Position numbers and translations under genes: made by a program. From Cellulomonas sp. WB94 (GTDB lineage: Bacteria; Actinomycetota; Actinomycetes; Actinomycetales; Cellulomonadaceae): 64,000 nucleotides of DNA. Shown piece after piece: positions 1-64,000 of this stretch (its first letter is position 1; each line of letters begins with the position of its first letter). The stretch spans positions 62,001 through 126,000 of the forward strand of contig NZ_QEES01000002.1 in assembly GCF_003115775.1 (NCBI RefSeq), in the 5' to 3' direction. Below the pieces are notes generated by a model. That model was not told the origin of the DNA, did not search any database, and was given only the letters and a program-made list of their open reading frames with translations.

Positions 1-761
1 GCGTAGGCGATGATGAGGCGGCCGATGCCGCCCTTGGTGCCGGTCGACACCTCGGCGACGACGGCGCCGACGACGGCCGTGGCGGCGCCGAGCCGCAGCG
101 CGGGCAGCACGTACGGGACGCTCGCCGGCAGCCGCAGCGACCTGAAAGTGCGCCAGGGGCTCGCGGCCTGCGCCCGGAACAGCTCGACGTGCGCCTGCTG
201 CGGCGACTGGAGCCCGCGCAGGGCGCCGACCGCGACGGGGAAGAACGCGAGGTACGACGCGATCAGCGCGACCGACATCCAGCGCTCCCACACCAGGTCG
301 CCGAGGTGGATCTTGCCGCCCCAGCCGACGACCAGCGGCGCGAGGGCGATGAGCGGGACCGTCTGGCTCAGGACGACCCAGGGGTAGACCGCAGACTCGG
401 CGATCCGCGAGCCGTGCATGAGCACGGCGAGCGCGAACCCGCCCACGACCCCGGCGAGCCAGCCCGCGACCGAGACGCGCAGCGTGAACCAGCACGCCTG
501 GAGCATCGCGACGCCGACGCTCGGGGAGCCGGCCGCCGAGCTCTCGGGCGTCGCCATCCGCGCGACGACGTCCCACACGTGCGGCATCGACCGGGCGTCG
601 GCCCGTGGCAGCACGCTCGCGCCGAAGAGGTGGGCGCCGGTGTCGGGGCCGACGAGCTTGTAGAGCTCCCACAGCGCGCACGCGACGACGAGCGCGGCGA
701 CGCCGACTCCCCCGCGGCGCAGCGGTGCCACCCAGCGCGCCGGGCCCGGCCGCGTGGTCAT
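1..761 (-). CDS. ABC transporter permease of the SsuC/TauC type, 3' end outside the window
   Basis: About 253 residues are visible from ATG at 761; the frame is still open at base 1, so the C-terminus is missing. Hydrophobic segments are visible (for example GVGVAALVVACALWELY near the N-terminus) together with a cytoplasmic EAA-like loop around LFRAQAASPWRTFRSLRLPAS, which contacts the ATPase in this family. The last visible part, AVVAEVSTGTKGGIGRLI, is typical of permeases for nitrate, sulfonate, taurine or thiamine/pyrimidine precursors. Its ATG overlaps the stop of the upstream LLM gene (ATGA), so the two are co-transcribed. The context (dihydropyrimidinase and ureidopropionase) suggests import of a pyrimidine, hydantoin or related compound; the substrate is inferred only from neighbours. 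Confidence 0.85.
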   Translation of the reverse strand, partial: MTTRPGPARWVAPLRRGGVGVAALVVACALWELYKLVGPDTGAHLFGASVLPRADARSMPHVWDVVARMATPESSAAGSPSVGVAMLQACWFTLRVSVAGWLAGVVGGFALAVLMHGSRIAESAVYPWVVLSQTVPLIALAPLVVGWGGKIHLGDLVWERWMSVALIASYLAFFPVAVGALRGLQSPQQAHVELFRAQAASPWRTFRSLRLPASVPYVLPALRLGAATAVVGAVVAEVSTGTKGGIGRLIIAY

Positions 762-1789
762 GCGGTCGCCACGACGGTCTCGGCCATCGCCGGGATGACC
801 CGCTCGCCGTAGGCCCGGAGCGTCTCCTCCTTGTTGTCGTGCTGGAGGTACCCCGCGAACTGCGTCACGCCCAGCTCGCGGAGCGCCTGCAGCTTCTCGA
901 CGTGCTCGCGCGGGCTTCCCAGCAGGCAGAACCGTTCGACGATCTCGTCGGGCACGAAGTCCGCGTGCGTGTTCCCCGCGCGGCCGTGCTGGTTGTAGTC
1001 GTAGCCCTGGCGGTCCTGGATGTAGGCGGTGAGCGCCTTCGGCACCGTCGAGCCCTCGCCGTACTTCGTGACGATGTCGGCGACGTGGTTGCCGACCATC
1101 CCGCCGAACCACCGGCACTGCTCGCGCATGTGGGCGCGCTCGGCGGGCGACTCCCCGTTGCCGACGTACATGGGCGCGGCGACGCAGAACTTCACCGCGT
1201 CGGGGTCCCGGCCGGCCTTCTCGGCCGCGTCGCGCACCGCCTTGATCATCCAGGCCGCGATGTCGGGGTCGGCGAGCTGCAGGATGAAGCCGTCCCCGAC
1301 CTCACCCGTGAGCTTGAGCGCGAGCGGACCGTACGCCGCGACCCACACCTCGAGGGCGGACCCCTTGCTCCACGGGAAGCGCAGCGTGCGGTCGTTGACC
1401 GTGACCTCGCGGTCGTTCGCGAGCTCGCGGATGACGTGGATCGACTCGCGCAGGGTCGCGAGGTTCGACGGCCGCCCGTTGAGGGTACGGACCGCCGAGT
1501 CGCCGCGACCGATGCCGCACACCGTCCGGTTGCCGTACATCTCGTTGAGCGTCGCGAACAGCGAGGCGAGCACCGTCCAGTCCCGCGTCGCGGGGTTGGT
1601 GACCATGGGCCCGACCATGATCTTGCGGGTCGCGGCGAGGATCGCCGAGTAGATGACGAACGGCTCCTGCCACAGCAGGTGCGAGTCGAAGGTCCACACG
1701 TAGTCGAAGCCGTGCGTCTCGGCCTGGCGCGCCAGGTCGACCGTGCGCGAGGCGGGGGGGTTCGTCTGCAGGACGACGCCGAAGTCCAT
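758..1789 (-). CDS. LLM-class F420/flavin-dependent oxidoreductase of the pyrimidine-degradation operon
   Basis: A 343-residue luciferase-like monooxygenase-fold protein. The N-terminal MDFGVVLQTNPPAS strand, the FDYVWTFDSHL segment and the ATRDWTVLASLFATLNEMYG and GIGRGDSAVRTLNG segments match the F420-dependent branch related to methylenetetrahydromethanopterin reductase (TIGR03842-like). Family members often lie beside hydantoinase genes, as here. It is preceded by GGGAG before ATG 1789, starts 12 bp after the dihydropyrimidinase stop and overlaps the permease start. Whether it uses F420 or FMN cannot be decided from sequence; the F420 locus 4 kb away makes F420 plausible. Its substrate is unknown, probably a pathway intermediate or related heterocycle. 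Confidence 0.85.
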   Translation of the reverse strand: MDFGVVLQTNPPASRTVDLARQAETHGFDYVWTFDSHLLWQEPFVIYSAILAATRKIMVGPMVTNPATRDWTVLASLFATLNEMYGNRTVCGIGRGDSAVRTLNGRPSNLATLRESIHVIRELANDREVTVNDRTLRFPWSKGSALEVWVAAYGPLALKLTGEVGDGFILQLADPDIAAWMIKAVRDAAEKAGRDPDAVKFCVAAPMYVGNGESPAERAHMREQCRWFGGMVGNHVADIVTKYGEGSTVPKALTAYIQDRQGYDYNQHGRAGNTHADFVPDEIVERFCLLGSPREHVEKLQALRELGVTQFAGYLQHDNKEETLRAYGERVIPAMAETVVATA

Positions 1790-1801
1790 GATGTCTCCCG
1801 G

Positions 1802-3219
1802 TCAGATGAGGTACTGGGACAGCTCGCGCTTGATGTACCGGCCGTGACCGGCACGGCCGTGGAACGTCCCGTCGTCGACGACGACCGAGCCGCGCGAGAG
1901 GACGGTGTCGACGTGCCCGTCGATCTCGAAGCCCTCCCAGGCGGAGTAGTCCATGTTCATGTGGTGGGTCTTGCCGAGGCCGATCGACGTGTGCCCGTTC
2001 GGGTCGTACACGACGACGTCCGCGTCCGCCCCCGGGGCCAGCACGCCCTTGCGGCCGTACATCCCGAACATGCGGGCCGGGGTCGTCGAGCAGATCTCGA
2101 CCCACCGCTCGAGCGTGATCTCGCCGGTGACGACGCCCTGGTAGAGCAGGTCGAGCCGGTGCTCGACCGACCCGATGCCGTTGGGGATCTTCGAGAAGTC
2201 GCCGACGCCCATCTGCTTCTGCGTCATGCAGAACGGGCAGTGGTCGGTCGAGACGAGCTGCAGGTCGTTGGTCCGCAGCGCGCGCCACATGTGGTCCTGG
2301 TGGTTCTCGGCCCGCGAGCGCAGTGGCGTCGAGCACACCCACTTGGCGCCCTCGAAGCCGGGCGCGCCGAGCTGCTCCTCGAGCGAGAGGTACAGGTACT
2401 GCGGGCACGTCTCGCCGAACACGTTCTGGCCCTCGTCGCGGGCCAGGGCGATCTGTCGTGCCGCCTGCTTCGCGGACACGTGCACGACGTACAGCGGCGC
2501 GCCCGTGAGGTTCGCGAGCATGATCGCGCGGTGCGTCGCCTCCTCCTCGGCCTGCCACGGCCGGGAGATGCCGTGGAAGTACGGGTCGGTGTCGCCGCGG
2601 GCCAACGACTGCTGCACGAGCAGGTCGATGACCGAGCCGTTCTCGGCGTGCATCATGATCATCGAGCCGTTGCCGGCGGCCTTCTGCATGGCCTTCACGA
2701 TCTGCCCGTCGTCCGACAGGAACACGCCCTTGTAGGCCATGAACAGCTTGAAGCTGCTGACGCCCTCCGCGACGAGCTCGTCCATCGCCGTCAGCGACGA
2801 GTCCTGCACGTCCGACAAGATCTGGTGGAAGCCGTAGTCGATCGCGCACTTCCCTGCGGCCTTGTCGTGCCACAGCGCGTACTGGTCGAGCGGGTTCTCC
2901 CCGCGTACTGGACGACGAAGTCCACGATGGTCGTCGTGCCGCCCCACGCGGCTGCGGTGGTCCCGGTCTCGAACGTGTCGGACGCGAACGTCCCGCCGAA
3001 CGGCATCTCCATGTGCGTGTGCGCGTCGATCCCGCCGGGGATCACGTACTTCCCGGTCGCATCGATGACGCGGTCGACGCCCGCGGCGAGGTCCGAGCCG
3101 AGCACCGTCGACCCGGGCGTGAGCAGCGCGACGATCTGCTCGCCGTCGATGAGCACGTCGGCGGCGCCGCGACCGGTCGCGTTGACGACTGTCCCGCCGG
3201 TGATGAGCGTGGTGGCCAT
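1802..3219 (-). pseudogene. hydA: dihydropyrimidinase / D-hydantoinase, interrupted by a one-base frameshift
   Basis: Two frames together make one cyclic amidohydrolase of about 472 residues, the usual family length. The first frame (from ATG 3219) holds the metal-binding HTH pair at H67 and H69 in GGIDAHTHMEMPFGG. The second frame carries the rest: KCAIDYGFHQI, the carboxylated-lysine segment SSFKLFMAYKG, further ligand segments (HAENGS, HVSAKQAARQ) and STDHCPFC. The break lies between VDFVVQYAG and ENPLDQYALWHDKA, at the CCCC run 2899-2902 (plus strand). One extra base there restores a continuous protein. The enzyme would hydrolyse 5,6-dihydrouracil/dihydrothymine or hydantoins, feeding the downstream carbamoyl hydrolase. 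The short clean lesion and conserved flanks make a sequencing error more likely than decay. Confidence 0.85.
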
Positions 3220-3250
3220 CGGTTGTCCTCTCCGTGCGGTCGGGGGCAGG

Positions 3251-4099
3251 TCAGGGGGCGACGATCGGTCCGTACGCGTCGGGGCGGCGGTCCCGGAAGA
3301 ACTGCCAGCGCTCGCGCACCTCGCGGATCTGGTCGAGGTCGAGGTCGCGCAGGAGGAGCTGGTTGTCGGTCGACGACCCGACCTCGCCGACGTAGTTGCC
3401 GTCGGGACCGACGGCGTACGACGAGCCGTAGAACGCGACCGCGTCGGCGCCGTACTCGTTGTCCTCGAGCCCGACCCGGTTGTTCGCCACGACGAAGTAG
3501 CCGTTGGCGACGGCGGCGGCCGGCTGCTCGATCTCCCAGAGCTTGTTCGAGATGCCGGGGGCGGTCGCGTTCGGGTTGAACACGATCTGGGCGCCGTTCA
3601 GCGCGAGGACCCGCCACCCCTCGGGGAAGTGCCGGTCGTAGCAGATGTTGATGCCGATCCGGCCGACCGCGGTCTCGAAGACCGGGTACCCGAGGTTGCC
3701 GGGGCGGAAGTAGAACTTCTCCCAGAACTTCGGCAGGTGCGGGATGTGGTGCTTGCGGTACTTGCCGAGGTACGAGCCGTCCGCGTCGATCACCGCCGCG
3801 GTGTTGTACAGGACGCCGGGCTGCTCCTCCTCGTACACGGGCAGGACGATGACGATGCCGAGCTCCTTGGCGAGCGCCGCGAACCGGTCGGTCGTCGGCC
3901 CGGGCACCTGCTCGGCGTAGTCGTAGTACTTCGAGTCCTGCGTGATGCCGAAGTACGGCCCGTAGAAGAGCTCCTGGAACGCGATGATCTGCGCACCCTG
4001 GGCGGCGGCCTCACGGGTCCAGGCCTCGTGGAGGGCGATCATCGACTCCTTGTCGCCCGTCCAGGTGGCCTGCGTGAATGCGACGCGTACGACGGTCAT
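3251..4099 (-). CDS. nitrilase-superfamily hydrolase, probable beta-ureidopropionase / N-carbamoyl amidohydrolase
   Basis: A 282-residue CN-hydrolase. The catalytic triad is visible as Glu43 (AFQELFYG), Lys116 (YRKHHIP) and Cys153 (NICYDRHFPE). The longer open frame upstream is ignored because ATG 4099 has a strong GGAGGA site and the protein begins right at the family's first beta strand (VVRVAFTQATW). It would release CO2 and ammonia from N-carbamoyl-beta-alanine, the product of dihydropyrimidinase, completing reductive pyrimidine breakdown. It is the first gene of the leftward operon; the divergent MocR regulator lies 232 bp away. N-carbamoylputrescine amidase is a close relative and cannot be excluded from motifs alone, but the operon favours the pyrimidine role. 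Confidence 0.9.
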   Translation of the reverse strand: MTVVRVAFTQATWTGDKESMIALHEAWTREAAAQGAQIIAFQELFYGPYFGITQDSKYYDYAEQVPGPTTDRFAALAKELGIVIVLPVYEEEQPGVLYNTAAVIDADGSYLGKYRKHHIPHLPKFWEKFYFRPGNLGYPVFETAVGRIGINICYDRHFPEGWRVLALNGAQIVFNPNATAPGISNKLWEIEQPAAAVANGYFVVANNRVGLEDNEYGADAVAFYGSSYAVGPDGNYVGEVGSSTDNQLLLRDLDLDQIREVRERWQFFRDRRPDAYGPIVAP

Positions 4100-4211
4100 G
4101 GCTCCTCCGGTGATTCGATCTGCGCGGCCGGCGAACGGGTCCCGGTGCGCGAGGTGCGCCACCGGGGCGTCCTCGCCTGGAATGTGACTGTGGGGGTTGA
4201 ACATTTCTGCG

Positions 4212-4231
4212 GCGTTTCCCTGCGTTTCCCT
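4212..4231. promoter_or_regulatory. tandem 10-bp direct repeat in the divergent promoter region, candidate MocR operator
   Basis: Two perfect adjacent copies of GCGTTTCCCT lie in the 232-bp spacer between the degradation operon and the MocR gene. MocR/GabR/PdxR regulators commonly bind direct repeats in exactly such divergent spacers. The assignment to the neighbouring regulator is inferred. Confidence 0.45.
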
Positions 4232-4331
4232 CGTGAGAACGCGTGTGTCCGGGCCGTAAACATCTGGACGAATGTCCGGCCCTGCCCCCCGATCGGTGCC
4301 ACGGCGGGTCGGCGCGGGTGACGATGGGCTC

Positions 4332-5681
4332 ATGGACCTGGCCACGCACGTCGAGGACCGCAGCCGACGCGGGATCGCCGCGGCCGTGTCCCGCCTCGTG
4401 CGGACCGGCCAGCTGCTCCCCGGGGACCGGCTGCCGACGGTCCGTGAGCTCGCGGCCGACCTCGCCGTCAGCCCGGCGACCGTGAGCGGTGCGTGGCAGG
4501 CGCTCGGCGCCGTCGGGCTCGTCGTCTCGCGGGGCCGCTCGGGCACGTTCGTCCTGCCCGAGCCGGCGGGCTGGCTGCCGCCCCGGTACCGGGACCTCGC
4601 CACGGGCGGCGCGGCGACGTGGCTCGACCTGTCGAGCGGCACGCCCGATCCCGCGCTGCTGCCCCCGCTCGGCCCGGCGCTCGGCCGGGTCGCGGCCCGC
4701 AGCCCCGCGGCGGACACCGGCACCTACCTGTCGGCCCCGCTCGTCGAGCCGCTCGAGAAGCTGCTGCGCGCCTCGTGGCCGTTCGCCCCACAACGGCTGA
4801 CGGTCGTCGACGGCGCGGTCGACGCGCTGAGCCGGACGCTCGAGCAGGTCGCCCGCTTCGGCGACCGCGTCGCCGTCGAGGACCCCGGGTTCCCCCCGCT
4901 GTTCGACCTTCTCGACCACCTGGGCCTCGAGCGCGTGCCCGTGCAGCTCGACCGGCAGGGCATGCGCGCCGATGCCCTCGGGGCCGCGCTCGCGGCGGGT
5001 GCGAGGGTCGTCGTCCTGCAGCCGCGCGCCCACAACCCGACCGGCGTCTCCATGTCCCCGACCCGCACGCGTGAGCTCGCGGGGGTCGTCCGTCGGCACA
5101 TGGCGGGCCCGACGAGCCCCGTGGTGCACGTCATCGAGGACGACCACTCGGGCGAGATCTCGTCCTCGCGCGACGTGAGCCTCGGCAGCTTCCTGGCCGA
5201 CCGGGTCGTGCACGTGCGCTCCTACTCCAAGTCGCACGGCCCGGACCTGCGCATCGCCGCCGTCGGCGGACCGGCCGCGGTGCTCGACGGCCTCGTGGCG
5301 CGCCGGATGCTCGGTCCCGGGTGGACGAGCCGCCTGCTCCAGCACGTCCTGGTCGACCTCCTCACCGACGGCGATGCGCTCGACGCCGTCGCGTCGGCCC
5401 GGCGTGTGTACTTCGCGCGCAGGCGGGCGCTGTGCGAGGCCCTCGCCGCCCACGGGGTGACCATCGAGCCGGGCGACGGCCTCAACCTCTGGCTCCCGGT
5501 GCGCGACGAGCAGACGGCGCTCGTCCGGCTCGCGGCCGCCGGGATCCGCGCCGCTCCCGGGACGCCGTTCGTCGCGGGGCCGCCGGCCGACGACGGCGGT
5601 CACGTGCGCGTCACGGTCGGGCTCGTGCGGGACGAGTTCGACGCCGTCGCGCGCGTGCTCGCACTCGCGGCGGCCGACTGA
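4332..5681 (+). CDS. MocR/PdxR-type regulator: GntR winged helix fused to aminotransferase fold
   Basis: 449 residues. The N-terminal GntR helix-turn-helix is visible at about residues 10-75 (LLPGDRLPTVRELAADLAVSPATVSGAWQAL), followed by a class I aminotransferase domain with the PLP-site sequence RSYSKSHGPDLR, whose lysine would carry the cofactor. Such proteins are transcription factors that sense an amino compound through PLP. ATG 4332 was chosen because the HTH starts a few residues after it; an in-frame ATG at 4272 would add 20 unstructured residues. Divergent placement makes it the likely regulator of the pyrimidine-degradation operon and of its own gene. Confidence 0.88.
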   Translation: MDLATHVEDRSRRGIAAAVSRLVRTGQLLPGDRLPTVRELAADLAVSPATVSGAWQALGAVGLVVSRGRSGTFVLPEPAGWLPPRYRDLATGGAATWLDLSSGTPDPALLPPLGPALGRVAARSPAADTGTYLSAPLVEPLEKLLRASWPFAPQRLTVVDGAVDALSRTLEQVARFGDRVAVEDPGFPPLFDLLDHLGLERVPVQLDRQGMRADALGAALAAGARVVVLQPRAHNPTGVSMSPTRTRELAGVVRRHMAGPTSPVVHVIEDDHSGEISSSRDVSLGSFLADRVVHVRSYSKSHGPDLRIAAVGGPAAVLDGLVARRMLGPGWTSRLLQHVLVDLLTDGDALDAVASARRVYFARRRALCEALAAHGVTIEPGDGLNLWLPVRDEQTALVRLAAAGIRAAPGTPFVAGPPADDGGHVRVTVGLVRDEFDAVARVLALAAAD

Positions 5682-5696
5682 CCGGAGCGCCGCCGC

Positions 5697-5727
5697 TTGC
5701 CAGAACCCGTGGTCAGCGGCCTACTCT
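5697..5727 (+). promoter_or_regulatory. possible sigma70-type promoter of the F420 transporter operon
   Basis: TTGCCA at 5697-5702 and TACTCT at 5722-5727 are separated by 19 bp, about 157 bp before the binding-protein ATG. The -35 is good and the -10 weak; the long leader also contains GC-rich inverted sequence but no recognised riboswitch. This is motif matching only. Confidence 0.3.
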
Positions 5728-5883
5728 GTCCGGAGGAACCGGGTCGTCTCTGACCCGGCGGCGCCGCCCGGACGTGGGCGGCCGGTCCATGGTGCGCGAC
5801 GTGCGCCCGACCCTCACTCCCTTCGTGCCGACGCAGCCATGAGGGTCATCAGTCGTTCACGTCCATCAGGAGCACCCGCACCC

Positions 5884-6918
5884 ATGACGCCTCTGCCCGC
5901 TGCACACCGCCGCACGACGACGGCGACCGCCGCCCTGCTCCTGCTCGCCCTCGCCGGCTGCGCCTCGGGGTCGGTCGCGGGCTCCCCCGCCACGACTGCC
6001 GGCACCCCGGCCGCCTCGTCGCCGGCGACGGCGACGTTCAGCCCGACGACGCTCGACAACTGCGGCACGAAGGTGACCGTCAGCACGCCGCCGGAGCGGG
6101 TCGTCACCATCAAGTCGACGTCGACCGAGATGCTGCTCGCGCTCGGCCTCCAGGACCGGATCGTCGGGACCGCCTTCGCGGACGGGCCCGTCCCCACGCA
6201 GTACGCGAAGGCCGCCGCGGCGATCCCCGTGCTGTCGGACAAGGTGCCGGGCCAGGAGGCCCTGCTCACCTCGACGCCCGACTTCGTCTACGCCGGCTGG
6301 GAGTCGAACTTCTCGGCCGACGGCGCCGGCGACCGCGCGAGCCTCGCAGCTCTCCAGATCGGCACCTACGTGTCGCCCGCGGCGTGCAAGGAGCCCGGCT
6401 ACCAGCCGTCTCCCCTGACGTTCGACGACGTGTTCGGCGAGATCCGTGAGGTCGCCGGGATCTTCGGTGTCCCCGACCGCGCCGAGACGCTGATCTCGGA
6501 GCAGCAGGATCAGCTCGCGGCGATCGAGAAGCCCGTGAAGGCGACGACCGCGCTCTGGTACAGCTCCGGCTCGGACACCCCGTACGTCGGGGCGGGGATC
6601 GGCGCACCGCAGATGATCATGGACGCCGCGGGGATCACCAACATCTTCGAGGGCGTGCGCGACACCTGGACGCCCGTGGGCTGGGAGCAGGTCGTGGCCG
6701 CCGACCCGGACGTCATCGTGCTCGTCGACGCGACGTGGAACACCGCGGCGAAGAAGATCGACCTCCTCGAGCAGAACCCCGCCACGAGTCAGCTCACGGC
6801 GGTCCGGGACCACCGCTACCTCACGGTGCCGTTCGCCTCGACGGAGGCCGGGGTCCGCAACGTCGACGCGGCCGTGAGCCTCGCCGAGCAGCTGGCTGCA
6901 CTGAACTCCGCAGGCTGA
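5884..6918 (+). CDS. ABC transporter substrate-binding lipoprotein, proposed F420-0/deazaflavin type
   Basis: A 344-residue class III periplasmic-binding (FepB/BtuF fold) lipoprotein. The signal peptide ends in the lipobox LALAGC with Cys26, so it is membrane-anchored outside the cell. The mature protein shows PERVVTIKSTSTEMLLALGL and WEQVVAADPDVIVLVDA, the hallmarks of the fold. It is the first gene of a three-gene ABC cassette that runs into cofD. TIGRFAMs defines an actinobacterial cassette of this kind (TIGR03868/03869/03873) as a proposed F420-0 transporter. ATG 5884 was chosen because the signal peptide begins there; AGGAG lies 11 bp upstream. A cobalamin or siderophore receptor is the main alternative on fold alone. 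Confidence 0.82.
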   Translation: MTPLPAAHRRTTTATAALLLLALAGCASGSVAGSPATTAGTPAASSPATATFSPTTLDNCGTKVTVSTPPERVVTIKSTSTEMLLALGLQDRIVGTAFADGPVPTQYAKAAAAIPVLSDKVPGQEALLTSTPDFVYAGWESNFSADGAGDRASLAALQIGTYVSPAACKEPGYQPSPLTFDDVFGEIREVAGIFGVPDRAETLISEQQDQLAAIEKPVKATTALWYSSGSDTPYVGAGIGAPQMIMDAAGITNIFEGVRDTWTPVGWEQVVAADPDVIVLVDATWNTAAKKIDLLEQNPATSQLTAVRDHRYLTVPFASTEAGVRNVDAAVSLAEQLAALNSAG

Positions 6919-6919
6919 G

Positions 6920-7963
6920 GTGCCGCCGGCCCCGATCGAGCGGCGGGGGTTCAGGCCGCCGCTGCGGCTCGTCCTGCCGGTGCTCGTCGTCGCGCTCGTG
7001 GCAACGGTGGTCGTCGCCGTGACCATCGGGCCTGCGGACATCGCCGCCGCGGACGTGCTCCGGGCGATCGGTCGGCACCTCGGGCTGTCGACGGCGAGCG
7101 TGCCCCGGTTGACCGACGCGATCGTGTGGGACCTGCGCCTGCCGCGCGTGCTCACCGCCGCGGCGGTGGGCGCCGGCCTCGCGCTCGGCGGCGCCGTCAT
7201 GCAGAGCCTCACGCGCAACCCGCTCGCCGACCCGTACCTGCTCGGCCTGTCGTCCGGCGCGTCGCTCGGTGCGGTCGCCGTGCTCATCGTCGGGATCGGC
7301 CTCCTCCTGCCGGTCGCGGCGTTCGCGGGTGCGCTGCTGGCGCTCGTCGCGACGCTGACGCTCGCGCGCACCGGCGGGGTGCTGACCCCGGGCCGCGCCG
7401 TCCTCGCGGGGCTGGCGATCTCGCAGCTCTGCGCGGCCGGGACGTCGTTCGTGATCTTCTGGACCGCGACCGGCGACTCCTACCGCGAGATCCTCAGCTG
7501 GCTCATGGGCTCGCTCGCGGGGACGACGTGGCAGTCCGTGGCGATCGCGGGCGGGGCGCTGACGGTCGTCGGCGCGGTGCTGCTCGCCCAGGGGGGAAAG
7601 CTGGACGCGTTCGCGTTCGGTGACACCGCGGCAGCCGCGCTCGGCATCGACGTCGAACGACTCCGGTGGGGACTGATGACCCTGGTCGCGCTGCTCACCG
7701 GCGCTCTCGTGGCCGTGAGCGGTGCGATCGGGTTCGTCGGGCTGATCCTTCCGCACGCCGTCTCGGTCGTGACCGGCCCGGCGCACCGCCGCCTTCTGCC
7801 GGTCGTCGCGCTCGTCGGCGCCGTCTTCCTCGTGTGGGCCGACACCGCCGCACGGACGGTCTTCGACCCGCGCGAGCTTCCCGTCGGGATCGTGACGGCG
7901 CTCATCGGCGTCCCCGTGTTCGCGTTCCTGCTGCGCCGCGGACGAGGTGCGGCGTGGAGCTGA
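6920..7963 (+). CDS. FecCD/BtuC-type ABC permease of the proposed F420-precursor transporter
   Basis: 347 residues from GTG, one base after the binding-protein stop. The many membrane segments and the family sequences LRLPRVLTAAAVGAGLALGGAVMQSLTRNPLADPYLLGLSSGASLGA and GFVGLILPHAVSV are seen. This is the BtuC/FecCD permease family, which works as a homodimer with about 10 helices per subunit. Its last 10 bp overlap the ATPase start, so translation is probably coupled. The cargo is inferred from adjacency to cofD, cofC and cofE. Confidence 0.85.
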   Translation: MPPAPIERRGFRPPLRLVLPVLVVALVATVVVAVTIGPADIAAADVLRAIGRHLGLSTASVPRLTDAIVWDLRLPRVLTAAAVGAGLALGGAVMQSLTRNPLADPYLLGLSSGASLGAVAVLIVGIGLLLPVAAFAGALLALVATLTLARTGGVLTPGRAVLAGLAISQLCAAGTSFVIFWTATGDSYREILSWLMGSLAGTTWQSVAIAGGALTVVGAVLLAQGGKLDAFAFGDTAAAALGIDVERLRWGLMTLVALLTGALVAVSGAIGFVGLILPHAVSVVTGPAHRRLLPVVALVGAVFLVWADTAARTVFDPRELPVGIVTALIGVPVFAFLLRRGRGAAWS

Positions 7964-8784
7964 CGATCAGCGGGCTGCGCACCCGGCTCGGCGGTCGCTG
8001 GGTCGTCGACGGCATCGATGCGACCCCGCCCGCGGGTCGCCTCACCGGGCTGCTCGGTCCGAACGGCGCCGGGAAGACGACCCTGCTGCGGCTGGTCGCC
8101 GGGCTGCTCGACCCCGAGGAGGGCGCGGTGCTGGTGAACGCGGGGCCCGACGACACCGCGCCGACCGCCCCGGTCCACCGGCTCGCCCGCACCGCCCGTG
8201 CGCGGCGCATCGCCCTGCTCGAGCAGGAGTCGGCGAGCTCGGTCCCCCTCAGCGTCTCGGAGGTCGTCGCGCTCGGCCGCATCCCGTACCGGACCCGGTG
8301 GGGCACCGACCCCGACGGCACGCACGCGACGGTCGTGCTGCGCTCGCTCCGGAGCGCGGGCGCCGACCACCTCGCCGACCGCGCCTGGTCGACCCTCTCG
8401 GGTGGTGAGCGGCAGCGCGTCCTCATCGCCCGAGCACTCGCGCAGGAGCCCGAGCTGCTGCTGCTCGACGAGCCGACGAACCACCTGGACATCAGCGCGC
8501 AGCTGCACCTGCTGACCTTCGTGCGGGACCTCGGGATCACGACCGTCGCCGCCCTGCACGACCTCAACCTCGCGGCGGCGTTCTGCGAGCACGTGCTCGT
8601 GCTGGCCGACGGCCGGCTCGCGGCGGCCGGGCACCCGCGCGACGTCCTGACCCCCCAGCTCCTGCGCGACGTCTACGGGGTCGAGGCCGACGTGCTGGTG
8701 CACCCGCGCACGGGCCGCCCGGTGATCGCCTTCCAGGAGCACGACGATCAGCACGGCCGAGCACCCGGGACGGGGTCGAGATGA
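7954..8784 (+). CDS. ABC ATPase of the proposed F420-precursor transporter
   Basis: 276 residues. Walker A GPNGAGKT is at residues 35-42, with signature LSGGERQRV and Walker B LLLLDEPTNHLD further on. The protein resembles FecE/BtuD ATPases. The GTG at 7954 overlaps the permease end by 10 bp and begins directly at the first beta strand (ELTISGLRTRLGG); the open frame extending upstream lies over the permease gene and is discarded. Its stop overlaps the cofD start (ATGA), so transporter and F420 side-chain synthesis are one transcription unit. Confidence 0.87.
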   Translation: MELTISGLRTRLGGRWVVDGIDATPPAGRLTGLLGPNGAGKTTLLRLVAGLLDPEEGAVLVNAGPDDTAPTAPVHRLARTARARRIALLEQESASSVPLSVSEVVALGRIPYRTRWGTDPDGTHATVVLRSLRSAGADHLADRAWSTLSGGERQRVLIARALAQEPELLLLDEPTNHLDISAQLHLLTFVRDLGITTVAALHDLNLAAAFCEHVLVLADGRLAAAGHPRDVLTPQLLRDVYGVEADVLVHPRTGRPVIAFQEHDDQHGRAPGTGSR

Positions 8785-9773
8785 AGGTCACGGTCCTCGC
8801 CGGCGGCGTCGGCGGCGCGCGCTTCACGCGTGGGCTGCGTCATCTGCTCGCCCAGCGGCTGCCCGATGGCGCGGGCGGCACGACCGCCGAGATCACGGTC
8901 GTCGTCAACACCGGCGACGACATGTGGCTGCACGGCGTTCGCGTGTGCCCCGACCTCGACACGGTCATGTACACGCTCGGAGGCGCCGTCCACGAGGACC
9001 AGGGCTGGGGTCGCCGCGACGAGAGCCGGCGCGTGTCCGACGACCTGGCCGCGTACGACGTCGGGTGGGACTGGTTCACGCTCGGCGACCTCGACCTCGC
9101 GACCCACCTCGCCCGCACCCAGCTGCTGCGCGCCGGGCTCCCGCTCTCCGAGGTCACCGCGCGGCTGTGCGAGCGCTGGCACCCGGGCGCCCGCCTGCTG
9201 CCGATGAGCGACCAGGAGGTCGAGACGCACGTCGTCGTCGCCGGGGACCACGGCGACGAACGGCTCCTGCACTTCGAGGAGTGGTGGGTCCGGCACCGCG
9301 CCGCGCTGCCGGCCCTCCGGTTCGAGCAGGTCGGTCTGGCCGGTGCCACCCCTGCCCCCGGAGTGCTCGACGCCATCGCCGGGGCGGACGTCGTCGTGCT
9401 CCCGCCGTCGAACCCCGTCGTGTCGGTCGGGACGATCCTCGCGATCCCGGGGGTGCGCGCCGCCGTCGCCTCGACGTCGGCCGCCGTCGTGGGCGTCTCC
9501 CCCATCGTCGGCGGAGCACCCGTGCGGGGCATGGCCGACGCGTGCCTGCTCGCGATCGGGGTCGAGACCAGCGCCGCCGCGGTCGCGCGGCGCTACGGCC
9601 CGCGGTCGGCGGGCGGGCTGCTCGACGCGTGGCTCGTCGACGAGGTGGACGCGGACGTGGTCGACGGCCTCGTCGCCGACGGGTTCCGCGCCGGTGCGGC
9701 CTCGACCCTCATGACGGACGTGCCGACGACGGCGCGCATCGCCGCCGACGCCCTCGCTCTCGTGGGGCTCTGA
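8781..9773 (+). CDS. cofD: 2-phospho-L-lactate (or phosphoenolpyruvate) transferase CofD/FbiA
   Basis: 330 residues, starting MKVTVLAGGVGGARFTRGL, the glycine-rich N-terminus of CofD. Other family blocks are visible: VVVNTGDDMWLHGVRVCPDLDTVMYTLGG, WFTLGDLDLATHLARTQLL, VLPPSNPVVSVGTILAIPG and VVGVSPIVGGAPVRGMADA. CofD joins the activated phospholactate or PEP unit to Fo, giving (dehydro)F420-0 in the cytoplasm. Presence of this gene immediately behind a transporter proposed to import F420-0 is notable, since an importer of finished F420-0 would make it unnecessary. It ends 5 bp from the convergent cofC. Confidence 0.95.
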   Translation: MKVTVLAGGVGGARFTRGLRHLLAQRLPDGAGGTTAEITVVVNTGDDMWLHGVRVCPDLDTVMYTLGGAVHEDQGWGRRDESRRVSDDLAAYDVGWDWFTLGDLDLATHLARTQLLRAGLPLSEVTARLCERWHPGARLLPMSDQEVETHVVVAGDHGDERLLHFEEWWVRHRAALPALRFEQVGLAGATPAPGVLDAIAGADVVVLPPSNPVVSVGTILAIPGVRAAVASTSAAVVGVSPIVGGAPVRGMADACLLAIGVETSAAAVARRYGPRSAGGLLDAWLVDEVDADVVDGLVADGFRAGAASTLMTDVPTTARIAADALALVGL

Positions 9774-9778
9774 GCCGA

Positions 9779-10495
9779 CTACCCGGCCAGCTCCGCCGGG
9801 CCGAGCTCGTCGAGCACCGCGCACGTGCGGGGTCCCGGTCCGAGCACGCGCACGGCCCGCAGGTCCTCGCGCACGTCGACGTCGCGACGCACGGTCGATC
9901 CCGGCGGGACGTCGAGCCGCACGTGACCCCGGTCGGTGTGGGCGCGGGCCGATCCCGGACCGAAGCACGGGTCCACGTCGGCGCCGGGCAGCGCCAGGAG
10001 GAGCGTCGTCCCGGTGCCGTCCGCGTCCGGGACGAACGAGCGGGGGTGCGCGGTGGCCGCGTCGAGGACCGCCGCGAGGTCGCCAGGACGCAGGGCCGGG
10101 AGGTCGCCGAGCAGGACTCCGACACCGCTTCCCGGGTCCAGGGCCCGCGCCCGCGCGAGCCCTGCCCGGACCGCGGCGTCGAGACCGCGCGGCTGCGTCT
10201 CGGCGACGACGTCGACGTCCGCACCGACCGTGGCGGGCGCAAGCCGTGCCACCTCGGGGTCACCCGTGACGACGACGAGCCGGTCGACCTGTGCGGTCGC
10301 CGCGGCGGCGGCGAGGGTGTCCGCAGCCATGGCGCGCACGAGCGCGATGCGGCCCGGGTCATCCAGGTGCTCCGCGAGGCGCGTCTTGCCGAGGCGCGCA
10401 TCCTTGACCGGCACGACGAGCGTCCACCGCACGGCCGCCGCGCGGTCGCTCGTCACCGCGGGGCCGACCGCCGGGCCCACCGCAGGTCTCGTCAC
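9779..10495 (-). CDS. cofC: 2-phospholactate/PEP guanylyltransferase CofC/FbiD
   Basis: 238 residues from GTG 10495, which overlaps the cofE stop (GTGA). The nucleotidyltransferase start [18 protein letters not shown] is characteristic, followed by [13 protein letters not shown] and [17 protein letters not shown]. CofC activates 2-phospholactate or phosphoenolpyruvate with GTP, and CofD then transfers it to Fo. The roughly 15 residues before WTLVVPVK are low-complexity ([11 protein letters not shown]), so the real start could be slightly downstream. The three leftward genes FGD-like, cofE and cofC are overlapping and read as one operon. Confidence 0.92.
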
Positions 10496-11316
10496 GGCGC
10501 CGAGGGGCCGGCGTCGGTCGCGCCGTCGGTCGCGTCCTTCCAGCCCTGCGCGTAGGCCTCGGCGCTGCCGGACGCGAACATGTCGTCCGGGCCGACCCGG
10601 ACGAGCGAGCGCGCACCGGGTCCGTCGTCGTCGGTCACGAGGTGCGCGAGGCCACGCACGACCGCGACGGGGCGTCCCGTGGCCTTGCCCTTGACGAGCT
10701 CGGCCGCCGCCGCGACCTCGTCGGCGACGGCCGCCATGCTGGCCTGGAGCGTGCGGCCGAACGTGTCCACCGTGCCGCGCAGGTCGTCGATCACCAGGAG
10801 GCCCGCCGCACCGATCGTGATGTCGGTCTGCCCGAGGCGCCACGGGCGTCCGGCGGTGTCGGTGACGACCACCGCGAGATGCACACCGAACCGCTCCTGC
10901 AGGCCCGCCCGCAGCGTCCGGGCCGACGCGTCCGGGTCGATCGGCAGCAGCAGCACCGTGCCGTCGGCCGTGTTGCTCGCGTCCACCCCGGCGGCGGCCA
11001 TCACGAGGCCGAGCCGGTTCTCGACGATGCGGGTGATGCCGCCCGCGTGCTCCCGGGTGGCGACCACCCGGACCGTCTCGTCGGTGATGGCCTGCTCGCG
11101 GTCGACCGCGGCGACGACCCGCCCCTCGGCCTTGGAGACGATCTTGCTCGTGACGACCACGATGTCACCGTCGGCCAGGCGCTGCCCGGGGGCGGCGGCC
11201 TCGAAGAGCGCGCCGAGCAGCATCACGAGGTCGTCCCCCGGGCGGACCTCGGCGAGCCCGTCGGGCGCCCACGCGCGCATCTCGGCGCTCGCCCCGGAGC
11301 CGGGTGCCGCGCTCAT
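10492..11316 (-). CDS. cofE: coenzyme F420-0:L-glutamate ligase CofE (FbiB N-terminal equivalent)
   Basis: 274 residues. Family blocks seen are [20 protein letters not shown]-like [32 protein letters not shown] and [25 protein letters not shown]. CofE adds the gamma-linked glutamate tail to F420-0 using GTP. Mycobacterial FbiB carries an extra C-terminal nitroreductase-like domain of about 200 residues, and that domain is absent here, as in archaeal CofE. Its ATG overlaps the stop of the FGD-like gene by four bases. Confidence 0.94.
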
Positions 11317-12350
11317 CGCACGAGCCCGGGCAGGACGTCGCGGCCGAACACGTCGATCCACTCCCGCTGGTTGCGGCCGACGTTGTGCAGGTAGATCCGG
11401 TCGAAGCCGAGGTCGGCGAAGCGCTGGATCTCCGCCCGGTGCACGTCGGGGTCCGCGGAGACCACGAGCCGTCCCGCGAAGTCCTCCGGCCGCACGAGCC
11501 GGGCCATCTGCTCGAAGTCGAACGGCGACCGGATGTCCGCCTTGGGGAAGCGCATGCCCCCGTTCGGCCACTCGGTCAGGGCGTTGGCCATCGCCTCCTC
11601 GTCGGTGGGCGCCCATGACAGGTGCAGCTGGAGCACCTTCGGCAGCGTGGCGGGGTCACGACCGGACTCCCGGGCGCCCTCGTCGAACCGCTGGAACAGC
11701 CCGGCGATCTTCTCGAGCGGCGCGCCGACCGTGATGAGCCCGTCGGCGACGCGCCCGGCGCGCTTGGCTGTGACGGGCCCGGCGGTCGCGATCAGGACCT
11801 CGGGCGCGACCTCCGGCATGGTCCACAACCGGGTGGACTCCAGCTTGTAGTACGTCCCGGCGTGCTTGACGTCCCGTCCGGCGACCGAGGCGTGGAACAG
11901 CTTCTTGATGAGCTCGACCGCCTCGAACATGCGGTTGATGCGCTCGGGCGCCTCGGGCCAGTACGGCGCGACGACGTGCTCGTTGAGCGCCTCCCCCGAC
12001 CCGATGCCGAGCCAGTGCCGCCCCGGGTACATGGCCGCGAGGGTCGCCGAGGCCTGCGCGACCATCGCGGGGTGCCAGCGGAACGTCGGGGCGGTCACGC
12101 CGGGACCGATGTCGCCGCGGGTGCGCTCCCCGAGGGCCGCGAGCACGTTCCAGACGAACGCCGACTGGCCCTGCGCCGGGACCCACGGCTGGAAGTGGTC
12201 CGCAGCCATGACGCCAGAGAACCCGCGCGACTCGGCATGCACCGCGAGCTCGATCGCCTCGGTCGGGTGGAACTGCTCGAGCATCGCCGCGTACCCGATC
12301 GACAGCCCTCGCTCCCCCGCAGCCTGTTCCTGGCCCACCGCCACCGTCAC
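11313..12350 (-). CDS. F420-dependent glucose-6-phosphate dehydrogenase-family oxidoreductase
   Basis: About 345 residues of the LLM fold. [58 protein letters not shown] and [18 protein letters not shown] align well with F420-dependent G6PDH (FGD) and its close paralogues (TIGR03557-like). FGD would reduce F420 with glucose-6-phosphate, supplying F420H2 to the other LLM enzymes; a paralogous dehydrogenase (for example alcohol-oxidising) is the alternative. The frame is open to GTG 12440. GTG 12350 with GGGAG upstream is preferred because the extra 30 residues lack family sequence; GTG 12344 is also possible. It is the first gene of the FGD-like-cofE-cofC operon. Confidence 0.85.
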
Positions 12351-12484
12351 CGTCTCCCGCTCGTCGAGCCCCTCGTGCGAAACCGCCTCGACGAGCCTAG
12401 CCAGTCCTCGTTTCGCGCAGGTTCCGGTGGCCGGCGTCACATGCCTGCGCGGACCCGCACCAGCATCTGGGAAGATGGCTGACC

Positions 12485-15175
12485 ATGAGCGCCTTGAACC
12501 CCGAGCAGCCCCCGACCGGCCCGACCATCCCGAGCACGACGGCGGAGCAGGTACCGGACAAGGTCTCGCTCGACGGTCTCGAGACGCGCTGGGACGCCGC
12601 CTGGGCGGACCGTGGCACGTACGCGTTCGACCGGACCCGCACGCGCGAGCAGGTGTACTCGATCGACACCCCGCCGCCGACCGTCTCGGGCTCGCTGCAC
12701 GTCGGGCACGTGTTCTCCTACACGCACACCGACGTCGTCGCGCGGTTCCAGCGCATGCGCGGCCTCGAGGTCTTCTACCCGATGGGGTGGGACGACAACG
12801 GCCTGCCGACCGAGCGCCGCGTGCAGAACTACTACGGGGTGCGCTGCGACCCGTCGCTGCCGTACACCGAGGGGTTCACGCCGCCGTTCGAGGGCGCCGA
12901 CGGCAAGAGCGTCCGCGCCGCCGACCAGCTGCCGATCAGCCGCCGGAACTTCGTCGAGCTCTGCGTGCGGCTCAGCGCCGAGGACGAGCAGCAGTTCGAG
13001 GCGCTGTGGCGCCACCTCGGCCTGAGCGTCGACTGGTCGCACAACTACCAGACCATCGGCCGCGACGCCCAGACGGTCGCCCAGACCGCGTTCGTGCGGA
13101 ACCTCGCACGTGGCGAGGCGTACACGGCCGAGGCACCCGGGCTGTGGGACGTGACGTTCCAGACGGCCGTCGCGCAGGCAGAGCTCGAGGCGCGCGACTA
13201 CCCCGGGGCGTTCCACAAGGTCGCGTTCCACCGTCCCGACGGCTCCCCGGTGTACATCGAGACGACCAGGCCCGAGCTGCTGCCGGCCGTCGTCGCGCTC
13301 ATCGCGCACCCCGACGACGAGCGCTACCAGCACCTGTTCGGCACGACGGTGACCTCGCCCCTGTTCGGCGTCGAGATCCCGGTGCTCGCGCACACGATGG
13401 CCGAGCCCGAGAAGGGCGCCGGCATCGCGATGTGCTGCACGTTCGGCGACCTGACCGACGTCCAGTGGTGGCGCGAGCTGCAGCTGCCGACGCGGTCGGT
13501 CCTCACCCGCGACGGCCGCCTGACCCGCGAGACCCCGGACTGGATCACGTCGGCCGCGGGCACGGCCGTGTTCGTCCAGCTCGCGGGCAAGACGACGTTC
13601 TCCGCGCGGACGATCGTCGTGGACGCGCTGCGTGAGGCGGGCGACCTGGACGGCGAGCCGGTCGCGACCCAGCGCAAGGCCAACTTCTACGAGAAGGGTG
13701 ACAAGCCCCTCGAGATCGTCACGAGCCGCCAGTGGTACATCCGCAACGGCGGGCGCGACGCCGAGCTGCGCGACACGCTCCTCGCGCGCGGCGACGAGCT
13801 GAAGTTCCACCCGGACTTCATGGCCGTCCGCTACCAGAACTGGGTCGGTGGCCTCAACGGCGACTGGCTGATCTCGCGCCAGCGCTTCTTCGGTGTGCCG
13901 ATCCCGGTCTGGTACCCGCTCGACGCCGACGGCGAGCCGCGCTACGACGCGCCGATCGCCCCGCCCGAGCAGGACCTGCCGATCGACCCGTCCGCCGACG
14001 TCCCGGCCGGGTACACGCCCGACCAGCGCGGCGTTCCCGGTGGGTTCGTGGGCGACCCCGACATCATGGACACCTGGGCGACGAGCTCGCTGACGCCGCA
14101 GATCGCCGGCGGGTGGCTCGCGGACCCGGACCTGTTCGCACGCGTCTTCCCGATGAACCTGCGTCCGCAGGGCCAGGACATCATCCGCACGTGGCTGTTC
14201 TCGACGGTCGTGCGCTCGCACCTCGAGCACGGCAGCCTGCCGTGGTCCGACGCCGCGATCTCGGGCTGGATCCTCGACCCGGACCGCAAGAAGATGAGCA
14301 AGTCCAAGGGCAACGTCGTCACGCCGATGGGCCTGCTCGAGGAGCACGGCTCCGACGCGGTGCGGTACTGGGCGGCGTCGGCCCGGCTCGGGACGGATGC
14401 GGCGTTCGAGATCGGGCAGATGAAGATCGGCCGCCGGCTCGCGATCAAGGTGCTCAACGCGAGCAAGTTCGTCCTCGCGTTCGGGGCGCCCGACGAGCGC
14501 GCCGCGCTGCTCGACGCCGGCCTCGTGACGGTCGCGCTCGACCGCGCGATGCTCGCAGGCCTCGCCGACGTCGTCGACCGCGCGACGGCCGCGCTCGAGC
14601 AGTACGACCACACGCGCGCGCTCGAGCTGACCGAGACCTTCTTCTGGGCCTTCTGCGACGACTACCTCGAGCTGGTCAAGGACCGCGCGTACGCGGGCGG
14701 CGCCGTCGAGTCCGACGTCTCGGCCGACACGGCCTCCGCGCGCGCCGCGCTCGGCATCGCGCTCGACACCCTGCTGCGACTGTTCGCACCGGTGCTGCCG
14801 TTCGCGACGGAGGAGGTCTGGTCGTGGTGGCGCGAGGGCTCGGTGCACCGCGCCGCATGGCCGACGTCGGAGCCGCTGCGCGCCGCCGCAGGCGACGCCG
14901 ACCCGGTCGTCGTCACGGCCGCGGGCTCGGCGCTCGCCGCCTTGCGCAAGGTGAAGTCCGAGGCCAAGGTGTCGATGCGGACCGAGATCGCCGCGGTCAC
15001 CCTGGTCGTCCCGGCGGCGCTGCGGGCCGGCATCGAGGTCGCGCTCGACGACGTGCGGGCGGCGGGCCGGGTCACCGGGACGCTGACGATCGAGACCGCC
15101 GAGGTCGAGTCCGTGGCCGCCCGCGACGCCGAGCTGCTCCCCGCGGAGCCGAAGCCCTCCAACTTGAATATCTAG
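12485..15175 (+). CDS. valS: valyl-tRNA synthetase, archaeal/rickettsial-like type
   Basis: 896 residues. The class I signatures are HVGH in TPPPTVSGSLHVGHVF and KMSKS at residues 603-607 (DRKKMSKSKGN). The block MGWDDNGLPTERRVQNYYGV and the editing domain (TTRPELLPAVVALIAHPDDERY) identify a ValRS. The GWDDNGLPTERRV form is that of the archaeal-like ValRS group found in some bacteria, unlike the E. coli type. ATG 12485 directly precedes a short disordered leader; the HIGH region then starts at about residue 70, as usual. The upstream spacer to the divergent FGD-like gene is about 130 bp and should hold both promoters. Confidence 0.95.
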   Translation: MSALNPEQPPTGPTIPSTTAEQVPDKVSLDGLETRWDAAWADRGTYAFDRTRTREQVYSIDTPPPTVSGSLHVGHVFSYTHTDVVARFQRMRGLEVFYPMGWDDNGLPTERRVQNYYGVRCDPSLPYTEGFTPPFEGADGKSVRAADQLPISRRNFVELCVRLSAEDEQQFEALWRHLGLSVDWSHNYQTIGRDAQTVAQTAFVRNLARGEAYTAEAPGLWDVTFQTAVAQAELEARDYPGAFHKVAFHRPDGSPVYIETTRPELLPAVVALIAHPDDERYQHLFGTTVTSPLFGVEIPVLAHTMAEPEKGAGIAMCCTFGDLTDVQWWRELQLPTRSVLTRDGRLTRETPDWITSAAGTAVFVQLAGKTTFSARTIVVDALREAGDLDGEPVATQRKANFYEKGDKPLEIVTSRQWYIRNGGRDAELRDTLLARGDELKFHPDFMAVRYQNWVGGLNGDWLISRQRFFGVPIPVWYPLDADGEPRYDAPIAPPEQDLPIDPSADVPAGYTPDQRGVPGGFVGDPDIMDTWATSSLTPQIAGGWLADPDLFARVFPMNLRPQGQDIIRTWLFSTVVRSHLEHGSLPWSDAAISGWILDPDRKKMSKSKGNVVTPMGLLEEHGSDAVRYWAASARLGTDAAFEIGQMKIGRRLAIKVLNASKFVLAFGAPDERAALLDAGLVTVALDRAMLAGLADVVDRATAALEQYDHTRALELTETFFWAFCDDYLELVKDRAYAGGAVESDVSADTASARAALGIALDTLLRLFAPVLPFATEEVWSWWREGSVHRAAWPTSEPLRAAAGDADPVVVTAAGSALAALRKVKSEAKVSMRTEIAAVTLVVPAALRAGIEVALDDVRAAGRVTGTLTIETAEVESVAARDAELLPAEPKPSNLNI

Positions 15176-15222
15176 TGTCCCGAGTGCATACTCATGCAGC
15201 CACCTTTGAGAGGACTGCCGTC

Positions 15223-16050
15223 ATGAAGACCGCCCTGCGTCTGATCCCCCTCGGCCTCGCGGCCGCCCTTGCGCTGACCGGATGCGCGTCGTCGAGCAGC
15301 CCCGCGGCGAGCACGGCTGCCACCGAGGGCAGCTCGGCAGCGAGCACTGCCGCGACGGCCGACGTCACCCTCGTCGACCCCGGCAAGCTCACCGTGTGCA
15401 CCAACCCGCCGTACGAGCCGTTCGAGTTCAGCGACGCGTCGGGCAACATCGTCGGGCTCGACATCGACATCGTCGGTGAGGTCGCCAAGGACCTCGGCGT
15501 CGAGCTCGTGACGACAGTGACGCCGTTCGAGGGCATCCAGTCGGGCGCGAACCTCGACACCGGCTCGTGCGACGTCGTGGCGTCGGGCATCACGATCACC
15601 CCGGACCGTCAGGCCAAGATCGACTTCTCCGACCCGTACTTCAACGCCGACCAGGGCCTGCTCGTCGCCGAGGGCTCCGACCTCAAGGACATCGCGTCCC
15701 TCAAGGGGAAGAACATCGCCGTCCAGCAGGCGACCACGGGCGAGACCTGGGCCAAGGACAACGGCCTCGAGGCCGTCACGTTCGAGGACCTGGGCCTGCA
15801 GATCCAGGCCCTGAAGACCGGTCAGGTCGACGCGGTGGTCAACGACATCGCGGTGCTCGGCCCGTTCGTCAGCCAGGGCTTCAAGGTCGCGGCCAACTTC
15901 TCGACGGGTGAGCAGTACGGCCTCGGCGTGAAGAAGGGGAACACCGCGCTGGTCACCGCGATCAACACGACCCTCGCGCGCATCCACGCGGACGGCACCT
16001 ACGACGCGATCTACACCGCGCGCATCGGCACCGCTCCCACGGGCAGCTGA
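15223..16050 (+). CDS. polar amino acid ABC transporter substrate-binding lipoprotein
   Basis: 275 residues. The signal peptide ends at lipobox ALTGC with Cys21, followed by a Ser/Ala/Thr-rich linker. The mature family 3 solute-binding domain shows KLTVCTNPPYEPFEFSDASG, GLDIDIVGEVAKDLG and SGITITPDRQAKIDFSDPY. GAGAGGA lies about 9 bp before ATG 15223. It leads a three-gene import operon with a HisM-type permease and a GlnQ-type ATPase. The ligand (glutamine, histidine, cystine and so on) cannot be read from sequence. Confidence 0.93.
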   Translation: MKTALRLIPLGLAAALALTGCASSSSPAASTAATEGSSAASTAATADVTLVDPGKLTVCTNPPYEPFEFSDASGNIVGLDIDIVGEVAKDLGVELVTTVTPFEGIQSGANLDTGSCDVVASGITITPDRQAKIDFSDPYFNADQGLLVAEGSDLKDIASLKGKNIAVQQATTGETWAKDNGLEAVTFEDLGLQIQALKTGQVDAVVNDIAVLGPFVSQGFKVAANFSTGEQYGLGVKKGNTALVTAINTTLARIHADGTYDAIYTARIGTAPTGS

Positions 16051-16051
16051 C

Positions 16052-16887
16052 ATGGCCGTGACGGACGACGAGTCGCTGGCGCTGGCTCCCCGCACCGGCC
16101 GGAGCCCGCGTCAGCGCGCCCGGACGGCGCGCGGCATCCAGTACGCGGTGCTGCTCGTCGCCCTCGCCGCGGTCGGCGCGGTGACCGACTGGTCACGCAT
16201 CGGGACGTCGTTCTTCAACCCGACGGCGGCCGCGCAGATCAGCCACCAGCTGCCGACGGGCATCCGGAACACGGTGCTGTACACGCTCGCGGCGTTCGCG
16301 GTCGGTCTCAGCCTCGGCACGCTGCTCGCGCTGATGAAGCTCTCGTCGGTGCGCCCGTACCGGTGGATCGCGACGACCTACATCGAGTTCTTCCGCGGCA
16401 TCCCCGCACTGCTCGTCGTCGTCGCGTTCGGCTTCGCGGTGCCCATCGCGTTCGGGGTGAACATCGGGTCCCTGCTCGTGAAGATCGCGCTGGCGCTCGG
16501 ACTGGTCTCGGCGGCCTACATCGCCGAGACGCTCCGGGCCGGGATCCAGGCTGTTCCCCGCGGCCAGATCGAGGCGGCCCGGTCGCTCGGCATGTCGCAC
16601 GCCCGCACGATGATGACCGTCGTCATCCCGCAGGCGTTCCGCATCGTGCTCCCGCCGATGACGAACGAGTTCATCCTGCTGACCAAGGACACCTCGCTCG
16701 TGTTCCTTCTCGGCCTCAAGGCGCCACAGTTCGATCTCACCTACATCGGCCGTGATGCCCTCAACAAGGCCACGGGCGGACTGACCGGCCTGTTCGTCGT
16801 CGGCGCCGCGTACCTGATCATCACCATCCCGCTCGGGTTCCTCGCCCGCTGGCTCGAGCGCCGCAGCGGAGGGGCCACCGCCCATGA
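16052..16887 (+). CDS. polar amino acid ABC permease (HisM/GlnP type), 3' end apparently frameshifted
   Basis: The permease domain runs from ATG 16052 to about residue 270 ([12 protein letters not shown]). It includes the family start [37 protein letters not shown], the EAA loop [27 protein letters not shown] and [21 protein letters not shown]. Read literally, the frame does not stop here: it stays open to 17524 through the whole ATPase gene in another frame. One extra base in the GGGG run 16871-16874 would end the protein at TGA 16885-16887, giving the usual ATGA overlap with the ATPase start. The coordinate given is that expected end. A sequence error is more likely than a natural 210-residue tail. 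Confidence 0.85.
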
Positions 16888-17687
16888 GCACCAGCCCCAC
16901 GGCCGGCCAGGGCGGCGCGCCCGTCGTCGACATCCGCGGCCTGCACAAGTCGTTCGGCGAGCGCGAGGTGCTGCGTGGCATCGACCTGCAGGTCGCACCG
17001 GGCGAGGTCGTCTGCATCATCGGCCCCTCGGGCTCCGGCAAGTCCACGCTGCTGCGCTGCGTCAACCTCCTCGAGCAGCCGACGGCGGGCACGGTCCGCG
17101 TCCTCGGCACCGACGTCACCGACCCCGACGTGGACATCGACCACGTCCGGACGCACGTCGGCATGGTGTTCCAGCAGTTCAACCTGTTCACGCACCGCAC
17201 GGTCCTCGACAACTGCACGCTCGCCCAGCGCAACGTGCTGAAGCGCTCGAAGGCCGAGGCCGAGCGGGTCGCGATGGCCAACCTCACGCTCGTCGGGCTC
17301 GCCGACCGGGCCGGCGCCCACCCCGCGCAGCTCTCGGGCGGCATGCAGCAGCGGGTCGCCATCGCGCGCGCGCTGAGCATGGACCCGCACCTCATGCTCT
17401 TCGACGAGCCGACGTCGGCCCTCGACCCCGAGCTCGTCGGCGACGTCCTGGCCGTCATGCGCGACCTGGCCGAGGCCGGCATGACGATGCTCGTCGTCAC
17501 CCACGAGATGGCGTTCGCCCGTGAGGTCGGCGACCGCGTGGTGTTCATGGACGACGGCCAGGTCGTCGAGATGGGGCCCGCCGAGCAGGTCATCTCCTCG
17601 CCGCGCGAGGAGCGCACCCGCACGTTCCTCCAGCGGGTCGTCGACCCGACGCACGCCGCTGCAGCGCGAGGCACAACCGCCGACTAG
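16884..17687 (+). CDS. polar amino acid ABC transporter ATPase (GlnQ type)
   Basis: 267 residues. Walker A GPSGSGKS is at residues 47-54, with the GlnQ-family block [17 protein letters not shown] (Q-loop), signature [15 protein letters not shown], Walker [18 protein letters not shown] and H-loop [12 protein letters not shown]. It pairs with the preceding permease and lipoprotein to import an amino acid. The start ATG lies inside the region affected by the permease frameshift but its own frame is intact. Confidence 0.94.
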
Positions 17688-17724
17688 TGTCGACGTGCCC
17701 GACCCCCGCTGACCTGGAGCACCG

Positions 17725-19539
17725 ATGCGCGAGATCACGTCCCCGAGCCTCGTCGACGCCGACCCGGCCTGGAGCATCCCGGGACTGCTCGCCAAGCGGG
17801 TGGCCCGCAGCCGGCACGGGACGGTGATCGAGCGTTCGTCGGGTCTCGGCGGCACCTGGACGCCCGTCACCGCGGCCGCCTTCGCGGCTGAGGTGGCGGC
17901 GGTGGCCAAGGGGCTCGTCGCGCACGGGATCGCACCCGGCGACCACGTCTCGATCATGTCGCACACGCGCTACGAGTGGACCGTCGCCGACTTCGCGATC
18001 TGGGCCGCGGGCGCCATCAGCGTGCCGGTCTACGAGACGTCGTCGTCCGACCAGGTGCGCTGGATCCTGTCCGACTCCGACGTGCGGCTCGCGATCGTCG
18101 AGACCGCCGCCCACGCTGCCGTCGTCGAGAACGCCCGCGCTGAGCTGCCGGGCCTCGGCGAGGTCGTCGTCATCGACGAGGGGGGTATCGCGGCGCTTGT
18201 CGCCCACGGCGCCGACGTCCCGGACGCCGAGATCGAGCGCCGCAGCACGCAGCTCGGCGCTGACGACGTCGCCACCATCATCTACACGTCGGGCACGACG
18301 GGTCGCCCGAAGGGCGTCGTGCTGACGCATGGCAACTTCGTGGCGCTCACGCTCAACGGCACCCTGGGCCTCGCCGAGGTCTGCGCGCAGCCGGACTCGC
18401 GCACGCTGCTGTTCATGCCGCTCGCCCACGTCTTCGCGCGGTACATCGAGGTGCTGTGCATCCCGTCCGGCGCCGTGCTGGGCCACACCCCTGACACGCG
18501 CAACCTGCTCGCGGACCTCGAGACCTTCAAGCCCACGTTCATCCTCGCCGTGCCCCGGGTCTTCGAGAAGGTCTACAACTCTGCCGAGCAGAAGGCCGGC
18601 GCGGGCGCGACGCTGCGGATCTTCCGGTGGTCGGCCAAGGTCGCGATCACGTACTCGCGCGCTCTCGAGACGGCCAGCGGTCCCGGACTGGTGCTCAAGG
18701 CCCAGCACGCCGTTGCCGACGCGCTCGTGCACCGCAAGCTGCGCGCCGCGCTCGGTGGCAAGGCGAAGTACGCGATCTCGGGCGGCGCCCCCCTCGGTGA
18801 GCGGCTCGGCCACTTCTACCGCGGCATCGGCCTGCAGGTCCTCGAGGGATACGGGCTGACGGAGTCGACGTCGGCGACCTCGGTCAACCGGCCCGAGTCC
18901 GTCAAGATCGGCACCGTCGGCCCGCCGTTCCCCGGTACGTCGATGCGGATCGAGGACGACGGCGAGATCTCGATCGCCGGGCCGCACATCTTCCGCGGGT
19001 ACCACAACAACCCGGAGGCGACGGCCGAGTCGCTCGTCGACGGCTGGTTCCACACCGGTGACCTCGGGTCGTTCGACGAGGCAGGCAACCTGCGCATCAC
19101 CGGTCGCCTCAAGGAGATCATCGTGACCGCGGGCGGCAAGAACGTCGCACCCGCCGTTCTCGAGGACCGGCTCCGGGGCCACCCCATCGTGAGTCAGGTC
19201 GTCGTCGTCGGCGACGCCCGTCCCTTCATCGGCGCTCTCGTCACGCTCGACGCCGAGCTGCTGCCCGGCTGGCTGTCGGCGCACGGCCAGCCCCCGATGG
19301 AGCCGGCTGCCGCGGCCACGAACCCCGTCGTGCTCGCCGCGCTCGACCGAGCCGTGGCTCGCGCCAACGAGGCGGTCTCGCGCGCGGAGTCGATCCGCAA
19401 GATCCACGTCCTGCCGACCGACTTCAGCGAGGCGAACGGGTACCTCACGCCGTCGCTCAAGGTGAAGCGCGCCCAGGTGCTGAAGGACTTCGCGGCGGAG
19501 ATCGACGCGCTCTACGTCGACACCCGCACGGGCGACTGA
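17725..19539 (+). CDS. long-chain fatty-acid--CoA ligase (FadD15-like AMP-dependent synthetase)
   Basis: 604 residues of the ANL superfamily. The AMP-binding motif YTSGTTGRPKG begins at residue 187; the later blocks LEGYGLTESTSATSVN, GWFHTGDLGSFDEAGNLRITGRLKEIIVTAGGKNVAP and the C-terminal catalytic lysine region LTPSLKVKRAQVLKDF are present. It activates long-chain fatty acids to acyl-CoA at the membrane in two steps. It stands alone, 37 bp after the ABC ATPase, and is followed by a strong bidirectional hairpin. Confidence 0.92.
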   Translation: MREITSPSLVDADPAWSIPGLLAKRVARSRHGTVIERSSGLGGTWTPVTAAAFAAEVAAVAKGLVAHGIAPGDHVSIMSHTRYEWTVADFAIWAAGAISVPVYETSSSDQVRWILSDSDVRLAIVETAAHAAVVENARAELPGLGEVVVIDEGGIAALVAHGADVPDAEIERRSTQLGADDVATIIYTSGTTGRPKGVVLTHGNFVALTLNGTLGLAEVCAQPDSRTLLFMPLAHVFARYIEVLCIPSGAVLGHTPDTRNLLADLETFKPTFILAVPRVFEKVYNSAEQKAGAGATLRIFRWSAKVAITYSRALETASGPGLVLKAQHAVADALVHRKLRAALGGKAKYAISGGAPLGERLGHFYRGIGLQVLEGYGLTESTSATSVNRPESVKIGTVGPPFPGTSMRIEDDGEISIAGPHIFRGYHNNPEATAESLVDGWFHTGDLGSFDEAGNLRITGRLKEIIVTAGGKNVAPAVLEDRLRGHPIVSQVVVVGDARPFIGALVTLDAELLPGWLSAHGQPPMEPAAAATNPVVLAALDRAVARANEAVSRAESIRKIHVLPTDFSEANGYLTPSLKVKRAQVLKDFAAEIDALYVDTRTGD

Positions 19540-19558
19540 CAACCAGCAGCATCGAATC

Positions 19559-19591
19559 GAGCGCGCCACCGGGGTCCGGGGTGGCGCGCTC
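19559..19591. terminator. bidirectional GC-rich hairpin terminator between convergent genes
   Basis: A perfect 12-bp stem (19559-19570 with 19580-19591) encloses a 9-base loop between the acyl-CoA ligase stop (19539) and the Vms1-like gene stop (19603). No T-run follows on either side, as is usual for high-GC actinobacteria. Confidence 0.75.
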
Positions 19592-19602
19592 GGTCCGCGA
19601 GC

Positions 19603-20799
19603 TCAGATGCCGTTGCGCAGCCGGGACCTGTCGGCCGACTGGCTGAGCACGGACTCCCGCGGCGTGGAGCCGTCGCTCCACCGCAGCAGCGCGCCGACCC
19701 CGTCGACGAGGTCGACGGCGCCGTCCTCGGCGAACGTCAGGCCCGCATCCTGACCGAGTGCGGCGCGCACGAGCGCGATGTCGGCACGCAGGGTCCGCGC
19801 GCCCTCCTCGACGCCCATCGCCTCGAGATCGGCCTTGGTGAGAGCGACCTGAAGGGGCTCAGGCCCGACCCACAGCTCACGCTCGCCCAACGGGGACGAC
19901 GCGCCCGCGACCGACTCCTCCAGGACCAGTTCGCGCACCTGGCCGCGCCGCAGCACCTCGACCACGTCGCCCAGCTCGGTCACAGCGGACCCGCCGCGAC
20001 CCTGCTGCGTCCGGAACAGGCCGAGGACCAGCTCGCGCCGTCGCTTGCGGTGGTCGAGCAGCGCCTGGGAGACCCGCGCAGCGAACACGTCCTGCTTGAT
20101 GCCGTCGGCGCGTGAGCCACCTGGGACCTCGACGAGCATCTCTCGCACGCGCTGGCCGACGGCGTCCTGCACGAGCGCGACCGCCCGCACGTCACCCGTC
20201 AGCAGCACGAGCTCGGGATGGCGCCGTTCGACGACCCGGTCGAGCTCAGCGGCGACCACCTGCGCGTTGCGCTCCCAGGAGTCCTCCGCGCGGGTCGCGA
20301 GCCTGCGCTGCGACGTGCCGCCGTCGTTCGTCTTGTGCAGCACGTCGTGCCCACCCTCGACCGACTCCATCGGCGCAGCGCCCAGGCCCCAACCCTCCGA
20401 CCAGGTCAGGTCGGCGCCGAGACGGTCGACCTCGACGAGGAGGTACCGCGTGGACTCGTCGGCGGCGCGCGCGGCCGGCAGCAGCGCCGGCGCAGGTCCG
20501 CAGACGGCCAGTGCCTGCGCCGGTGGTTCCGCGAGCACCCGGTCGACCCGGACTCCCTCCGCGTCGGCGATCAGGACCCGCCCGTGCGACCCTGCGACGC
20601 GGGCGGGGCGTGCCGCACGGTCGCCGATCTCGTCCAGGACGGCCGCGGGGGCCCCCTGGTGCTCGAGCTCGCGTCGGACCGCCTTCCAGCGGTCCGAGGC
20701 CTCGGACGACCCGGCGGCCTCAGCGGGGGTGGCGTCGAGATAGACGGTCGTGAAGGGGGCAGGGCGGCCGAGCAGGGGCTTGAGCCAGTTCAGATCCAT
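19603..20799 (-). CDS. Vms1/Ankzf1-like peptidyl-tRNA hydrolase (bacterial eRF1-like, baeRF2 family; Rv2629-like)
   Basis: 398 residues from ATG 20799 ([20 protein letters not shown]). The domain order of archaeo-eukaryotic release-factor relatives is recognisable: an N-terminal strand pair, the middle segment with [33 protein letters not shown] and a C-terminal part with [15 protein letters not shown]. Eukaryotic Vms1/ANKZF1 releases nascent chains from stalled large subunits, and the bacterial family is thought to act on peptidyl-tRNA or the ribosome; mycobacterial Rv2629 is a hypoxia-linked member. GGAG is upstream. An extra 17 codons to 20850 lack family sequence. Confidence 0.75.
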
Positions 20800-20928
20800 G
20801 GGCAACGTCTCCGGAGTCGATCCCAAACCCGGCCGTGCCCTCTGCGGCACTCCACTCCGGGTGCTGACCCCACCTACCCTCCGCCACGTAAGCGTCCGGC
20901 GCCACTCCCGGCGCGCACCCTCACCCGG

Positions 20929-21260
20929 TCAGGCGCCCGGGGCCGCCGGACCGTTCGCGAGGGCCTCGTGGTGACGGATGACCTCTTCGACGATGAAGGC
21001 CAGGAACTTCTCGGCGAACACGGGGTCGAGGTCGGCCTCGTGGGCGAGCTCACGCAGGCGCGCGACCTGCTGCGCCTCCCGCCCGAGGTCGGAGGCAGGC
21101 AGCCCTCGGGCCGCCTTCAGGACCCCGACCTGCTGCGTGGCCTTGAACCGCTCCGCGAGCAGGTACACGAGCGCAGCGTCGATGTTGTCGATGCTCCCCC
21201 GCAGCCGCACGAGCTCAGCGGGCAGCGGCCCCTGCGAGCCGACGTCGTCTGGAGCCGCGG

Positions 21261-21264
<4 letters not shown>
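20929..21264 (-). CDS. chorismate mutase, AroQ fold
   Basis: 111 residues, all-helical. The N-terminal helix [58 protein letters not shown] matches small monofunctional AroQ-class mutases, including the arginine in the first helix and the RE in the following one. It converts chorismate to prephenate for Phe/Tyr synthesis. The GTG start overlaps the clpX stop (GTGA), an arrangement that ties its translation to clpX. No other aromatic amino acid gene is nearby. Confidence 0.85.
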
Positions 21265-22550
<1,286 letters not shown>

Positions 22551-22707
22551 GTGCGTCCCCTTCCCTCGTGTCGCTCTCCGTCCGGCTGGGCGGCGCGTCG
22601 TCCTGCTCCGACGGGGCGCGGCCTCACCGGTCGCCCCCGTGCTCCCCCCATTGCACACCACCCACGCCGACATGTCAGCCTGCGGGCCCCCGGGAGACCG
22701 GCGTGTC

Positions 22708-22738
22708 CCTGCCGGGCCCGCGTGACGGGCCCGGCAGG
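22708..22738 (-). terminator. hairpin between clpP2 and clpX
   Basis: A perfect 13-bp inverted repeat (22708-22720 with 22726-22738) with a 5-base loop sits 8 bp past the clpP2 stop, well before the clpX start. It should end or attenuate clpP1P2 transcription. Confidence 0.7.
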
Positions 22739-22745
22739 TCGAGCT

Positions 22746-23453
22746 TCAGACCGGCTGGACGACGACCGGCACGACGCCCTTGCGCGACGCGAGAACCTGG
22801 TCGACGAGGCCGTACTCGAGGGCCTCGGCCGCCGTGAGGATCTTGTCGCGCTCGATGTCCAGACGCACCTGGTCGACCGTGCGGCCCGAGTGCTTCGCCA
22901 GGGTCTCCTCGAGCCACTCGCGCATGCGGATGAGCTCGTTGGCCTGGATCTCGATGTCGGAGGCCTGCGCGTAGCCGCCGCCCTCCATCGCGGGCTGGTG
23001 GATCAGGATCCGGGCATTCGGCAGCGCGAGGCGCTTGCCGGGGCTGCCCGCACCCAGCAGCACCGCGGCGGCCGAGGCGGCCTGACCGAGGCACACCGTC
23101 TGGATCTGCGGCTTGATGTACTGCATGGTGTCGTAGATCGCCGTCATGGCGGTGAACGAGCCACCCGGGGAGTTGATGTACAGGATGATGTCGCGGTCCG
23201 GGTCCGTGCTCTCGAGCACGAGCAGCTGGGCCATGACGTCATCCGCTGACGCGTCGTCGACCTGGACACCGAGGAAGATGATGCGGTCCTCGAACAGCTT
23301 GGTGTAGGGGTCCTGACGCTTGAAGCCGTAGGCCGTGCGCTCCTCGAACTGGGGCAGCACGTAGCGGCCGTTCGGTGAGGTGGGGGCCAGGCCGGATGCG
23401 CCCGGACCACCCAGGCGCCCGGCACGGGCGTAGAACTGCGACTCGATGCTCAT
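22746..23453 (-). CDS. clpP2: ATP-dependent Clp protease proteolytic subunit ClpP2
   Basis: 235 residues from ATG 23453. Catalytic Ser127 ([11 protein letters not shown]) and His152 (ILIHQPA) are visible, plus [14 protein letters not shown] holding the acidic residue. The long N-terminal extension before [10 protein letters not shown] is typical of ClpP2. Actinobacteria need ClpP1 and ClpP2 together to form the active mixed 14-mer. It starts 44 bp after clpP1. Confidence 0.95.
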
Positions 23454-23496
23454 GGGGTTCTCCTCGAACTCTCGCGGGGGACGGTCGGCGCGCCGG

Positions 23497-24120
23497 TCAG
23501 GACGCCGTCGTCCCACCGCCGCCGGAGACAGACCCGGCATGGGTGACGACGTGGTCGACGAAGCCGTACTCGAGCGCCTCAGGCGCCGTGAACCAGCGGT
23601 CGCGGTCCGAGTCGGCGGTGATCTGCTCGACCGTCTTGCCGGTCTGGCCGGCGATGAGCTCGGCGAGCAGCGACTTCATGTGCAGGATCAGCTGGGCATT
23701 GATCCGCACGTCGGTCGCGGTCCCACCGATGCCGCCCGAGGGCTGGTGCATCATGACCCGAGCGTGGGGCGTGGCGTAGCGCTTGCCCTTGGTGCCCGAG
23801 GAGAGCAGGAACTGGCCCATCGAGGCCGCCATGCCGATCGCGACGGTCGCCACGTCCGGCTGGATGTACTTCATGGTGTCGTAGATCGCCATGCCGGCTG
23901 TGATCGAGCCGCCGGGCGAGTTGATGTACAGGAAGATGTCCTTGTTCGGGTCCTCGGCCGCGAGAAGCATCATCTGGGCGCAGATGGCGTTCGCGTTCTC
24001 GTCGCGGACCTCCGAGCCCAGCCAGATGATCCGCTCGCGCAGCAACCGGTTGTAGATGTGGTCGTTGAGGCCGAATCCAGGCGAGTCCGCCCGGGCGATC
24101 GCCGGTGTCTGGTCGTTCAC
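23497..24120 (-). CDS. clpP1: ATP-dependent Clp protease proteolytic subunit ClpP1
   Basis: 207 residues from GTG 24120 behind GAAGGAG. The catalytic triad can be placed at Ser100 (GMAASMGQF), His125 (VMMHQPSGG) and Asp174 ([16 protein letters not shown]) by spacing to E. coli ClpP. It forms one heptamer ring of the ClpP1P2 protease. The gene follows tig, with a strong hairpin in between. Confidence 0.96.
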
Positions 24121-24300
24121 GAAGGCTCCTTCGTCTGACTGCGTCCGCGACCGGAATTCCGGTGCGGACCCTGCATGTTCAGTGACCCTAACGCGATGGG
24201 CCCGCCCCGAACGTCCCTCGTCGGGGCGTTTTCGCTGTCGGCGCACACACCCCGGGGCAGGTCAGCGCCCCGTGCCTGGAGCGGCACCGGACCCTCGACG

Positions 24301-24338
24301 CCGAGGGCCCCGCACCGGGTGCGGTGCGGGGCCCTCGG
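24301..24338 (-). terminator. strong hairpin terminator after tig
   Basis: A perfect 16-bp stem (24301-24316 with 24323-24338) and 6-base loop begins 16 bp after the tig stop. No U-tract follows; clpP1 would have its own promoter within 24121-24300. Confidence 0.8.
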
Positions 24339-24353
24339 GGCAGGACGTCCAGG

Positions 24354-25739
24354 TCAGGCCGTGGGCTCCGACGCTGCCGGCTGCTCGTCGTCGAAGATGA
24401 TGTCCGACTCGTCGTCGCGCGTCTCGCCGAGCGCCTCGATGGCGTCCTCCGCGTCCGTCCCGATGAACTCGGACAGGTCGACGACGTTGCCGGCGCCGTC
24501 CTTGACCTCGATCTTGCGCAGCGCCACCGCGAGCGCCTTCGAGCGGGCGACCTCGGCGACCATCGCCGGGATCTGCCCCTGCTGGTCGACCGTCTGGATG
24601 AACGTGTTCGGGTCCATGCCGTACTGGCGCGACGCGCTCACGAGGTAGTCGAGCAGCTCGTTCTGGTTGACCTTGATCTCGAGGTTCTCCGCGAGCGTGT
24701 CGAGCAGGATCTGGTTGCGCAGCGCCGTCGTGGCCTGCTCGCCGACCTCGACGCGGTGCTCGTCGTCCTCGAGACGACCCTCGGACTCGAGGTGACGCGT
24801 CACCTCGGCCTCGACGACGCCCTGCGGGACCGGGATCTCGGTCGCGGCGATGAGCTGCTCGAGGAGCTGGTCGCGCGCCTGGACGGCCTGGTTGGAGGCC
24901 TTGATGCGCGCGACCTGCTCGCGCAGGTCCGCAGTCAGCTCCTCGAGCGTGTCGAACTCGCTCGCGAGCTGGGCGAAGTCGTCGTCGGCCGTGGGGAGCT
25001 CGCGCTCCTTGACCGTCGTCGCGGTGATCGAGACCTGCGCCTGCTCGCCGGCGTGCTCGCCGCCCGCGAGGGCCGTCTCGAACGTCGTGGTCTCGCCGGC
25101 CGACAGGCCCGTCACGGCCTCGTCGAGGCCCTCGAGCAGGTTGCCGGAGCCGACGCGGTAGCTCGTGCCGCTGACCGAGTCGACGGTCTCCCCGTCGATC
25201 GTCGCCTCGAGGTCGAGCACGACGAAGTCGCCCTCGGCAGCGGGCCGGTCGACGCCGACGAGCGTGCCGAAGCGCTCACGCAACGCGTCGAGGCGCTCGG
25301 TGACGTCCTCGTCGGTGACCTCGACGTCGTCGACCGTGATCGCGATCGCGTCGAGCGACGGGACCGTGATCTCGGGGCGGACCTCGACCTCGGCGGTGAA
25401 GTGGAGCTCGCCCTCGACACCCGTCGGGGTGCCCTCGAGCGCGGGGATCTTCGTGACCTCGACCGCGGGCTGACCCATCGGCCGCAGCTTGTTGTCGCGG
25501 ACGGCCTCGGCGTAGAAGCCCGAGAGCCCCTCGTTGACCGCGTGCTCGATGACCGCGACGCGGCCGACGCGCTGGTCGATGATGCGGGGCGGGATCTTGC
25601 CCTTGCGGAAGCCGGGCACGGTGACCTGCTCGGCGATGTGCTGGTACGCGTGGTCGATGCTCGGCTTGAGCTCGTCGTACGGCACCTCGACGGTCAGCTT
25701 GACCTTGGTGGCGTCCAGGGTCTCGACGGCGCTCTTCAC
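24354..25739 (-). CDS. tig: trigger factor, ribosome-associated chaperone and peptidyl-prolyl isomerase
   Basis: 461 residues from GTG 25739 with GGAG 9 bp upstream. The ribosome-binding domain has the signature VPGFRKGKIPP; the FKBP-type isomerase domain shows EGDFVVLDLEATIDGE and VGSGNLLEGLDEAVTGLSAGE; the C-terminal helical chaperone domain ends in an acidic tail (DDESDIIFDDE). The open frame to 25865 is excluded because VKSAVETLDATKVKLTVEVP is the canonical beginning. Its position before clpP1P2 and clpX is the conserved bacterial order. Confidence 0.96.
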   Translation of the reverse strand: MKSAVETLDATKVKLTVEVPYDELKPSIDHAYQHIAEQVTVPGFRKGKIPPRIIDQRVGRVAVIEHAVNEGLSGFYAEAVRDNKLRPMGQPAVEVTKIPALEGTPTGVEGELHFTAEVEVRPEITVPSLDAIAITVDDVEVTDEDVTERLDALRERFGTLVGVDRPAAEGDFVVLDLEATIDGETVDSVSGTSYRVGSGNLLEGLDEAVTGLSAGETTTFETALAGGEHAGEQAQVSITATTVKERELPTADDDFAQLASEFDTLEELTADLREQVARIKASNQAVQARDQLLEQLIAATEIPVPQGVVEAEVTRHLESEGRLEDDEHRVEVGEQATTALRNQILLDTLAENLEIKVNQNELLDYLVSASRQYGMDPNTFIQTVDQQGQIPAMVAEVARSKALAVALRKIEVKDGAGNVVDLSEFIGTDAEDAIEALGETRDDESDIIFDDEQPAASEPTA

Positions 25740-25948
25740 TTCAGTGGTCTCCAACTGCTCGGGGCGGGCGCCGGCGACTCCGGCGACATCCGTGGCGTGC
25801 TGCGCGAGCCGTGCCCGGTCCCGAGGTCCGACGGAGACCCGACGGGGTGAGGCGACACGCGTCACGCGACCCTCGATGCTACGTCACGGCACGGCGACGC
25901 CCCAAAGCCACGGGCGCGTCACATGGCCGAGGGCGAGGTACTGATCGG

Positions 25949-26022
25949 TCGGGATGGCGGGATTCGAACCCACGACCTTCCGCTCCCAAAGCGGACGCGC
26001 TACCAACCTGCGCCACATCCCG
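25949..26022 (-). tRNA. tRNA-Pro (anticodon TGG)
   Basis: The cloverleaf is readable on the minus strand: 7-bp acceptor CGGGATG/CATCCCG, anticodon loop TTTGGGA with anticodon TGG, and T-arm GGTTCGAATCC. The discriminator A is at 25949 and full CCA is not encoded. Confidence 0.95.
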
Positions 26023-26099
26023 TGCGCGACGAGTGTAGTGGGACGGGCGACGCCGGTGACCCGGTAACCTAGGTGCGCTGGACGGCGCGAGCCGGCCGT

Positions 26100-26173
26100 G
26101 CGGGTGTAGCTCAATGGTAGAGCCCCAGTCTTCCAAACTGGCTACGGGAGTTCGATTCTCCTCACCCGCTCCA
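26100..26173 (+). tRNA. tRNA-Gly (anticodon TCC), integration site of the downstream element
   Basis: Acceptor GCGGGTG/CACCCGC, D-arm GTAGCTCAATGGTAGAG, anticodon loop CTTCCAA (TCC) and T-arm GAGTTCGATTCTC are all present, with encoded CCA at 26171-26173. Its 3' part from base 26130 is duplicated 16.9 kb downstream, marking it as the attachment site. The gene remains intact after integration. Confidence 0.96.
26130..26172 (+). repeat. attL: 43-bp att core within tRNA-Gly
   Basis: Identical to 42997-43039. It covers the anticodon loop, variable region, T-arm and acceptor 3' strand of the tRNA. Crossover probably occurs in the anticodon-loop end, as for many tyrosine integrases. Confidence 0.93.
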
Positions 26174-26244
26174 ACGTTTCCGCAGGTCAGAGACCTGCGA
26201 CGACCGTGTCAGACCCCCGCTGGACCCTTGTCGCAGGCCCGTCG

Positions 26245-26263
26245 TGCCATAACGTGCCATAAG
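26245..26263 (+). promoter_or_regulatory. left arm-type integrase site: TGCCATAACGTGCCATAAG
   Basis: This 19-bp sequence, made of two TGCCATAA units 10 bp apart, recurs exactly and in the same orientation at 42875-42893, 104 bp inside attR. It lies 73 bp inside attL and just upstream of the integrase start. Paired repeats near both ends fit arm-type binding sites of a lambda-like integrase; they may also regulate the integrase promoter. Confidence 0.65.
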
Positions 26264-26280
26264 CGCCCGGAGGTCCCGCC

Positions 26281-27642
26281 GTGACTGACCGCACCTCGCA
26301 CCGCCGCGCAAGCGGCGCCATCCGTCGTCTGCCGTCCGGAAGGTGGCAGGCCAGGTACACGGGACCCGACGGCGCGATGCGCACCATCGGCACCTTCGCG
26401 ACCAAGTCCGAGGCCGACCAGGCGCTCGCCCACGAGGTCTCCACGATGGCCCGCGGGGCCTGGCACGACCCACGCTTGGGCGAGCAGCCGCTGGGCGAGT
26501 GGTTCCGCGGCTGGATTGCGACGCGCACCGACATCGCCGAGTCGACTCGGGCTCTGTACGAGCAGGTGCTGACCACCTGGATCGACGCGCCCGTCCCCGT
26601 GACCGCGGCCTCTGGGCGGGCAACGGCCGTCCATCTGGGGATCCGGACGCTGGCATCGCTGACGCCCGCCGCGGTACGCGAGTGGAACCACGCGGTGACG
26701 GCCGAGTCGACGCGGCGGGTGACCGAGCGGTGGGAACGCAGCGGCAAGCACGACACTCGCATGAACGCGGCGATCCGGGCGTGGGCGGCGGTGTCGGGTG
26801 CGCCGTTGGCCCCCACCGGCCGGATCCCCGGGTGGGCGCGGGACGGGTGGGTCGCCGCGACCGGCGGTGCATCGGTACCCGAGCGCCCGTTGCGGCGCAA
26901 CGCCGGCCAGACAGCCGCGACGCAGGCCTACCGGCTGCTGCACGCCGGGATGGCGCAGGCCGTCGCGGACGACCTGATCGCTGCGAACCCGTGCGCGATC
27001 AAGGGTGCCGGGCAGCGGGACGCTCATGACCGCGCAGACCGGCGCACCGTCAGCTTCGAGGAGATGTGGGCGCTGGCCGACGGTATGCCCGAGCGGTACC
27101 GGGCGTCCGTGATCCTCGCGGTCTGCAGCGGCTTGCGCGCGGGGGAACTGTTCGCCCTCCAGCGCAAGCACGTCGACCTCGCCGCCGGCGTCGTGCGGGT
27201 CGAGCAGTCCCTGGCGCTCGGACGAACCGGCCAGGACTGGTTCAGCGCGCCCAAGACCCGGGCCGGGAAGCGGACCGTGGTGCTACCCAAGGTCGCCGTG
27301 GCCGCGCTGCGTGAGCACATGTCGCGCTTCACTCCCCCGGGCCGCGATGCGTTGCTCTTCGGGACACAGAACGGGACGCCGTTGTCGAGCGGCCAGCGAA
27401 CGACGATGTTCGCCAGAGCGCGCGGCGCGATCGGGCGCGAAGACCTCACGTGGCACGACCAGCGCCACTCGGCGCTCACTCTGGTGGCGTCCACGGGCGC
27501 GACCCTCCCCGAGCTGATGGAGCGCGCGGGCCACGCGAGCCCACGCGCCGCCATCCACTACCAGCACGCCGTCGACGACTCCCAGCGCAGGATCGCCGCG
27601 CGACTCGATGAGGTGCTCATCGAGCGACCGCGAACGGCGTGA
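26281..27642 (+). CDS. int: tyrosine recombinase / integrase
   Basis: 453 residues from GTG. The N-terminal AP2-like arm-binding segment (SGAIRRLPSGRWQARYTGPDGAMRTIGTFATKSEAD) is followed by a core-binding domain and the catalytic domain. Catalytic residues visible are Arg286 (CSGLRAGEL), His392 and Arg395 (TWHDQRHS), the His in ERAGHAS and nucleophile Tyr427 (AAIHYQHA). The core-binding domain is unusually long because an extra segment (about residues 165-200) separates two helical parts. It sits beside attL as expected for a self-encoded integrase. Bases 26833-27650 are duplicated downstream. Confidence 0.95.
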   Translation: MTDRTSHRRASGAIRRLPSGRWQARYTGPDGAMRTIGTFATKSEADQALAHEVSTMARGAWHDPRLGEQPLGEWFRGWIATRTDIAESTRALYEQVLTTWIDAPVPVTAASGRATAVHLGIRTLASLTPAAVREWNHAVTAESTRRVTERWERSGKHDTRMNAAIRAWAAVSGAPLAPTGRIPGWARDGWVAATGGASVPERPLRRNAGQTAATQAYRLLHAGMAQAVADDLIAANPCAIKGAGQRDAHDRADRRTVSFEEMWALADGMPERYRASVILAVCSGLRAGELFALQRKHVDLAAGVVRVEQSLALGRTGQDWFSAPKTRAGKRTVVLPKVAVAALREHMSRFTPPGRDALLFGTQNGTPLSSGQRTTMFARARGAIGREDLTWHDQRHSALTLVASTGATLPELMERAGHASPRAAIHYQHAVDDSQRRIAARLDEVLIERPRTA

Positions 27643-27650
27643 CGTGCGAG
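26833..27650 (+). repeat. 818-bp direct repeat, copy 1 (3' part of the integrase)
   Basis: Nearly identical to 29736-30553 at a constant offset of 2903 bp; a handful of substitutions are seen, for example in the codons after AVADD and in the GAIGRED/SAIGRYD segment. Weaker similarity continues for about 30 bp past the end. Confidence 0.93.
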
Positions 27651-27925
27651 TGCCTCGGTTCGGACGACGACGCGGAGCTGCGAGAGACTCACGCCTTCCG
27701 CCGGGCCGCCAGGTGAGCGCGGACGTCGGCGGTCCCGATTACAGCCTCCGAGTTGGCGCGCATCGCGTCGCAGGCCGCGGCGACATCGCCCAGAGACCCG
27801 GCGTCGGTAACGCAACGTCGACTGGCCCGCCGACTTGGTCGTCAGCGGGCCAGCAAACATCGCCCACCTCAGCCGAGACGCAAGACGGAGCACCTGTGCT
27901 CAGTCGGTGCGAGGCGAAGGCTGCC

Positions 27926-28339
27926 CTACTGTGCCGAGATCAGCCACAACTGCCGACCGGCACACGCCACCGGCAATTCAGCCGCAAGTGTGGACGCGGA
28001 CTCTTCCGAGAGCGTGCCACCGCCGAACTGCACGTGCTCTCCGAGCCGATACTTGGTGCCCTGGACAACGAGAGCGTCACCGTCCCAGTGGACCCCGAGC
28101 GGGAAGACCGGGACGTACTCGACGTCCTTGGCCATGTCGATGCCATCACCGCGGACCACGACACAGCCATCGACACGCTCCAGGGTGCCAGCCAACAGCG
28201 CAGCGAGCCCGCCTGGCCCGCCTCCCGAGGCGTCATACACGGCAACGTCGGTCGGAGCAGGCGCCGGTGTCGAGCCGCCGCACCCTGCCGTCAGCGCTAG
28301 CACCATCATGCCAACGACAGCCATCCGCGCACTCGCCAT
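27926..28339 (-). CDS. small lipoprotein of unknown function
   Basis: About 137 residues. A signal peptide with lipobox ALTAGC is seen near residue 20, then a proline/alanine linker and a compact domain with no recognised family (ending PVACAGRQLWLISAQ). Start ATG 28339 or GTG 28342; the latter overlaps the stop of the upstream protease gene, so both are translated from one message. The pairing with a secreted protease hints at a surface helper or inhibitor, but this is inference. The 283 bp between this gene and the integrase end show nothing recognisable. Confidence 0.7.
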   Translation of the reverse strand: MASARMAVVGMMVLALTAGCGGSTPAPAPTDVAVYDASGGGPGGLAALLAGTLERVDGCVVVRGDGIDMAKDVEYVPVFPLGVHWDGDALVVQGTKYRLGEHVQFGGGTLSEESASTLAAELPVACAGRQLWLISAQ

Positions 28340-29592
28340 CACAACACCAGCGAGGCGCCGAAGTTAGCCAAGCGGGCGATCGGCGTGTAGACCGACCAGA
28401 TGCCAAGCCCCAGAGTCCCACCCATGTGGATTCCGTAGGCAGTTCCGCCGATGAACCACGGGCCTCCGCTGTCGCCATAGTTGTTGCTCAAGTTCACGCC
28501 CGAGACCTGCACGAACGTGGAAGCGCATGTCGTGTTATTGCACGCGCCGCTCCAGGTTGGTGCGAACGCGGTGCTCTGGACGTATCCGCATGAGTACCCG
28601 GTTGTGACGCCGCGGTGACACAGGTGCTGCCCTTGCCATGCCGTCCCAGTTCCCGTGGCAGTCGTGGCTGTCGTGGCCGAGGTACCGAAGAAGCTGTTGA
28701 GCGGCGTGTGGGATGCCAGGACGTCGATCTGCATGTCAGTGGTCTGGTTCCACAACTCGGACCAGGTTGACTTCGAATACGAAAGTGACCCGTTGGGCGT
28801 GACCGCGTATGCACCTCCGTTCGGGCAGTGCCCAGCTGTAAGCAGACCCCTCTGGCCGCTTCCCGTGTAGTAGACCGAGAAGCCGGCCGTACAACTCGAG
28901 ATGTTCACGCCACCGCGGTTCTGGTTCCCCGCTGACGCGGACGCGGCGCGCACCTGCACGCGAATTCCGTCCCGTTGGACGGTCGCCACGGCTTCGTTCA
29001 CGGCGGCGGGAAGCTCGGCGCTCCCTAACGCGGGCGCAACATCAAGCATCGCCGATGCTGTGTTCGAAGGAGAAGCCCAGACGACGACCTCACCGCTGGA
29101 GATGTCGACTCCGGTGCCGACGACGTTGTCGTGCTCAGTTGTCGTCTTAGCGATTGCGTCGGATGCATCGGCAAGTTCACGTGCGGTCGGTCCGTTGACG
29201 ACTGCAAGGTCCTTCTTGACATGTGTGCTCTCTGCCAAGGCGCTTGAAGGCACGCTGTCGCCAGTGAATCGGGCATGAGCCACAACTCCTGACGCTGTTG
29301 TCTCCATCCAACCGCCGGCGAACCGTGCAGGTTCGGCCGCTTGCATCGCCGAAAGCGCCTGAGCCGCCTGCTGCTGTTCGTCGAGGGTCCGTCGCGCGTC
29401 GAGTACTGACATGCCCGTCGCTACAGCCAGCGCATCGGCGTCCAGGTGAAGGGCGCGTGCTCCGGACATGACTCCGGCGCCAGTTTCCTTGACAGGTGTC
29501 GCGTCTGCGGCTTGCGCTGCCGTCGACCCTAGCGCGATGAGCAAGGCTGCTGTGCAGATGAATGCGGAAGTTCGTGAGAATCGCCGAGTCAT
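28339..29592 (-). CDS. secreted chymotrypsin-fold serine protease (S1, streptogrisin/alpha-lytic-like) with pro-region
   Basis: 417 residues. The signal peptide (SAFICTAALLIALGSTAAQA) is followed by a pro-region of about 170 residues with helical repeats, then the protease domain. The triad is visible as His in LLTAGHC, Asp in TTDMQIDVLA and Ser in NYGDSGGPWF, and several cysteines could form disulfides. ATG 29592 was chosen because AGGGGG lies just upstream and the signal peptide starts there. Codon use is less GC-rich than in the core genes, a sign of transfer. It lies between the two integrase repeats and so may be separable cargo. Confidence 0.88.
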   Translation of the reverse strand: MTRRFSRTSAFICTAALLIALGSTAAQAADATPVKETGAGVMSGARALHLDADALAVATGMSVLDARRTLDEQQQAAQALSAMQAAEPARFAGGWMETTASGVVAHARFTGDSVPSSALAESTHVKKDLAVVNGPTARELADASDAIAKTTTEHDNVVGTGVDISSGEVVVWASPSNTASAMLDVAPALGSAELPAAVNEAVATVQRDGIRVQVRAASASAGNQNRGGVNISSCTAGFSVYYTGSGQRGLLTAGHCPNGGAYAVTPNGSLSYSKSTWSELWNQTTDMQIDVLASHTPLNSFFGTSATTATTATGTGTAWQGQHLCHRGVTTGYSCGYVQSTAFAPTWSGACNNTTCASTFVQVSGVNLSNNYGDSGGPWFIGGTAYGIHMGGTLGLGIWSVYTPIARLANFGASLVL

Positions 29593-29714
29593 GAAGCCCC
29601 CTATGTCACGACCGTCGGCGTCACCGTTGGCGCCGACAAGAGTCATGACGAGCGTACTGACGCAACCGTCCGGATGGGCGAGAATGGGCGGCCAAAGCGG
29701 ACCCAGTCCAAGGA

Positions 29715-30545
29715 GTGCGCCGCCAGGAAGTCCGTTGGGCGCGGGACGGGTGGGTCGCCGCGACCGGCGGTGCATCGGTGCCCGAGCGCCCGTTGCGACG
29801 CAACGCCGGTCAGACAGCCGCGACGCAGGCCTACCGGCTGCTGCACGCCGGGATGGCGCAGGCCGTCGCGGACGACGTCATCGCTGCGAACCCGTGCGCG
29901 ATCAAGGGTGCCGGGCAGCGGGATGCCCATGACCGCGCAGACCGGCGCACCGTCAGCTTCGAGGAGATGTGGGCGCTGGCCGACGGTATGCCCGAGCGGT
30001 ACCGGGCGTCCGTGATCCTCGCGGTCTGCAGCGGCTTGCGCGCGGGGGAACTGTTCGCCCTCCAGCGCAAGCACGTCGACCTCGCCGCCGGCGTGGTGCG
30101 GGTCGAGCAGTCCCTGGCGCTCGGACGAACCGGCCAGGACTGGTTCAGCGCGCCCAAGACCCGGGCCGGGAAGCGGACCGTGGTGCTACCCAAGGTCGCC
30201 GTGGCCGCGCTGCGTGAGCACATGTCGCGCTTCACTCCCCCGGGCCGCGATGCGTTGCTCTTCGGGACACAGAACGGGACGCCGTTGTCGAGCGGCCAGC
30301 GAACGACGATGTTCGCCAGGGCGCGCAGTGCGATCGGGCGCTACGACCTCACGTGGCACGACCAACGCCACTCGGCGCTCACTCTGGTGGCGTCCACGGG
30401 CGCGACCCTCCCCGAGTTGATGGAGCGCGCGGGCCACGCGAGCCCACGCGCCGCCATCCACTACCAGCACGCCGTCGACGACTCCCAGCGCAGGATCGCC
30501 GCGCGACTCGATGAGGTGCTCATCGAGCGACCGCGAACGGCGTGA
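29715..30545 (+). pseudogene. 5'-truncated second copy of the integrase
   Basis: The frame encodes 276 residues, but the homologous part starts only at WARDGWVAATGG, i.e. residue 185 of the full integrase. The catalytic domain with R, HxxR and Tyr is complete, whereas the arm-binding and most of the core-binding region are missing. The first seven codons come from unrelated sequence. A functional recombinase is unlikely, although the fragment could still make protein. Confidence 0.88.
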
Positions 30546-30553
30546 CGTGCGAG
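29736..30553 (+). repeat. 818-bp direct repeat, copy 2
   Basis: Second copy of the integrase 3' part (see 26833-27650). The two copies bracket the lipoprotein and protease genes, so homologous recombination between them would delete about 2.9 kb. The 316 bp after this copy hold no recognisable gene. Confidence 0.93.
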
Positions 30554-30869
30554 CCCCTCAAGTCGGAAGACGACGCGGCGCTGCACCACCACTGCAAATT
30601 CGACCCACAGATTGTCCGCGCCACCATCGGCGAGCCCCTCGACCGGCTGCGCACCGCCTGCGAGGCCGTTTTGGCTGCAGCTGCGGCGCCTGGAGAGCGG
30701 AGCCGATAGCCGCTCCGCAACGCAGCCTCTGCCGAGCGTCTGCCGCGTCCGATAGGACGGCTCGAGTCAGGCACCGAGTCGGAGCCCGAGGCGCCCGAGT
30801 GGCGCTTCTCGACGCGAATTGCAGGGCTAGGTGACGCGGTCAGCCGAATTGCCGGCCAGTTCACGGAGT

Positions 30870-32132
30870 TCAGCGTTGCGACGTCGTCGAGCCGGCGCGC
30901 GCGTCGAGTGCGGCGACGGCGAGGATGACGCTGGCGGCCGTCCAGGCCAGTGGTGCGGGGCCGCCGGGCGTGCCGTCGGAGTTGACCTTCTCCGGGAGGC
31001 TGCCCCAGGTGGTCCGGTGCGCGTTGAGCCAGTCGAGCCAGCGGGTTGCCGTCTGCGAGTCTCCGTCGGATGCCGCGGCGAGGGCGACAAGTGCCGTCTC
31101 CGGGGTCCAGGAGATGCCGTCCTGCTTCCAGCTCACGCCGGGCGCAAGTCCACCGGCCGGCCGCATCGCGTCGACCTGGTAGCGCCGCCACGCGTCAACC
31201 ACGTCAGCCGTGGGTCGGTCGGTGAAGGGTGGCATGAGGAAGCAGATGGACGCGTCCGTCCCGCCGGACGTCTCATAGCGCTGGTACCCGTCGGGCCGGA
31301 AGCCCTGCGCGATGAGCTGCTCGACTCCATCGGCTGCGCGGCTGGACCGCATTGCGGCAACAGGGTCGTCTAGAACTGTGAAAAGGCGGGCGCTCGCCTG
31401 CAAACCTGCCAGCAGTGGCGCCGCGGTGCCAAGCGTCAACTTGGTCTCTCGCTGCTCCCAGTAGTCCGAGCTTGCCGGCGGCAGGCGGGATCCGTCGCTG
31501 ACCTCGTCAAGCGCGAATCCAGTCGCAGACTCCAGGAGACCCTGGAACTGGGCGGCGGTCGCGCGAGGGTCGGCGCTCGACACGGCGACCTGATCGAGCG
31601 CCCACAGCGCCCAGCCCGCACCGTCGGACTGCGGGGAACGCCCATCGGGTGGGTCGTCACTACCCAGGAGATACCGGGCCTGGAACCCTCCGTCGTCGCC
31701 CTGCACGCTCGCGAGGAAGCCGAGGATCTGTTCCGCCTCGTGAGCATGTCCGGTCTTCGCGAGGGCGGCCGCCGCGAACGCGTTGTCGCGCGGCCACGAG
31801 AACCCCCAGTTCTCGCCCGCACCCGCGGCGAGCAAACCGACGGGTTCGCTCAGCTGGTGAAGGTCGAGGAGCGCGTAGCGCACCATGTCGGCCCACTGGG
31901 TGCCGACACCAGGGATGGTGCCGCTGTCCAGCCAGCGCTGGTCAGCGGTCGGCCCGACTGCGTCCGAAAAGTCAGTGGTGATACGCCATGCCGACGTCGT
32001 CACCAGTTCGACGTGATGCGACGCGCCGCTCGATGTCCCGTCGCGCCGGTCAATAGCTGACCAGCCGGCAGCGACGCAAGCGGTCACCGCGACGACTACG
32101 AGGCCGGGCATCCAACGCCGGCGACGTCCCAC
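30870..32132 (-). CDS. membrane-anchored GH15-like (glucoamylase/trehalase-type) alpha/alpha-toroid protein
   Basis: About 420 residues. A single N-terminal membrane or signal segment (MPGLVVVAVTACVAAGWSAI) is followed by a toroid with the GH15-like blocks ENWGFSWPRDNAFAAAALAKTGH, SDYWEQRETKLTLGTAAPLLAGL (its Glu aligning with the general acid) and SWTPETALVALAAA. In the closing block GGPAPLAWTAASVI no obvious catalytic-base Glu is seen, so activity is uncertain. GTG 32132 has AGGGGG at good spacing, like the neighbouring protease, and is preferred over GTG 32189. It would act on extracellular or periplasmic glucans or glycosides. Confidence 0.7.
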   Translation of the reverse strand: MGRRRRWMPGLVVVAVTACVAAGWSAIDRRDGTSSGASHHVELVTTSAWRITTDFSDAVGPTADQRWLDSGTIPGVGTQWADMVRYALLDLHQLSEPVGLLAAGAGENWGFSWPRDNAFAAAALAKTGHAHEAEQILGFLASVQGDDGGFQARYLLGSDDPPDGRSPQSDGAGWALWALDQVAVSSADPRATAAQFQGLLESATGFALDEVSDGSRLPPASSDYWEQRETKLTLGTAAPLLAGLQASARLFTVLDDPVAAMRSSRAADGVEQLIAQGFRPDGYQRYETSGGTDASICFLMPPFTDRPTADVVDAWRRYQVDAMRPAGGLAPGVSWKQDGISWTPETALVALAAASDGDSQTATRWLDWLNAHRTTWGSLPEKVNSDGTPGGPAPLAWTAASVILAVAALDARAGSTTSQR

Positions 32133-32709
32133 GACCGAACCCCCTAAGTCGATTCGGTCCCGGGGCTCCTGGGACTGCGAAATCGACACGACCGTACCAA
32201 TCGATCACGCCGTCACGGGTCGGCACACACGCACGAGCTCCGCGCGAAGTCGCTCACATCATTGCTCGTAATCGACCCGCGGCGGCTTCTCGCGAGTGGC
32301 CCGTCTCCATCACGCGACCTCAGAGGGGCGCGTCGCGCCGTCCTACCGGGCTAGTGGCGGATCAGGTCTGGTGACTGCGGGGACGTCGTAGACCGCCACC
32401 GTGAGGTTGCAGCATGCAAGCGAGCCGCCGCGCCGCAAAGCGCATATGCCGCTGGGGCTGCGGATGGAGGTCATGCCTCACGTGCGCGCCGTCCGACAGC
32501 GGTTACTCTCCCGGGAGGCGGTCGGTCGGCACCGTCGACGGTGCAGCATCGCGCGCGAGGAACGTGGGAGTGACCAAGAATTCGGCGAGTGCTGGGAACC
32601 GAACGACGGCAGTTGGGCGTGATCTTGGGACGGTGCATCGGTCGGGAGCGGACCGTCTTGCTGAGCGTGATGATGTCGTGGACACGATGAACGGCGTTGG
32701 CGTGGGCTG
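32133..32709. other. 577-bp spacer without a convincing gene
   Basis: Several short open frames exist in both directions, but none has a ribosome site, a family resemblance or coherent composition. The upstream part should hold the promoter of the leftward GH15-like gene. Nothing else is recognised. Confidence 0.5.
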
Positions 32710-32721
32710 GTGCAGAAGGAA

Positions 32722-33195
32722 ATGACAACCGACAGCACGCCCGATTTTGCGCGCTCCGAGACTCACTTCCTGCGGGACGTGCCCGCGGCCATAGCGATTG
32801 CATCTATCCTCTCCTCTGCTGCCGGATTATTCTTAGCTGGCCCCCTTCGCTACTTAGGAATCACCGCAATTTGCCTGGTGATGTTGGCCTTCTGGTGGAA
32901 GATTCTCTCGCTCGAGATGGTCATCGAGATAATCGGCTCCAGATACATCCTCCATAATGGAGCCGGAGAAGTCACCGAAGTCGACTTGCGCCACGTAAGC
33001 AATATCCATTGGCAGTTCGTTCCGTTCCAAGGTCCTCGCGTGTCACTGCTGGAGGGCGACCGCGTTCTGCTCGACCTGCCATGTTCTAGGGAACGGCGAG
33101 CAGAGCTCCTCGCAGTCGGACGCGCCATCAGTGCGTCACACCCCGGACGCGCCTTTTCTGACGCAAGGGCGACTCGAGCGCTTGGCCTTGAGTAG
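32722..33195 (+). CDS. small membrane protein of unknown function (PH-like)
   Basis: About 157 residues. Two adjacent hydrophobic segments (AAIAIASILSSAAGLFLAG and YLGITAICLVMLAFWWKIL) form a hairpin in the membrane; the C-terminal half (IEIIGSRYILHNGAGEVTEVDLRHVSNIHWQF...) looks like a small beta-rich cytoplasmic domain resembling bacterial PH domains. Base composition is markedly AT-richer than neighbours, suggesting a foreign origin. ATG 32722 is used; GTG 32710 in frame is possible. Function unknown. Confidence 0.6.
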   Translation: MTTDSTPDFARSETHFLRDVPAAIAIASILSSAAGLFLAGPLRYLGITAICLVMLAFWWKILSLEMVIEIIGSRYILHNGAGEVTEVDLRHVSNIHWQFVPFQGPRVSLLEGDRVLLDLPCSRERRAELLAVGRAISASHPGRAFSDARATRALGLE

Positions 33196-33251
33196 GTTGC
33201 ACGACCGCTCAACGCAGGACTCACAAGGAGCGGGCGCCAGGCGGTGGCCGT

Positions 33252-36200
33252 CTACCGGCTCGGCCCGAATTCGCGCTCGGCGCTGGACTGGTGTCCCGGG
33301 GACGCCAAGTGCCATGCGCTGGGCTCGGCCGCTCGCGCCCGGCTTGCGGCCTTGATGGTCCTTTCGGCCGCGGCTCGTGCGGTCCTGCCCCGAATGAGCT
33401 GCGCCGCCTCGGTTGCGGGCAGAGCCTCGATCTCGGCGAGCGCGCGACGCGCCTGAAGGGCGTGACCGCGCAGCGCGGCGGCGCGCGCCTGGAGGCTACT
33501 GGGCACGTGTCCGCCGCCGATGCCTTGACGTAGGGCGGACCGCGCGGCCGCGTGGTCAGCGGTGAGTTGCTGCTGCTCGAGGTGGGCGTGCTCGGCGTCC
33601 TGCTGGGCTGCGATCACGCGCGGGTCGGCGTCTGCCCGCTGCTCGGCAACGGCCTCGGCCCAGTGCGAGAGGTGCGTCGTCGTCATCGGGACGTCACCCC
33701 AGTCTCGGCGCACCGTCTCCTGCATCGTGCAAAGCGCCTGGGTGGCCTCGCGGGCGGTGCGGTCCGCCTTCCGTCTCCCGAACCGCCCCGTGGCGGGCAG
33801 GGCGCGGTTCGCGTGCCACATCCGCTCCTGCGCGGACAAGTAGACGGCGCCGTCGGCCGTGGCCTGCTCGATCAGCGGCGCGCCGACCTGGGCCCGCACG
33901 TCCACGAGGTGTATGTCTGCCGCGGCGACGACGTGGGCTTTCAGCGCCTTCTCGGCGTGCTGTTCGGCGCTCTGCCGGGCCAGGGCGTCCAGGGCCTGCT
34001 CCCACCGGGCCGCCTCGCGGTCGGCGACCTCGATCTGCTCGCGAAGTCGGGCTCGTTCGGTGTTGACGAAGGCGACCGGGCCGCCCGCGACCAGGCCGTT
34101 GACCGCGTCCCGCGCGGCGCGGGTCGCGTCGGTCAGGCCGCGGTCGGCTCGGTCGCGTTGGAGGGCGGCCGTGAACTGCTCGCGAGCCTCGTCCAGGTCC
34201 GCGGCCACGACGTGCAGGGTGTTGTGGTGGCGTCCGCGGGTCATGCCGACGTACAGCCCGGACCCCTCCAGCGCGTCGCTGAGGACCGTATGCGCCGCGG
34301 GCGTGGTCGCGCTCTGGACGCCGTAAGAGGTCGCGGCGTAGGCCAGGTGAGTGTGCTCGGCGACGTACCGGACCGGGAGCCTGACGGAGCGCCCGTTCCC
34401 GGCGATGGCCCCGGTGGCCCTGGCCCAGACCTCGCCGTCATCGGTGACGTGCTGGACGGTCCAGGTCTGCCGGTTCGCCACTCCGAGCTGGCTGTCGTTG
34501 TCGCGGGTCTGGACCACGTCGCCGGCACCGATCGGCAGCCCGTCGCTTCCATAGGTGACGCGGTCGTCGTCGACGTCGCCGCGTTGCACGCGGACCTGCC
34601 GGATGTGGGAGTTCAGGGCGCGGGCCTCGTCGTTGGTCGCGACGCTGACCGCGTCGCCGTCGAAAGCTGTGCGGGCGATGACGTCGTGCGCGTCCTCGAT
34701 GCTCCGGTGAAGCACGACCAGGCCCAGGGCGAGCAGGCGGTCGAACAGCGGCGCCGGGTGCTCGCCCCGGCGCAGCTGCACGGTGAGATCGGCGTACTCG
34801 GGGTCGGTGAACCGGTGCACCGTCCCCATGTCGAACGTGCGCCCCGCGAGCTGGGCGGCGATGTCGAGCACCCCGCCGCGCCCGACCGCGGGCAGCTGCG
34901 CGCGGTCCCCGACGAGCGCAAGGCTCGCTCCGGCCTCGTCGGCGATCTGCAGCAGGGCCAGGGTGGTGTCCTGGTCGAGCATCCCCGCCTCGTCGACCAC
35001 GACCCGCTCCCCGTGGTGCAGGCGAGCCGACGCGGGCGGGCCGGTGTAGGTGCGGTGGTTGTGCGGGTCGGCGTCCCCGATGGCCAGGCGCGTCCACACA
35101 CCGTCGGAGTTCCATCGCCACCCGTGGTCGTGGACGAGCTTGGCGACGGAGTCGGTCGGCACACCCAGCTCGCGCGCGGCGACGTCGGCGGCCTTCTTCG
35201 TCGGCGTCACGATCCGGGTCGCGCGACCCTCGGCGGCCGCCGCGGCGATCGCCACACCGAGCATCGTGGTCTTGCCCGCGCCCGCAGCCCCCTCGACCAC
35301 CACCAGCGCGGCGCCCGAGGCGACGGCCGCGGCCGCGCGTGCCTGTTCGTCGTCCAGGGCGCGCTCACGCGCCAGGTTGCTCACGTCCGGCACGGCCCCC
35401 GACGGCTGGGCGGCGCGCCTGGTCAGCAGGTCACGCAGCGCCGTGTCCGCCGCGACGACCCGAACGCTGGTCAGGTGCGCGACGTGCTCGGGGTGCGCGG
35501 CGCCGGGCGGGAGCACCGACAGGCAGTCCTCCGCAGCCAGCCTGGTCGTCATCGCGATGAGGTCGCGCAGCTCGCCGCGCTCGGCCCGCACGCCGGCCTC
35601 GGTGATGAGCAGCGTGACGTGCTCCTGGATGTCGTGCACCGTCCACGTCGAGGCACCCGCAGCGCACCGGTCCAGGGCGCGGTTCGCGACCTCCTGCACG
35701 CTCAGCTCCTCGAGCGCCACCGGGACGCGTCGAGGGGCCCGGGGCAGGTCCGGGGTGTAGCCGGCGTCGTCCAGCTCGCGCCGCCAGCCCGCTTCACTGC
35801 CGAGCCGTGACGGCTTCTTGTTCGGGCGCTCGTGGTCCCAGGCCTTGGCCTGCAACCGGGCGCTGACCACCGGCCCCGGCTCCTGGCCGGGGTGGGCTGC
35901 CTCCCACTGCGCTTCGAACACCGCCAGGTTGCGCACGACCTGGGCGGCGCGCTTGCTCATCACCGCGTTGAACGGCTGCAGCTCGGCTACCTCCCCGGTG
36001 ACCGGATCGAGCGTCAGGGCGTGTGCGTCCAGCACCGCGGTCAGCTGGGGGTGCGCCGCGAGCACCGCGGTGCCCAGCGCGCGTATAGCGCCCTGCTGGC
36101 GGAACAGTGCCGCCGTGTCCAGGCCCCGCCACGCGCCGCCGGCCCACACCCGTGTGCCGATCTGCAGGTGGATGTGGCGGTGCGGATCACCAGCCCGGGA

Positions 36201-36698
36201 GGTCTTGTGCGAGATGGCGACCGTCTCCAGCCGCTCGACCGGCACGACCTCCTGCTTCCCGCGCGGGCCGATGCGGGTGACCGAGTGCCGCCCGAGCCAG
36301 GACCGGATCTCGGCCACGGCGTCGAGCTGTGCCGCGTCCAGCGCCGCGGACACTTCCGGGTGCAGGGCGGCCGCGATCGACAGGGACTTGGGGGTGTTCA
36401 CGACCATCTCGGCGAACCGCGGCGAGCCGTGTCGCGCCTCGCCAGCCTGACGTGGCGTCCCCATCGACTCCCCCGTGACTGGGTCGACCCAGTCGACCCA
36501 ACCCGCGTACTCGATCGGCGTCAGGGCTCGTACCCCAATTACCCGACCGGAGCCGTCGACGACCGACAGCTCTGCCCGCGCGACGCCGCCTTCCAGGTAG
36601 TACTCGTCAGCGCGGGAGCGATCCGCCTCCAGGTAGCGGCGCGCGGCCACACCCGCCCCCCGGAACAGGATCACGCCCCCTCTCACGCCGACCCCCAT
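33252..36698 (-). CDS. MobF-family conjugative relaxase with helicase domain (TrwC/TraI-like)
   Basis: About 1148 residues from ATG 36698 (TTG 36716 also in frame). The relaxase domain has the catalytic tyrosine pair Tyr33-Tyr34 (RADEYYLEGG) and the three-histidine metal site His173, His175, His177 (DPHRHIHLQIG). The helicase follows, with Walker A EGAAGAGKTT, RIVTPTKKAA and VVVDEAGML, then AYAATSYGVQSATTPAAHTVL and GLYVGMTRGRHHNTL near the end (RecD2/TraI-like). The C-terminal 250 residues are charged and coiled-coil-like. It would nick one strand at oriT, stay covalently bound and unwind DNA for transfer. No coupling protein or pore genes accompany it. Confidence 0.93.
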   Translation of the reverse strand: MGVGVRGGVILFRGAGVAARRYLEADRSRADEYYLEGGVARAELSVVDGSGRVIGVRALTPIEYAGWVDWVDPVTGESMGTPRQAGEARHGSPRFAEMVVNTPKSLSIAAALHPEVSAALDAAQLDAVAEIRSWLGRHSVTRIGPRGKQEVVPVERLETVAISHKTSRAGDPHRHIHLQIGTRVWAGGAWRGLDTAALFRQQGAIRALGTAVLAAHPQLTAVLDAHALTLDPVTGEVAELQPFNAVMSKRAAQVVRNLAVFEAQWEAAHPGQEPGPVVSARLQAKAWDHERPNKKPSRLGSEAGWRRELDDAGYTPDLPRAPRRVPVALEELSVQEVANRALDRCAAGASTWTVHDIQEHVTLLITEAGVRAERGELRDLIAMTTRLAAEDCLSVLPPGAAHPEHVAHLTSVRVVAADTALRDLLTRRAAQPSGAVPDVSNLARERALDDEQARAAAAVASGAALVVVEGAAGAGKTTMLGVAIAAAAAEGRATRIVTPTKKAADVAARELGVPTDSVAKLVHDHGWRWNSDGVWTRLAIGDADPHNHRTYTGPPASARLHHGERVVVDEAGMLDQDTTLALLQIADEAGASLALVGDRAQLPAVGRGGVLDIAAQLAGRTFDMGTVHRFTDPEYADLTVQLRRGEHPAPLFDRLLALGLVVLHRSIEDAHDVIARTAFDGDAVSVATNDEARALNSHIRQVRVQRGDVDDDRVTYGSDGLPIGAGDVVQTRDNDSQLGVANRQTWTVQHVTDDGEVWARATGAIAGNGRSVRLPVRYVAEHTHLAYAATSYGVQSATTPAAHTVLSDALEGSGLYVGMTRGRHHNTLHVVAADLDEAREQFTAALQRDRADRGLTDATRAARDAVNGLVAGGPVAFVNTERARLREQIEVADREAARWEQALDALARQSAEQHAEKALKAHVVAAADIHLVDVRAQVGAPLIEQATADGAVYLSAQERMWHANRALPATGRFGRRKADRTAREATQALCTMQETVRRDWGDVPMTTTHLSHWAEAVAEQRADADPRVIAAQQDAEHAHLEQQQLTADHAAARSALRQGIGGGHVPSSLQARAAALRGHALQARRALAEIEALPATEAAQLIRGRTARAAAERTIKAASRARAAEPSAWHLASPGHQSSAEREFGPSR

Positions 36699-36718
36699 CG
36701 TCGCGTGTACTTGCAACT

Positions 36719-36830
36719 ATCGAAGGTAGCATACGTCCATTCAGTTCAGGCAGGGGGTCGGCGACAGGTTCGCGACTCCGAGTCGCGAGACCCCGCTTGG
36801 GGGCAAGCTCATGCCAGTGAGCGAGCAACT
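36719..36830. other. candidate origin of transfer (oriT) with two hairpins
   Basis: Just upstream of the relaxase start lie a perfect 8-bp stem with 3-base loop (36770-36777 with 36781-36788, extendable to about 36767-36792) and a second GCTTG/CAAGC stem with a GGGG loop (36795-36808). MobF relaxases recognise a hairpin close to the nick site, and oriT usually adjoins the relaxase gene. The nick site itself cannot be placed. Confidence 0.45.
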
Positions 36831-36931
36831 TCGTCGCGGATGGGTGGTCGATCCCGGTGAGGGCGGTCCCACTCCTCGACCGGCGCGATCCACCACTGGA
36901 GCCGTCTCTTTTTTCGTTATACGATACGCGG

Positions 36932-37165
36932 GTGGTGAGCGAAGAACAGATCCAGGGGTGGGCCGATGAGGCCGAAGCGGGATACGACGTGGATGTGCTG
37001 AAGCGTCGCGGCCGTGGCCGTCCTGGTCGCGGGGCTCAACCGATGCAAGTCGTGGCGGTCCGACTGACCACCGAGGAGCTCGACGCTCTCGACGCGGCGG
37101 CAGCAAAGAACGACATGAGCAGGTCCGAGGCGATCCGGGCCGCGCTGGCCCATTTCGCTGCGTGA
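36932..37165 (+). CDS. ribbon-helix-helix protein, probable antitoxin
   Basis: About 77 residues from GTG 36932 or 36935. The C-terminal half is an RHH/CopG fold: MQVVAVRLTTEELDALDAAAAKNDMSRSEAIRAALAHFAA, with a basic linker (RRGRGRPGRG) before it. AT-rich sequence with a TATACGAT box directly upstream is the likely promoter and operator. The stop overlaps the next gene's start (GTGA), the classic antitoxin-toxin arrangement. It could alternatively act as an accessory oriT-binding protein, since it lies next to the candidate oriT. Confidence 0.75.
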   Translation: MVSEEQIQGWADEAEAGYDVDVLKRRGRGRPGRGAQPMQVVAVRLTTEELDALDAAAAKNDMSRSEAIRAALAHFAA

Positions 37166-37404
37166 AGGTCCACCGCAGCGCGCTCAAGCACGGCATCTCG
37201 CCGGAGGACGCGATCAAGGCGGCAGAGTGGTCGCTGTGGATCGAACCCCTCGAAGAGGACGGCGCTCCCCACCGAGAGCTGCGCCTGGGCTTCGACACGG
37301 GAGCTCGCCTGCTCGAGACGGTGGTCCTCGTTCTCGAGGGCGGCGACGAGATGGTCATCCACGCGATGCCAGCTCGCAAGCAGTACCTCGACCTCCTGCC
37401 GTGA
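37162..37404 (+). CDS. small protein, probable toxin partner of the RHH protein
   Basis: 80 residues. The sequence MKVHRSALKHGISPEDAIKAAEW, then LGFDTGARLLETVVLVLEGG and a C-terminal MVIHAMPARKQYLDLLP, has the size and strand order of BrnT/RelE-like or DUF4258-like toxins, including the ending IHAMPAR plus a Tyr. It overlaps the antitoxin-like gene by four bases. The role is inferred from context and shape; no catalytic residue is proven. Confidence 0.65.
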   Translation: MKVHRSALKHGISPEDAIKAAEWSLWIEPLEEDGAPHRELRLGFDTGARLLETVVLVLEGGDEMVIHAMPARKQYLDLLP

Positions 37405-38427
37405 GGACCGAGATCGGCACCCGGGCCGCTCGTCGACGCTCCCGACCGCGACTTCCGCTTCTGCCGCCGTCCGCGCACTGGTGGCCGATGAGCGGACGTC
37501 CGCCCTGGGGGTTACCCGGATGATCTTCTCGGACATCCGGATCTGATTACGGCAGCGAGACGTGATGGCTGGGCGAAGGCCGTCTTCGTCACGGCCGACG
37601 CTCGGCTTGCAGGTGCCCGGGCCCCGGGGCCGGATGGCGTGGCTCGCGATCGCCGGCCCAGCCGCCTGCCTCTCCTGGACCGTCGTTCGCTCGACCGGCG
37701 CGTCGCCATGGTGATGCACGTTGCACCCTGACGCTTCGCCGCCGCAGCGAGCCACCGATGGACCCGCCTGCCAACTCGACGACGCGCGTCGTCACTGCTT
37801 GGCACGCCTCACCCGGTGAGCGTGCCGCCACGACAGCGCACACAACAAGTTCTCGCCGACCTCGCTGTGTCGGGCCGAGCACGCTGTACACGTGGCCGCG
37901 TCCCCAGCTCGGCCAAAGCGGATCAACCTCCACCGACTCCTTCGGACATTCGACCGGCCCTGAAGCCTCGAAGTCGATTTGGACCATGAACTTGCTCACG
38001 TCAACGAGTCTCCGCCCACGAGGCATTTGCCGTCGACTCCCATGACTACCAGAACGGAGTAGCCATCCGCTGTCGGGGCGGCCGCGCTCGCCCGGTCATG
38101 CCGCAGACCCCACCGCTTGGGTGGCGCGAGCGGGCGTTCAACTCGAACTCAACCAGGATGCGCTCGGCGGCGATGATGGGGCTGCCGTCTTCGACTGCCT
38201 GTTCGATAGTGCCGTCGCAGAACCGCTCGCCGCGGACGACCGCAGTTCACGAGCTCCCTGCCTCAGCCGCGACGCGGAACCGGTCGACGCGGGACTATGG
38301 CGTGAGCGATTCGACGATCCATCGCTGGGACGCGGGAGACAAGCAGACGGGTTGCCGTCTAGCGACTCGATCTGCCGCTCCGGGACGTCGGAACCCGCCT
38401 GTCGGCGTGGGCTGCCAGACTGGACGT
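37405..38427. other. 1-kb region of mostly degraded sequence
   Basis: Apart from a possible leftward small gene (37589-37999), only fragments are seen. One plus-strand stretch near 37520-37610 reads DLITAARRDGWAKAVFVTADARLA without a usable start codon, which could be a piece of a PIN-like protein. Another near 38280 (YGVSDSTIHRWDAG) resembles part of a helix-turn-helix. The area looks like decayed mobile-element cargo. Confidence 0.4.
37589..37999 (-). CDS. hypothetical protein
   Basis: About 136 residues from GTG 37999, which has GGAG 10 bp upstream. The first 85 residues (SKFMVQIDFEASGPVECPK...VYSVLGP...VVCAVVAARSPGEA) look like a folded protein, while the last 50 are arginine/glycine-rich and may be out-of-frame readthrough. 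No family is recognised. Confidence 0.3.
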   Translation of the reverse strand: MSKFMVQIDFEASGPVECPKESVEVDPLWPSWGRGHVYSVLGPTQRGRRELVVCAVVAARSPGEACQAVTTRVVELAGGSIGGSLRRRSVRVQRASPWRRAGRANDGPGEAGGWAGDREPRHPAPGPGHLQAERRP

Positions 38428-39153
38428 ATGCCGCTCGATGACGGCCTGACCCAGCAGCAGGGCATGCTGCTTATCCGCGAGTCGGACTCGGCCAAGCACC
38501 TGATCGCCTACGGGGTGCAGGCGATGCGCACGGCGGCGCTCCAAGAATCAACGCGCGACCCGGTCCTGACGATGCTGTCGATCGGTGTCGAGAAGGTACT
38601 CAAACTGAGCCTCGGTCTCGTGCACCTCGCCGACTCGCGCACTTGGCCGTCGAAGGCCGTCTTCATCGCGCACCGGCACAACATCGTTGACATGGATCGC
38701 ACACTTCGCGAGCAGATCAGGGCACGCGCATCACTGGCGACGCACCGAGGCTGCGTCGACAACTTCCTCGATGCGGTCGACCACGACCCGATCTGGCCGG
38801 AGGCCGCGGCCGCCTTGAACGCCTATGGACAGCAGGGTCGCTTCTACTGGCTTGACGCGCTCTCCGGATCGCCCCAACCCGACGACACTCCGGTCGGCTA
38901 CTGGGAGAACGTGTTCAACACCGCTCGCGACGCAAGCCCCGAGCTCACGGCCCTATTCCATGAGGCCTTCAAGAGCAATGAGGCTCACGTTGAGTACATG
39001 CTGCGGCTGAACCACGCCGCCGCGGACAGCATCGAGCAGTGGTGGGCGATGGTGGCAATGGCCGGCATGCAGGGGGTGTTTGGCGAACGCGGAAAGAGCT
39101 GGGGACTGGACCAGCACATCGTGCCGCGGCAGGTACGTGACACGCCAGACTGA
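38428..39153 (+). CDS. helical protein of unknown function with HEPN-like features
   Basis: 241 residues from ATG 38428; the frame upstream lacks coherent protein sequence. The segment VLTMLSIGVEKVLKLSLGLVHL followed by FIAHRHNIVDMDRTLREQI resembles the two-helix HEPN pattern (EK-LK...H-hydrophobic) seen in toxins and abortive-infection proteins, and RHNIVDMDR offers Arg/His residues. The rest is alpha-helical with conserved-looking aromatic patches (FYWLDALSG, WWAMVAMAGM). Assignment to HEPN is tentative. It stands alone in the element between two toxin-antitoxin-like loci. Confidence 0.55.
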   Translation: MPLDDGLTQQQGMLLIRESDSAKHLIAYGVQAMRTAALQESTRDPVLTMLSIGVEKVLKLSLGLVHLADSRTWPSKAVFIAHRHNIVDMDRTLREQIRARASLATHRGCVDNFLDAVDHDPIWPEAAAALNAYGQQGRFYWLDALSGSPQPDDTPVGYWENVFNTARDASPELTALFHEAFKSNEAHVEYMLRLNHAAADSIEQWWAMVAMAGMQGVFGERGKSWGLDQHIVPRQVRDTPD

Positions 39154-39366
39154 GCGCTCGGGCAACGAAGGCTTCTTGTCCACGAAATGACCGGGAACTC
39201 GGTCCCGGGCGCGGGGCGTGTGGCCCCTGGTCGAGTTCGGCCGCGTCTACCCCCGGCGTTCTGGCCCCGGGGAGGAGGCGCCGCAGTGATCCATCGTGGA
39301 CTGGGTATCTGGGTGACCACGGGCCGCCCTCTGACCCCCGATCACGGCCGCAAGCATGACGCGCAG

Positions 39367-39714
39367 CTACAGCTGGAGGTGGAGGCGTAGGGCGTCGTCG
39401 AGCCGAGTCATCAGGTGGGTGGGGACGCGGCCAATCACTGGGCCCAAGCGTTCGACGGAGACTGACCGGACTTGTTCGGCCTGCGCCTTGGAGTCCAGTC
39501 GAAGGTCGGTCTCGTCGGCTGGCAGGAGCACCTGGAAGGGGAACACCCGGGCGACAGTGGTGGTCAGCGGAACGATGGTGACCACGCCGCGGCCGAGGCG
39601 TGCGGCTGTGGCGTTGGCGCGGTCATTGCTGACGATGACGGCCGGGCGACGCTTGTTCGCCTCGCTGGGCTGGGCCGGGTCCAGGTCGGTCAGGCGGATT
39701 TCACCGCGCAGCAT
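39367..39714 (-). CDS. mazF: MazF/PemK-family endoribonuclease toxin
   Basis: 115 residues. [34 protein letters not shown] matches the MazF/PemK beta-barrel start, with the RPAVIVSND strand and the later [10 protein letters not shown] strand containing the conserved PLT. MazF cuts single-stranded mRNA at short motifs. It overlaps the antitoxin end by 14 bp, so production is coupled to it. The 213 bp between this gene and the preceding HEPN-like ORF hold nothing recognisable. Confidence 0.9.
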
Positions 39715-39931
39715 CAGCGAGCCCATCGGCTGCTGTCGACTCCCACGCCGCGGCATCACCCGATGCTTCCCACTCGTCCCACGCGGCGGCGTAGGAATCC
39801 TCCAGCTCCGGGTCGCCCAGAAGCCGGATCGCCTGCTGGATCGCTGCAGAACGCGACGACAACCCGGCTGCGTGCGCGTACTTGTCGAGCGCGGCCACCT
39901 CGTCCTCGGAGAGACTGACACTGAGCTTCAT
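39701..39931 (-). CDS. ribbon-helix-helix antitoxin of the MazF toxin
   Basis: 76 residues. [37 protein letters not shown] is an RHH DNA-binding domain; the acidic C-terminal tail ([20 protein letters not shown]) would wrap the toxin. It is translated first and overlaps mazF. It should also repress its own promoter just upstream of 39931. Confidence 0.88.
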
Positions 39932-40686
39932 AACCCCATGCTACCCCAGTGGCACTCAAGTGGCTACTCTGGTCGCCTTTCGGCTATGCCGCCGACATGA
40001 CATCGAGCGGGACCTCCCATTCATCAGCGGTGTCGGCGGCGCCCCCAGCGCCAACTGCCGGGTCCGTATGAAGACATGGGTTTCGGGATACTCGGGTCCC
40101 AAGCGGGGATGTAGCCCTCGCCATCGGCCTTACGGCGCTGGAGTGCACCAACGTCGTGCTTCACCCCAGCCCAGAAGGCGCTCCACTTCATACCACCGAG
40201 GGTCGCCGTCCACGCCGCGAACCGCAATGCAGGACACGTCTGATGCCTACCCGGACTTGGTGCCAGGCCGTCCTCTTGAACCCCCGCGAGCAGCACCCCC
40301 AGCGTTCGCTCATGCCGCTGAGCCGGATGGCGACCGCTGGTCGGCCCGTTCTGAAGGCGGTTCGGTGAGTGGTCGTGCTTGTCGCGTGCGCCATGCCGCT
40401 TGCATGACCTTCGGGGAGCTGGAGCTCAGCGATGACGTCGAGTTCGCGGATTGGATCCGACCTCGCCTGGTCCGAAGAACCGCCGCGCTCGGCGGACCTG
40501 GACCGGGTGGACGTAGAGCCGGTGCGCGTCGAGAGGGAGGGTGGATGGCTCGAGGTCGAGCTCGATGCCCTTCGGCAATGCGCGCATGGGCAAATCTTGT
40601 GGCAGCACGCCCGGTTCAGGCCGCGGTCGGGGCGGCTACGCTCGCCCCCGTGTGAGTCGCGGCCCCGGTAGAGGAGGCGGCGTCGG
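39932..40686. other. 755-bp spacer with no convincing gene
   Basis: Short open frames occur on both strands; one leftward stretch near 40024-40191 (MKWSAFWAGVKHDVGALQRR) is protein-like but very short and ends in low-complexity sequence. The 3' end contains GAGGAGG at 40671-40677 serving the next gene. No repeat or RNA gene is recognised. Confidence 0.45.
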
Positions 40687-41214
40687 TTGACGGGACGGGG
40701 GGTGGGTGCGCTGAGGCAACACCCTGACGTGCTGGGCCCGGTGGCAGTGGTGCTAGGGATCGGCTTCCTGGCGGCCGGATGCAGCAGTCAAGCACCAGCG
40801 CCAGCGGTGGAGTATGCGCGCTACCAGTACTCCTGCTGCCAGTCCGGCCTGCCCACGGTGGCCTATCCCGGCGAGGTCATCGCCTTGGACTGGACCTCCA
40901 CCGCGCAACCACCGACCGCCTCCACCGCTGCGACGGCTACGACTCTATCCGCGTCACTGACCGGCCCGTTCCCGGATGTGGCCGCGCTGAAGACCGCGAT
41001 GAGCGCCACCAACCCGCCTGCCCCGACAGTGACCGCGACCGACGTACACACCACAGACCGCGTGGGTGGAACGCCAACCTCCTCCCTGCAACTGCCCGCC
41101 CAGGCACCGATCGGTTTCTACGACGTACGGACCACCGTCGCCTCGGGTGGTGCTGCGCTGTCCGGAGACCAGATCGTGCAGGTGACTGCCAGCCGACCCG
41201 CCGCGACCCCATAG
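40687..41214 (+). CDS. small alanine/threonine-rich lipoprotein
   Basis: 175 residues from TTG 40687, chosen because GGAGG lies 9 bp upstream and no better start precedes the signal peptide. The hydrophobic segment ends in lipobox LAAGC (about residue 30). The mature part contains a Cys pair (YSCCQSG) and beta-strand-like sequence ending in IGFYDVRTTVASGGAALSGDQIVQV, suggestive of an Ig-like domain. No family assigned. Confidence 0.6.
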   Translation: MTGRGVGALRQHPDVLGPVAVVLGIGFLAAGCSSQAPAPAVEYARYQYSCCQSGLPTVAYPGEVIALDWTSTAQPPTASTAATATTLSASLTGPFPDVAALKTAMSATNPPAPTVTATDVHTTDRVGGTPTSSLQLPAQAPIGFYDVRTTVASGGAALSGDQIVQVTASRPAATP

Positions 41215-41392
41215 GAAGTCGCGGCGCCCAAGGCCCGCTGCCCGCTCGCTGCTCCGCGGCACGCCTCTCGCTCGGCCGCGTTCAGCTGCTTTCTGGGCCG
41301 CCCGGGATATTCGGACATCGCGCCGCCCGCGCGTTCCCGGGGAGCGGCTTTGGGCGGCCGTTCCGTGGGCGGCAGCTGACCGCCCGCGGTCC

Positions 41393-42103
41393 TTATCCCG
41401 CCCGACCCCGGCGCCCGGGCGGGAGTAGTCCGCGGGCGCGGGCCTTCGCGACCCAGCCCTGGGCGGTGCTGAGCGCGACACCACTGAGCTCGGCCATGGT
41501 CGCCGACGGGTTCGAGTCGCCATTCACGGTGAGCTGGCCGTGCTGGAGGGCGACGAGCTCATAGAAGTCAGGCGTCTGCTTCGGGTCGCCGAGGGGTTTG
41601 AGCAGGTCGCGCTCGGCGACCTTGCGGCCGCTGGGGAGTTCGATCTTGCCGCCGGTGATGGTGCTTGTGCGGGTCATGGCGAACAGTCGCTTGTTGATCG
41701 CGGCTTCGATGCGAGCGGTCGGCAGCTCGCGCAGGAGCTGGCTGGTGATCGGGTCTCCGGGGCGCCAGGGCAGGTAGACGACCCCGGTGATGCGGATCTC
41801 CTCGGGGATCGCCAGGAGCTGGCGCTGGAGCCTGATGAACACGCGGGTCGCGGTGGCGGTGTGCTCGATGTAGCGCCAGCGGCCGTCGATCGTCTCGTTC
41901 TGCTCGGAGTCGAGCTGCGCCTGACGCTCCTCGCCCACGACGGTCTGATCGTCGTAGCCAAGCAGGGCGTCGATCGCGCCGCTGGCATCGTCGGGGCGTT
42001 CCCCGGGAAAGCGGTTCGGCAGGTGCCAGCCCGCAGGCAGGTCGCCCTGGACGAGCAGCCCGTCATAGGTCTGATCGCCGGGCAGGCGCGGGGCAGTCAA
42101 CAT
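41393..42103 (-). CDS. hypothetical protein with C-terminal helix-turn-helix, element-associated
   Basis: 236 residues from ATG 42103. The body (TYDGLLVQGDLPAGWHLPNRFPGERPDD... RVFIRLQRQLLAIPEEIRITGVVYLPWRPGD) has no known function. The last 40 residues, NPSATMAELSGVALSTAQGWVAKARARGLLPPGR, read as a helix-turn-helix. Location beside the excisionase suggests a regulatory or replication-related role in the element. Confident as a gene, unknown in role. The 178 bp beyond its stop are empty. Confidence 0.7.
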   Translation of the reverse strand: MLTAPRLPGDQTYDGLLVQGDLPAGWHLPNRFPGERPDDASGAIDALLGYDDQTVVGEERQAQLDSEQNETIDGRWRYIEHTATATRVFIRLQRQLLAIPEEIRITGVVYLPWRPGDPITSQLLRELPTARIEAAINKRLFAMTRTSTITGGKIELPSGRKVAERDLLKPLGDPKQTPDFYELVALQHGQLTVNGDSNPSATMAELSGVALSTAQGWVAKARARGLLPPGRRGRAG

Positions 42104-42343
42104 GGGACCAGGCTACGCGAGTTTCGGCACCAACTCATGTACTTGCCGATACACCCGCCCGTGTGGTCTAATCGCATGTACCCGCGAGAACACGAGGTAA
42201 GCAATGGCCACGACGGCATCGAGCCTCAGCGCCGAACGCGAAACGTCCCGAGCAGAACCCTGCCGGTCGGCCCCTCGTGCGACCGGAGCCGGCACTCGGC
42301 GGGCGGCAGAGGGCAGCGCCAACCCACCCCGGAGGAGCACTCG

Positions 42344-42565
42344 ATGACCCAGACGATTCCGACCGCGGACGCGCGGCGGGTGATGCTCACGGTTGCGGAG
42401 GCCGCTGACGAGCTTGCCGTCACCGAACGATTCATCCGCAAGCTCATCTCCAACGGCCAGCTCCGTGCTGTCAAGGTCGGGACGCGCGTCGTCCGCATCC
42501 GCCGCACCGACCTCGACGACCTCCTGCGGCCCGCCCGGGTAGTGCCGCAACTCGGTCGACGTTGA
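42344..42565 (+). CDS. excisionase-family (Xis/MerR-like) DNA-binding protein
   Basis: 73 residues behind GGAGGAG. The winged helix-turn-helix is LTVAEAADELAVTERFIRKLISNGQLRAVKVGTRVVRIRRTDLDDLL, the excisionase (HTH_17) family. Located about 430 bp from attR, it probably directs excision with the integrase at the other end. The longer upstream open frame runs through the neighbouring gene's opposite strand and is not used. Confidence 0.88.
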   Translation: MTQTIPTADARRVMLTVAEAADELAVTERFIRKLISNGQLRAVKVGTRVVRIRRTDLDDLLRPARVVPQLGRR

Positions 42566-42996
42566 GTGATCGCCGCTGACCGAGTGCACGTCGCACCGTT
42601 CAGGTGCGGACCAGCGTCGACTGACGGCGTTGATCCGTCAGCCCATCCCGGCCGTTGACGGCGGTTCGCACAGGACCACGTCAATGGCGCCGTGACAAGG
42701 GTGCCGCCCGGCGGGTCCTCGTCGTTGTCGACGACGCCGCTGTCGACCGCGTCGTCCGCGGCGCCGGCCAGGCCGCGTCGCCCTGCCCGCGGATCGTGGC
42801 CGGCTTCGGCGTGGAGGGACGGGCGCCATGAAGCCGTGTCGACAAACAACGCACTTAGTCAGTCCCGAGTGGCATGCCATAACGTGCCATAAGGGGGTCC
42901 CTCAGGGTGCATCTCGGTTCCACTCGGTGTAACCTCGGAAGCGTCTGACCTGCAGAAACATGTTCTGAAGAGGGTCGTTACAACCCTTCGGCGTAA
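42566..42996. other. right-end region of the element with arm-type sites
   Basis: No gene is seen. At 42875-42893 lies TGCCATAACGTGCCATAAG, the exact copy of the left-end repeat at 26245-26263. The remainder up to the att core should carry integrase and excisionase contacts. Confidence 0.65.
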
Positions 42997-43039
42997 CTTC
43001 CAAACTGGCTACGGGAGTTCGATTCTCCTCACCCGCTCC
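42997..43039 (+). repeat. attR: 43-bp copy of the tRNA-Gly 3' part
   Basis: Identical to 26130-26172, beginning CTTCCAAACTGGCTACGGGA and ending in CCCGCTCC. The preceding bases do not continue the tRNA, so this is a partial copy and not a tRNA gene. It marks the right boundary of the integrated element. Confidence 0.93.
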
Positions 43040-43092
43040 CCTCACGATTTCGCAGGCCAGCGGCTCTCGCAGGTCAGCAGTCTCAGCCCTGC

Positions 43093-43995
43093 TCAGCCGA
43101 TGAGATCGAGCTCCGGGCGAGCTGCGTCAGCGTCCACGCCGCGGCGTCGTCGTCCCCCTCGTTGTGCAGCGGCGCCGGCGAGGACCACCAGCAGGATGCC
43201 GGCCAGCTGGGCGGGCGACGGCCGCTGGTGGAGCACGACCAGCCCGAGGAGGACGCCGACGGCCGGCTCGAGCGCCATCAAGGTCCCGAACGCACTCGCT
43301 GTCATGTGGCGCAGGGCGTGCATCTCCAGCGCGAACGGAAGGACCGGCAGGAGGATGGCGAGCCCGGCCGCGGCGCCGATCACGCCGAGGGTGAGGTGGC
43401 CGGCGGCCTGCGGGATGCCGACGACGGCCGCCGTCGCCGCGGCGATCGGGATGGTCATGGCCAGGCCGCCCATCCCCGTGAAGCGGTCGCCGATCCGCTG
43501 GGTGAGCTGGATGTAGGTGGCCCAACCCAGGGCCGCGAGCGCGGCGAAGCCGAGCCCTACCGGATCGACGTGCCCGTTCCAGGGCTGCGTGAGCAGCACG
43601 ACCCCGACCAGCGCGAGGGCCGGCCAGGCCAGCACCTTCCGGCTGGGGCTGCGGACGGCGGCAAGGGTCAGCGGACCGAGGAACTCGACGGCGACGGCGG
43701 TGCCGAGCGGGATCCGTTCGATCGCGGCGAGGAAGGTGACCGTCACGAGGCCGGTCGCTGTGCCCAGTCCGAGCAGCACCGGCACGTCGCCACGGCTGAC
43801 GGCTCGCAGGGGCGGCCGGACGAAGGCGAGGAAGACGACCGCCCCGAGGCTGAGTCGGAGCCATGCGGTACCGGCCGGACCGACGGAGTCGATCATGGGC
43901 ACCGAGAGCGCCGAGCCGAGCTGCACCGACAGCATCGCCGCGAGCGCCGAGGCCCACGGCGGACGTCGCGGCGACGGCGGCAGCAGGGCGGTCAT
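43093..43995 (-). CDS. EamA/RhtA-family (DMT superfamily) exporter
   Basis: 300 residues with about ten hydrophobic segments in two repeats. GPAGTAWLRLSLGAVVFLAF and IPLGTAVAVEFLGPLTLAA in the first half, MTASAFGTLMALEPAVGVLLGLVVLHQ in the second, identify the family. RhtA-type members export threonine, homoserine or other metabolites. Its ATG overlaps the B3/4-domain gene stop by four bases, making it the last gene of the regulator-B3/4-exporter operon, so it is probably controlled by the XRE-cupin protein. Substrate unknown. Confidence 0.9.
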   Translation of the reverse strand: MTALLPPSPRRPPWASALAAMLSVQLGSALSVPMIDSVGPAGTAWLRLSLGAVVFLAFVRPPLRAVSRGDVPVLLGLGTATGLVTVTFLAAIERIPLGTAVAVEFLGPLTLAAVRSPSRKVLAWPALALVGVVLLTQPWNGHVDPVGLGFAALAALGWATYIQLTQRIGDRFTGMGGLAMTIPIAAATAAVVGIPQAAGHLTLGVIGAAAGLAILLPVLPFALEMHALRHMTASAFGTLMALEPAVGVLLGLVVLHQRPSPAQLAGILLVVLAGAAAQRGGRRRRGVDADAARPELDLIG

Positions 43996-44723
43996 GAGCC
44001 GCCGCCGTCGTCTGCGAGGAGGCGGCGAGCGACCCTGACGTCGGGGCCGAGCCGGACCAGGTGAGCGACGAGGTCGTCCGCGGCGAGGTGGAGCGCCTCG
44101 TCCGTGACCGCTCCGAGAGCGTCGAGGATGAAGAAGGCGGCCGTGGTGTCGTCGCTCAGCTGGGTGCGACGAGCCTGGCGCCAGTTCCACCGTCGACAGG
44201 TCACCCCTGCCTCGTCGCACCACACGACCTCACCCGGCTCCGGGTGCTCGACCACGTCGGTACCTCCGCCGACCGTGTCGAAGGTTTCCCTGCCCGCGGC
44301 GCGGACCAGCCGCGGCGAGCCGCTGTACCGGTTCAGGTCCTCCCCGCCGATCGGGATCTGGTGCAGCACCGACACCGCGTTGTAGAGGTCCGTGAGCCGG
44401 TTGACACGCGGAAGTCCCTCCGCCGCGCGCCGCAGGAGCGCCTCCAGGCTGTTGCGGGTTCGTTGCGGCTTCGCTCCGAACGCCCGGTAGGCCTCCCGCC
44501 ACTGCGCCACGTGCGGGACCTCCTCCACTGCGGTGCCCGCCAGCGCCTCACAGGCAGCGTCCTGCGCGGCCTGGATCAGCGCGTCGCCGGCCGCGTCGCC
44601 CGGTCCGGGGACGAGCCCGTCGACCGCCACGAGCATCGCCCGGTAGTCGGGCCGCAACCCGAGGACGTCCGCCGCGACGAGGCCGCCTGCGAGGAAGTCG
44701 TCGAGCCGCGTGGGCTCATCCAT
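43992..44723 (-). CDS. B3/4-domain protein (PheRS beta-subunit editing-domain relative)
   Basis: 243 residues from ATG 44723. The block PRVNRLTDLYNAVSVLHQIPIGGEDLNRYSG and EVVWCDEAGVTCRRWNWRQA are characteristic of free-standing B3/4-domain proteins. The B3/4 domain of PheRS hydrolyses mischarged Tyr-tRNA; the role of free-standing members is not settled. It overlaps both neighbours (8 bp with the regulator, 4 bp with the exporter), so the three act together, possibly in amino acid analogue detoxification and export (inference). Confidence 0.85.
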   Translation of the reverse strand: MDEPTRLDDFLAGGLVAADVLGLRPDYRAMLVAVDGLVPGPGDAAGDALIQAAQDAACEALAGTAVEEVPHVAQWREAYRAFGAKPQRTRNSLEALLRRAAEGLPRVNRLTDLYNAVSVLHQIPIGGEDLNRYSGSPRLVRAAGRETFDTVGGGTDVVEHPEPGEVVWCDEAGVTCRRWNWRQARRTQLSDDTTAAFFILDALGAVTDEALHLAADDLVAHLVRLGPDVRVARRLLADDGGGS

Positions 44724-45321
44724 CGTGGACCTCCGACCGACGCCCTGAACCGACGCCCGGCTCGAAGACGGCCAACGAGAACCTCGCCTCCTGCGTGCCC
44801 GGGTTTCCATATGAGTGCGCCACGTCGCCGCCGAACGCGACCGCGTCCCCCGCCTCGAGCGAGACCGAATGGTCGCCGACGGTGATCGTGATGCTGCCCT
44901 GCTGGACCTGCACGAGCTCCTTGGTCCCCGCGGTGTGGGCCTCGCTCACATGGGTGTCCCCCGCGCCCAGCGTCCAGTCCCACAGCTCGACCACGTCGGG
45001 CTTCTCGGTGCCGGCCACCAGCACCCCGCGCCCGCCGGACTCGCTGCGCCACAGCACCGCGCCCTCACCCCGGCGTGTCACCGACAGCGGCCTGGGGCCG
45101 GACGGCTCGACCAACGACGGCAGCCCGACGCCGAGCGCGTCGCTGATCCTCAGCAGGGTCCCCACGCTCGGGTTGACCGCACCCTGCTCGACGTTGACCA
45201 CCATCCGACGGCTGACCCCGGCAACGTCCGCCAGCTGGTCCAGCGTCCATCGCCGCGACTGCCGCGCCTGTCGCACGCGCGCACCGATCGTCACAGCCAG
45301 ACCCGCGGTCCCGTCTTCCAT
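44716..45321 (-). CDS. XRE-family regulator with C-terminal cupin domain
   Basis: 201 residues from ATG 45321. The N-terminal helix-turn-helix (RVRQARQSRRWTLDQLADVAGVSRRMVVNVEQGAVNPSVGTLLRI) is followed by a cupin domain (HVSEAHTAGTKELVQVQQGSITITVGDHSVSLEAGDAVAFGGDVAHSYGN). Such proteins sense a small ligand and repress their own operon. The start lies within 10 bases of a TATGGT -10 box and has no ribosome site, so the mRNA is probably leaderless. The three GTGCAC repeats upstream are likely its operator. Confidence 0.9.
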   Translation of the reverse strand: MEDGTAGLAVTIGARVRQARQSRRWTLDQLADVAGVSRRMVVNVEQGAVNPSVGTLLRISDALGVGLPSLVEPSGPRPLSVTRRGEGAVLWRSESGGRGVLVAGTEKPDVVELWDWTLGAGDTHVSEAHTAGTKELVQVQQGSITITVGDHSVSLEAGDAVAFGGDVAHSYGNPGTQEARFSLAVFEPGVGSGRRSEVHDG

Positions 45322-45322
45322 G

Positions 45323-45351
45323 AGTGCACCATAGTGCACTCCGCGTGCACT
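45323..45351. promoter_or_regulatory. three phased AGTGCACY repeats and overlapping promoter of the XRE-cupin operon
   Basis: AGTGCACC (45323-45330), AGTGCACT (45333-45340, a perfect palindrome) and CGTGCACT (45344-45351) are spaced 10-11 bp apart, i.e. on one face of the helix. The minus-strand TATGGT at 45328-45333 overlaps the first two copies, so binding there would block transcription. The assignment to the adjacent regulator is inferred. Confidence 0.55.
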
Positions 45352-45422
45352 TTGGCGACGTCCTGCTGCCCGGGTCGCGACCCTCGTGCCGCTCCGCCCG
45401 ATCGGCCGGCCGTCGTGATGGG

Positions 45423-46064
45423 ATGTCCGTCGTGACGACGCTCCTCGAACTCCACGACCGTGTCCTGCTGACCGGCGACTCCGTCACCGAGTGGGGCCGC
45501 GACTTCTCCGACCCGACCAGCCTCGGGCACGGCTACGCCTTCGTCGTCGCGGCGCTCGCGGGCGCCCGGCGGCCCGACCTCGACCTGACGTTCCTCAACC
45601 GCGGGGTCGGAGGCGACACGGCCGCCCTGCTGCGCGCGCGGTGGGCGGACGACGGTCTCGCGCTGGCCCCGACCGTCGTCTCGGTCATGATCGGCATCAA
45701 CGACACGTGGCGCCGCTTCGACGCGGGCCGGGCGACGTCGACCGAGTCCTACGAGTCAGACCTGCGCGCCGTCCTCGACTCGGCCCGGGACGAGCTCGGC
45801 GCGCGGCTCGTGCTGATCGAGCCGTTCCTCGTCCCCGTGAGCGACGACCAGCACGGCTGGCGCACCGACCTCGATCCCCGGATCGGCGTCGTGCGTCGCC
45901 TCGCGGCCGAGTACCGCGCGGTGCTCGTCCCCGCCGACGGCCTCTTCGCCGCAGCCGCCGTGCGCACGTCGCCCGAGGTGTGGACTGCCGACGGCGTGCA
46001 CCCCACGCCGGCCGGGCACGGGCTGCTCGCTCAGGCGTGGCTCGACGCCGTCGGGCTGGGCTGA
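45423..46064 (+). CDS. SGNH/GDSL-family esterase or lipase
   Basis: 213 residues. Block I GDS is at residues 18-20 (LLTGDSVTEWGRD), with Gly in NRGVGGDTAALL, Asn in VMIGINDTW and the Asp-His pair in ADGVHPTPAGH. There is no signal peptide, so it is cytoplasmic; sugar- or acyl-esterase activity of the rhamnogalacturonan acetylesterase-like subgroup is plausible. ATG 45423 is used; GTG 45432 is a possible later start. The substrate is not predictable. Confidence 0.9.
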   Translation: MSVVTTLLELHDRVLLTGDSVTEWGRDFSDPTSLGHGYAFVVAALAGARRPDLDLTFLNRGVGGDTAALLRARWADDGLALAPTVVSVMIGINDTWRRFDAGRATSTESYESDLRAVLDSARDELGARLVLIEPFLVPVSDDQHGWRTDLDPRIGVVRRLAAEYRAVLVPADGLFAAAAVRTSPEVWTADGVHPTPAGHGLLAQAWLDAVGLG

Positions 46065-46076
46065 CGACCGACTGCT

Positions 46077-46105
46077 TTGCACGCGCCCCGCGGGGCGGCT
46101 ACCGT
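46077..46105 (+). promoter_or_regulatory. sigma70-type promoter of the cysK leader
   Basis: TTGCAC (46077-46082) and TACCGT (46100-46105) are separated by exactly 17 bp. Transcription would begin near 46112, about 35 bases before the leader-peptide start codon and 300 before cysK. Confidence 0.6.
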
Positions 46106-46146
46106 CGTAGCGTCTGCGGTCCGTCACGAGGAGGAAGGTCGGAACC

Positions 46147-46221
46147 ATGCACCGCTGCATGTCCGCCACTCCTGTCGCAGCGTCGACCCGCCGGACCGCC
46201 GCCAGCTGTCGCTGTCTCTAG
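46147..46221 (+). CDS. 24-residue cysteine-containing leader peptide upstream of cysK
   Basis: ATG 46147 is preceded by a strong GAGGAGGAAGG ribosome site about 10 bases upstream. The peptide has three cysteines (positions 4, 21 and 23) and ends ...SCRCL-stop, i.e. two Cys codons within four codons of the TAG at 46219-46221. The stop codon abuts the left arm of a 10-bp stem. Cys-containing upstream reading frames that sense cysteine are known from mycobacterial sulfur genes. Here the peptide should let translation of the leader report Cys-tRNA supply. It is too short for ordinary gene calling. Confidence 0.65.
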   Translation: MHRCMSATPVAASTRRTAASCRCL

Positions 46222-46411
46222 AGCGCTGGCTGCCGCACGGCGGCGCGCCCCGTGAGGGCCGCCCCCCTGCCAGCGCTCGCCCCGGCCGGCACCTCCCCGG
46301 CATACCGGCGCCAGATCCCGCGTTACAGCCCCTGCGCCACGCCCCAGGCACCCCGACACACCCTTCGCCCGCGCGTCCACCCCGACCCGCGACACCAGAC
46401 AAGAGGACGAC
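46221..46411 (+). promoter_or_regulatory. cysK leader: stem-loop followed by C-rich, G-poor tract (putative attenuator)
   Basis: GAGCGCTGGC at 46221-46230 pairs perfectly with GCCAGCGCTC at 46269-46278; GGCGGC (46239-46244) can pair with GCCGCC inside the loop. The following 46320-46400 is very rich in C and poor in G, like Rho-utilisation sites. Ribosome stalling at the leader's Cys codons would change folding or Rho access before cysK. Confidence 0.5.
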
Positions 46412-47347
46412 ATGGCACGCATCTATGACGACGCGACCCAGCTGGTCGGCAACACGCCGCTGGTCCGCATCAACAAGCTGACCGAGGGCGTGGGCGCCAC
46501 GATCGTCGGCAAGCTCGAGTTCTACAACCCGGCCAGCTCGGTCAAGGACCGCATCGGCGTCGCGATCGTCGACGCGGCCGAGGCGTCGGGCGAGCTCAAG
46601 CCCGGCGGGACGATCGTCGAGGCCACGAGCGGCAACACCGGCATCGCACTGGCGTTCGTCGGTGCGGCGCGCGGCTACGACGTGGTCCTGACGATGCCCG
46701 ACTCGATGTCCAAGGAGCGCCGCGCACTGCTGCGTGCCTACGGCGCCGAGCTCATCCTCACGCCGGGTGCCGCGGGCATGAAGGGCGCCGTCGACAAGGC
46801 CAACGAGATCGCCGCCGAGCGTCCGGGTGCGATCCTCGCGCGCCAGTTCGCGAACGCCGCGAACCCTGAGATCCACCGCCGCACGACGGCCGAGGAGATC
46901 TGGGCCGACACCGACGGCAAGGTCGACATCCTCGTCGCGGGCATCGGCACCGGCGGGACGATCACCGGCGTCGGGCAGGTGCTCAAGGCGCGCAAGCCCG
47001 GCGTGCAGATCATCGCCGTCGAGCCCGCCGAGTCGCCGATCCTCAACGGCGGCGCTCCGGGCCCCCACAAGATCCAGGGCCTGGGCGCGAACTTCATCCC
47101 GGAGATCCTCGACACCACGGTCTACGACGAGGTCTTCGACGTCGACACCGACACGGCCGTCGCCGTCGCGCGGCGCGCCGCCAAGGAGGAGGGCCTGCTC
47201 GTCGGGATCTCCTCGGGTGCCGCGCTGCACGCCGCGATCGAGGTCGGCAAGCGCCCGGAGAACGCGGGCAAGCTCATCGTCGTCATCATCCCGTCGTTCG
47301 GCGAGCGGTACCTCTCGACGATCCTCTACGCCGACCTGCTCGACTGA
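46412..47347 (+). CDS. cysK: cysteine synthase A (O-acetylserine sulfhydrylase)
   Basis: 311 residues. PLP-binding Lys45 is in [11 protein letters not shown], the substrate loop is TSGNTGIAL and the phosphate-binding loop GTGGTITG. It makes cysteine from O-acetylserine and sulfide. AGAGGA precedes ATG. cysE follows 16 bp downstream, so the two form the serine-to-cysteine operon and may also form the cysteine synthase complex. Expression is probably controlled by the upstream leader peptide. Confidence 0.97.
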
Positions 47348-47363
47348 CCGGGGCGCCCACACC

Positions 47364-47945
47364 GTGTCCCTTCGCACGTTCTGGTCCGTCCTGCGGGACG
47401 ACCTCGAGGTCGCGCTCCGTGAAGACCCCGCAGCGCGCACGCGCTTCGAGGTCGCCGTCGCGTACCCGGGTGTGCACGCGGTGTGGGCCTACCGGCTCGC
47501 GCACAGGATGTGGCACCAGCCCGGCCTGCAGCTGCCCGCTCGCCTGCTCTCGCAGGCGACGCGGGCCGCCACGGGCATCGAGATCCACCCGGCCGCCAAG
47601 CTCGGCCACCGCCTGTTCATCGACCACGGCATGGGTGTCGTCATCGGCGAGACCGCCGAGGTCGGGGACGACGTCGTGCTCTTCCACGGCGCGACCCTCG
47701 GCGGGCGCTCGATGCGGCATGGCAAGCGGCACCCGACTCTCGGCGACCGCGTGGTGGTCGGAGCGGGCGCGAAGATCCTCGGTCCCGTCCGCATCGGTGA
47801 CGGCGCGCAGATCGGCGCGAACGCGGTCGTCGTCAAGGACGTCCCCGCCGGCGCGGTGGCGGTCGGCGTCCCGGCCGCGGTGCGCCCGCGCCCCGCGGCG
47901 TGGTCGATCGACGCCGACTTCCTCGACCCGGCGATCTACATCTGA
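47364..47945 (+). CDS. cysE: serine O-acetyltransferase
   Basis: 193 residues from GTG 47364. The short N-terminal helical part leads into the left-handed hexapeptide-repeat helix: [46 protein letters not shown]. It acetylates serine with acetyl-CoA, giving the CysK substrate. The short form without the long N-terminal domain of E. coli CysE is common in actinobacteria and Bacillus. Confidence 0.96.
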
Positions 47946-48023
47946 CCGGATCGCCCGTCGCCACCTGCGACACTCTCCCCCGGGCGCGACGAGGCGTCCG
48001 GTCGATCAGAGACGAGGCGCGCG

Positions 48024-49058
48024 ATGCGGCTGGGTTATCACACGGGCTACTGGTCAGCGGGTCCCCCGGTCGGCGCGCAGGAGGCGGTCATCGCCGCCGA
48101 ACAGCTCGGCTACGACTCGGTCTGGACCGCCGAGGCGTACGGCTCGGACGCTCTGACCCCGCTCGCGTGGTGGGGATCGCGGACCTCGCGCATCCGCCTC
48201 GGCACCGCGATCGCCCAGATCTCCGCGCGGACCCCCACGGCGACGGCCATGGCCGCGCTCACCCTCGACCACCTCTCGGGGGGCCGCTTCACGCTCGGGC
48301 TCGGGGTGTCGGGGCCGCAGGTCGTCGAGGGCTGGTACGGCCAGCCGTACCCGCGTCCGCTCGCCCGGACGCGCGAGTACGTCGCGATCGTGCGCGACGT
48401 CCTGCGGCGCGAGAACCCCGTGACCTACGACGGCGCGTTCTACCGCCTGCCCCTGCCCGCGGCCGAGAGCTCGGGGCTGGGCAAGGCGCTGCGCTCGACG
48501 GTGCACCCGCTGCGCGCCGACCTGCCGATCCATCTCGCCGCGGAGGGCCCCAAGAACGTCGCGCTCGCGGCGGAGATCTCCGACGGCTGGCTGCCGATGT
48601 TCTACTCGCCGCGGATGGACGCCAGCTACCGCGAGATGCTCGCCGACGGCTTCGCGCAGCGCGGTGCCGGCGGGCGACCGATCGAGGAGTTCGAGGTCAC
48701 CGCGACCGTGCCCGTCGTGATCGACGACGACATCGAGCGCGCGGCCGACGCCGTGCGCCCGTTCATCGCGCTGTACGCCGGGGGCATGGGCGCCAAGGGC
48801 GCGAACTTCCACCGCAACGTGCTCGACCGGCTGGGCTACTCCGACGCGTGCGACGAGATCCAGGCGCACTACCTCGCGGGCGACCGCGCCCGGGCGACCG
48901 CTGCCGTACCGCTCGAGCTCGTCCAGGACGTCGCCCTCGTCGGGCCGCCCGACGAGATCCGGTCGCGGCTGCCCGCCTGGGAGGCCACCGCGATCACGAC
49001 GATGCTCGTGCAGGCGGACCCGCGCACGCTCCCGGTGCTCCGCGAGCTGCTCGGCTGA
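48024..49058 (+). CDS. LLM-class F420-dependent oxidoreductase (TIGR03559-like)
   Basis: 344 residues. MRLGYHTGYWSAGPPVGAQEAVIAAEQLGYDSVWTAEAYGSDALTPLAWWGSRTSRIRLGT is the typical start of an actinobacterial F420-linked LLM family, with FTLGLGVSGPQVVEGWYGQPYPRPLARTREYVAIVRDVL later. Substrate unknown. It has its own 78-bp upstream spacer. It is the third LLM protein in the window and a likely consumer of F420H2 made by the FGD-like enzyme. Confidence 0.88.
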   Translation: MRLGYHTGYWSAGPPVGAQEAVIAAEQLGYDSVWTAEAYGSDALTPLAWWGSRTSRIRLGTAIAQISARTPTATAMAALTLDHLSGGRFTLGLGVSGPQVVEGWYGQPYPRPLARTREYVAIVRDVLRRENPVTYDGAFYRLPLPAAESSGLGKALRSTVHPLRADLPIHLAAEGPKNVALAAEISDGWLPMFYSPRMDASYREMLADGFAQRGAGGRPIEEFEVTATVPVVIDDDIERAADAVRPFIALYAGGMGAKGANFHRNVLDRLGYSDACDEIQAHYLAGDRARATAAVPLELVQDVALVGPPDEIRSRLPAWEATAITTMLVQADPRTLPVLRELLG

Positions 49059-49085
49059 CGGCGGGCCACGACGCGCAGGCCGCCG

Positions 49086-49445
49086 TCAGGGCGCGTCGGG
49101 CAGGTCGCCCGTGCGGTCCTGCGGCGGGAACCAGATGGCCCGACGCAGCGCGACCCGCTCGCCGTCGGCCGTGCGCGGCGTCCCCTCCGCGACCCAGTGG
49201 GCGAGCGCGCTCGCGCTCAGGTGAGCGGGTGCCCTGCCGGTCGCGTTGGCGACCCGCCACCACGGGACCCCGCCGCCGGCGCGCGCCATGATGTGGCCCA
49301 CCTGGCGGGGTCCGCCCCGCGCGGCACCTCCCGCGGCGAGGAGCTCCTCGCTGACGACCTCGGCCACGAGGCCGTACGTCATCGCCCGTCCGGACGGGAT
49401 GCGGTCGACCAGGTCCAGCACGGCCTCGAGGTAGTCGTCGTCCAC
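49086..49445 (-). CDS. alkyltransferase-like (ATL) DNA-binding protein of the MGMT family
   Basis: 119 residues. RIPSGRAMTYGLVAEVV (helix-turn-helix with the Arg finger region) and PRQVGHIMARAGGGVPWWRVANATGRAP match the MGMT DNA-binding domain, but the active-site PCHR is replaced by PWWR, so methyl transfer is impossible. ATL proteins bind alkylated guanine and channel it to nucleotide excision repair. It is convergent with the LLM gene and 11 bp from the start-distal end of the phosphatase gene. Confidence 0.9.
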   Translation of the reverse strand: MDDDYLEAVLDLVDRIPSGRAMTYGLVAEVVSEELLAAGGAARGGPRQVGHIMARAGGGVPWWRVANATGRAPAHLSASALAHWVAEGTPRTADGERVALRRAIWFPPQDRTGDLPDAP

Positions 49446-49456
49446 CGGTGCCCGCG

Positions 49457-50551
49457 TCAGTCCCGGTGCACCAGGACCAGGCCGCGGTCGTCGCTGTCAC
49501 CGGCGCGCACCGCGTCCAGCACCGCCTCGGCGCCGCCGCGCCGGGTCGCCACGACCCGCTCAGCCGCGCCCATGAGGCGGTCGATCCCGAGATCGAGGTC
49601 GTAGCCCGGCACCTCGACCACACCGTCCGTGTAGATCATCAGGGCGTCGCCGTGGTCGAGGCGCCCGGTCCGCTCGACGTGCGGGAGGTCGCGCACGATC
49701 CCCAGCGCCGGCGCACCGATCGTGTCGACGATCTCGACGAGCCCCGAGCCGGCGTGCAGGTGGAGCGCGGGCGGGTGGCCGGCCGAGTCCACCCAGTACC
49801 GGCCGGTCGTGAGGTCGACGGCCACGTGGATCGCCGTCGCGAAGCCCTCCTCCCACGACCGCTCGAGCAGGTAGGTGTTCGCTGCGGCGAGGAAGTCCTC
49901 GCGGGGCATGAGCCCGAGCAGCCCGCCGAAGGCTCCGGACAGCTGCAGCGAGCGGACGCCGGCACCCTGACCCTTCCCGGAGACGTCCACGAGGACGACC
50001 TCGAGGAGGTCCCGGCTCCCGGCGCGCGCTGCGACGAGGAAGTCGCCGGAGAACGCCTCGGCGTGGGCCGACCGCATCGCCGTGTCGACACGCCAGCCCG
50101 ACGGGAGGCGCGGGATCCGACCGTGAGCCGCGAGCCGGTCACGCAGGTCGACGATCATGAGGTCGCTCGGCGCGCCCTGCAGACCGAGCCGGTCGCGATG
50201 CGCCGTGAACGCGACAAGGGCGACGATCGAGATGGCGATGACGAGCTGTTGCCCCGGCGTGATGGCCGCGATGCCCGTCCAGACCATGACGACGACCTGG
50301 ACGACGATGGCCACGCACAGCACGGCCATCCCGCGCAGCCGCAGCAGGAACGCTCCGAGGATCTCGACGAGCAGGAGCACCGACGGGGGTACCCAGGCCG
50401 GCGCGCTGATGATCCCCACCGAGGCGATCACCGTCAGGAGCACCAGCACCGCCGTGGCGGTGACTTGCAGACCCATCCCGCGCCGGCGCAGCCGGGAGCG
50501 AGCATGCGACAGCGGGGTCTCGTGTCGAGCGACGCGCGCCGTGGTGTGCAC
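49457..50551 (-). CDS. membrane PP2C/SpoIIE-type serine phosphatase
   Basis: 364 residues from GTG. Three to four membrane segments fill residues 27-115, then the SpoIIE-like phosphatase domain follows, with metal-binding Asp/Gly motifs EAFSGDFLVAAR, VVLVDVSGKGQGAG and LDHGDALMIYTDGVVEV. Such proteins dephosphorylate anti-sigma-factor antagonists in partner-switching systems. No partner kinase or antagonist is encoded nearby, so its target is unknown. Confidence 0.92.
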   Translation of the reverse strand: MHTTARVARHETPLSHARSRLRRRGMGLQVTATAVLVLLTVIASVGIISAPAWVPPSVLLLVEILGAFLLRLRGMAVLCVAIVVQVVVMVWTGIAAITPGQQLVIAISIVALVAFTAHRDRLGLQGAPSDLMIVDLRDRLAAHGRIPRLPSGWRVDTAMRSAHAEAFSGDFLVAARAGSRDLLEVVLVDVSGKGQGAGVRSLQLSGAFGGLLGLMPREDFLAAANTYLLERSWEEGFATAIHVAVDLTTGRYWVDSAGHPPALHLHAGSGLVEIVDTIGAPALGIVRDLPHVERTGRLDHGDALMIYTDGVVEVPGYDLDLGIDRLMGAAERVVATRRGGAEAVLDAVRAGDSDDRGLVLVHRD

Positions 50552-50654
50552 GCCCGAGGGTATCGAGGTCCACGGCGCGCATGCACGCTGCCGCCCCGCG
50601 GCACCTCCTGCGGGTCACGGTATTCGCGTGACCGTCACCTGCACGAAGGCCAGA

Positions 50655-51929
50655 ATGGCTCAGGTGACCACTGCACCCGCCGGCTACCGCATCATCGAGG
50701 TCCCCGAGTCCCGCAAGGACGAGTTCCAGCAGGTCGACCAGCTCGCGTTCGCGTTCGAGCCCGACGCCGAGACGTCCGCCCAGGTCCCCCTCACGCTGGA
50801 CTGGTCGCGGACGATGGCCGTCGAGACGGAGGCTGGGACGCTCGCCGCGGTGCACGCGTCGTTCCCGTTCACGCTGCCGGTGCCTGGCGCCGAGGTCCCG
50901 TGCGCGGGCCTCACGTGGGTCGGGGCGCGGCCCGACCACCGGCGCCGGGGGCTGCTCTCCGCGATGATCGACACGCACTTCGAACGGGCCATGGGCCGTG
51001 GCGAGCCCGTGTCGGCGCTGTTCGCCGCCGAGCCCGCCATCTACGGGCGGTTCGGGTACGGCTCCGCAGCCGACGACGTGCGTCTCGTGATCCCTCGCGG
51101 GGCCGCGCTGCGGGACGTCGCAGGGTCCGACGAGCTCACGGTGAGGTTCGAGCCGCTCGACCGGGCGGTCCACGTCCCCCTCGTCCAGGCGGTGCACGCG
51201 GCCACGGGGAACGGTCGGCCCGGCTGGATCACACGCGACACGGGGCTGCTCCAGGAACGCCAGCTCGCCGACCCGCCCGCGTGGCGTGAGGGCGGCGAGC
51301 CGTTGCGGGTCGTCACGGTGCTCGCCGGAGACACGCCCCGCGCCTACGCGCTGCTGCGCCGCAAGGAGGTCTGGGGTGAGGGCGGCGCACGGAGCAAGGT
51401 CCTCGTGCGCGAGGTCGCGGCCCTCGACGCGGCCGCCGCACACCGGCTGTGGTCGGTGCTGCTGGACCTCGACCTGACGGCGACCGTCGAGACCGGGATG
51501 CTCGCGGTCGACGACGAGCTGCTGCACCTTCTGGTCGACGCCCGCGCGACCGTCCCCAAGGTCACGGACAACCTCTGGGTGCGGCTCCTCGACGTGCCGG
51601 CGGCGCTTGCGGCGCGCCGCTACTGCGCCCCCGTCGACGTCGTGCTCGACGTCGTCGACGCGTGCCTGCCCGCCAACGCCGGGCGGTGGCGCCTCGTGAC
51701 GGGCGCGCAGGGACCGGACGGCGCGTGGGACGCCCAGGTCACCTCGACGGACGAGCCGGCCGACCTGACCGCGGACGTGCGCGAGCTCGCTGCGACCTAC
51801 CTGGGCGGGCGGTCGTTGGCTGCCCTGGCTCGAGCCGGCCTCGTGACCGAGCACCGCGCGGGGGCCGTGCAGGCGGCCTCCGGGGCGTTCGGGTGGCCCG
51901 TCGCGCCGATGTGCAGCTGGATCTTCTAG
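50655..51929 (+). CDS. Eis-family GNAT N-acetyltransferase
   Basis: 424 residues. Two GNAT-like domains and a C-terminal sterol-carrier-like domain make up the family; visible are WVGARPDHRRRGLLSAMIDTHFERA (acetyl-CoA pyrophosphate loop) and AEPAIYGRFGYGSA. The C-terminus ends CSWIF, and the terminal carboxylate serves in catalysis in Eis. Mycobacterial Eis acetylates aminoglycosides at several positions and host or bacterial proteins. The ATG has GAAGG upstream; a GTG at about 50629 is possible. Its stop shares the CTAG with the convergent rpiB stop. Confidence 0.9.
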   Translation: MAQVTTAPAGYRIIEVPESRKDEFQQVDQLAFAFEPDAETSAQVPLTLDWSRTMAVETEAGTLAAVHASFPFTLPVPGAEVPCAGLTWVGARPDHRRRGLLSAMIDTHFERAMGRGEPVSALFAAEPAIYGRFGYGSAADDVRLVIPRGAALRDVAGSDELTVRFEPLDRAVHVPLVQAVHAATGNGRPGWITRDTGLLQERQLADPPAWREGGEPLRVVTVLAGDTPRAYALLRRKEVWGEGGARSKVLVREVAALDAAAAHRLWSVLLDLDLTATVETGMLAVDDELLHLLVDARATVPKVTDNLWVRLLDVPAALAARRYCAPVDVVLDVVDACLPANAGRWRLVTGAQGPDGAWDAQVTSTDEPADLTADVRELAATYLGGRSLAALARAGLVTEHRAGAVQAASGAFGWPVAPMCSWIF

Positions 51930-52378
51930 CGGGACGCCTCGTACGCCGTCAGCAGGTCGATGCGGCGCTGGTGCCGCGCATCGCCGCTGAACGGCTCGGC
52001 GAGGAACGCCTCGACGAGCTCGATCGCCTCATCGACGGAGTGCTGCCGCGCCCCGATCGCGACGACGTTCGCGTCGTTGTGGGCACGGCCGAGCTGCGCG
52101 GTGTCGTGGTTCCAGGCGAGTGCTGCGCGGACGCCGACCACCTTGTTGGCGGCGATGGCCTCGCCGTTGCCCGAGCCGCCGATGACGACACCGAGGCTCC
52201 CCGGGTCGGCGACGACCGCCTCGCCCGCCGCGAGGCAGAACGGGGGGTAGTCGTCGTCGGCGTCGTAGGCGAAGGCCCCGTGGTCGACGACCTCGAACCG
52301 GTCACCGGCACTGAGGTGCTCGATGAGCGCGACCTTGAGCTCGTACCCGGCATGATCAGCAGCAACGTGGATGCGCAT
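51926..52378 (-). CDS. rpiB: ribose-5-phosphate isomerase B
   Basis: 150 residues from ATG 52378. MRIHVAADHAGYELKVALIEHL, the anion-hole loop VIGGSGNGEAIAANKV, LAWNHDTAQLGRAHNDANVVAIGAR and an Arg near the C-terminus define the LacAB/RpiB family. It interconverts ribose-5-phosphate and ribulose-5-phosphate. In the usual Cys position of this family there is Ser (GGSGNG), as in the actinobacterial type that uses Glu as base. An ATG six codons upstream is a weaker start. Confidence 0.93.
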   Translation of the reverse strand: MRIHVAADHAGYELKVALIEHLSAGDRFEVVDHGAFAYDADDDYPPFCLAAGEAVVADPGSLGVVIGGSGNGEAIAANKVVGVRAALAWNHDTAQLGRAHNDANVVAIGARQHSVDEAIELVEAFLAEPFSGDARHQRRIDLLTAYEASR

Positions 52379-52430
52379 GCGCCGATTGTGCCGCATCCGG
52401 AGGCCCCACCGGGTGTCATAGCCTGAGCCC

Positions 52431-54431
52431 ATGACTCACAGCGGCATCGACCTCACCGCCCTCGACCCCGCGGTCCGCCCGCAGGACGACCTGTACTCGC
52501 ATGTGAACGGCCGCTGGATCGCGACCCACGAGATCCCCGCCGACCGCGCCGTCGACGGGGCGTTCCGTGCGCTGCACGACCAGGCGGAGGAGCAGGTCCG
52601 GGACATCATCACCGACGCCGCGTCGTCCGCGTCGGGCTCCGGCGCCGAGCAGGGCTCAGGTGGCGGCGTCGAGGCGCAGATCGGTGCGCTCTACGCGAGC
52701 TTCATGGACGAGCCCGCCGTCGAGGCGGCCGGGATCGCCCCGTTGCGCGCCGACCTCGCCCTCATCGACGACGCGACGACGAAGGCCGAGCTGACCGGTG
52801 CGCTGGGAGCGCTGCAGCGCACGGGGGCCGCCGGGGCGACCGGGTTCTGGGTCGACAACGACGCCAAGGACCCGACGCGCTACGTCGTCTACCTCGCCCA
52901 GTCGGGGCTCGGGCTGCCCGACGAGTCGTACTACCGCGAGGACCAGTACGCCCAGGTGCGCGACGCGTACCGCCCCCACGTCGCCCGCATGCTGACGCTC
53001 GGTGGGGTCGCCGCCGACGAGGCGCAGGCCGCGGAGCTCGCAGGCCGCGTCGTCGCGCTCGAGACGAAGCTCGCGGCCGGGCACTGGGACGTCGTCAAGG
53101 ACCGCGACGCGGACCTCACGTACAACCCGACGACCCTCGCCGACCTCGCCGCGTCAGCTCCCGGATTCGACTGGCTCGCCTGGGCGCACGCGCTCGGGGC
53201 ACCGCAGCACGCCCTCGAGCAGCTGGTCGTCCGGGAGCCGTCGTTCGCCGAGTCGTTCGCGCGGCTGTGGGCCGACGAGCCGCTCGAGGACTGGAAGGCG
53301 TGGCTCGGGTTCCATGCGGTGTCGGCTCGCGCGCCGTACCTGTCGAGCGCGCTCGTCGAGGCCAACTTCGACTTCTACGCGCGCACGCTGACGGGCGCGC
53401 AGGAGCTGCGCGACCGGTGGAAGCGCGGCGTGGGGCTCGTGCAGGGCGTCCTCGGCGAGGCGGTGGGCAAGGTGTACGTCGAGCGACACTTCCCGCCGAC
53501 CCACAAGGACAAGATGACCGTCCTCGTCGACAACCTCGTCGCCGCCTACCGGGAGTCGATCTCCGCACTCGAGTGGATGGGCGAGGACACGCGCGCGAAG
53601 GCGCTCGCGAAGCTCGACGCGTTCACCCCGAAGATCGGCTACCCGGTCAAGTGGCGCGACTACTCGGCCCTGACGGTCAGCCCCGACGACCTCGTGGGCA
53701 ACGTCCGCCGCGCGTCGGCGTTCGAGCAGGACTGGGAGCTCGCGAAGATCGGCAAGCCGATCGACCGTGACGAGTGGTTCATGACGCCGCAGACCGTCAA
53801 CGCGTACTACAACCCCGGCATGAACGAGATCGTCTTCCCGGCGGCGATCCTGCAGCCCCCGTTCTTCGACGCCGACGCCGACGACGCGGTCAACTACGGC
53901 GGCATCGGCGCGGTCATCGGTCACGAGATCGGCCACGGGTTCGACGACCAGGGCTCGAAGTACGACGGCCAGGGCAGGCTCGAGGACTGGTGGACGGCCG
54001 AGGACAGGGCGGAGTTCGAGAAGCGCACGAGCGCGCTCATCGCGCAGTACTCCGCGTTCTCCCCCGCTCAGCTCGGCGGCTCGCACCACGTGAACGGCGC
54101 GCTGACGATCGGCGAGAACATCGGCGACCTCGGCGGGCTGTCGATCGCGCTGACGGCCTACCGGATCGCGCTCGGGCGGCCGCTCGCCGAGGCCCCCGTG
54201 ATCGACGGCCTCACCGGCGTGCAGCGGGTGCTGATCGGCTGGGCCCAGGCGTGGCAGTCCAAGGCCCGCGACGAGGAGGCCATCCGGCGCCTCGCGACCG
54301 ACCCGCACGCGCCCAACGAGTTCCGCTGCAACGGTGTGCTGCGCAACCTCGACGAGTTCTACGCCGCGTACGGCGTGGCGCCCGGCGACGCGCTGTACCT
54401 GCCGCCGGAGGAGCGCGTGCAGATCTGGTGA
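52431..54431 (+). CDS. pepO: M13-family zinc metalloendopeptidase (PepO/neprilysin-like)
   Basis: 666 residues without signal peptide, so cytoplasmic. Zinc motif HEIGH is at residues 498-502 (VIGHEIGHGFDDQGSKYDGQG), the third ligand region is ENIGDLGGLSIAL, and substrate-binding NAYYNPGMNEIVFPAAILQPPFF precedes. M13 enzymes cut small peptides at hydrophobic residues. A hairpin follows the gene. Confidence 0.95.
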   Translation: MTHSGIDLTALDPAVRPQDDLYSHVNGRWIATHEIPADRAVDGAFRALHDQAEEQVRDIITDAASSASGSGAEQGSGGGVEAQIGALYASFMDEPAVEAAGIAPLRADLALIDDATTKAELTGALGALQRTGAAGATGFWVDNDAKDPTRYVVYLAQSGLGLPDESYYREDQYAQVRDAYRPHVARMLTLGGVAADEAQAAELAGRVVALETKLAAGHWDVVKDRDADLTYNPTTLADLAASAPGFDWLAWAHALGAPQHALEQLVVREPSFAESFARLWADEPLEDWKAWLGFHAVSARAPYLSSALVEANFDFYARTLTGAQELRDRWKRGVGLVQGVLGEAVGKVYVERHFPPTHKDKMTVLVDNLVAAYRESISALEWMGEDTRAKALAKLDAFTPKIGYPVKWRDYSALTVSPDDLVGNVRRASAFEQDWELAKIGKPIDRDEWFMTPQTVNAYYNPGMNEIVFPAAILQPPFFDADADDAVNYGGIGAVIGHEIGHGFDDQGSKYDGQGRLEDWWTAEDRAEFEKRTSALIAQYSAFSPAQLGGSHHVNGALTIGENIGDLGGLSIALTAYRIALGRPLAEAPVIDGLTGVQRVLIGWAQAWQSKARDEEAIRRLATDPHAPNEFRCNGVLRNLDEFYAAYGVAPGDALYLPPEERVQIW

Positions 54432-54449
54432 GGGGTCCGGCTCGGGGCT

Positions 54450-54474
54450 GCCGAGCTGGTCAGGGCAGCTCGGC
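54450..54474. terminator. hairpin between convergent pepO and the membrane protein gene
   Basis: 9-bp stem 54450-54458 with 54466-54474 and a 7-base loop, overlapping the stop of the leftward gene and starting 19 bases after the pepO stop. Confidence 0.5.
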
Positions 54475-55035
54475 GTACTTGCTGCGGGCCAGCTCGAAGC
54501 CCCGACCCGTCGCGTCCTCGACGCAGCGCACGCCGTTCGTCGAGCTGCTGCACGTGTAGCCGCCCACGGTCGACGACGTGCCGTACTCGAGCTGCGGTGT
54601 GCCGTCGGCCGCGACGCCCGGCGCCGGGCCATCCACGCACGGGATGCGCACGCCGTCGGCGCCCACTTCGAACACGTGACCGATGCTGCCAGTGCAGGCG
54701 GCGTCCGTCGGCGGCGTGAACGTGATGCTCGCGATGGTGCACTTGGCCCCCGACTCCGACATCGTGCACGCGATGTTGCCGCTCGGGAGCGCGAACGACT
54801 CGAGCGCCTGGGGCGCCGTGGAGCCCGACGGTGAGCCGCTCGGCGCGACCGCCCCGGGCGCCGAGACGCCGGGGCTCGGCGTGCCGGCCGTCGTCGACGC
54901 GCTGCTCGTCCCGGCCAGCCCGCCCGTCACCGCGAGCGCGAGCATGACGAGGAAGACCGTCACGAGGACGGCGTCGACCGCGATGAAGATCGTCATCCCC
55001 CGGCCCAGCCGCATCCCCGTCGTGGGGCCTGCCAT
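54460..55035 (-). CDS. membrane-anchored extracytoplasmic protein of unknown function
   Basis: 191 residues. One N-terminal membrane segment (FIAVDAVLVTVFLVMLALAV) precedes a Ser/Thr/Pro linker and a domain with four to six cysteines (SGNIACTMSESGAKCTI...ACTGS...IPCVDGP...GYTCSSSTNGVRCVED), probably disulfide-linked outside the cell. Similar secreted domains are common in actinobacteria but have no known function. It is followed by 105 bp to the DsbA-like gene. Confidence 0.75.
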   Translation of the reverse strand: MAGPTTGMRLGRGMTIFIAVDAVLVTVFLVMLALAVTGGLAGTSSASTTAGTPSPGVSAPGAVAPSGSPSGSTAPQALESFALPSGNIACTMSESGAKCTIASITFTPPTDAACTGSIGHVFEVGADGVRIPCVDGPAPGVAADGTPQLEYGTSSTVGGYTCSSSTNGVRCVEDATGRGFELARSKYAELP

Positions 55036-55139
55036 CGGATTCCCTCCCGCTCGACGTCCGTGCGACGACCAGCATCACACGCCTCGCGAGGGGCCTCCAC
55101 CCGAGCAGGCGCGGCGGGCACTGCGCGGAGCGCCTCTGA

Positions 55140-55796
55140 TCAGTCGAAGACCGGGCCCTGCGTGCGGGTGCGCTTGAGCTCGTAGAAGCCCGGCACGCTC
55201 GTGATGAGCGCGAACCCGTCCCACAGCCGACCGGCGGCCTCCCCCCGCGGAGCGGGCGTGATGACAGGCCCGAAGAACGCCGTGCCGTTGAACGCCACGA
55301 CGGGCGTCCCGACCTCGTCGCCGACCAGGTCGATCGCCCGCTGGTGGGAGGCCCGCAGCTGCTCGTCGTACTCGTCGCTCGTCGCGAACCGGGCCAGGTC
55401 GGCGGGGAGGCCGACCTCGGCGAGCGACTCGGCGACGATGGACTCGGTGTCCGTGCGTCCGCCGGGGTGCCGACGCGTGCCGAGCGCGGTGTACAGCGGC
55501 CCGACGACCTCGTCGCCGTGCAGCGCGGCCGCGGCGATCACGACCCGCACCGGGCCCCACGCACCGTCCAGCATGGTCCGGTAGTCCTCGGGGAGGTCGC
55601 GGCCCTCGTTCAGCACCGCCAGGCTCATCACGTGCCACCGGACCTCGACGTCCCGGACCTTCTCGACCTCCACGATCCACCGCGACGTCATCCACGCCCA
55701 GGGGCACAACGGGTCGAACCAGAAGTCGACGACGTCCCGGGCGGCCTCGACATCGATCGGGGTCTGGGGGTCGGTCGTCGTCAGGGTCTCCAGCAC
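55140..55796 (-). CDS. DsbA-family protein similar to mycothiol-dependent Rv2466c
   Basis: 218 residues. [27 protein letters not shown] and the cis-Pro region [18 protein letters not shown] define the family. The active-site motif is CPWA, with the second cysteine replaced by alanine, so a monothiol mechanism with a low-molecular-weight thiol such as mycothiol is implied. The protein lacks a signal peptide and is cytoplasmic. It is divergent from pepN across 189 bp. Confidence 0.85.
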
Positions 55797-55985
55797 AGCG
55801 TCTCCTCGGCTCGGTTCGCGTCCATGGTGCCAACGGCCCAGGTGCCCGGGTCATTCCGACCGCCGTCGCACGCGCGGCGCACGCCGGGGGCGGCACCACC
55901 CCGGGTCCGCACAGGTGGCCGAGGCGGCGTGCGATGATCGCGGGGCCGCCACAACCTGGCCCGTCCTGCCCGAAGGAGACCCCGC

Positions 55986-58604
55986 GTGCCCGCCGAGAAC
56001 CTCACCCGTGACGAGGCGCGCGCCCGCGCCGCCGTCGTCGCCGTGCACTCGTACGAGGTCGCTCTCGACCTCACGACGGGCCCGACGACGTTCGCCTCGC
56101 GCACGACCGTCCGGTTCACCGCGACCCCGGGGGCGTCCACGTTCATCGACCTGATCGCGCCCGAGGTGCACGAGGTCGTGCTCAACGGCCGGCCCCTTGA
56201 CCCCGCCACCGTGGTGGCCGAGTCGCGCATCGCCCTCGACGACCTGACCGGCGAGAACGAGCTCGTCGTCGTCGCCGACGCCGCGTACATGAACACCGGT
56301 GAAGGGCTCCACCGCTTCGTGGACCCGGTCGACGACGAGGTGTACCTGTACACGCAGTTCGAGGTCGCGGACTCCCGCCGCGTGTTCGCGGTGTTCGAGC
56401 AGCCCGACCTCAAGGCGACGTTCGCGTTCACGGTCACCGCCCCGGCGCACTGGACGGTCGTGTCCAACTACCCGGTCGTCGGGCCGCCCGTGGCCGTCGA
56501 GGGCGGCCGCAACCGCACCGGTGGGCGCGACGAGGGCACCGCCACGTGGACGTTCGAGCCGACCCCACGCATCGCGAGCTACGTCACCGCGGTCGTCGCG
56601 GGCCCGTACCACGCCGAGCACGGCGAGCTCACGAGCAGCGACGGGCGCACCATCCCGCTGGGCGTCTACTGCCGGTCGTCGCTCGCGGCCCACCTCGACA
56701 CCGAGAACATCCTCGACGTCACGCGCCGCGGGTTCGCGTTCTACGAGGAGAAGTTCGCCCACCCGTACCCGTTCGCGAAGTACGACCAGCTGTTCGTCCC
56801 CGAGTTCAACGCGGGCGCGATGGAGAACGCTGGCGCCGTGACGTTCCTCGAGAGCTACGTGTTCCGGTCCAAGGTGCCCGACGCCACGATCGAGCGCCGC
56901 GCGGTGACGATCCTGCACGAGCTCGCGCACATGTGGTTCGGGGACCTCGTGACGATGCGCTGGTGGGACGACCTGTGGCTGAACGAGTCGTTCGCCGAGT
57001 TCATGTCGACGCTCGCGGCCGCCGAGGCCACGCAGTGGACCAACGCCTGGTCGACGTTCTCCTCGCTCGAGAAGAACTGGGCGTACCGCCAGGACCAGCT
57101 GCCCTCGACCCACCCGATCGTCGCCGACATGCGCGACCTCGAGGACGTCGAGGTCAACTTCGACGGCATCACGTACGCCAAGGGGGCGAGCGTCCTCAAG
57201 CAGCTCGTCGCGTGGGTCGGCCAGGACGAGTTCTTCGCCGGTGTCCAGGCGTACTTCGCCAAGCACGCGTGGGGCAACACCGAGCTGCGGGACCTCCTGT
57301 CCGAGCTGGAGATCACGAGCGGGAGGGACCTGTCAGCCTGGTCGTCGCTCTGGCTCGAGCAGGCCGGCGTGACGTTGCTGCGGCCCGACATCACGACCAC
57401 GAACGAGGGCGACGTCGAGATCATCAGGTCGTTCGCGGTGCTCCAGGAGACCCCGGCCGAGCACCCGGTGCAGCGACCGCACCGACTCGTCGTCAGCGGC
57501 TACGCCGTCACGACGCGCGACGACGGGTCGACCGAGCTCGAGTGCACGACACGGCTCGCGCTCGACGTCGACGGCCCCCGGACCGAGGTCCCCGAGCTCG
57601 TCGGGCAGCGCCGACCGGACCTGATCCTCGTGAACGACGACGACCTGGCGTACGCCAAGATGCGGCTGGACGACGTCTCGCTCGCCTCCGCGACGGCGCA
57701 CCTGGGCTCGTTCACCGACTCGCTCCCCCGCACGCTCGTGTGGACCGCCGTCTGGGACGCTGCCCGCGACGCCGAGACGCCCGCCCGCTCGTTCGTCGAC
57801 CTCGTGCTGCGCAACATCGGCCGCGAGTCGGACTCGTCCGTCGTGCAGGTGCTGCTCCGCCAGCTGAGCACCGCCGTCGACCTGTACGTCGCGCCCGAGC
57901 ACCGCGAAGCGACCGACGTCGCCTCGGCCGATCGCCTCCTCGAGCTCGCCACCGCGGCGGCCGCGGGCTCGGACACGCAGCTCCAGCTCGTCAAGGCGTT
58001 CGCCGGCCGCGCATCGACACCCGCGCACCTCGACGTCGTCGCCGCGATCCTCGACGGCACGCGCACGCTCGCCGGCCTGACCATCGACACCGACCTGCGC
58101 TGGGAGCTGCTCACGTCGCTCGCCACGGGAGGCCGCGCCGACGAGGCCCAGATCGCCGACCAGCTCGCGAGCGACCCCACAGCCACCGGCCAGCGGGCCG
58201 CCGCGGCCGCGCGGGCGGCCATCCCGACCCCCGAGGCGAAGGCCGCCGCCTGGGCGGCCGCGGTCGAGCACGACGAGCTGGCGAACGCGATCCAGGCCGC
58301 CACGATCAACGGGTTCGGCCGCGTGCACGACCGCTCGCTGCTGGTGCCCTACGTCGCGCCGTACTTCGACGCCCTCGAGCCGGTGTGGGAGTCACGGACG
58401 AACGAGATGGCCCAGAACATCGTGCTGGGCCTCTACCCGAGCGACCTCGCGGACGACACGCGCGTCGACGTCCTCGGTGCGACCGACGCGTGGCTCGAGA
58501 CGCACCCCGACGCCGCCCCCGCCCTGCGACGACTCATCATCGAGAGCCGCGACGGGGTCCGGCGCACGCTCGCCGCCCAGGAGGCGGACCGCCGCCGCGG
58601 CTGA
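55986..58604 (+). CDS. pepN: aminopeptidase N (M1 family)
   Basis: 872 residues from GTG behind AAGGAGA. The exopeptidase motif GAMEN is at 277-281, HELAH at 311-315 and the third zinc ligand in NESFAEF. The C-terminal part is all helical (ERAP1-like). It removes N-terminal residues from peptides in the cytoplasm. Actinobacterial PepN of this length is standard. Confidence 0.97.
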   Translation: MPAENLTRDEARARAAVVAVHSYEVALDLTTGPTTFASRTTVRFTATPGASTFIDLIAPEVHEVVLNGRPLDPATVVAESRIALDDLTGENELVVVADAAYMNTGEGLHRFVDPVDDEVYLYTQFEVADSRRVFAVFEQPDLKATFAFTVTAPAHWTVVSNYPVVGPPVAVEGGRNRTGGRDEGTATWTFEPTPRIASYVTAVVAGPYHAEHGELTSSDGRTIPLGVYCRSSLAAHLDTENILDVTRRGFAFYEEKFAHPYPFAKYDQLFVPEFNAGAMENAGAVTFLESYVFRSKVPDATIERRAVTILHELAHMWFGDLVTMRWWDDLWLNESFAEFMSTLAAAEATQWTNAWSTFSSLEKNWAYRQDQLPSTHPIVADMRDLEDVEVNFDGITYAKGASVLKQLVAWVGQDEFFAGVQAYFAKHAWGNTELRDLLSELEITSGRDLSAWSSLWLEQAGVTLLRPDITTTNEGDVEIIRSFAVLQETPAEHPVQRPHRLVVSGYAVTTRDDGSTELECTTRLALDVDGPRTEVPELVGQRRPDLILVNDDDLAYAKMRLDDVSLASATAHLGSFTDSLPRTLVWTAVWDAARDAETPARSFVDLVLRNIGRESDSSVVQVLLRQLSTAVDLYVAPEHREATDVASADRLLELATAAAAGSDTQLQLVKAFAGRASTPAHLDVVAAILDGTRTLAGLTIDTDLRWELLTSLATGGRADEAQIADQLASDPTATGQRAAAAARAAIPTPEAKAAAWAAAVEHDELANAIQAATINGFGRVHDRSLLVPYVAPYFDALEPVWESRTNEMAQNIVLGLYPSDLADDTRVDVLGATDAWLETHPDAAPALRRLIIESRDGVRRTLAAQEADRRRG

Positions 58605-58620
58605 TCCGACGTCGGTTCGC

Positions 58621-58654
58621 GACCGCACGCCCGGCGCATGCCCGGCGTGCGGTC
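58621..58654. terminator. bidirectional hairpin between convergent pepN and malQ
   Basis: 11-bp stem 58621-58631 with 58644-58654 and a 12-base loop lies directly before the malQ stop at 58656. No T-run. Confidence 0.65.
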
Positions 58655-58655
58655 C

Positions 58656-60788
58656 TCAGCCCCGGTTGAGGGTCGCCGCGAGCGAGCGCAGTCGCGGGTT
58701 GGAGAACAGCTCCTCGATGAGGACGACCTGCCCCGACCCGTTCGCGAGCGGGACCTTCCAGTTCGGGTACTCCTGGTCGGTGCCCGGCTGGTTCTGCGCG
58801 CGCCGCTCCCCGACCGCGTCGGCGAGCGAGACGCCGATGAGCGCGGCGGGTGTCGCGAGGATCAGCCGGTGCAGGGCCTCGACGAGCTCGCGCTCCGACG
58901 GGTCTGCGCCGACGAGCCCTCGCCCGCGCAGCACAGCGACCATCTCCTCGCGCTCAGCGCGCGCCTCGGCCCGGACGTGGGCCACCGGCTCGGTCAGCAG
59001 GCCGAGCCGCTCACGCAGGGCCACGTGCTCCTCGGCGAGGTAGCCGGCCGTCGGCGGCAGGTCGTGGGTCGTGACGCTCGCCAGCGCGAGGCGCCGGTAG
59101 TGCTCGGGCGCGAGCGGTCGGCCGTTCTGGTCCTTCTCGAACCAGAGGATCGAGGTGCCGAGGACGCCTCGCTCCGTCAGGTAGTCCCGGACCCACGGCT
59201 CGAACACGCCGAGGTCCTCGCCGATGACGACGGCTCCCGCACGGTGCGCCTCGAGCGCGAGGATCCCGATGAGCGCCTCGTGGTCGTAGCGCACGTAGGC
59301 GCCCTCGCCCGCGCCGGCGCCCTGGGGGATCCACCACAGCCGGAACAGTCCGATGACGTGGTCGATCCGGATCGCTCCCGCGTGCCGCAGGACGGTGCGC
59401 AGCATGTCCCGGTACGGCCGGTACGCGACGCGCGCCAGCTCGTCCGGCCGCCACGGCGGCTGCGACCAGTTCTGGCCCTGCTGGTTGTACATGTCGGGCG
59501 GTGCCCCGACCGTCGCCCCGCGGGCCAGCACGTCGCCGAGCGCCCACACGTCGGCGCCCTCCGGGTGCACACCGACGGCGAGGTCGTGCATGATCCCGAT
59601 CGACATGCCGCCTTCGACCGCGGCGCGCTGCGCGTCGGCGAGCTGGGAGTCGGCGACCCACTGCAGCCAGCAGTGGAAGTCGACGCGCCCGGCCAGCTCG
59701 ACGCGAGCGCGGTCGACGAGATCGGACGAGATGTCGTTCGCCGCGGCCGGCCAGGGTGTCCCCTCGTACCGTTCGGTGAGCGCACACCACAGGGCGAAGT
59801 CCTCGAGGCCCTCGCCCTGCTCGCGACGGAACCCGTCGAACGCCGCCTGGCGTGCCGCCGAGCGGGGCGCGGTGAAGACGATCTCGAGCGCCGACCGCTT
59901 GGCGGTCCACGCCACGTCCCGATCGATTGGGCCGGCGTCGGTGTCGAGCGACATCGCGGGCTCGGCGGCCCACTCGACGAGCGCGCGGTCGGCCGCCGAG
60001 AGGTAGGCGGTCTCGCGGACGTCCTCGACCCGGATGTACAGGGGGCTGACGAACCGTCGGGTCGTCGGCAGGTACGGCGAGGGCGTCATCGGCCCGGCCG
60101 GCTCGGCCGAGTGGAGCGGGTTGACGAGCAGGAAGTCGGCGCCGCACTCGCGCGCCGAGAGCCAGCCCAGCTCGGCGAGGTCGGCGAAGTCGCCGACTCC
60201 CCACGAGCCCCGCGAGCGCACCGAGTACAGCTGGGCCATGAAGCCCCAGGCCCGGCCGGTGCGCAGCTGCTCGGGCAGCTCGAGGGTGGTGGGCGTGACG
60301 ACGACGACCGACCGGGCGGTGACGCTCGGACCGGTTGCCTCCATCACGTGCCAGCCGAGGGGCAGGTCGGTCGGGATCGTGAAGGTCGCGCGTCCGATGA
60401 GGCGCCCGTCGACGGAGCGAGGTTCCACGAAGACGTCGGCCTGGACGAGGTCGCGGCGACCGCCGCCCGCCTCGGCGTCCAGCTCGAGCGACACCGTGAC
60501 AGGCTCCCCGTGGGGGACGTGCACGGCGACGTGGGCGTTCCTTCCCTGCCGGACCACGACGACAGGGGGCAGCGCGCGACGCCACGGCATGTCCTCGACG
60601 TGCGCGATCGAGACGTCGACCCGTTCCGGGGACGAGGCGTCGACGCCCAGGGCGTCGAGCACGGCGACCAGCGTCGACGCGGCGACCTGGCGGTGCGAGC
60701 CGTCGAACCCCCAGAAGTCGGGGACGACGCCGTACGCAGCAGCGAGACGCAGCAGGGCCTGCGACGGTTCGTCTCCTTGGTCGGCCAC
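58656..60788 (-). CDS. malQ: 4-alpha-glucanotransferase (amylomaltase)
   Basis: 710 residues from GTG 60788 with AGGA upstream; the longer frame to 61064 is low-complexity and overlaps the divergent gene. A MalQ N-terminal domain of about 150 residues (typical of actinobacteria) leads into the GH77 barrel: RGSWGVGDFADL, nucleophile region IRIDHVIGLFRLWWIPQG, acid VIGEDLGVF and DLPPTAGYLAEEH (TTHD). It shuffles maltodextrin glucan units in maltose/glycogen metabolism. Confidence 0.95.
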   Translation of the reverse strand: MADQGDEPSQALLRLAAAYGVVPDFWGFDGSHRQVAASTLVAVLDALGVDASSPERVDVSIAHVEDMPWRRALPPVVVVRQGRNAHVAVHVPHGEPVTVSLELDAEAGGGRRDLVQADVFVEPRSVDGRLIGRATFTIPTDLPLGWHVMEATGPSVTARSVVVVTPTTLELPEQLRTGRAWGFMAQLYSVRSRGSWGVGDFADLAELGWLSARECGADFLLVNPLHSAEPAGPMTPSPYLPTTRRFVSPLYIRVEDVRETAYLSAADRALVEWAAEPAMSLDTDAGPIDRDVAWTAKRSALEIVFTAPRSAARQAAFDGFRREQGEGLEDFALWCALTERYEGTPWPAAANDISSDLVDRARVELAGRVDFHCWLQWVADSQLADAQRAAVEGGMSIGIMHDLAVGVHPEGADVWALGDVLARGATVGAPPDMYNQQGQNWSQPPWRPDELARVAYRPYRDMLRTVLRHAGAIRIDHVIGLFRLWWIPQGAGAGEGAYVRYDHEALIGILALEAHRAGAVVIGEDLGVFEPWVRDYLTERGVLGTSILWFEKDQNGRPLAPEHYRRLALASVTTHDLPPTAGYLAEEHVALRERLGLLTEPVAHVRAEARAEREEMVAVLRGRGLVGADPSERELVEALHRLILATPAALIGVSLADAVGERRAQNQPGTDQEYPNWKVPLANGSGQVVLIEELFSNPRLRSLAATLNRG

Positions 60789-60916
60789 AGCCTGATCCTG
60801 CCAGAGTCCCTGGCCGCGACGCAGGACCCGGGACCGGACACGGCGTCGACGGCGGTGGACGGACGCCCCGGCGCCGCCGCCCAGGGGCGCGCGACGAGGT
60901 CGTAACGTAGCGACCC

Positions 60917-63133
60917 ATGACCTCGACCTCGTCCGCTCCTGCGCCCGCAGCCGCACAGCTCGACCTGCCGGCGTACCCGTCCGCGCGGCGCCTCGACCTC
61001 GTCGAGGACCTGCACGGTCACCGTGTCTCGGACCCGTACCGGTGGCTCGAGGACGCGTCGTCACCCGAGACAGCGGCGTGGTCGGATGCGCAGGACGCGC
61101 TCTGGGCCGCCTACCGCGGCCAGGCGGTACCCGCCGGAGCGATGTCGCAGGCTCGGCTGACTGCGCGCCTGCAGTCCTTGCTCGGTGCCGGGTTCGTCAG
61201 CGCCCCGGCGTGGCGCGGCGACCGTCAGTTCACCTCGCGACGCTCGGGGGACCAGGAGCACGCCGTCGTGGTCGTGACGGACGACGCCGGCGAGCGCGTC
61301 CTGATCGACCCGGTGCAGCTCGACCCCGCGGGCACGACCACGCTGGACGCGTGGCAGCCCAGCAAGGAGGGCGACCTGCTCGCCTACCAGGTCTCGAGCG
61401 GCGGGACCGAGGAGAGCGTGCTCTACGTCCTCGACGTGCTGACGGGCGAGCGGGTCGACGGGCCGATCGACCGGGCGCGCTACTCCCCCGTGGCGTGGGT
61501 GCCCGGCGGGGAGTCGTTCTACTACGTGCGACGGCTGCCGCCCGAGCAGCTGCCGCCGGACGAGCAGCAGTACCACCGCCGTGTCTGGCTGCACCGCGTC
61601 GGCACGGACCCGGCGACCGACGTCGAGGTGTTCGGTGCGGGTCTCGACCTCACCAGCTACTTCGGCGTCTCGGTCTCGCGCGACGGGCGCTGGCTCATCG
61701 TCTCGGCATCGGCCGGGACGGCGCCTCGCACCGACGTCTGGATCGCAGACCTGACCACCACCCCCGGTGGTGCGACGCCGACGTTCGTCCCGGTGACGGT
61801 CGGCCTCGACGCGCAGACGGCGGCCTGGGTCGGTCGTGACGGCCGGCTGTACCTGCACACCAACCTCGACGCGTCGCGCGGGCGGCTCGCGGTCACCGAC
61901 CCGTCCGACCCCGGCGTCCCGCACTGGCACGAGCTCCTGGCGGAGGACCCGGAGGCGGTCCTCGAGGACGTCACGTTCACCGATGCGGGCGGCCCGGCGG
62001 GCACTCCGGGAGCGGAGCCGGAGCTGCTGCTCGCGAGCTGGCGCCGCCATGCCGTCAGCGAGATCACAGTCCATGACCCGCGGACCGGGGTGCGGCTCGA
62101 CGGACCCGCCGGAACGATCAGCCTGCCGGGCCTCGGGTCCATCTCAGGGCTCGTGACACGACCCGACGGCGGCCGTGAGGTCTGGTTCTCCTACACCGAC
62201 CACACGACCGTCTCGACGGTGCACCGGTTCGACGCCCTGACCCGCGACGTGCAGGTCTGGGCCGAGCCACCGGGCGCCCTCGCCGACCTCCCGGACGTCC
62301 GGGTCCACCGCCTCGAGACCGCGAGCGCGGACGGCACGATCGTGCGCGCCTTCGTGCTCGCACGCACCGACGTGCTCGACGCGGACGGTCGCCCGCTGCG
62401 GCCCGTGCCCACGATCCTGTACGGGTACGGCGGCTTCCAGATCTCCCTCGAGCCCGCCTACTCCGCCTCGACGCTCGCCTGGGTCGAGGCGGGTGGCGTG
62501 TACGTCGTGGCGAACCTGCGCGGCGGCGGCGAGGAGGGCGAGGACTGGCACCGCGCGGGGATGCGGGCGCGCAAGCAGAACGTGTTCGACGACTTCCATG
62601 CGGTCGCCGAGCGCCTCGTCGCCGACGGGTGGACGACCCCGGGTCAGCTCGCGTGCTGGGGTGGTTCCAACGGCGGCCTGCTCGTCGGGGCCGCCCTGAC
62701 GCAGCGTCCCGACCTGTTCGCCGCGGTGGTCTGCTCGGCGCCGCTGCTCGACATGGTCCGCTACCAGCGCTTCGGCCTAGGCGTGACCTGGTCGGAGGAG
62801 TACGGGGACGCCGACACGCCGCACGAGCTCGCGTGGCTGCTCGGGTACTCGCCGTACCACGTCGCGCTCGACACCCTCGAGCCGACGGCCTACCCCGCGA
62901 CGCTGTTCACGGTCTTCGAGGGGGACACGCGGGTCGACCCCCTGCACGCCCGCAAGCTCGCAGCGGCGCTCCAGGCATCCACGAGCGCCGACCGGAACGC
63001 CGCGCCGATCCTCGTGCGCCGCGAGACCGGCGTCGGTCACGGCGGCCGTGCGCTGTCCAGGACGATCGCGTTGACGGTCGAGCAGCTGCAGTTCGTGGCC
63101 GACCGCACGGGCCTCGCGGGCGGCGCTCGATAG
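60917..63133 (+). CDS. prolyl oligopeptidase-family serine peptidase (S9A, oligopeptidase B/PEP-like)
   Basis: 738 residues. The N-terminal beta-propeller (SDPYRWLEDASSPETAAW start is characteristic) precedes an alpha/beta-hydrolase domain. Nucleophile Ser is in CWGGSNGGLLVG, Asp in FEGDTRVDPLHA and His in GVGHGGRA. It cuts short peptides after proline or basic residues in the cytoplasm; TILYGYGGFQISLEPAYS is the oxyanion-tyrosine block. Which S9 subgroup is not settled by eye. Confidence 0.94.
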   Translation: MTSTSSAPAPAAAQLDLPAYPSARRLDLVEDLHGHRVSDPYRWLEDASSPETAAWSDAQDALWAAYRGQAVPAGAMSQARLTARLQSLLGAGFVSAPAWRGDRQFTSRRSGDQEHAVVVVTDDAGERVLIDPVQLDPAGTTTLDAWQPSKEGDLLAYQVSSGGTEESVLYVLDVLTGERVDGPIDRARYSPVAWVPGGESFYYVRRLPPEQLPPDEQQYHRRVWLHRVGTDPATDVEVFGAGLDLTSYFGVSVSRDGRWLIVSASAGTAPRTDVWIADLTTTPGGATPTFVPVTVGLDAQTAAWVGRDGRLYLHTNLDASRGRLAVTDPSDPGVPHWHELLAEDPEAVLEDVTFTDAGGPAGTPGAEPELLLASWRRHAVSEITVHDPRTGVRLDGPAGTISLPGLGSISGLVTRPDGGREVWFSYTDHTTVSTVHRFDALTRDVQVWAEPPGALADLPDVRVHRLETASADGTIVRAFVLARTDVLDADGRPLRPVPTILYGYGGFQISLEPAYSASTLAWVEAGGVYVVANLRGGGEEGEDWHRAGMRARKQNVFDDFHAVAERLVADGWTTPGQLACWGGSNGGLLVGAALTQRPDLFAAVVCSAPLLDMVRYQRFGLGVTWSEEYGDADTPHELAWLLGYSPYHVALDTLEPTAYPATLFTVFEGDTRVDPLHARKLAAALQASTSADRNAAPILVRRETGVGHGGRALSRTIALTVEQLQFVADRTGLAGGAR

Positions 63134-63134
63134 C

Positions 63135-64000
63135 GTGAGCGCCGTGACCACCCTCCTTCGACTGTCGTCCGCGCCGTCCGCCGCCGATCCGTCTCCGTCC
63201 CCGTCGTCCTCGGGGCTCACGCAGGCGGAGCTCGTCGACCACGCGAACGCCTTCGGGCGCTGGTTCCTCGGCACCGGGGTACGCCTCGCGGTGATCCTGC
63301 TCGTCGGTGCGCTCACGCTCCTCGTCCTGCGCGTGGTCATCCGGTCCGTGACCCAGCACATCGTGGAAGGCGCGGACGACACCGGTTCGTCGCTGCTGCG
63401 CCGTGTCGGCCCGCTCGCGTCGGCCCGGCGGGTGCAGCGCGCGCGCACCGTCGGATCCGTCCTGCGCTCGACCGCGACGATCGTCGTCGGGACCCTCGTC
63501 TTCCTCCTCGTGCTCGACACCGTCGGCATGAACATCGCCCCGTTCATCGCCTCTGCGGGCATCGTGGGGGTGGCGGTCGGCTTCGGCGCGCAGAGCCTCG
63601 TCAAGGACTTCCTGTCGGGGGTCTTCATGCTGCTCGAGGACCAGTACGGCGTCGGTGACGTCGTCGACGTCGGACCTGGCGCTGGCACCGTGGGGACCGT
63701 GGAGGCCGTCGGGCTGCGGGTGACCAAGATCCGCGACTCCGCCGGGACGCTCTGGTACGTCCCCAACGGCACGATGACCCGCGTCGGGAACAAGACCCAG
63801 GGCTGGGCGAAGGCCGTGGTCGAGGTGAGTGTCGACTACTTCGCCGATCTCGACGAGGTCCGCGCTCTGCTGACGGAGGCGGCCGAGCGCGTGGCGGCCG
63901 ACCCAGTCATCGGCACGTACCTGCAGGGTGCGCCCACGGTGACCGGGATCGAGGACGTCACGTTCGACGCCGTCACCCTCCGCCTCAGCGTCACCACGGC
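63135..64000 (+). CDS. MscS-family mechanosensitive ion channel, partial at the window end
   Basis: About 288 residues are visible from GTG 63135 (GTG 63144 is alternative), and the frame is still open at 64000. Membrane helices occur near residues 49-66 and 107-122. The pore-lining helix region is MNIAPFIASAGIVGVAVGFGAQSLVKDFLSGVFMLLEDQYGVGDVV, followed by the beta domain GTVEAVGLRVTKIRDSAGTLWYVPNGTM. Such channels open under hypo-osmotic stress to release solutes. It begins directly after the peptidase stop. Confidence 0.93.
   Translation, partial: MSAVTTLLRLSSAPSAADPSPSPSSSGLTQAELVDHANAFGRWFLGTGVRLAVILLVGALTLLVLRVVIRSVTQHIVEGADDTGSSLLRRVGPLASARRVQRARTVGSVLRSTATIVVGTLVFLLVLDTVGMNIAPFIASAGIVGVAVGFGAQSLVKDFLSGVFMLLEDQYGVGDVVDVGPGAGTVGTVEAVGLRVTKIRDSAGTLWYVPNGTMTRVGNKTQGWAKAVVEVSVDYFADLDEVRALLTEAAERVAADPVIGTYLQGAPTVTGIEDVTFDAVTLRLSVTT

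Follow-up and report, generated by a model that had tools for sequence, protein, structure and literature searches.

In attenuation of the tna type, a small open reading frame is followed by a region on which Rho can load, and the occupancy of the transcript by a ribosome near the stop codon decides whether transcription terminates; in the case of tnaC, it is the nascent peptide that senses free Trp. This Rho-dependent mechanism of Escherichia coli is named in the study of Seliverstov et al. 2005 (PMC1262725), which, in its treatment of cysteine genes, predicts Cys leader peptides upstream of cys operons in Mycobacterium and Propionibacterium acnes, as well as upstream of cbs in Bifidobacterium longum, and presents these systems as having polypyrimidine motifs and no terminator, with Rho being proposed to act. 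Tests of mycobacterial attenuators built on polycysteine leaderless small open reading frames (sORFs) came later and are attributed to Canestrari et al. 2020, as cited in PMC13236596 and PMC9094748, with the former also describing, from the same work, masking of the ribosome site in cysteine genes of M. smegmatis. Classical attenuators that alternate between a terminator and an antiterminator are represented in actinobacteria by trp and ilvB, in the accounts given in PMC1262725 and PMC13236596.

We consider here a locus upstream of cysK for which an original prediction, made from the sequence, had suggested translation-coupled attenuation reporting Cys-tRNA charging, with mycobacterial Cys upstream open reading frames (uORFs) as known examples. 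That precedent does exist, but is older than the prediction implied, dating back to 2005 in PMC1262725. No earlier description of such a system for the present lineage was found in the literature searched, and neither "cysK" nor "cysteine" occurs in the main text of a survey of RNAs in 50 genomes (PMC11109978).

The cysteine-codon frame upstream of cysK-cysE

The window, by which we mean the whole 64,000-nucleotide stretch of DNA analyzed, contains cysK, encoding cysteine synthase A (46412–47347; NCBIfam TIGR01139, E 5e-135, above cut-off), followed by cysE, encoding serine O-acetyltransferase (47364–47945; NCBIfam TIGR01172, E 4.4e-69, above cut-off), with both genes and the elements of their upstream region, from the promoter-like pair onward, lying on the forward strand. 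The upstream neighbor, a GDSL hydrolase gene, ends at 46064, and on its far side a gene with HTH and cupin domains (44716–45339) runs leftward, with no connection to the candidate attenuator noticed. In the intervening region, we find a promoter-like pair (TTGCAC at 46077–46082 and TACCGT at 46100–46105, 17 nt apart), a purine-rich Shine-Dalgarno (SD) region read from the sequence as GGAGGAAGG (46130–46138), a uORF of 24 codons encoding the putative Cys leader peptide MHRCMSATPVAASTRRTAASCRCL (46147–46221 with its stop codon; supported by ORF translation and family comparison), a perfect 10-bp stem, a C-rich and G-poor untranslated leader, and the SD site of cysK, which reads GAGGA (46403–46407). 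The promoter pair, SD, 24-codon frame with three Cys codons, stem and C-rich leader were all present as the original prediction had given them. We note that neither cysK (46412–47344) nor cysE (47364–47942) contains a single Cys codon, such that the operon would stay translatable during cysteine starvation.

For comparison with related loci, one sample was fetched by cysK homology alone, and a second was defined by a stem pattern, namely AGAGCGCTGGC, 35–65 nt and GCCAGCGCTC, which was matched in 44 of 200 family genomes, once in each, with the reversed control pattern giving no match. Codon counts were taken from 37 of these 44 matches, of which 36 are distinct. Start-finding gave 115 loci, 71 with the motif TGTCNNTAGAGC and 44 without it, leaving out L111 and L162, whose starts it did not settle; L111 was brought in by coordinates for the count of Cys-tailed frames in the cysK-homology sample. 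Exact duplicates were collapsed for leader composition, for the rank of the uORF tail as a pairing partner, and for the codon and promoter counts in the stem-pattern loci.

The Cys codons of the uORF are numbers 4, 21 and 23 (at 46156, 46207 and 46213), and codon counts over the stem-pattern loci point to the terminal stretch TGT-CGC-TGT-CTC-TAG (46207–46221) as the candidate sensor. In all 36 distinct loci, the second codon before the stop is TGT and the stop itself is TAG, as compared to a TGT fraction of 0.123 among Cys codons and TAG stops in 33/212 ORFs in the background. At least one additional in-frame Cys codon is likewise present in 36/36, and these additional codons are frame-specific, at 72/360 in frame versus 10/360 and 12/360 in the other two frames. 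What precedes this biosynthetic operon is, then, a short ORF with an SD-like motif and a start codon, and with Cys codons near its stop.

The same holds where loci were retrieved irrespective of the stem: a Cys-tailed frame lies at most 330 nt upstream of cysK in 42/42 family loci fetched by cysK homology. In the control screen of other genes of the same records, the raw counts were 28/175 for a Cys-tailed frame and 10/175 for a frame accompanied by the stem; removing 10 control entries with tails identical to cysK-leader tails of the same loci reduced these counts to 18/165 and 0/165, respectively. Within the genus, all seven genomes examined (that of the window included) have cysK, and in 7/7 the leader contains a promoter-like pair and a Cys-tailed uORF, with the same stem in the same place; the body of the peptide and the interior of the hairpin are variable. 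The 24-residue peptide matched no NCBIfam model. In L036–L038, the uORF tail contains TGCTGTC twice (giving CCRTLCCR, CCRTHCCR and CCPTHCCR), as a duplication of the sensor stretch would produce. A short alternative CGCU/AGCG pairing within the uORF tail, seen by eye, was dropped since several loci break it.

Related genomes also retain a promoter-like pair ahead of the frame, with TTGNNN-16/18-TANNNT found in 34 of 35 distinct leaders, that of the window included, where base shuffles would lead one to expect 0.2; the one exception is L075. A scan of 46040–46420 with a stricter sigma-70 consensus found no promoter, and our assignment of a candidate promoter thus rests on this comparison. In 36/36 distinct stem-pattern loci, an SD-like motif accompanies the start codon (by a lenient definition and with no control run). 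When also taking into account that about 41 nt separate the uORF start codon from the −10 element in the window, the uORF is, judged by its sequence, probably not leaderless.

Pairing at the stop codon and its distribution

The stem consists of a left arm, GAGCGCTGGC (46221–46230), and a right arm, GCCAGCGCTC (46269–46278), recognized as an inverted repeat and supported by the pairing tests below. It begins on the G of the TAG stop codon, so stop and stem overlap by one base, an even closer arrangement than the original prediction of a stop codon abutting the stem. Perfect 10-bp inverted repeats with a loop of 20–65 begin at 19 of the 64,000 positions of the window. The stem region has a folding energy of −39.7 kcal mol–1 (z −2.1 relative to shuffles), and the leader as a whole is not unusually structured (z −1.05).

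At least seven uninterrupted pairs (allowing G-U) start from the third base of the stop codon in 36/42 family cysK loci, compared to 6.5% of 4264 positions elsewhere in these leaders. The stem is shorter or interrupted in L098, L240 and L249, and none was found in L124, L242 and L244; since these six of the 42 loci are without an uninterrupted stem of seven, the hairpin is not indispensable. We observe that L242 and L244, which belong to two genera, keep a strongly Cys-tailed uORF (ending in CCCCPGCR and CRCCR), with the uORF stop 163 and 170 nt ahead of cysK, and it is possible that the hairpin has been lost or replaced in these loci.

The pairing was examined in an alignment, A1, of 53 of the 71 TGTCNNTAGAGC-bearing loci, in which the outer stem is 94.6% paired, compared to 28–42% for slid versions. 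A1 contains 35 double-changed cells versus 5.9 in shuffles (a number reached in 0/500), and changes on both sides occur in six of the ten pairs, as reached by 17/500 shuffles; these figures lean upward, as rows were chosen by the motif TGTCNNTAGAGC and right arms as the best-pairing stretch. An arm-swap test on the cysK-homology sample was therefore added as a fair test. Among the 26 of 42 family loci in this sample with a left arm other than GAGCGCTGGC, the locus's own arm forms at least seven Watson-Crick pairs in 17, compared to 7.0% of 896 swapped arms; when G-U pairs are allowed, the values are 20/26 and 23.7%, respectively. Examples of such variant stems are GAGCATTGA/TCAATGCTC in L120 and GAGCGTCGG/CCGACGCTC in L123. 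Sequence comparison thus shows that the stem keeps pairing where its sequence changes and, together with the codon counts above, that the UGU-NNN-UAG-hairpin spacing ahead of cysK is fixed.

The distribution of the element was assessed with a covariance model, R1, built on 53 motif-bearing loci of several families. At E ≤0.001, R1 has matches in 145 of 200 family genomes, covering 21 of 25 genera, with the matches nearly always being single (two each in G032 and G076); in the genome of the window, there is one clear match (E 2e-10), the next best having E 0.85. Of 58 cysK loci from the order's other families, 14 show a Cys-tailed frame and 10 show both this frame and the stem. Across 394 genomes of the class, R1 matches eight at E 0.01, among them the genome of the window and one further family member; the remaining six, which are weak matches (L174–L179, E 0.002–0.009) in one genome from another family of the order and five from outside the order, have no cysK-like N terminus within the 2.3–3.1 kb fetched. 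A longer exact stem pattern gave 50 matches in named species genomes, of which 47 lie before cysK and three are in fetched stretches that end first; these matches fall in Cellulomonas, Actinotalea, Demequina, one record labeled Cellulosimicrobium and some metagenome bins, a distribution by which the window probably comes from a relative of Cellulomonas. Searches of Rfam with the window, including a permissive search of 46000–46500, gave no credible match and none above a gathering threshold.

The proposed switch and its alternatives

We propose that this element is a cis-acting, ribosome-mediated attenuator responding to Cys-tRNA charging, with Rho ending transcription in the C-rich leader, a reading to which we attach somewhat better than even confidence. 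Transcription would begin shortly upstream of the short uORF, whose ribosome site is separate from that of cysK. With cysteine in good supply, a ribosome would pass the Cys codons and depart at UAG, after which the hairpin on the stop codon would close and the polymerase would go on to an untranslated, C-rich stretch of leader, where Rho could load and stop transcription ahead of cysK or soon after its start. With charged Cys-tRNA scarce, the ribosome would halt at the Cys codons, and a halt on the last UGU, two codons before the stop, would bring its front edge to the first pairs of the hairpin, such that the hairpin would be held open and the polymerase could escape into cysK-cysE. Translation of the uORF, the part played by the hairpin and the action of Rho are inferred by us, as is the direction of the switch, for which the function of cysK-cysE suggests on when starved.

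The attenuation suggested by the original prediction gains support from sequence comparison, in that relatives searched for a lack of the frame, the Cys codons or the stem were found to keep them, along with the promoter-like pair preceding the frame, with variant stems still pairing and TGT retained at its place before the stop. Folding calculations are also consistent with the proposed role of the hairpin: when 5 nt in the left arm are set as unpaired, the median pair probability of the rest of the stem falls to 0.02, versus 1.00 when free (68 loci), and the prediction is that a ribosome holding the last Cys codon in its A site, which from its footprint length would extend over the first 5 nt of that arm, abolishes the stem. 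We note, however, that a stall at an earlier Cys codon would leave the hairpin untouched, making the exact gating step the weakest link in this proposal.

The candidate Rho-loading region of the window (46279–46396, 118 nt analyzed) has a C content of 0.551 and a G content of 0.229, and its C minus G value of 0.322 exceeds those of all 121 control regions. Over 63 distinct leaders, from stem to cysK, the means are 0.495 for C and 0.267 for G, and C minus G is at least 0.123 in 63/63 (median 0.227). The controls, which are crude ORF calls among which some cysK leaders may remain, have a median of 0.008, with the 99% point at 0.212. This difference has p = 4e-27, a value overstated by the relatedness of the sequences. 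The 63 leaders are those left of the 71 after removal of four duplicates and four with <40 nt (L064, L065, L088 and L093), the latter also being C-rich (0.27–0.52). The leader is, then, C-rich, G-poor and untranslated, and the genome encodes Rho, for which reason we favor Rho. The stem-to-cysK gap is nevertheless <80 nt, which is short for Rho loading, in 13/71 loci, and <60 nt in five. As such, of the Rho access raised by the original prediction, the compositional side holds in every leader considered, but the length of the leader does not always accommodate it, and Rho acting in the C-rich leader is favored but not secure, with C-richness being a signature and not proof.

The same short leaders that weaken the case for Rho strengthen that for a mechanism using the same Cys uORF as sensor, in which the hairpin would itself be an intrinsic terminator whose U tract is weak or missing and which the ribosome on the last Cys codon would block, with no need for Rho. 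In L093, L088, L064 and L065, the gap between stem and cysK is just 38–45 nt, and uORF and stem are retained, which makes these loci a natural test of the need for a long C-rich leader. The fixing of the hairpin base at the stop codon would also suit such a terminator, as would the TTTTTCTT that directly follows the stem in one locus (L120, the same locus as L250). Against this stands the lack of a U tract in the window and in 70/71 loci, such that the terminator hairpin plus U tract of a classical attenuator is seen in L120 alone, and a terminator scan of 46040–46420 found no U-tailed hairpin. We consider this mechanism unlikely, if credible. As an observation in its own right, L250, from a lower-GC relative, has the look of an ordinary intrinsic terminator, with the stem followed by its T-rich stretch, and L255, from the same genus, has GTTTCCC after the stem, without a full U tract. 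No mutually exclusive antiterminator was noticed in the alignment and folds, which were viewed unsystematically.

Translation attenuation, in which the uORF tail or the hairpin would mask the cysK ribosome site until a stall on the Cys codons, is improbable in our estimation. In the minimum-energy fold of the window's leader, the SD and start codon of cysK do pair with the uORF tail, and the tail ranks slightly above average among leader windows as an SD partner (median rank 0.34); however, it falls in the best tenth of windows in just 8/78 loci, about the level of chance, and in the window's own leader one third of windows pair as well. Marking the tail as ribosome-occupied opens the SD in 10/78 loci, compared to 11/78 for a control block, and the site does not open when the stem arm is blocked (median change −0.009, 68 loci). 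The spacing of uORF stop and cysK ranges over 89–284 nt. In silico, the window's own fold thus makes such masking plausible, but three comparative tests do not support it. A hairpin serving protein binding or RNA processing, with the uORF incidental, is very improbable: UGUCNNUAG directly before the stem is indeed fixed at the nucleotide level in 36/36 loci, beyond what the peptide needs, but the Cys enrichment is frame-specific, SD-like motif and start accompany it in all 36, and Cys-tailed frames persist where the stem is missing.

Returning to the ribosome-mediated attenuator, we tentatively suggest, as a possibility that falls well short of likely, that UGU-C-NN-UAG-hairpin constitutes a distinct RNA module with the stop codon incorporated into the hairpin base, in which a ribosome held on UGU would physically prop open a hairpin that otherwise serves as a U-tract-free terminator, alone or with Rho acting on a C-rich leader, and in which wobble-read UGU, in preference to UGC, would sharpen the sensing of Cys-tRNA.

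Comparison with described attenuators

Under this proposal, Cys-codon attenuation, known from mycobacteria, would also operate in a further family of actinobacteria, where the RNA design is fixed. It raises two testable questions, namely whether U-tract-free hairpins act as ribosome-gated terminators in high-GC bacteria, with or without Rho, and whether attenuators are tuned by codon choice (UGU vs UGC). The locus with a U tract, the very short leaders, and the genera with a uORF but no stop-abutting hairpin provide ready comparisons. Separately, we observe that the metL leader peptide listed before metNIQ of Streptomyces lividans (PMC8079986, Table 4) ends in CMCRRMCAF, with three Cys, and might sense cysteine instead of methionine.

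Among described systems, the trp and ilvB attenuators, as presented in PMC1262725 and PMC13236596, share with this element an RNA hairpin placed after a uORF whose regulatory codons lie close to the stop, but the U tract is absent here. In common with tna, a small ORF is followed by a candidate Rho-loading region, and a ribosome near the stop would decide termination; unlike in tnaC, the peptides vary, and the Cys codons alone are constant. The mycobacterial polycysteine sORFs are likewise Cys-rich uORFs, said in the citing accounts (PMC13236596, PMC9094748) to control the downstream operon by cysteine; in contrast to those leaderless frames, the present uORF has, by its sequence, an SD and a start about 41 nt past the −10 element, and in silico there is no support here for a masked ribosome site downstream. 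The systems of PMC1262725 are similar in having a short frame with Cys near its stop, placed before a cysteine gene, no terminator, and a proposed role for Rho. They differ, as far as they are characterized in that source, in having no conserved hairpin capable of termination, where the present loci have a pairing-conserved hairpin starting from the stop codon, and in target and lineage, which are here cysK-cysE and the Cellulomonadaceae with their neighbors. The principle is therefore known from mycobacterial Cys uORFs, the module is absent from Rfam and NCBIfam, and the layout is new, in keeping with the expectation that the idea extends to a cysK operon organized differently, with an SD, a stop-abutting hairpin and cysK-cysE as its target.
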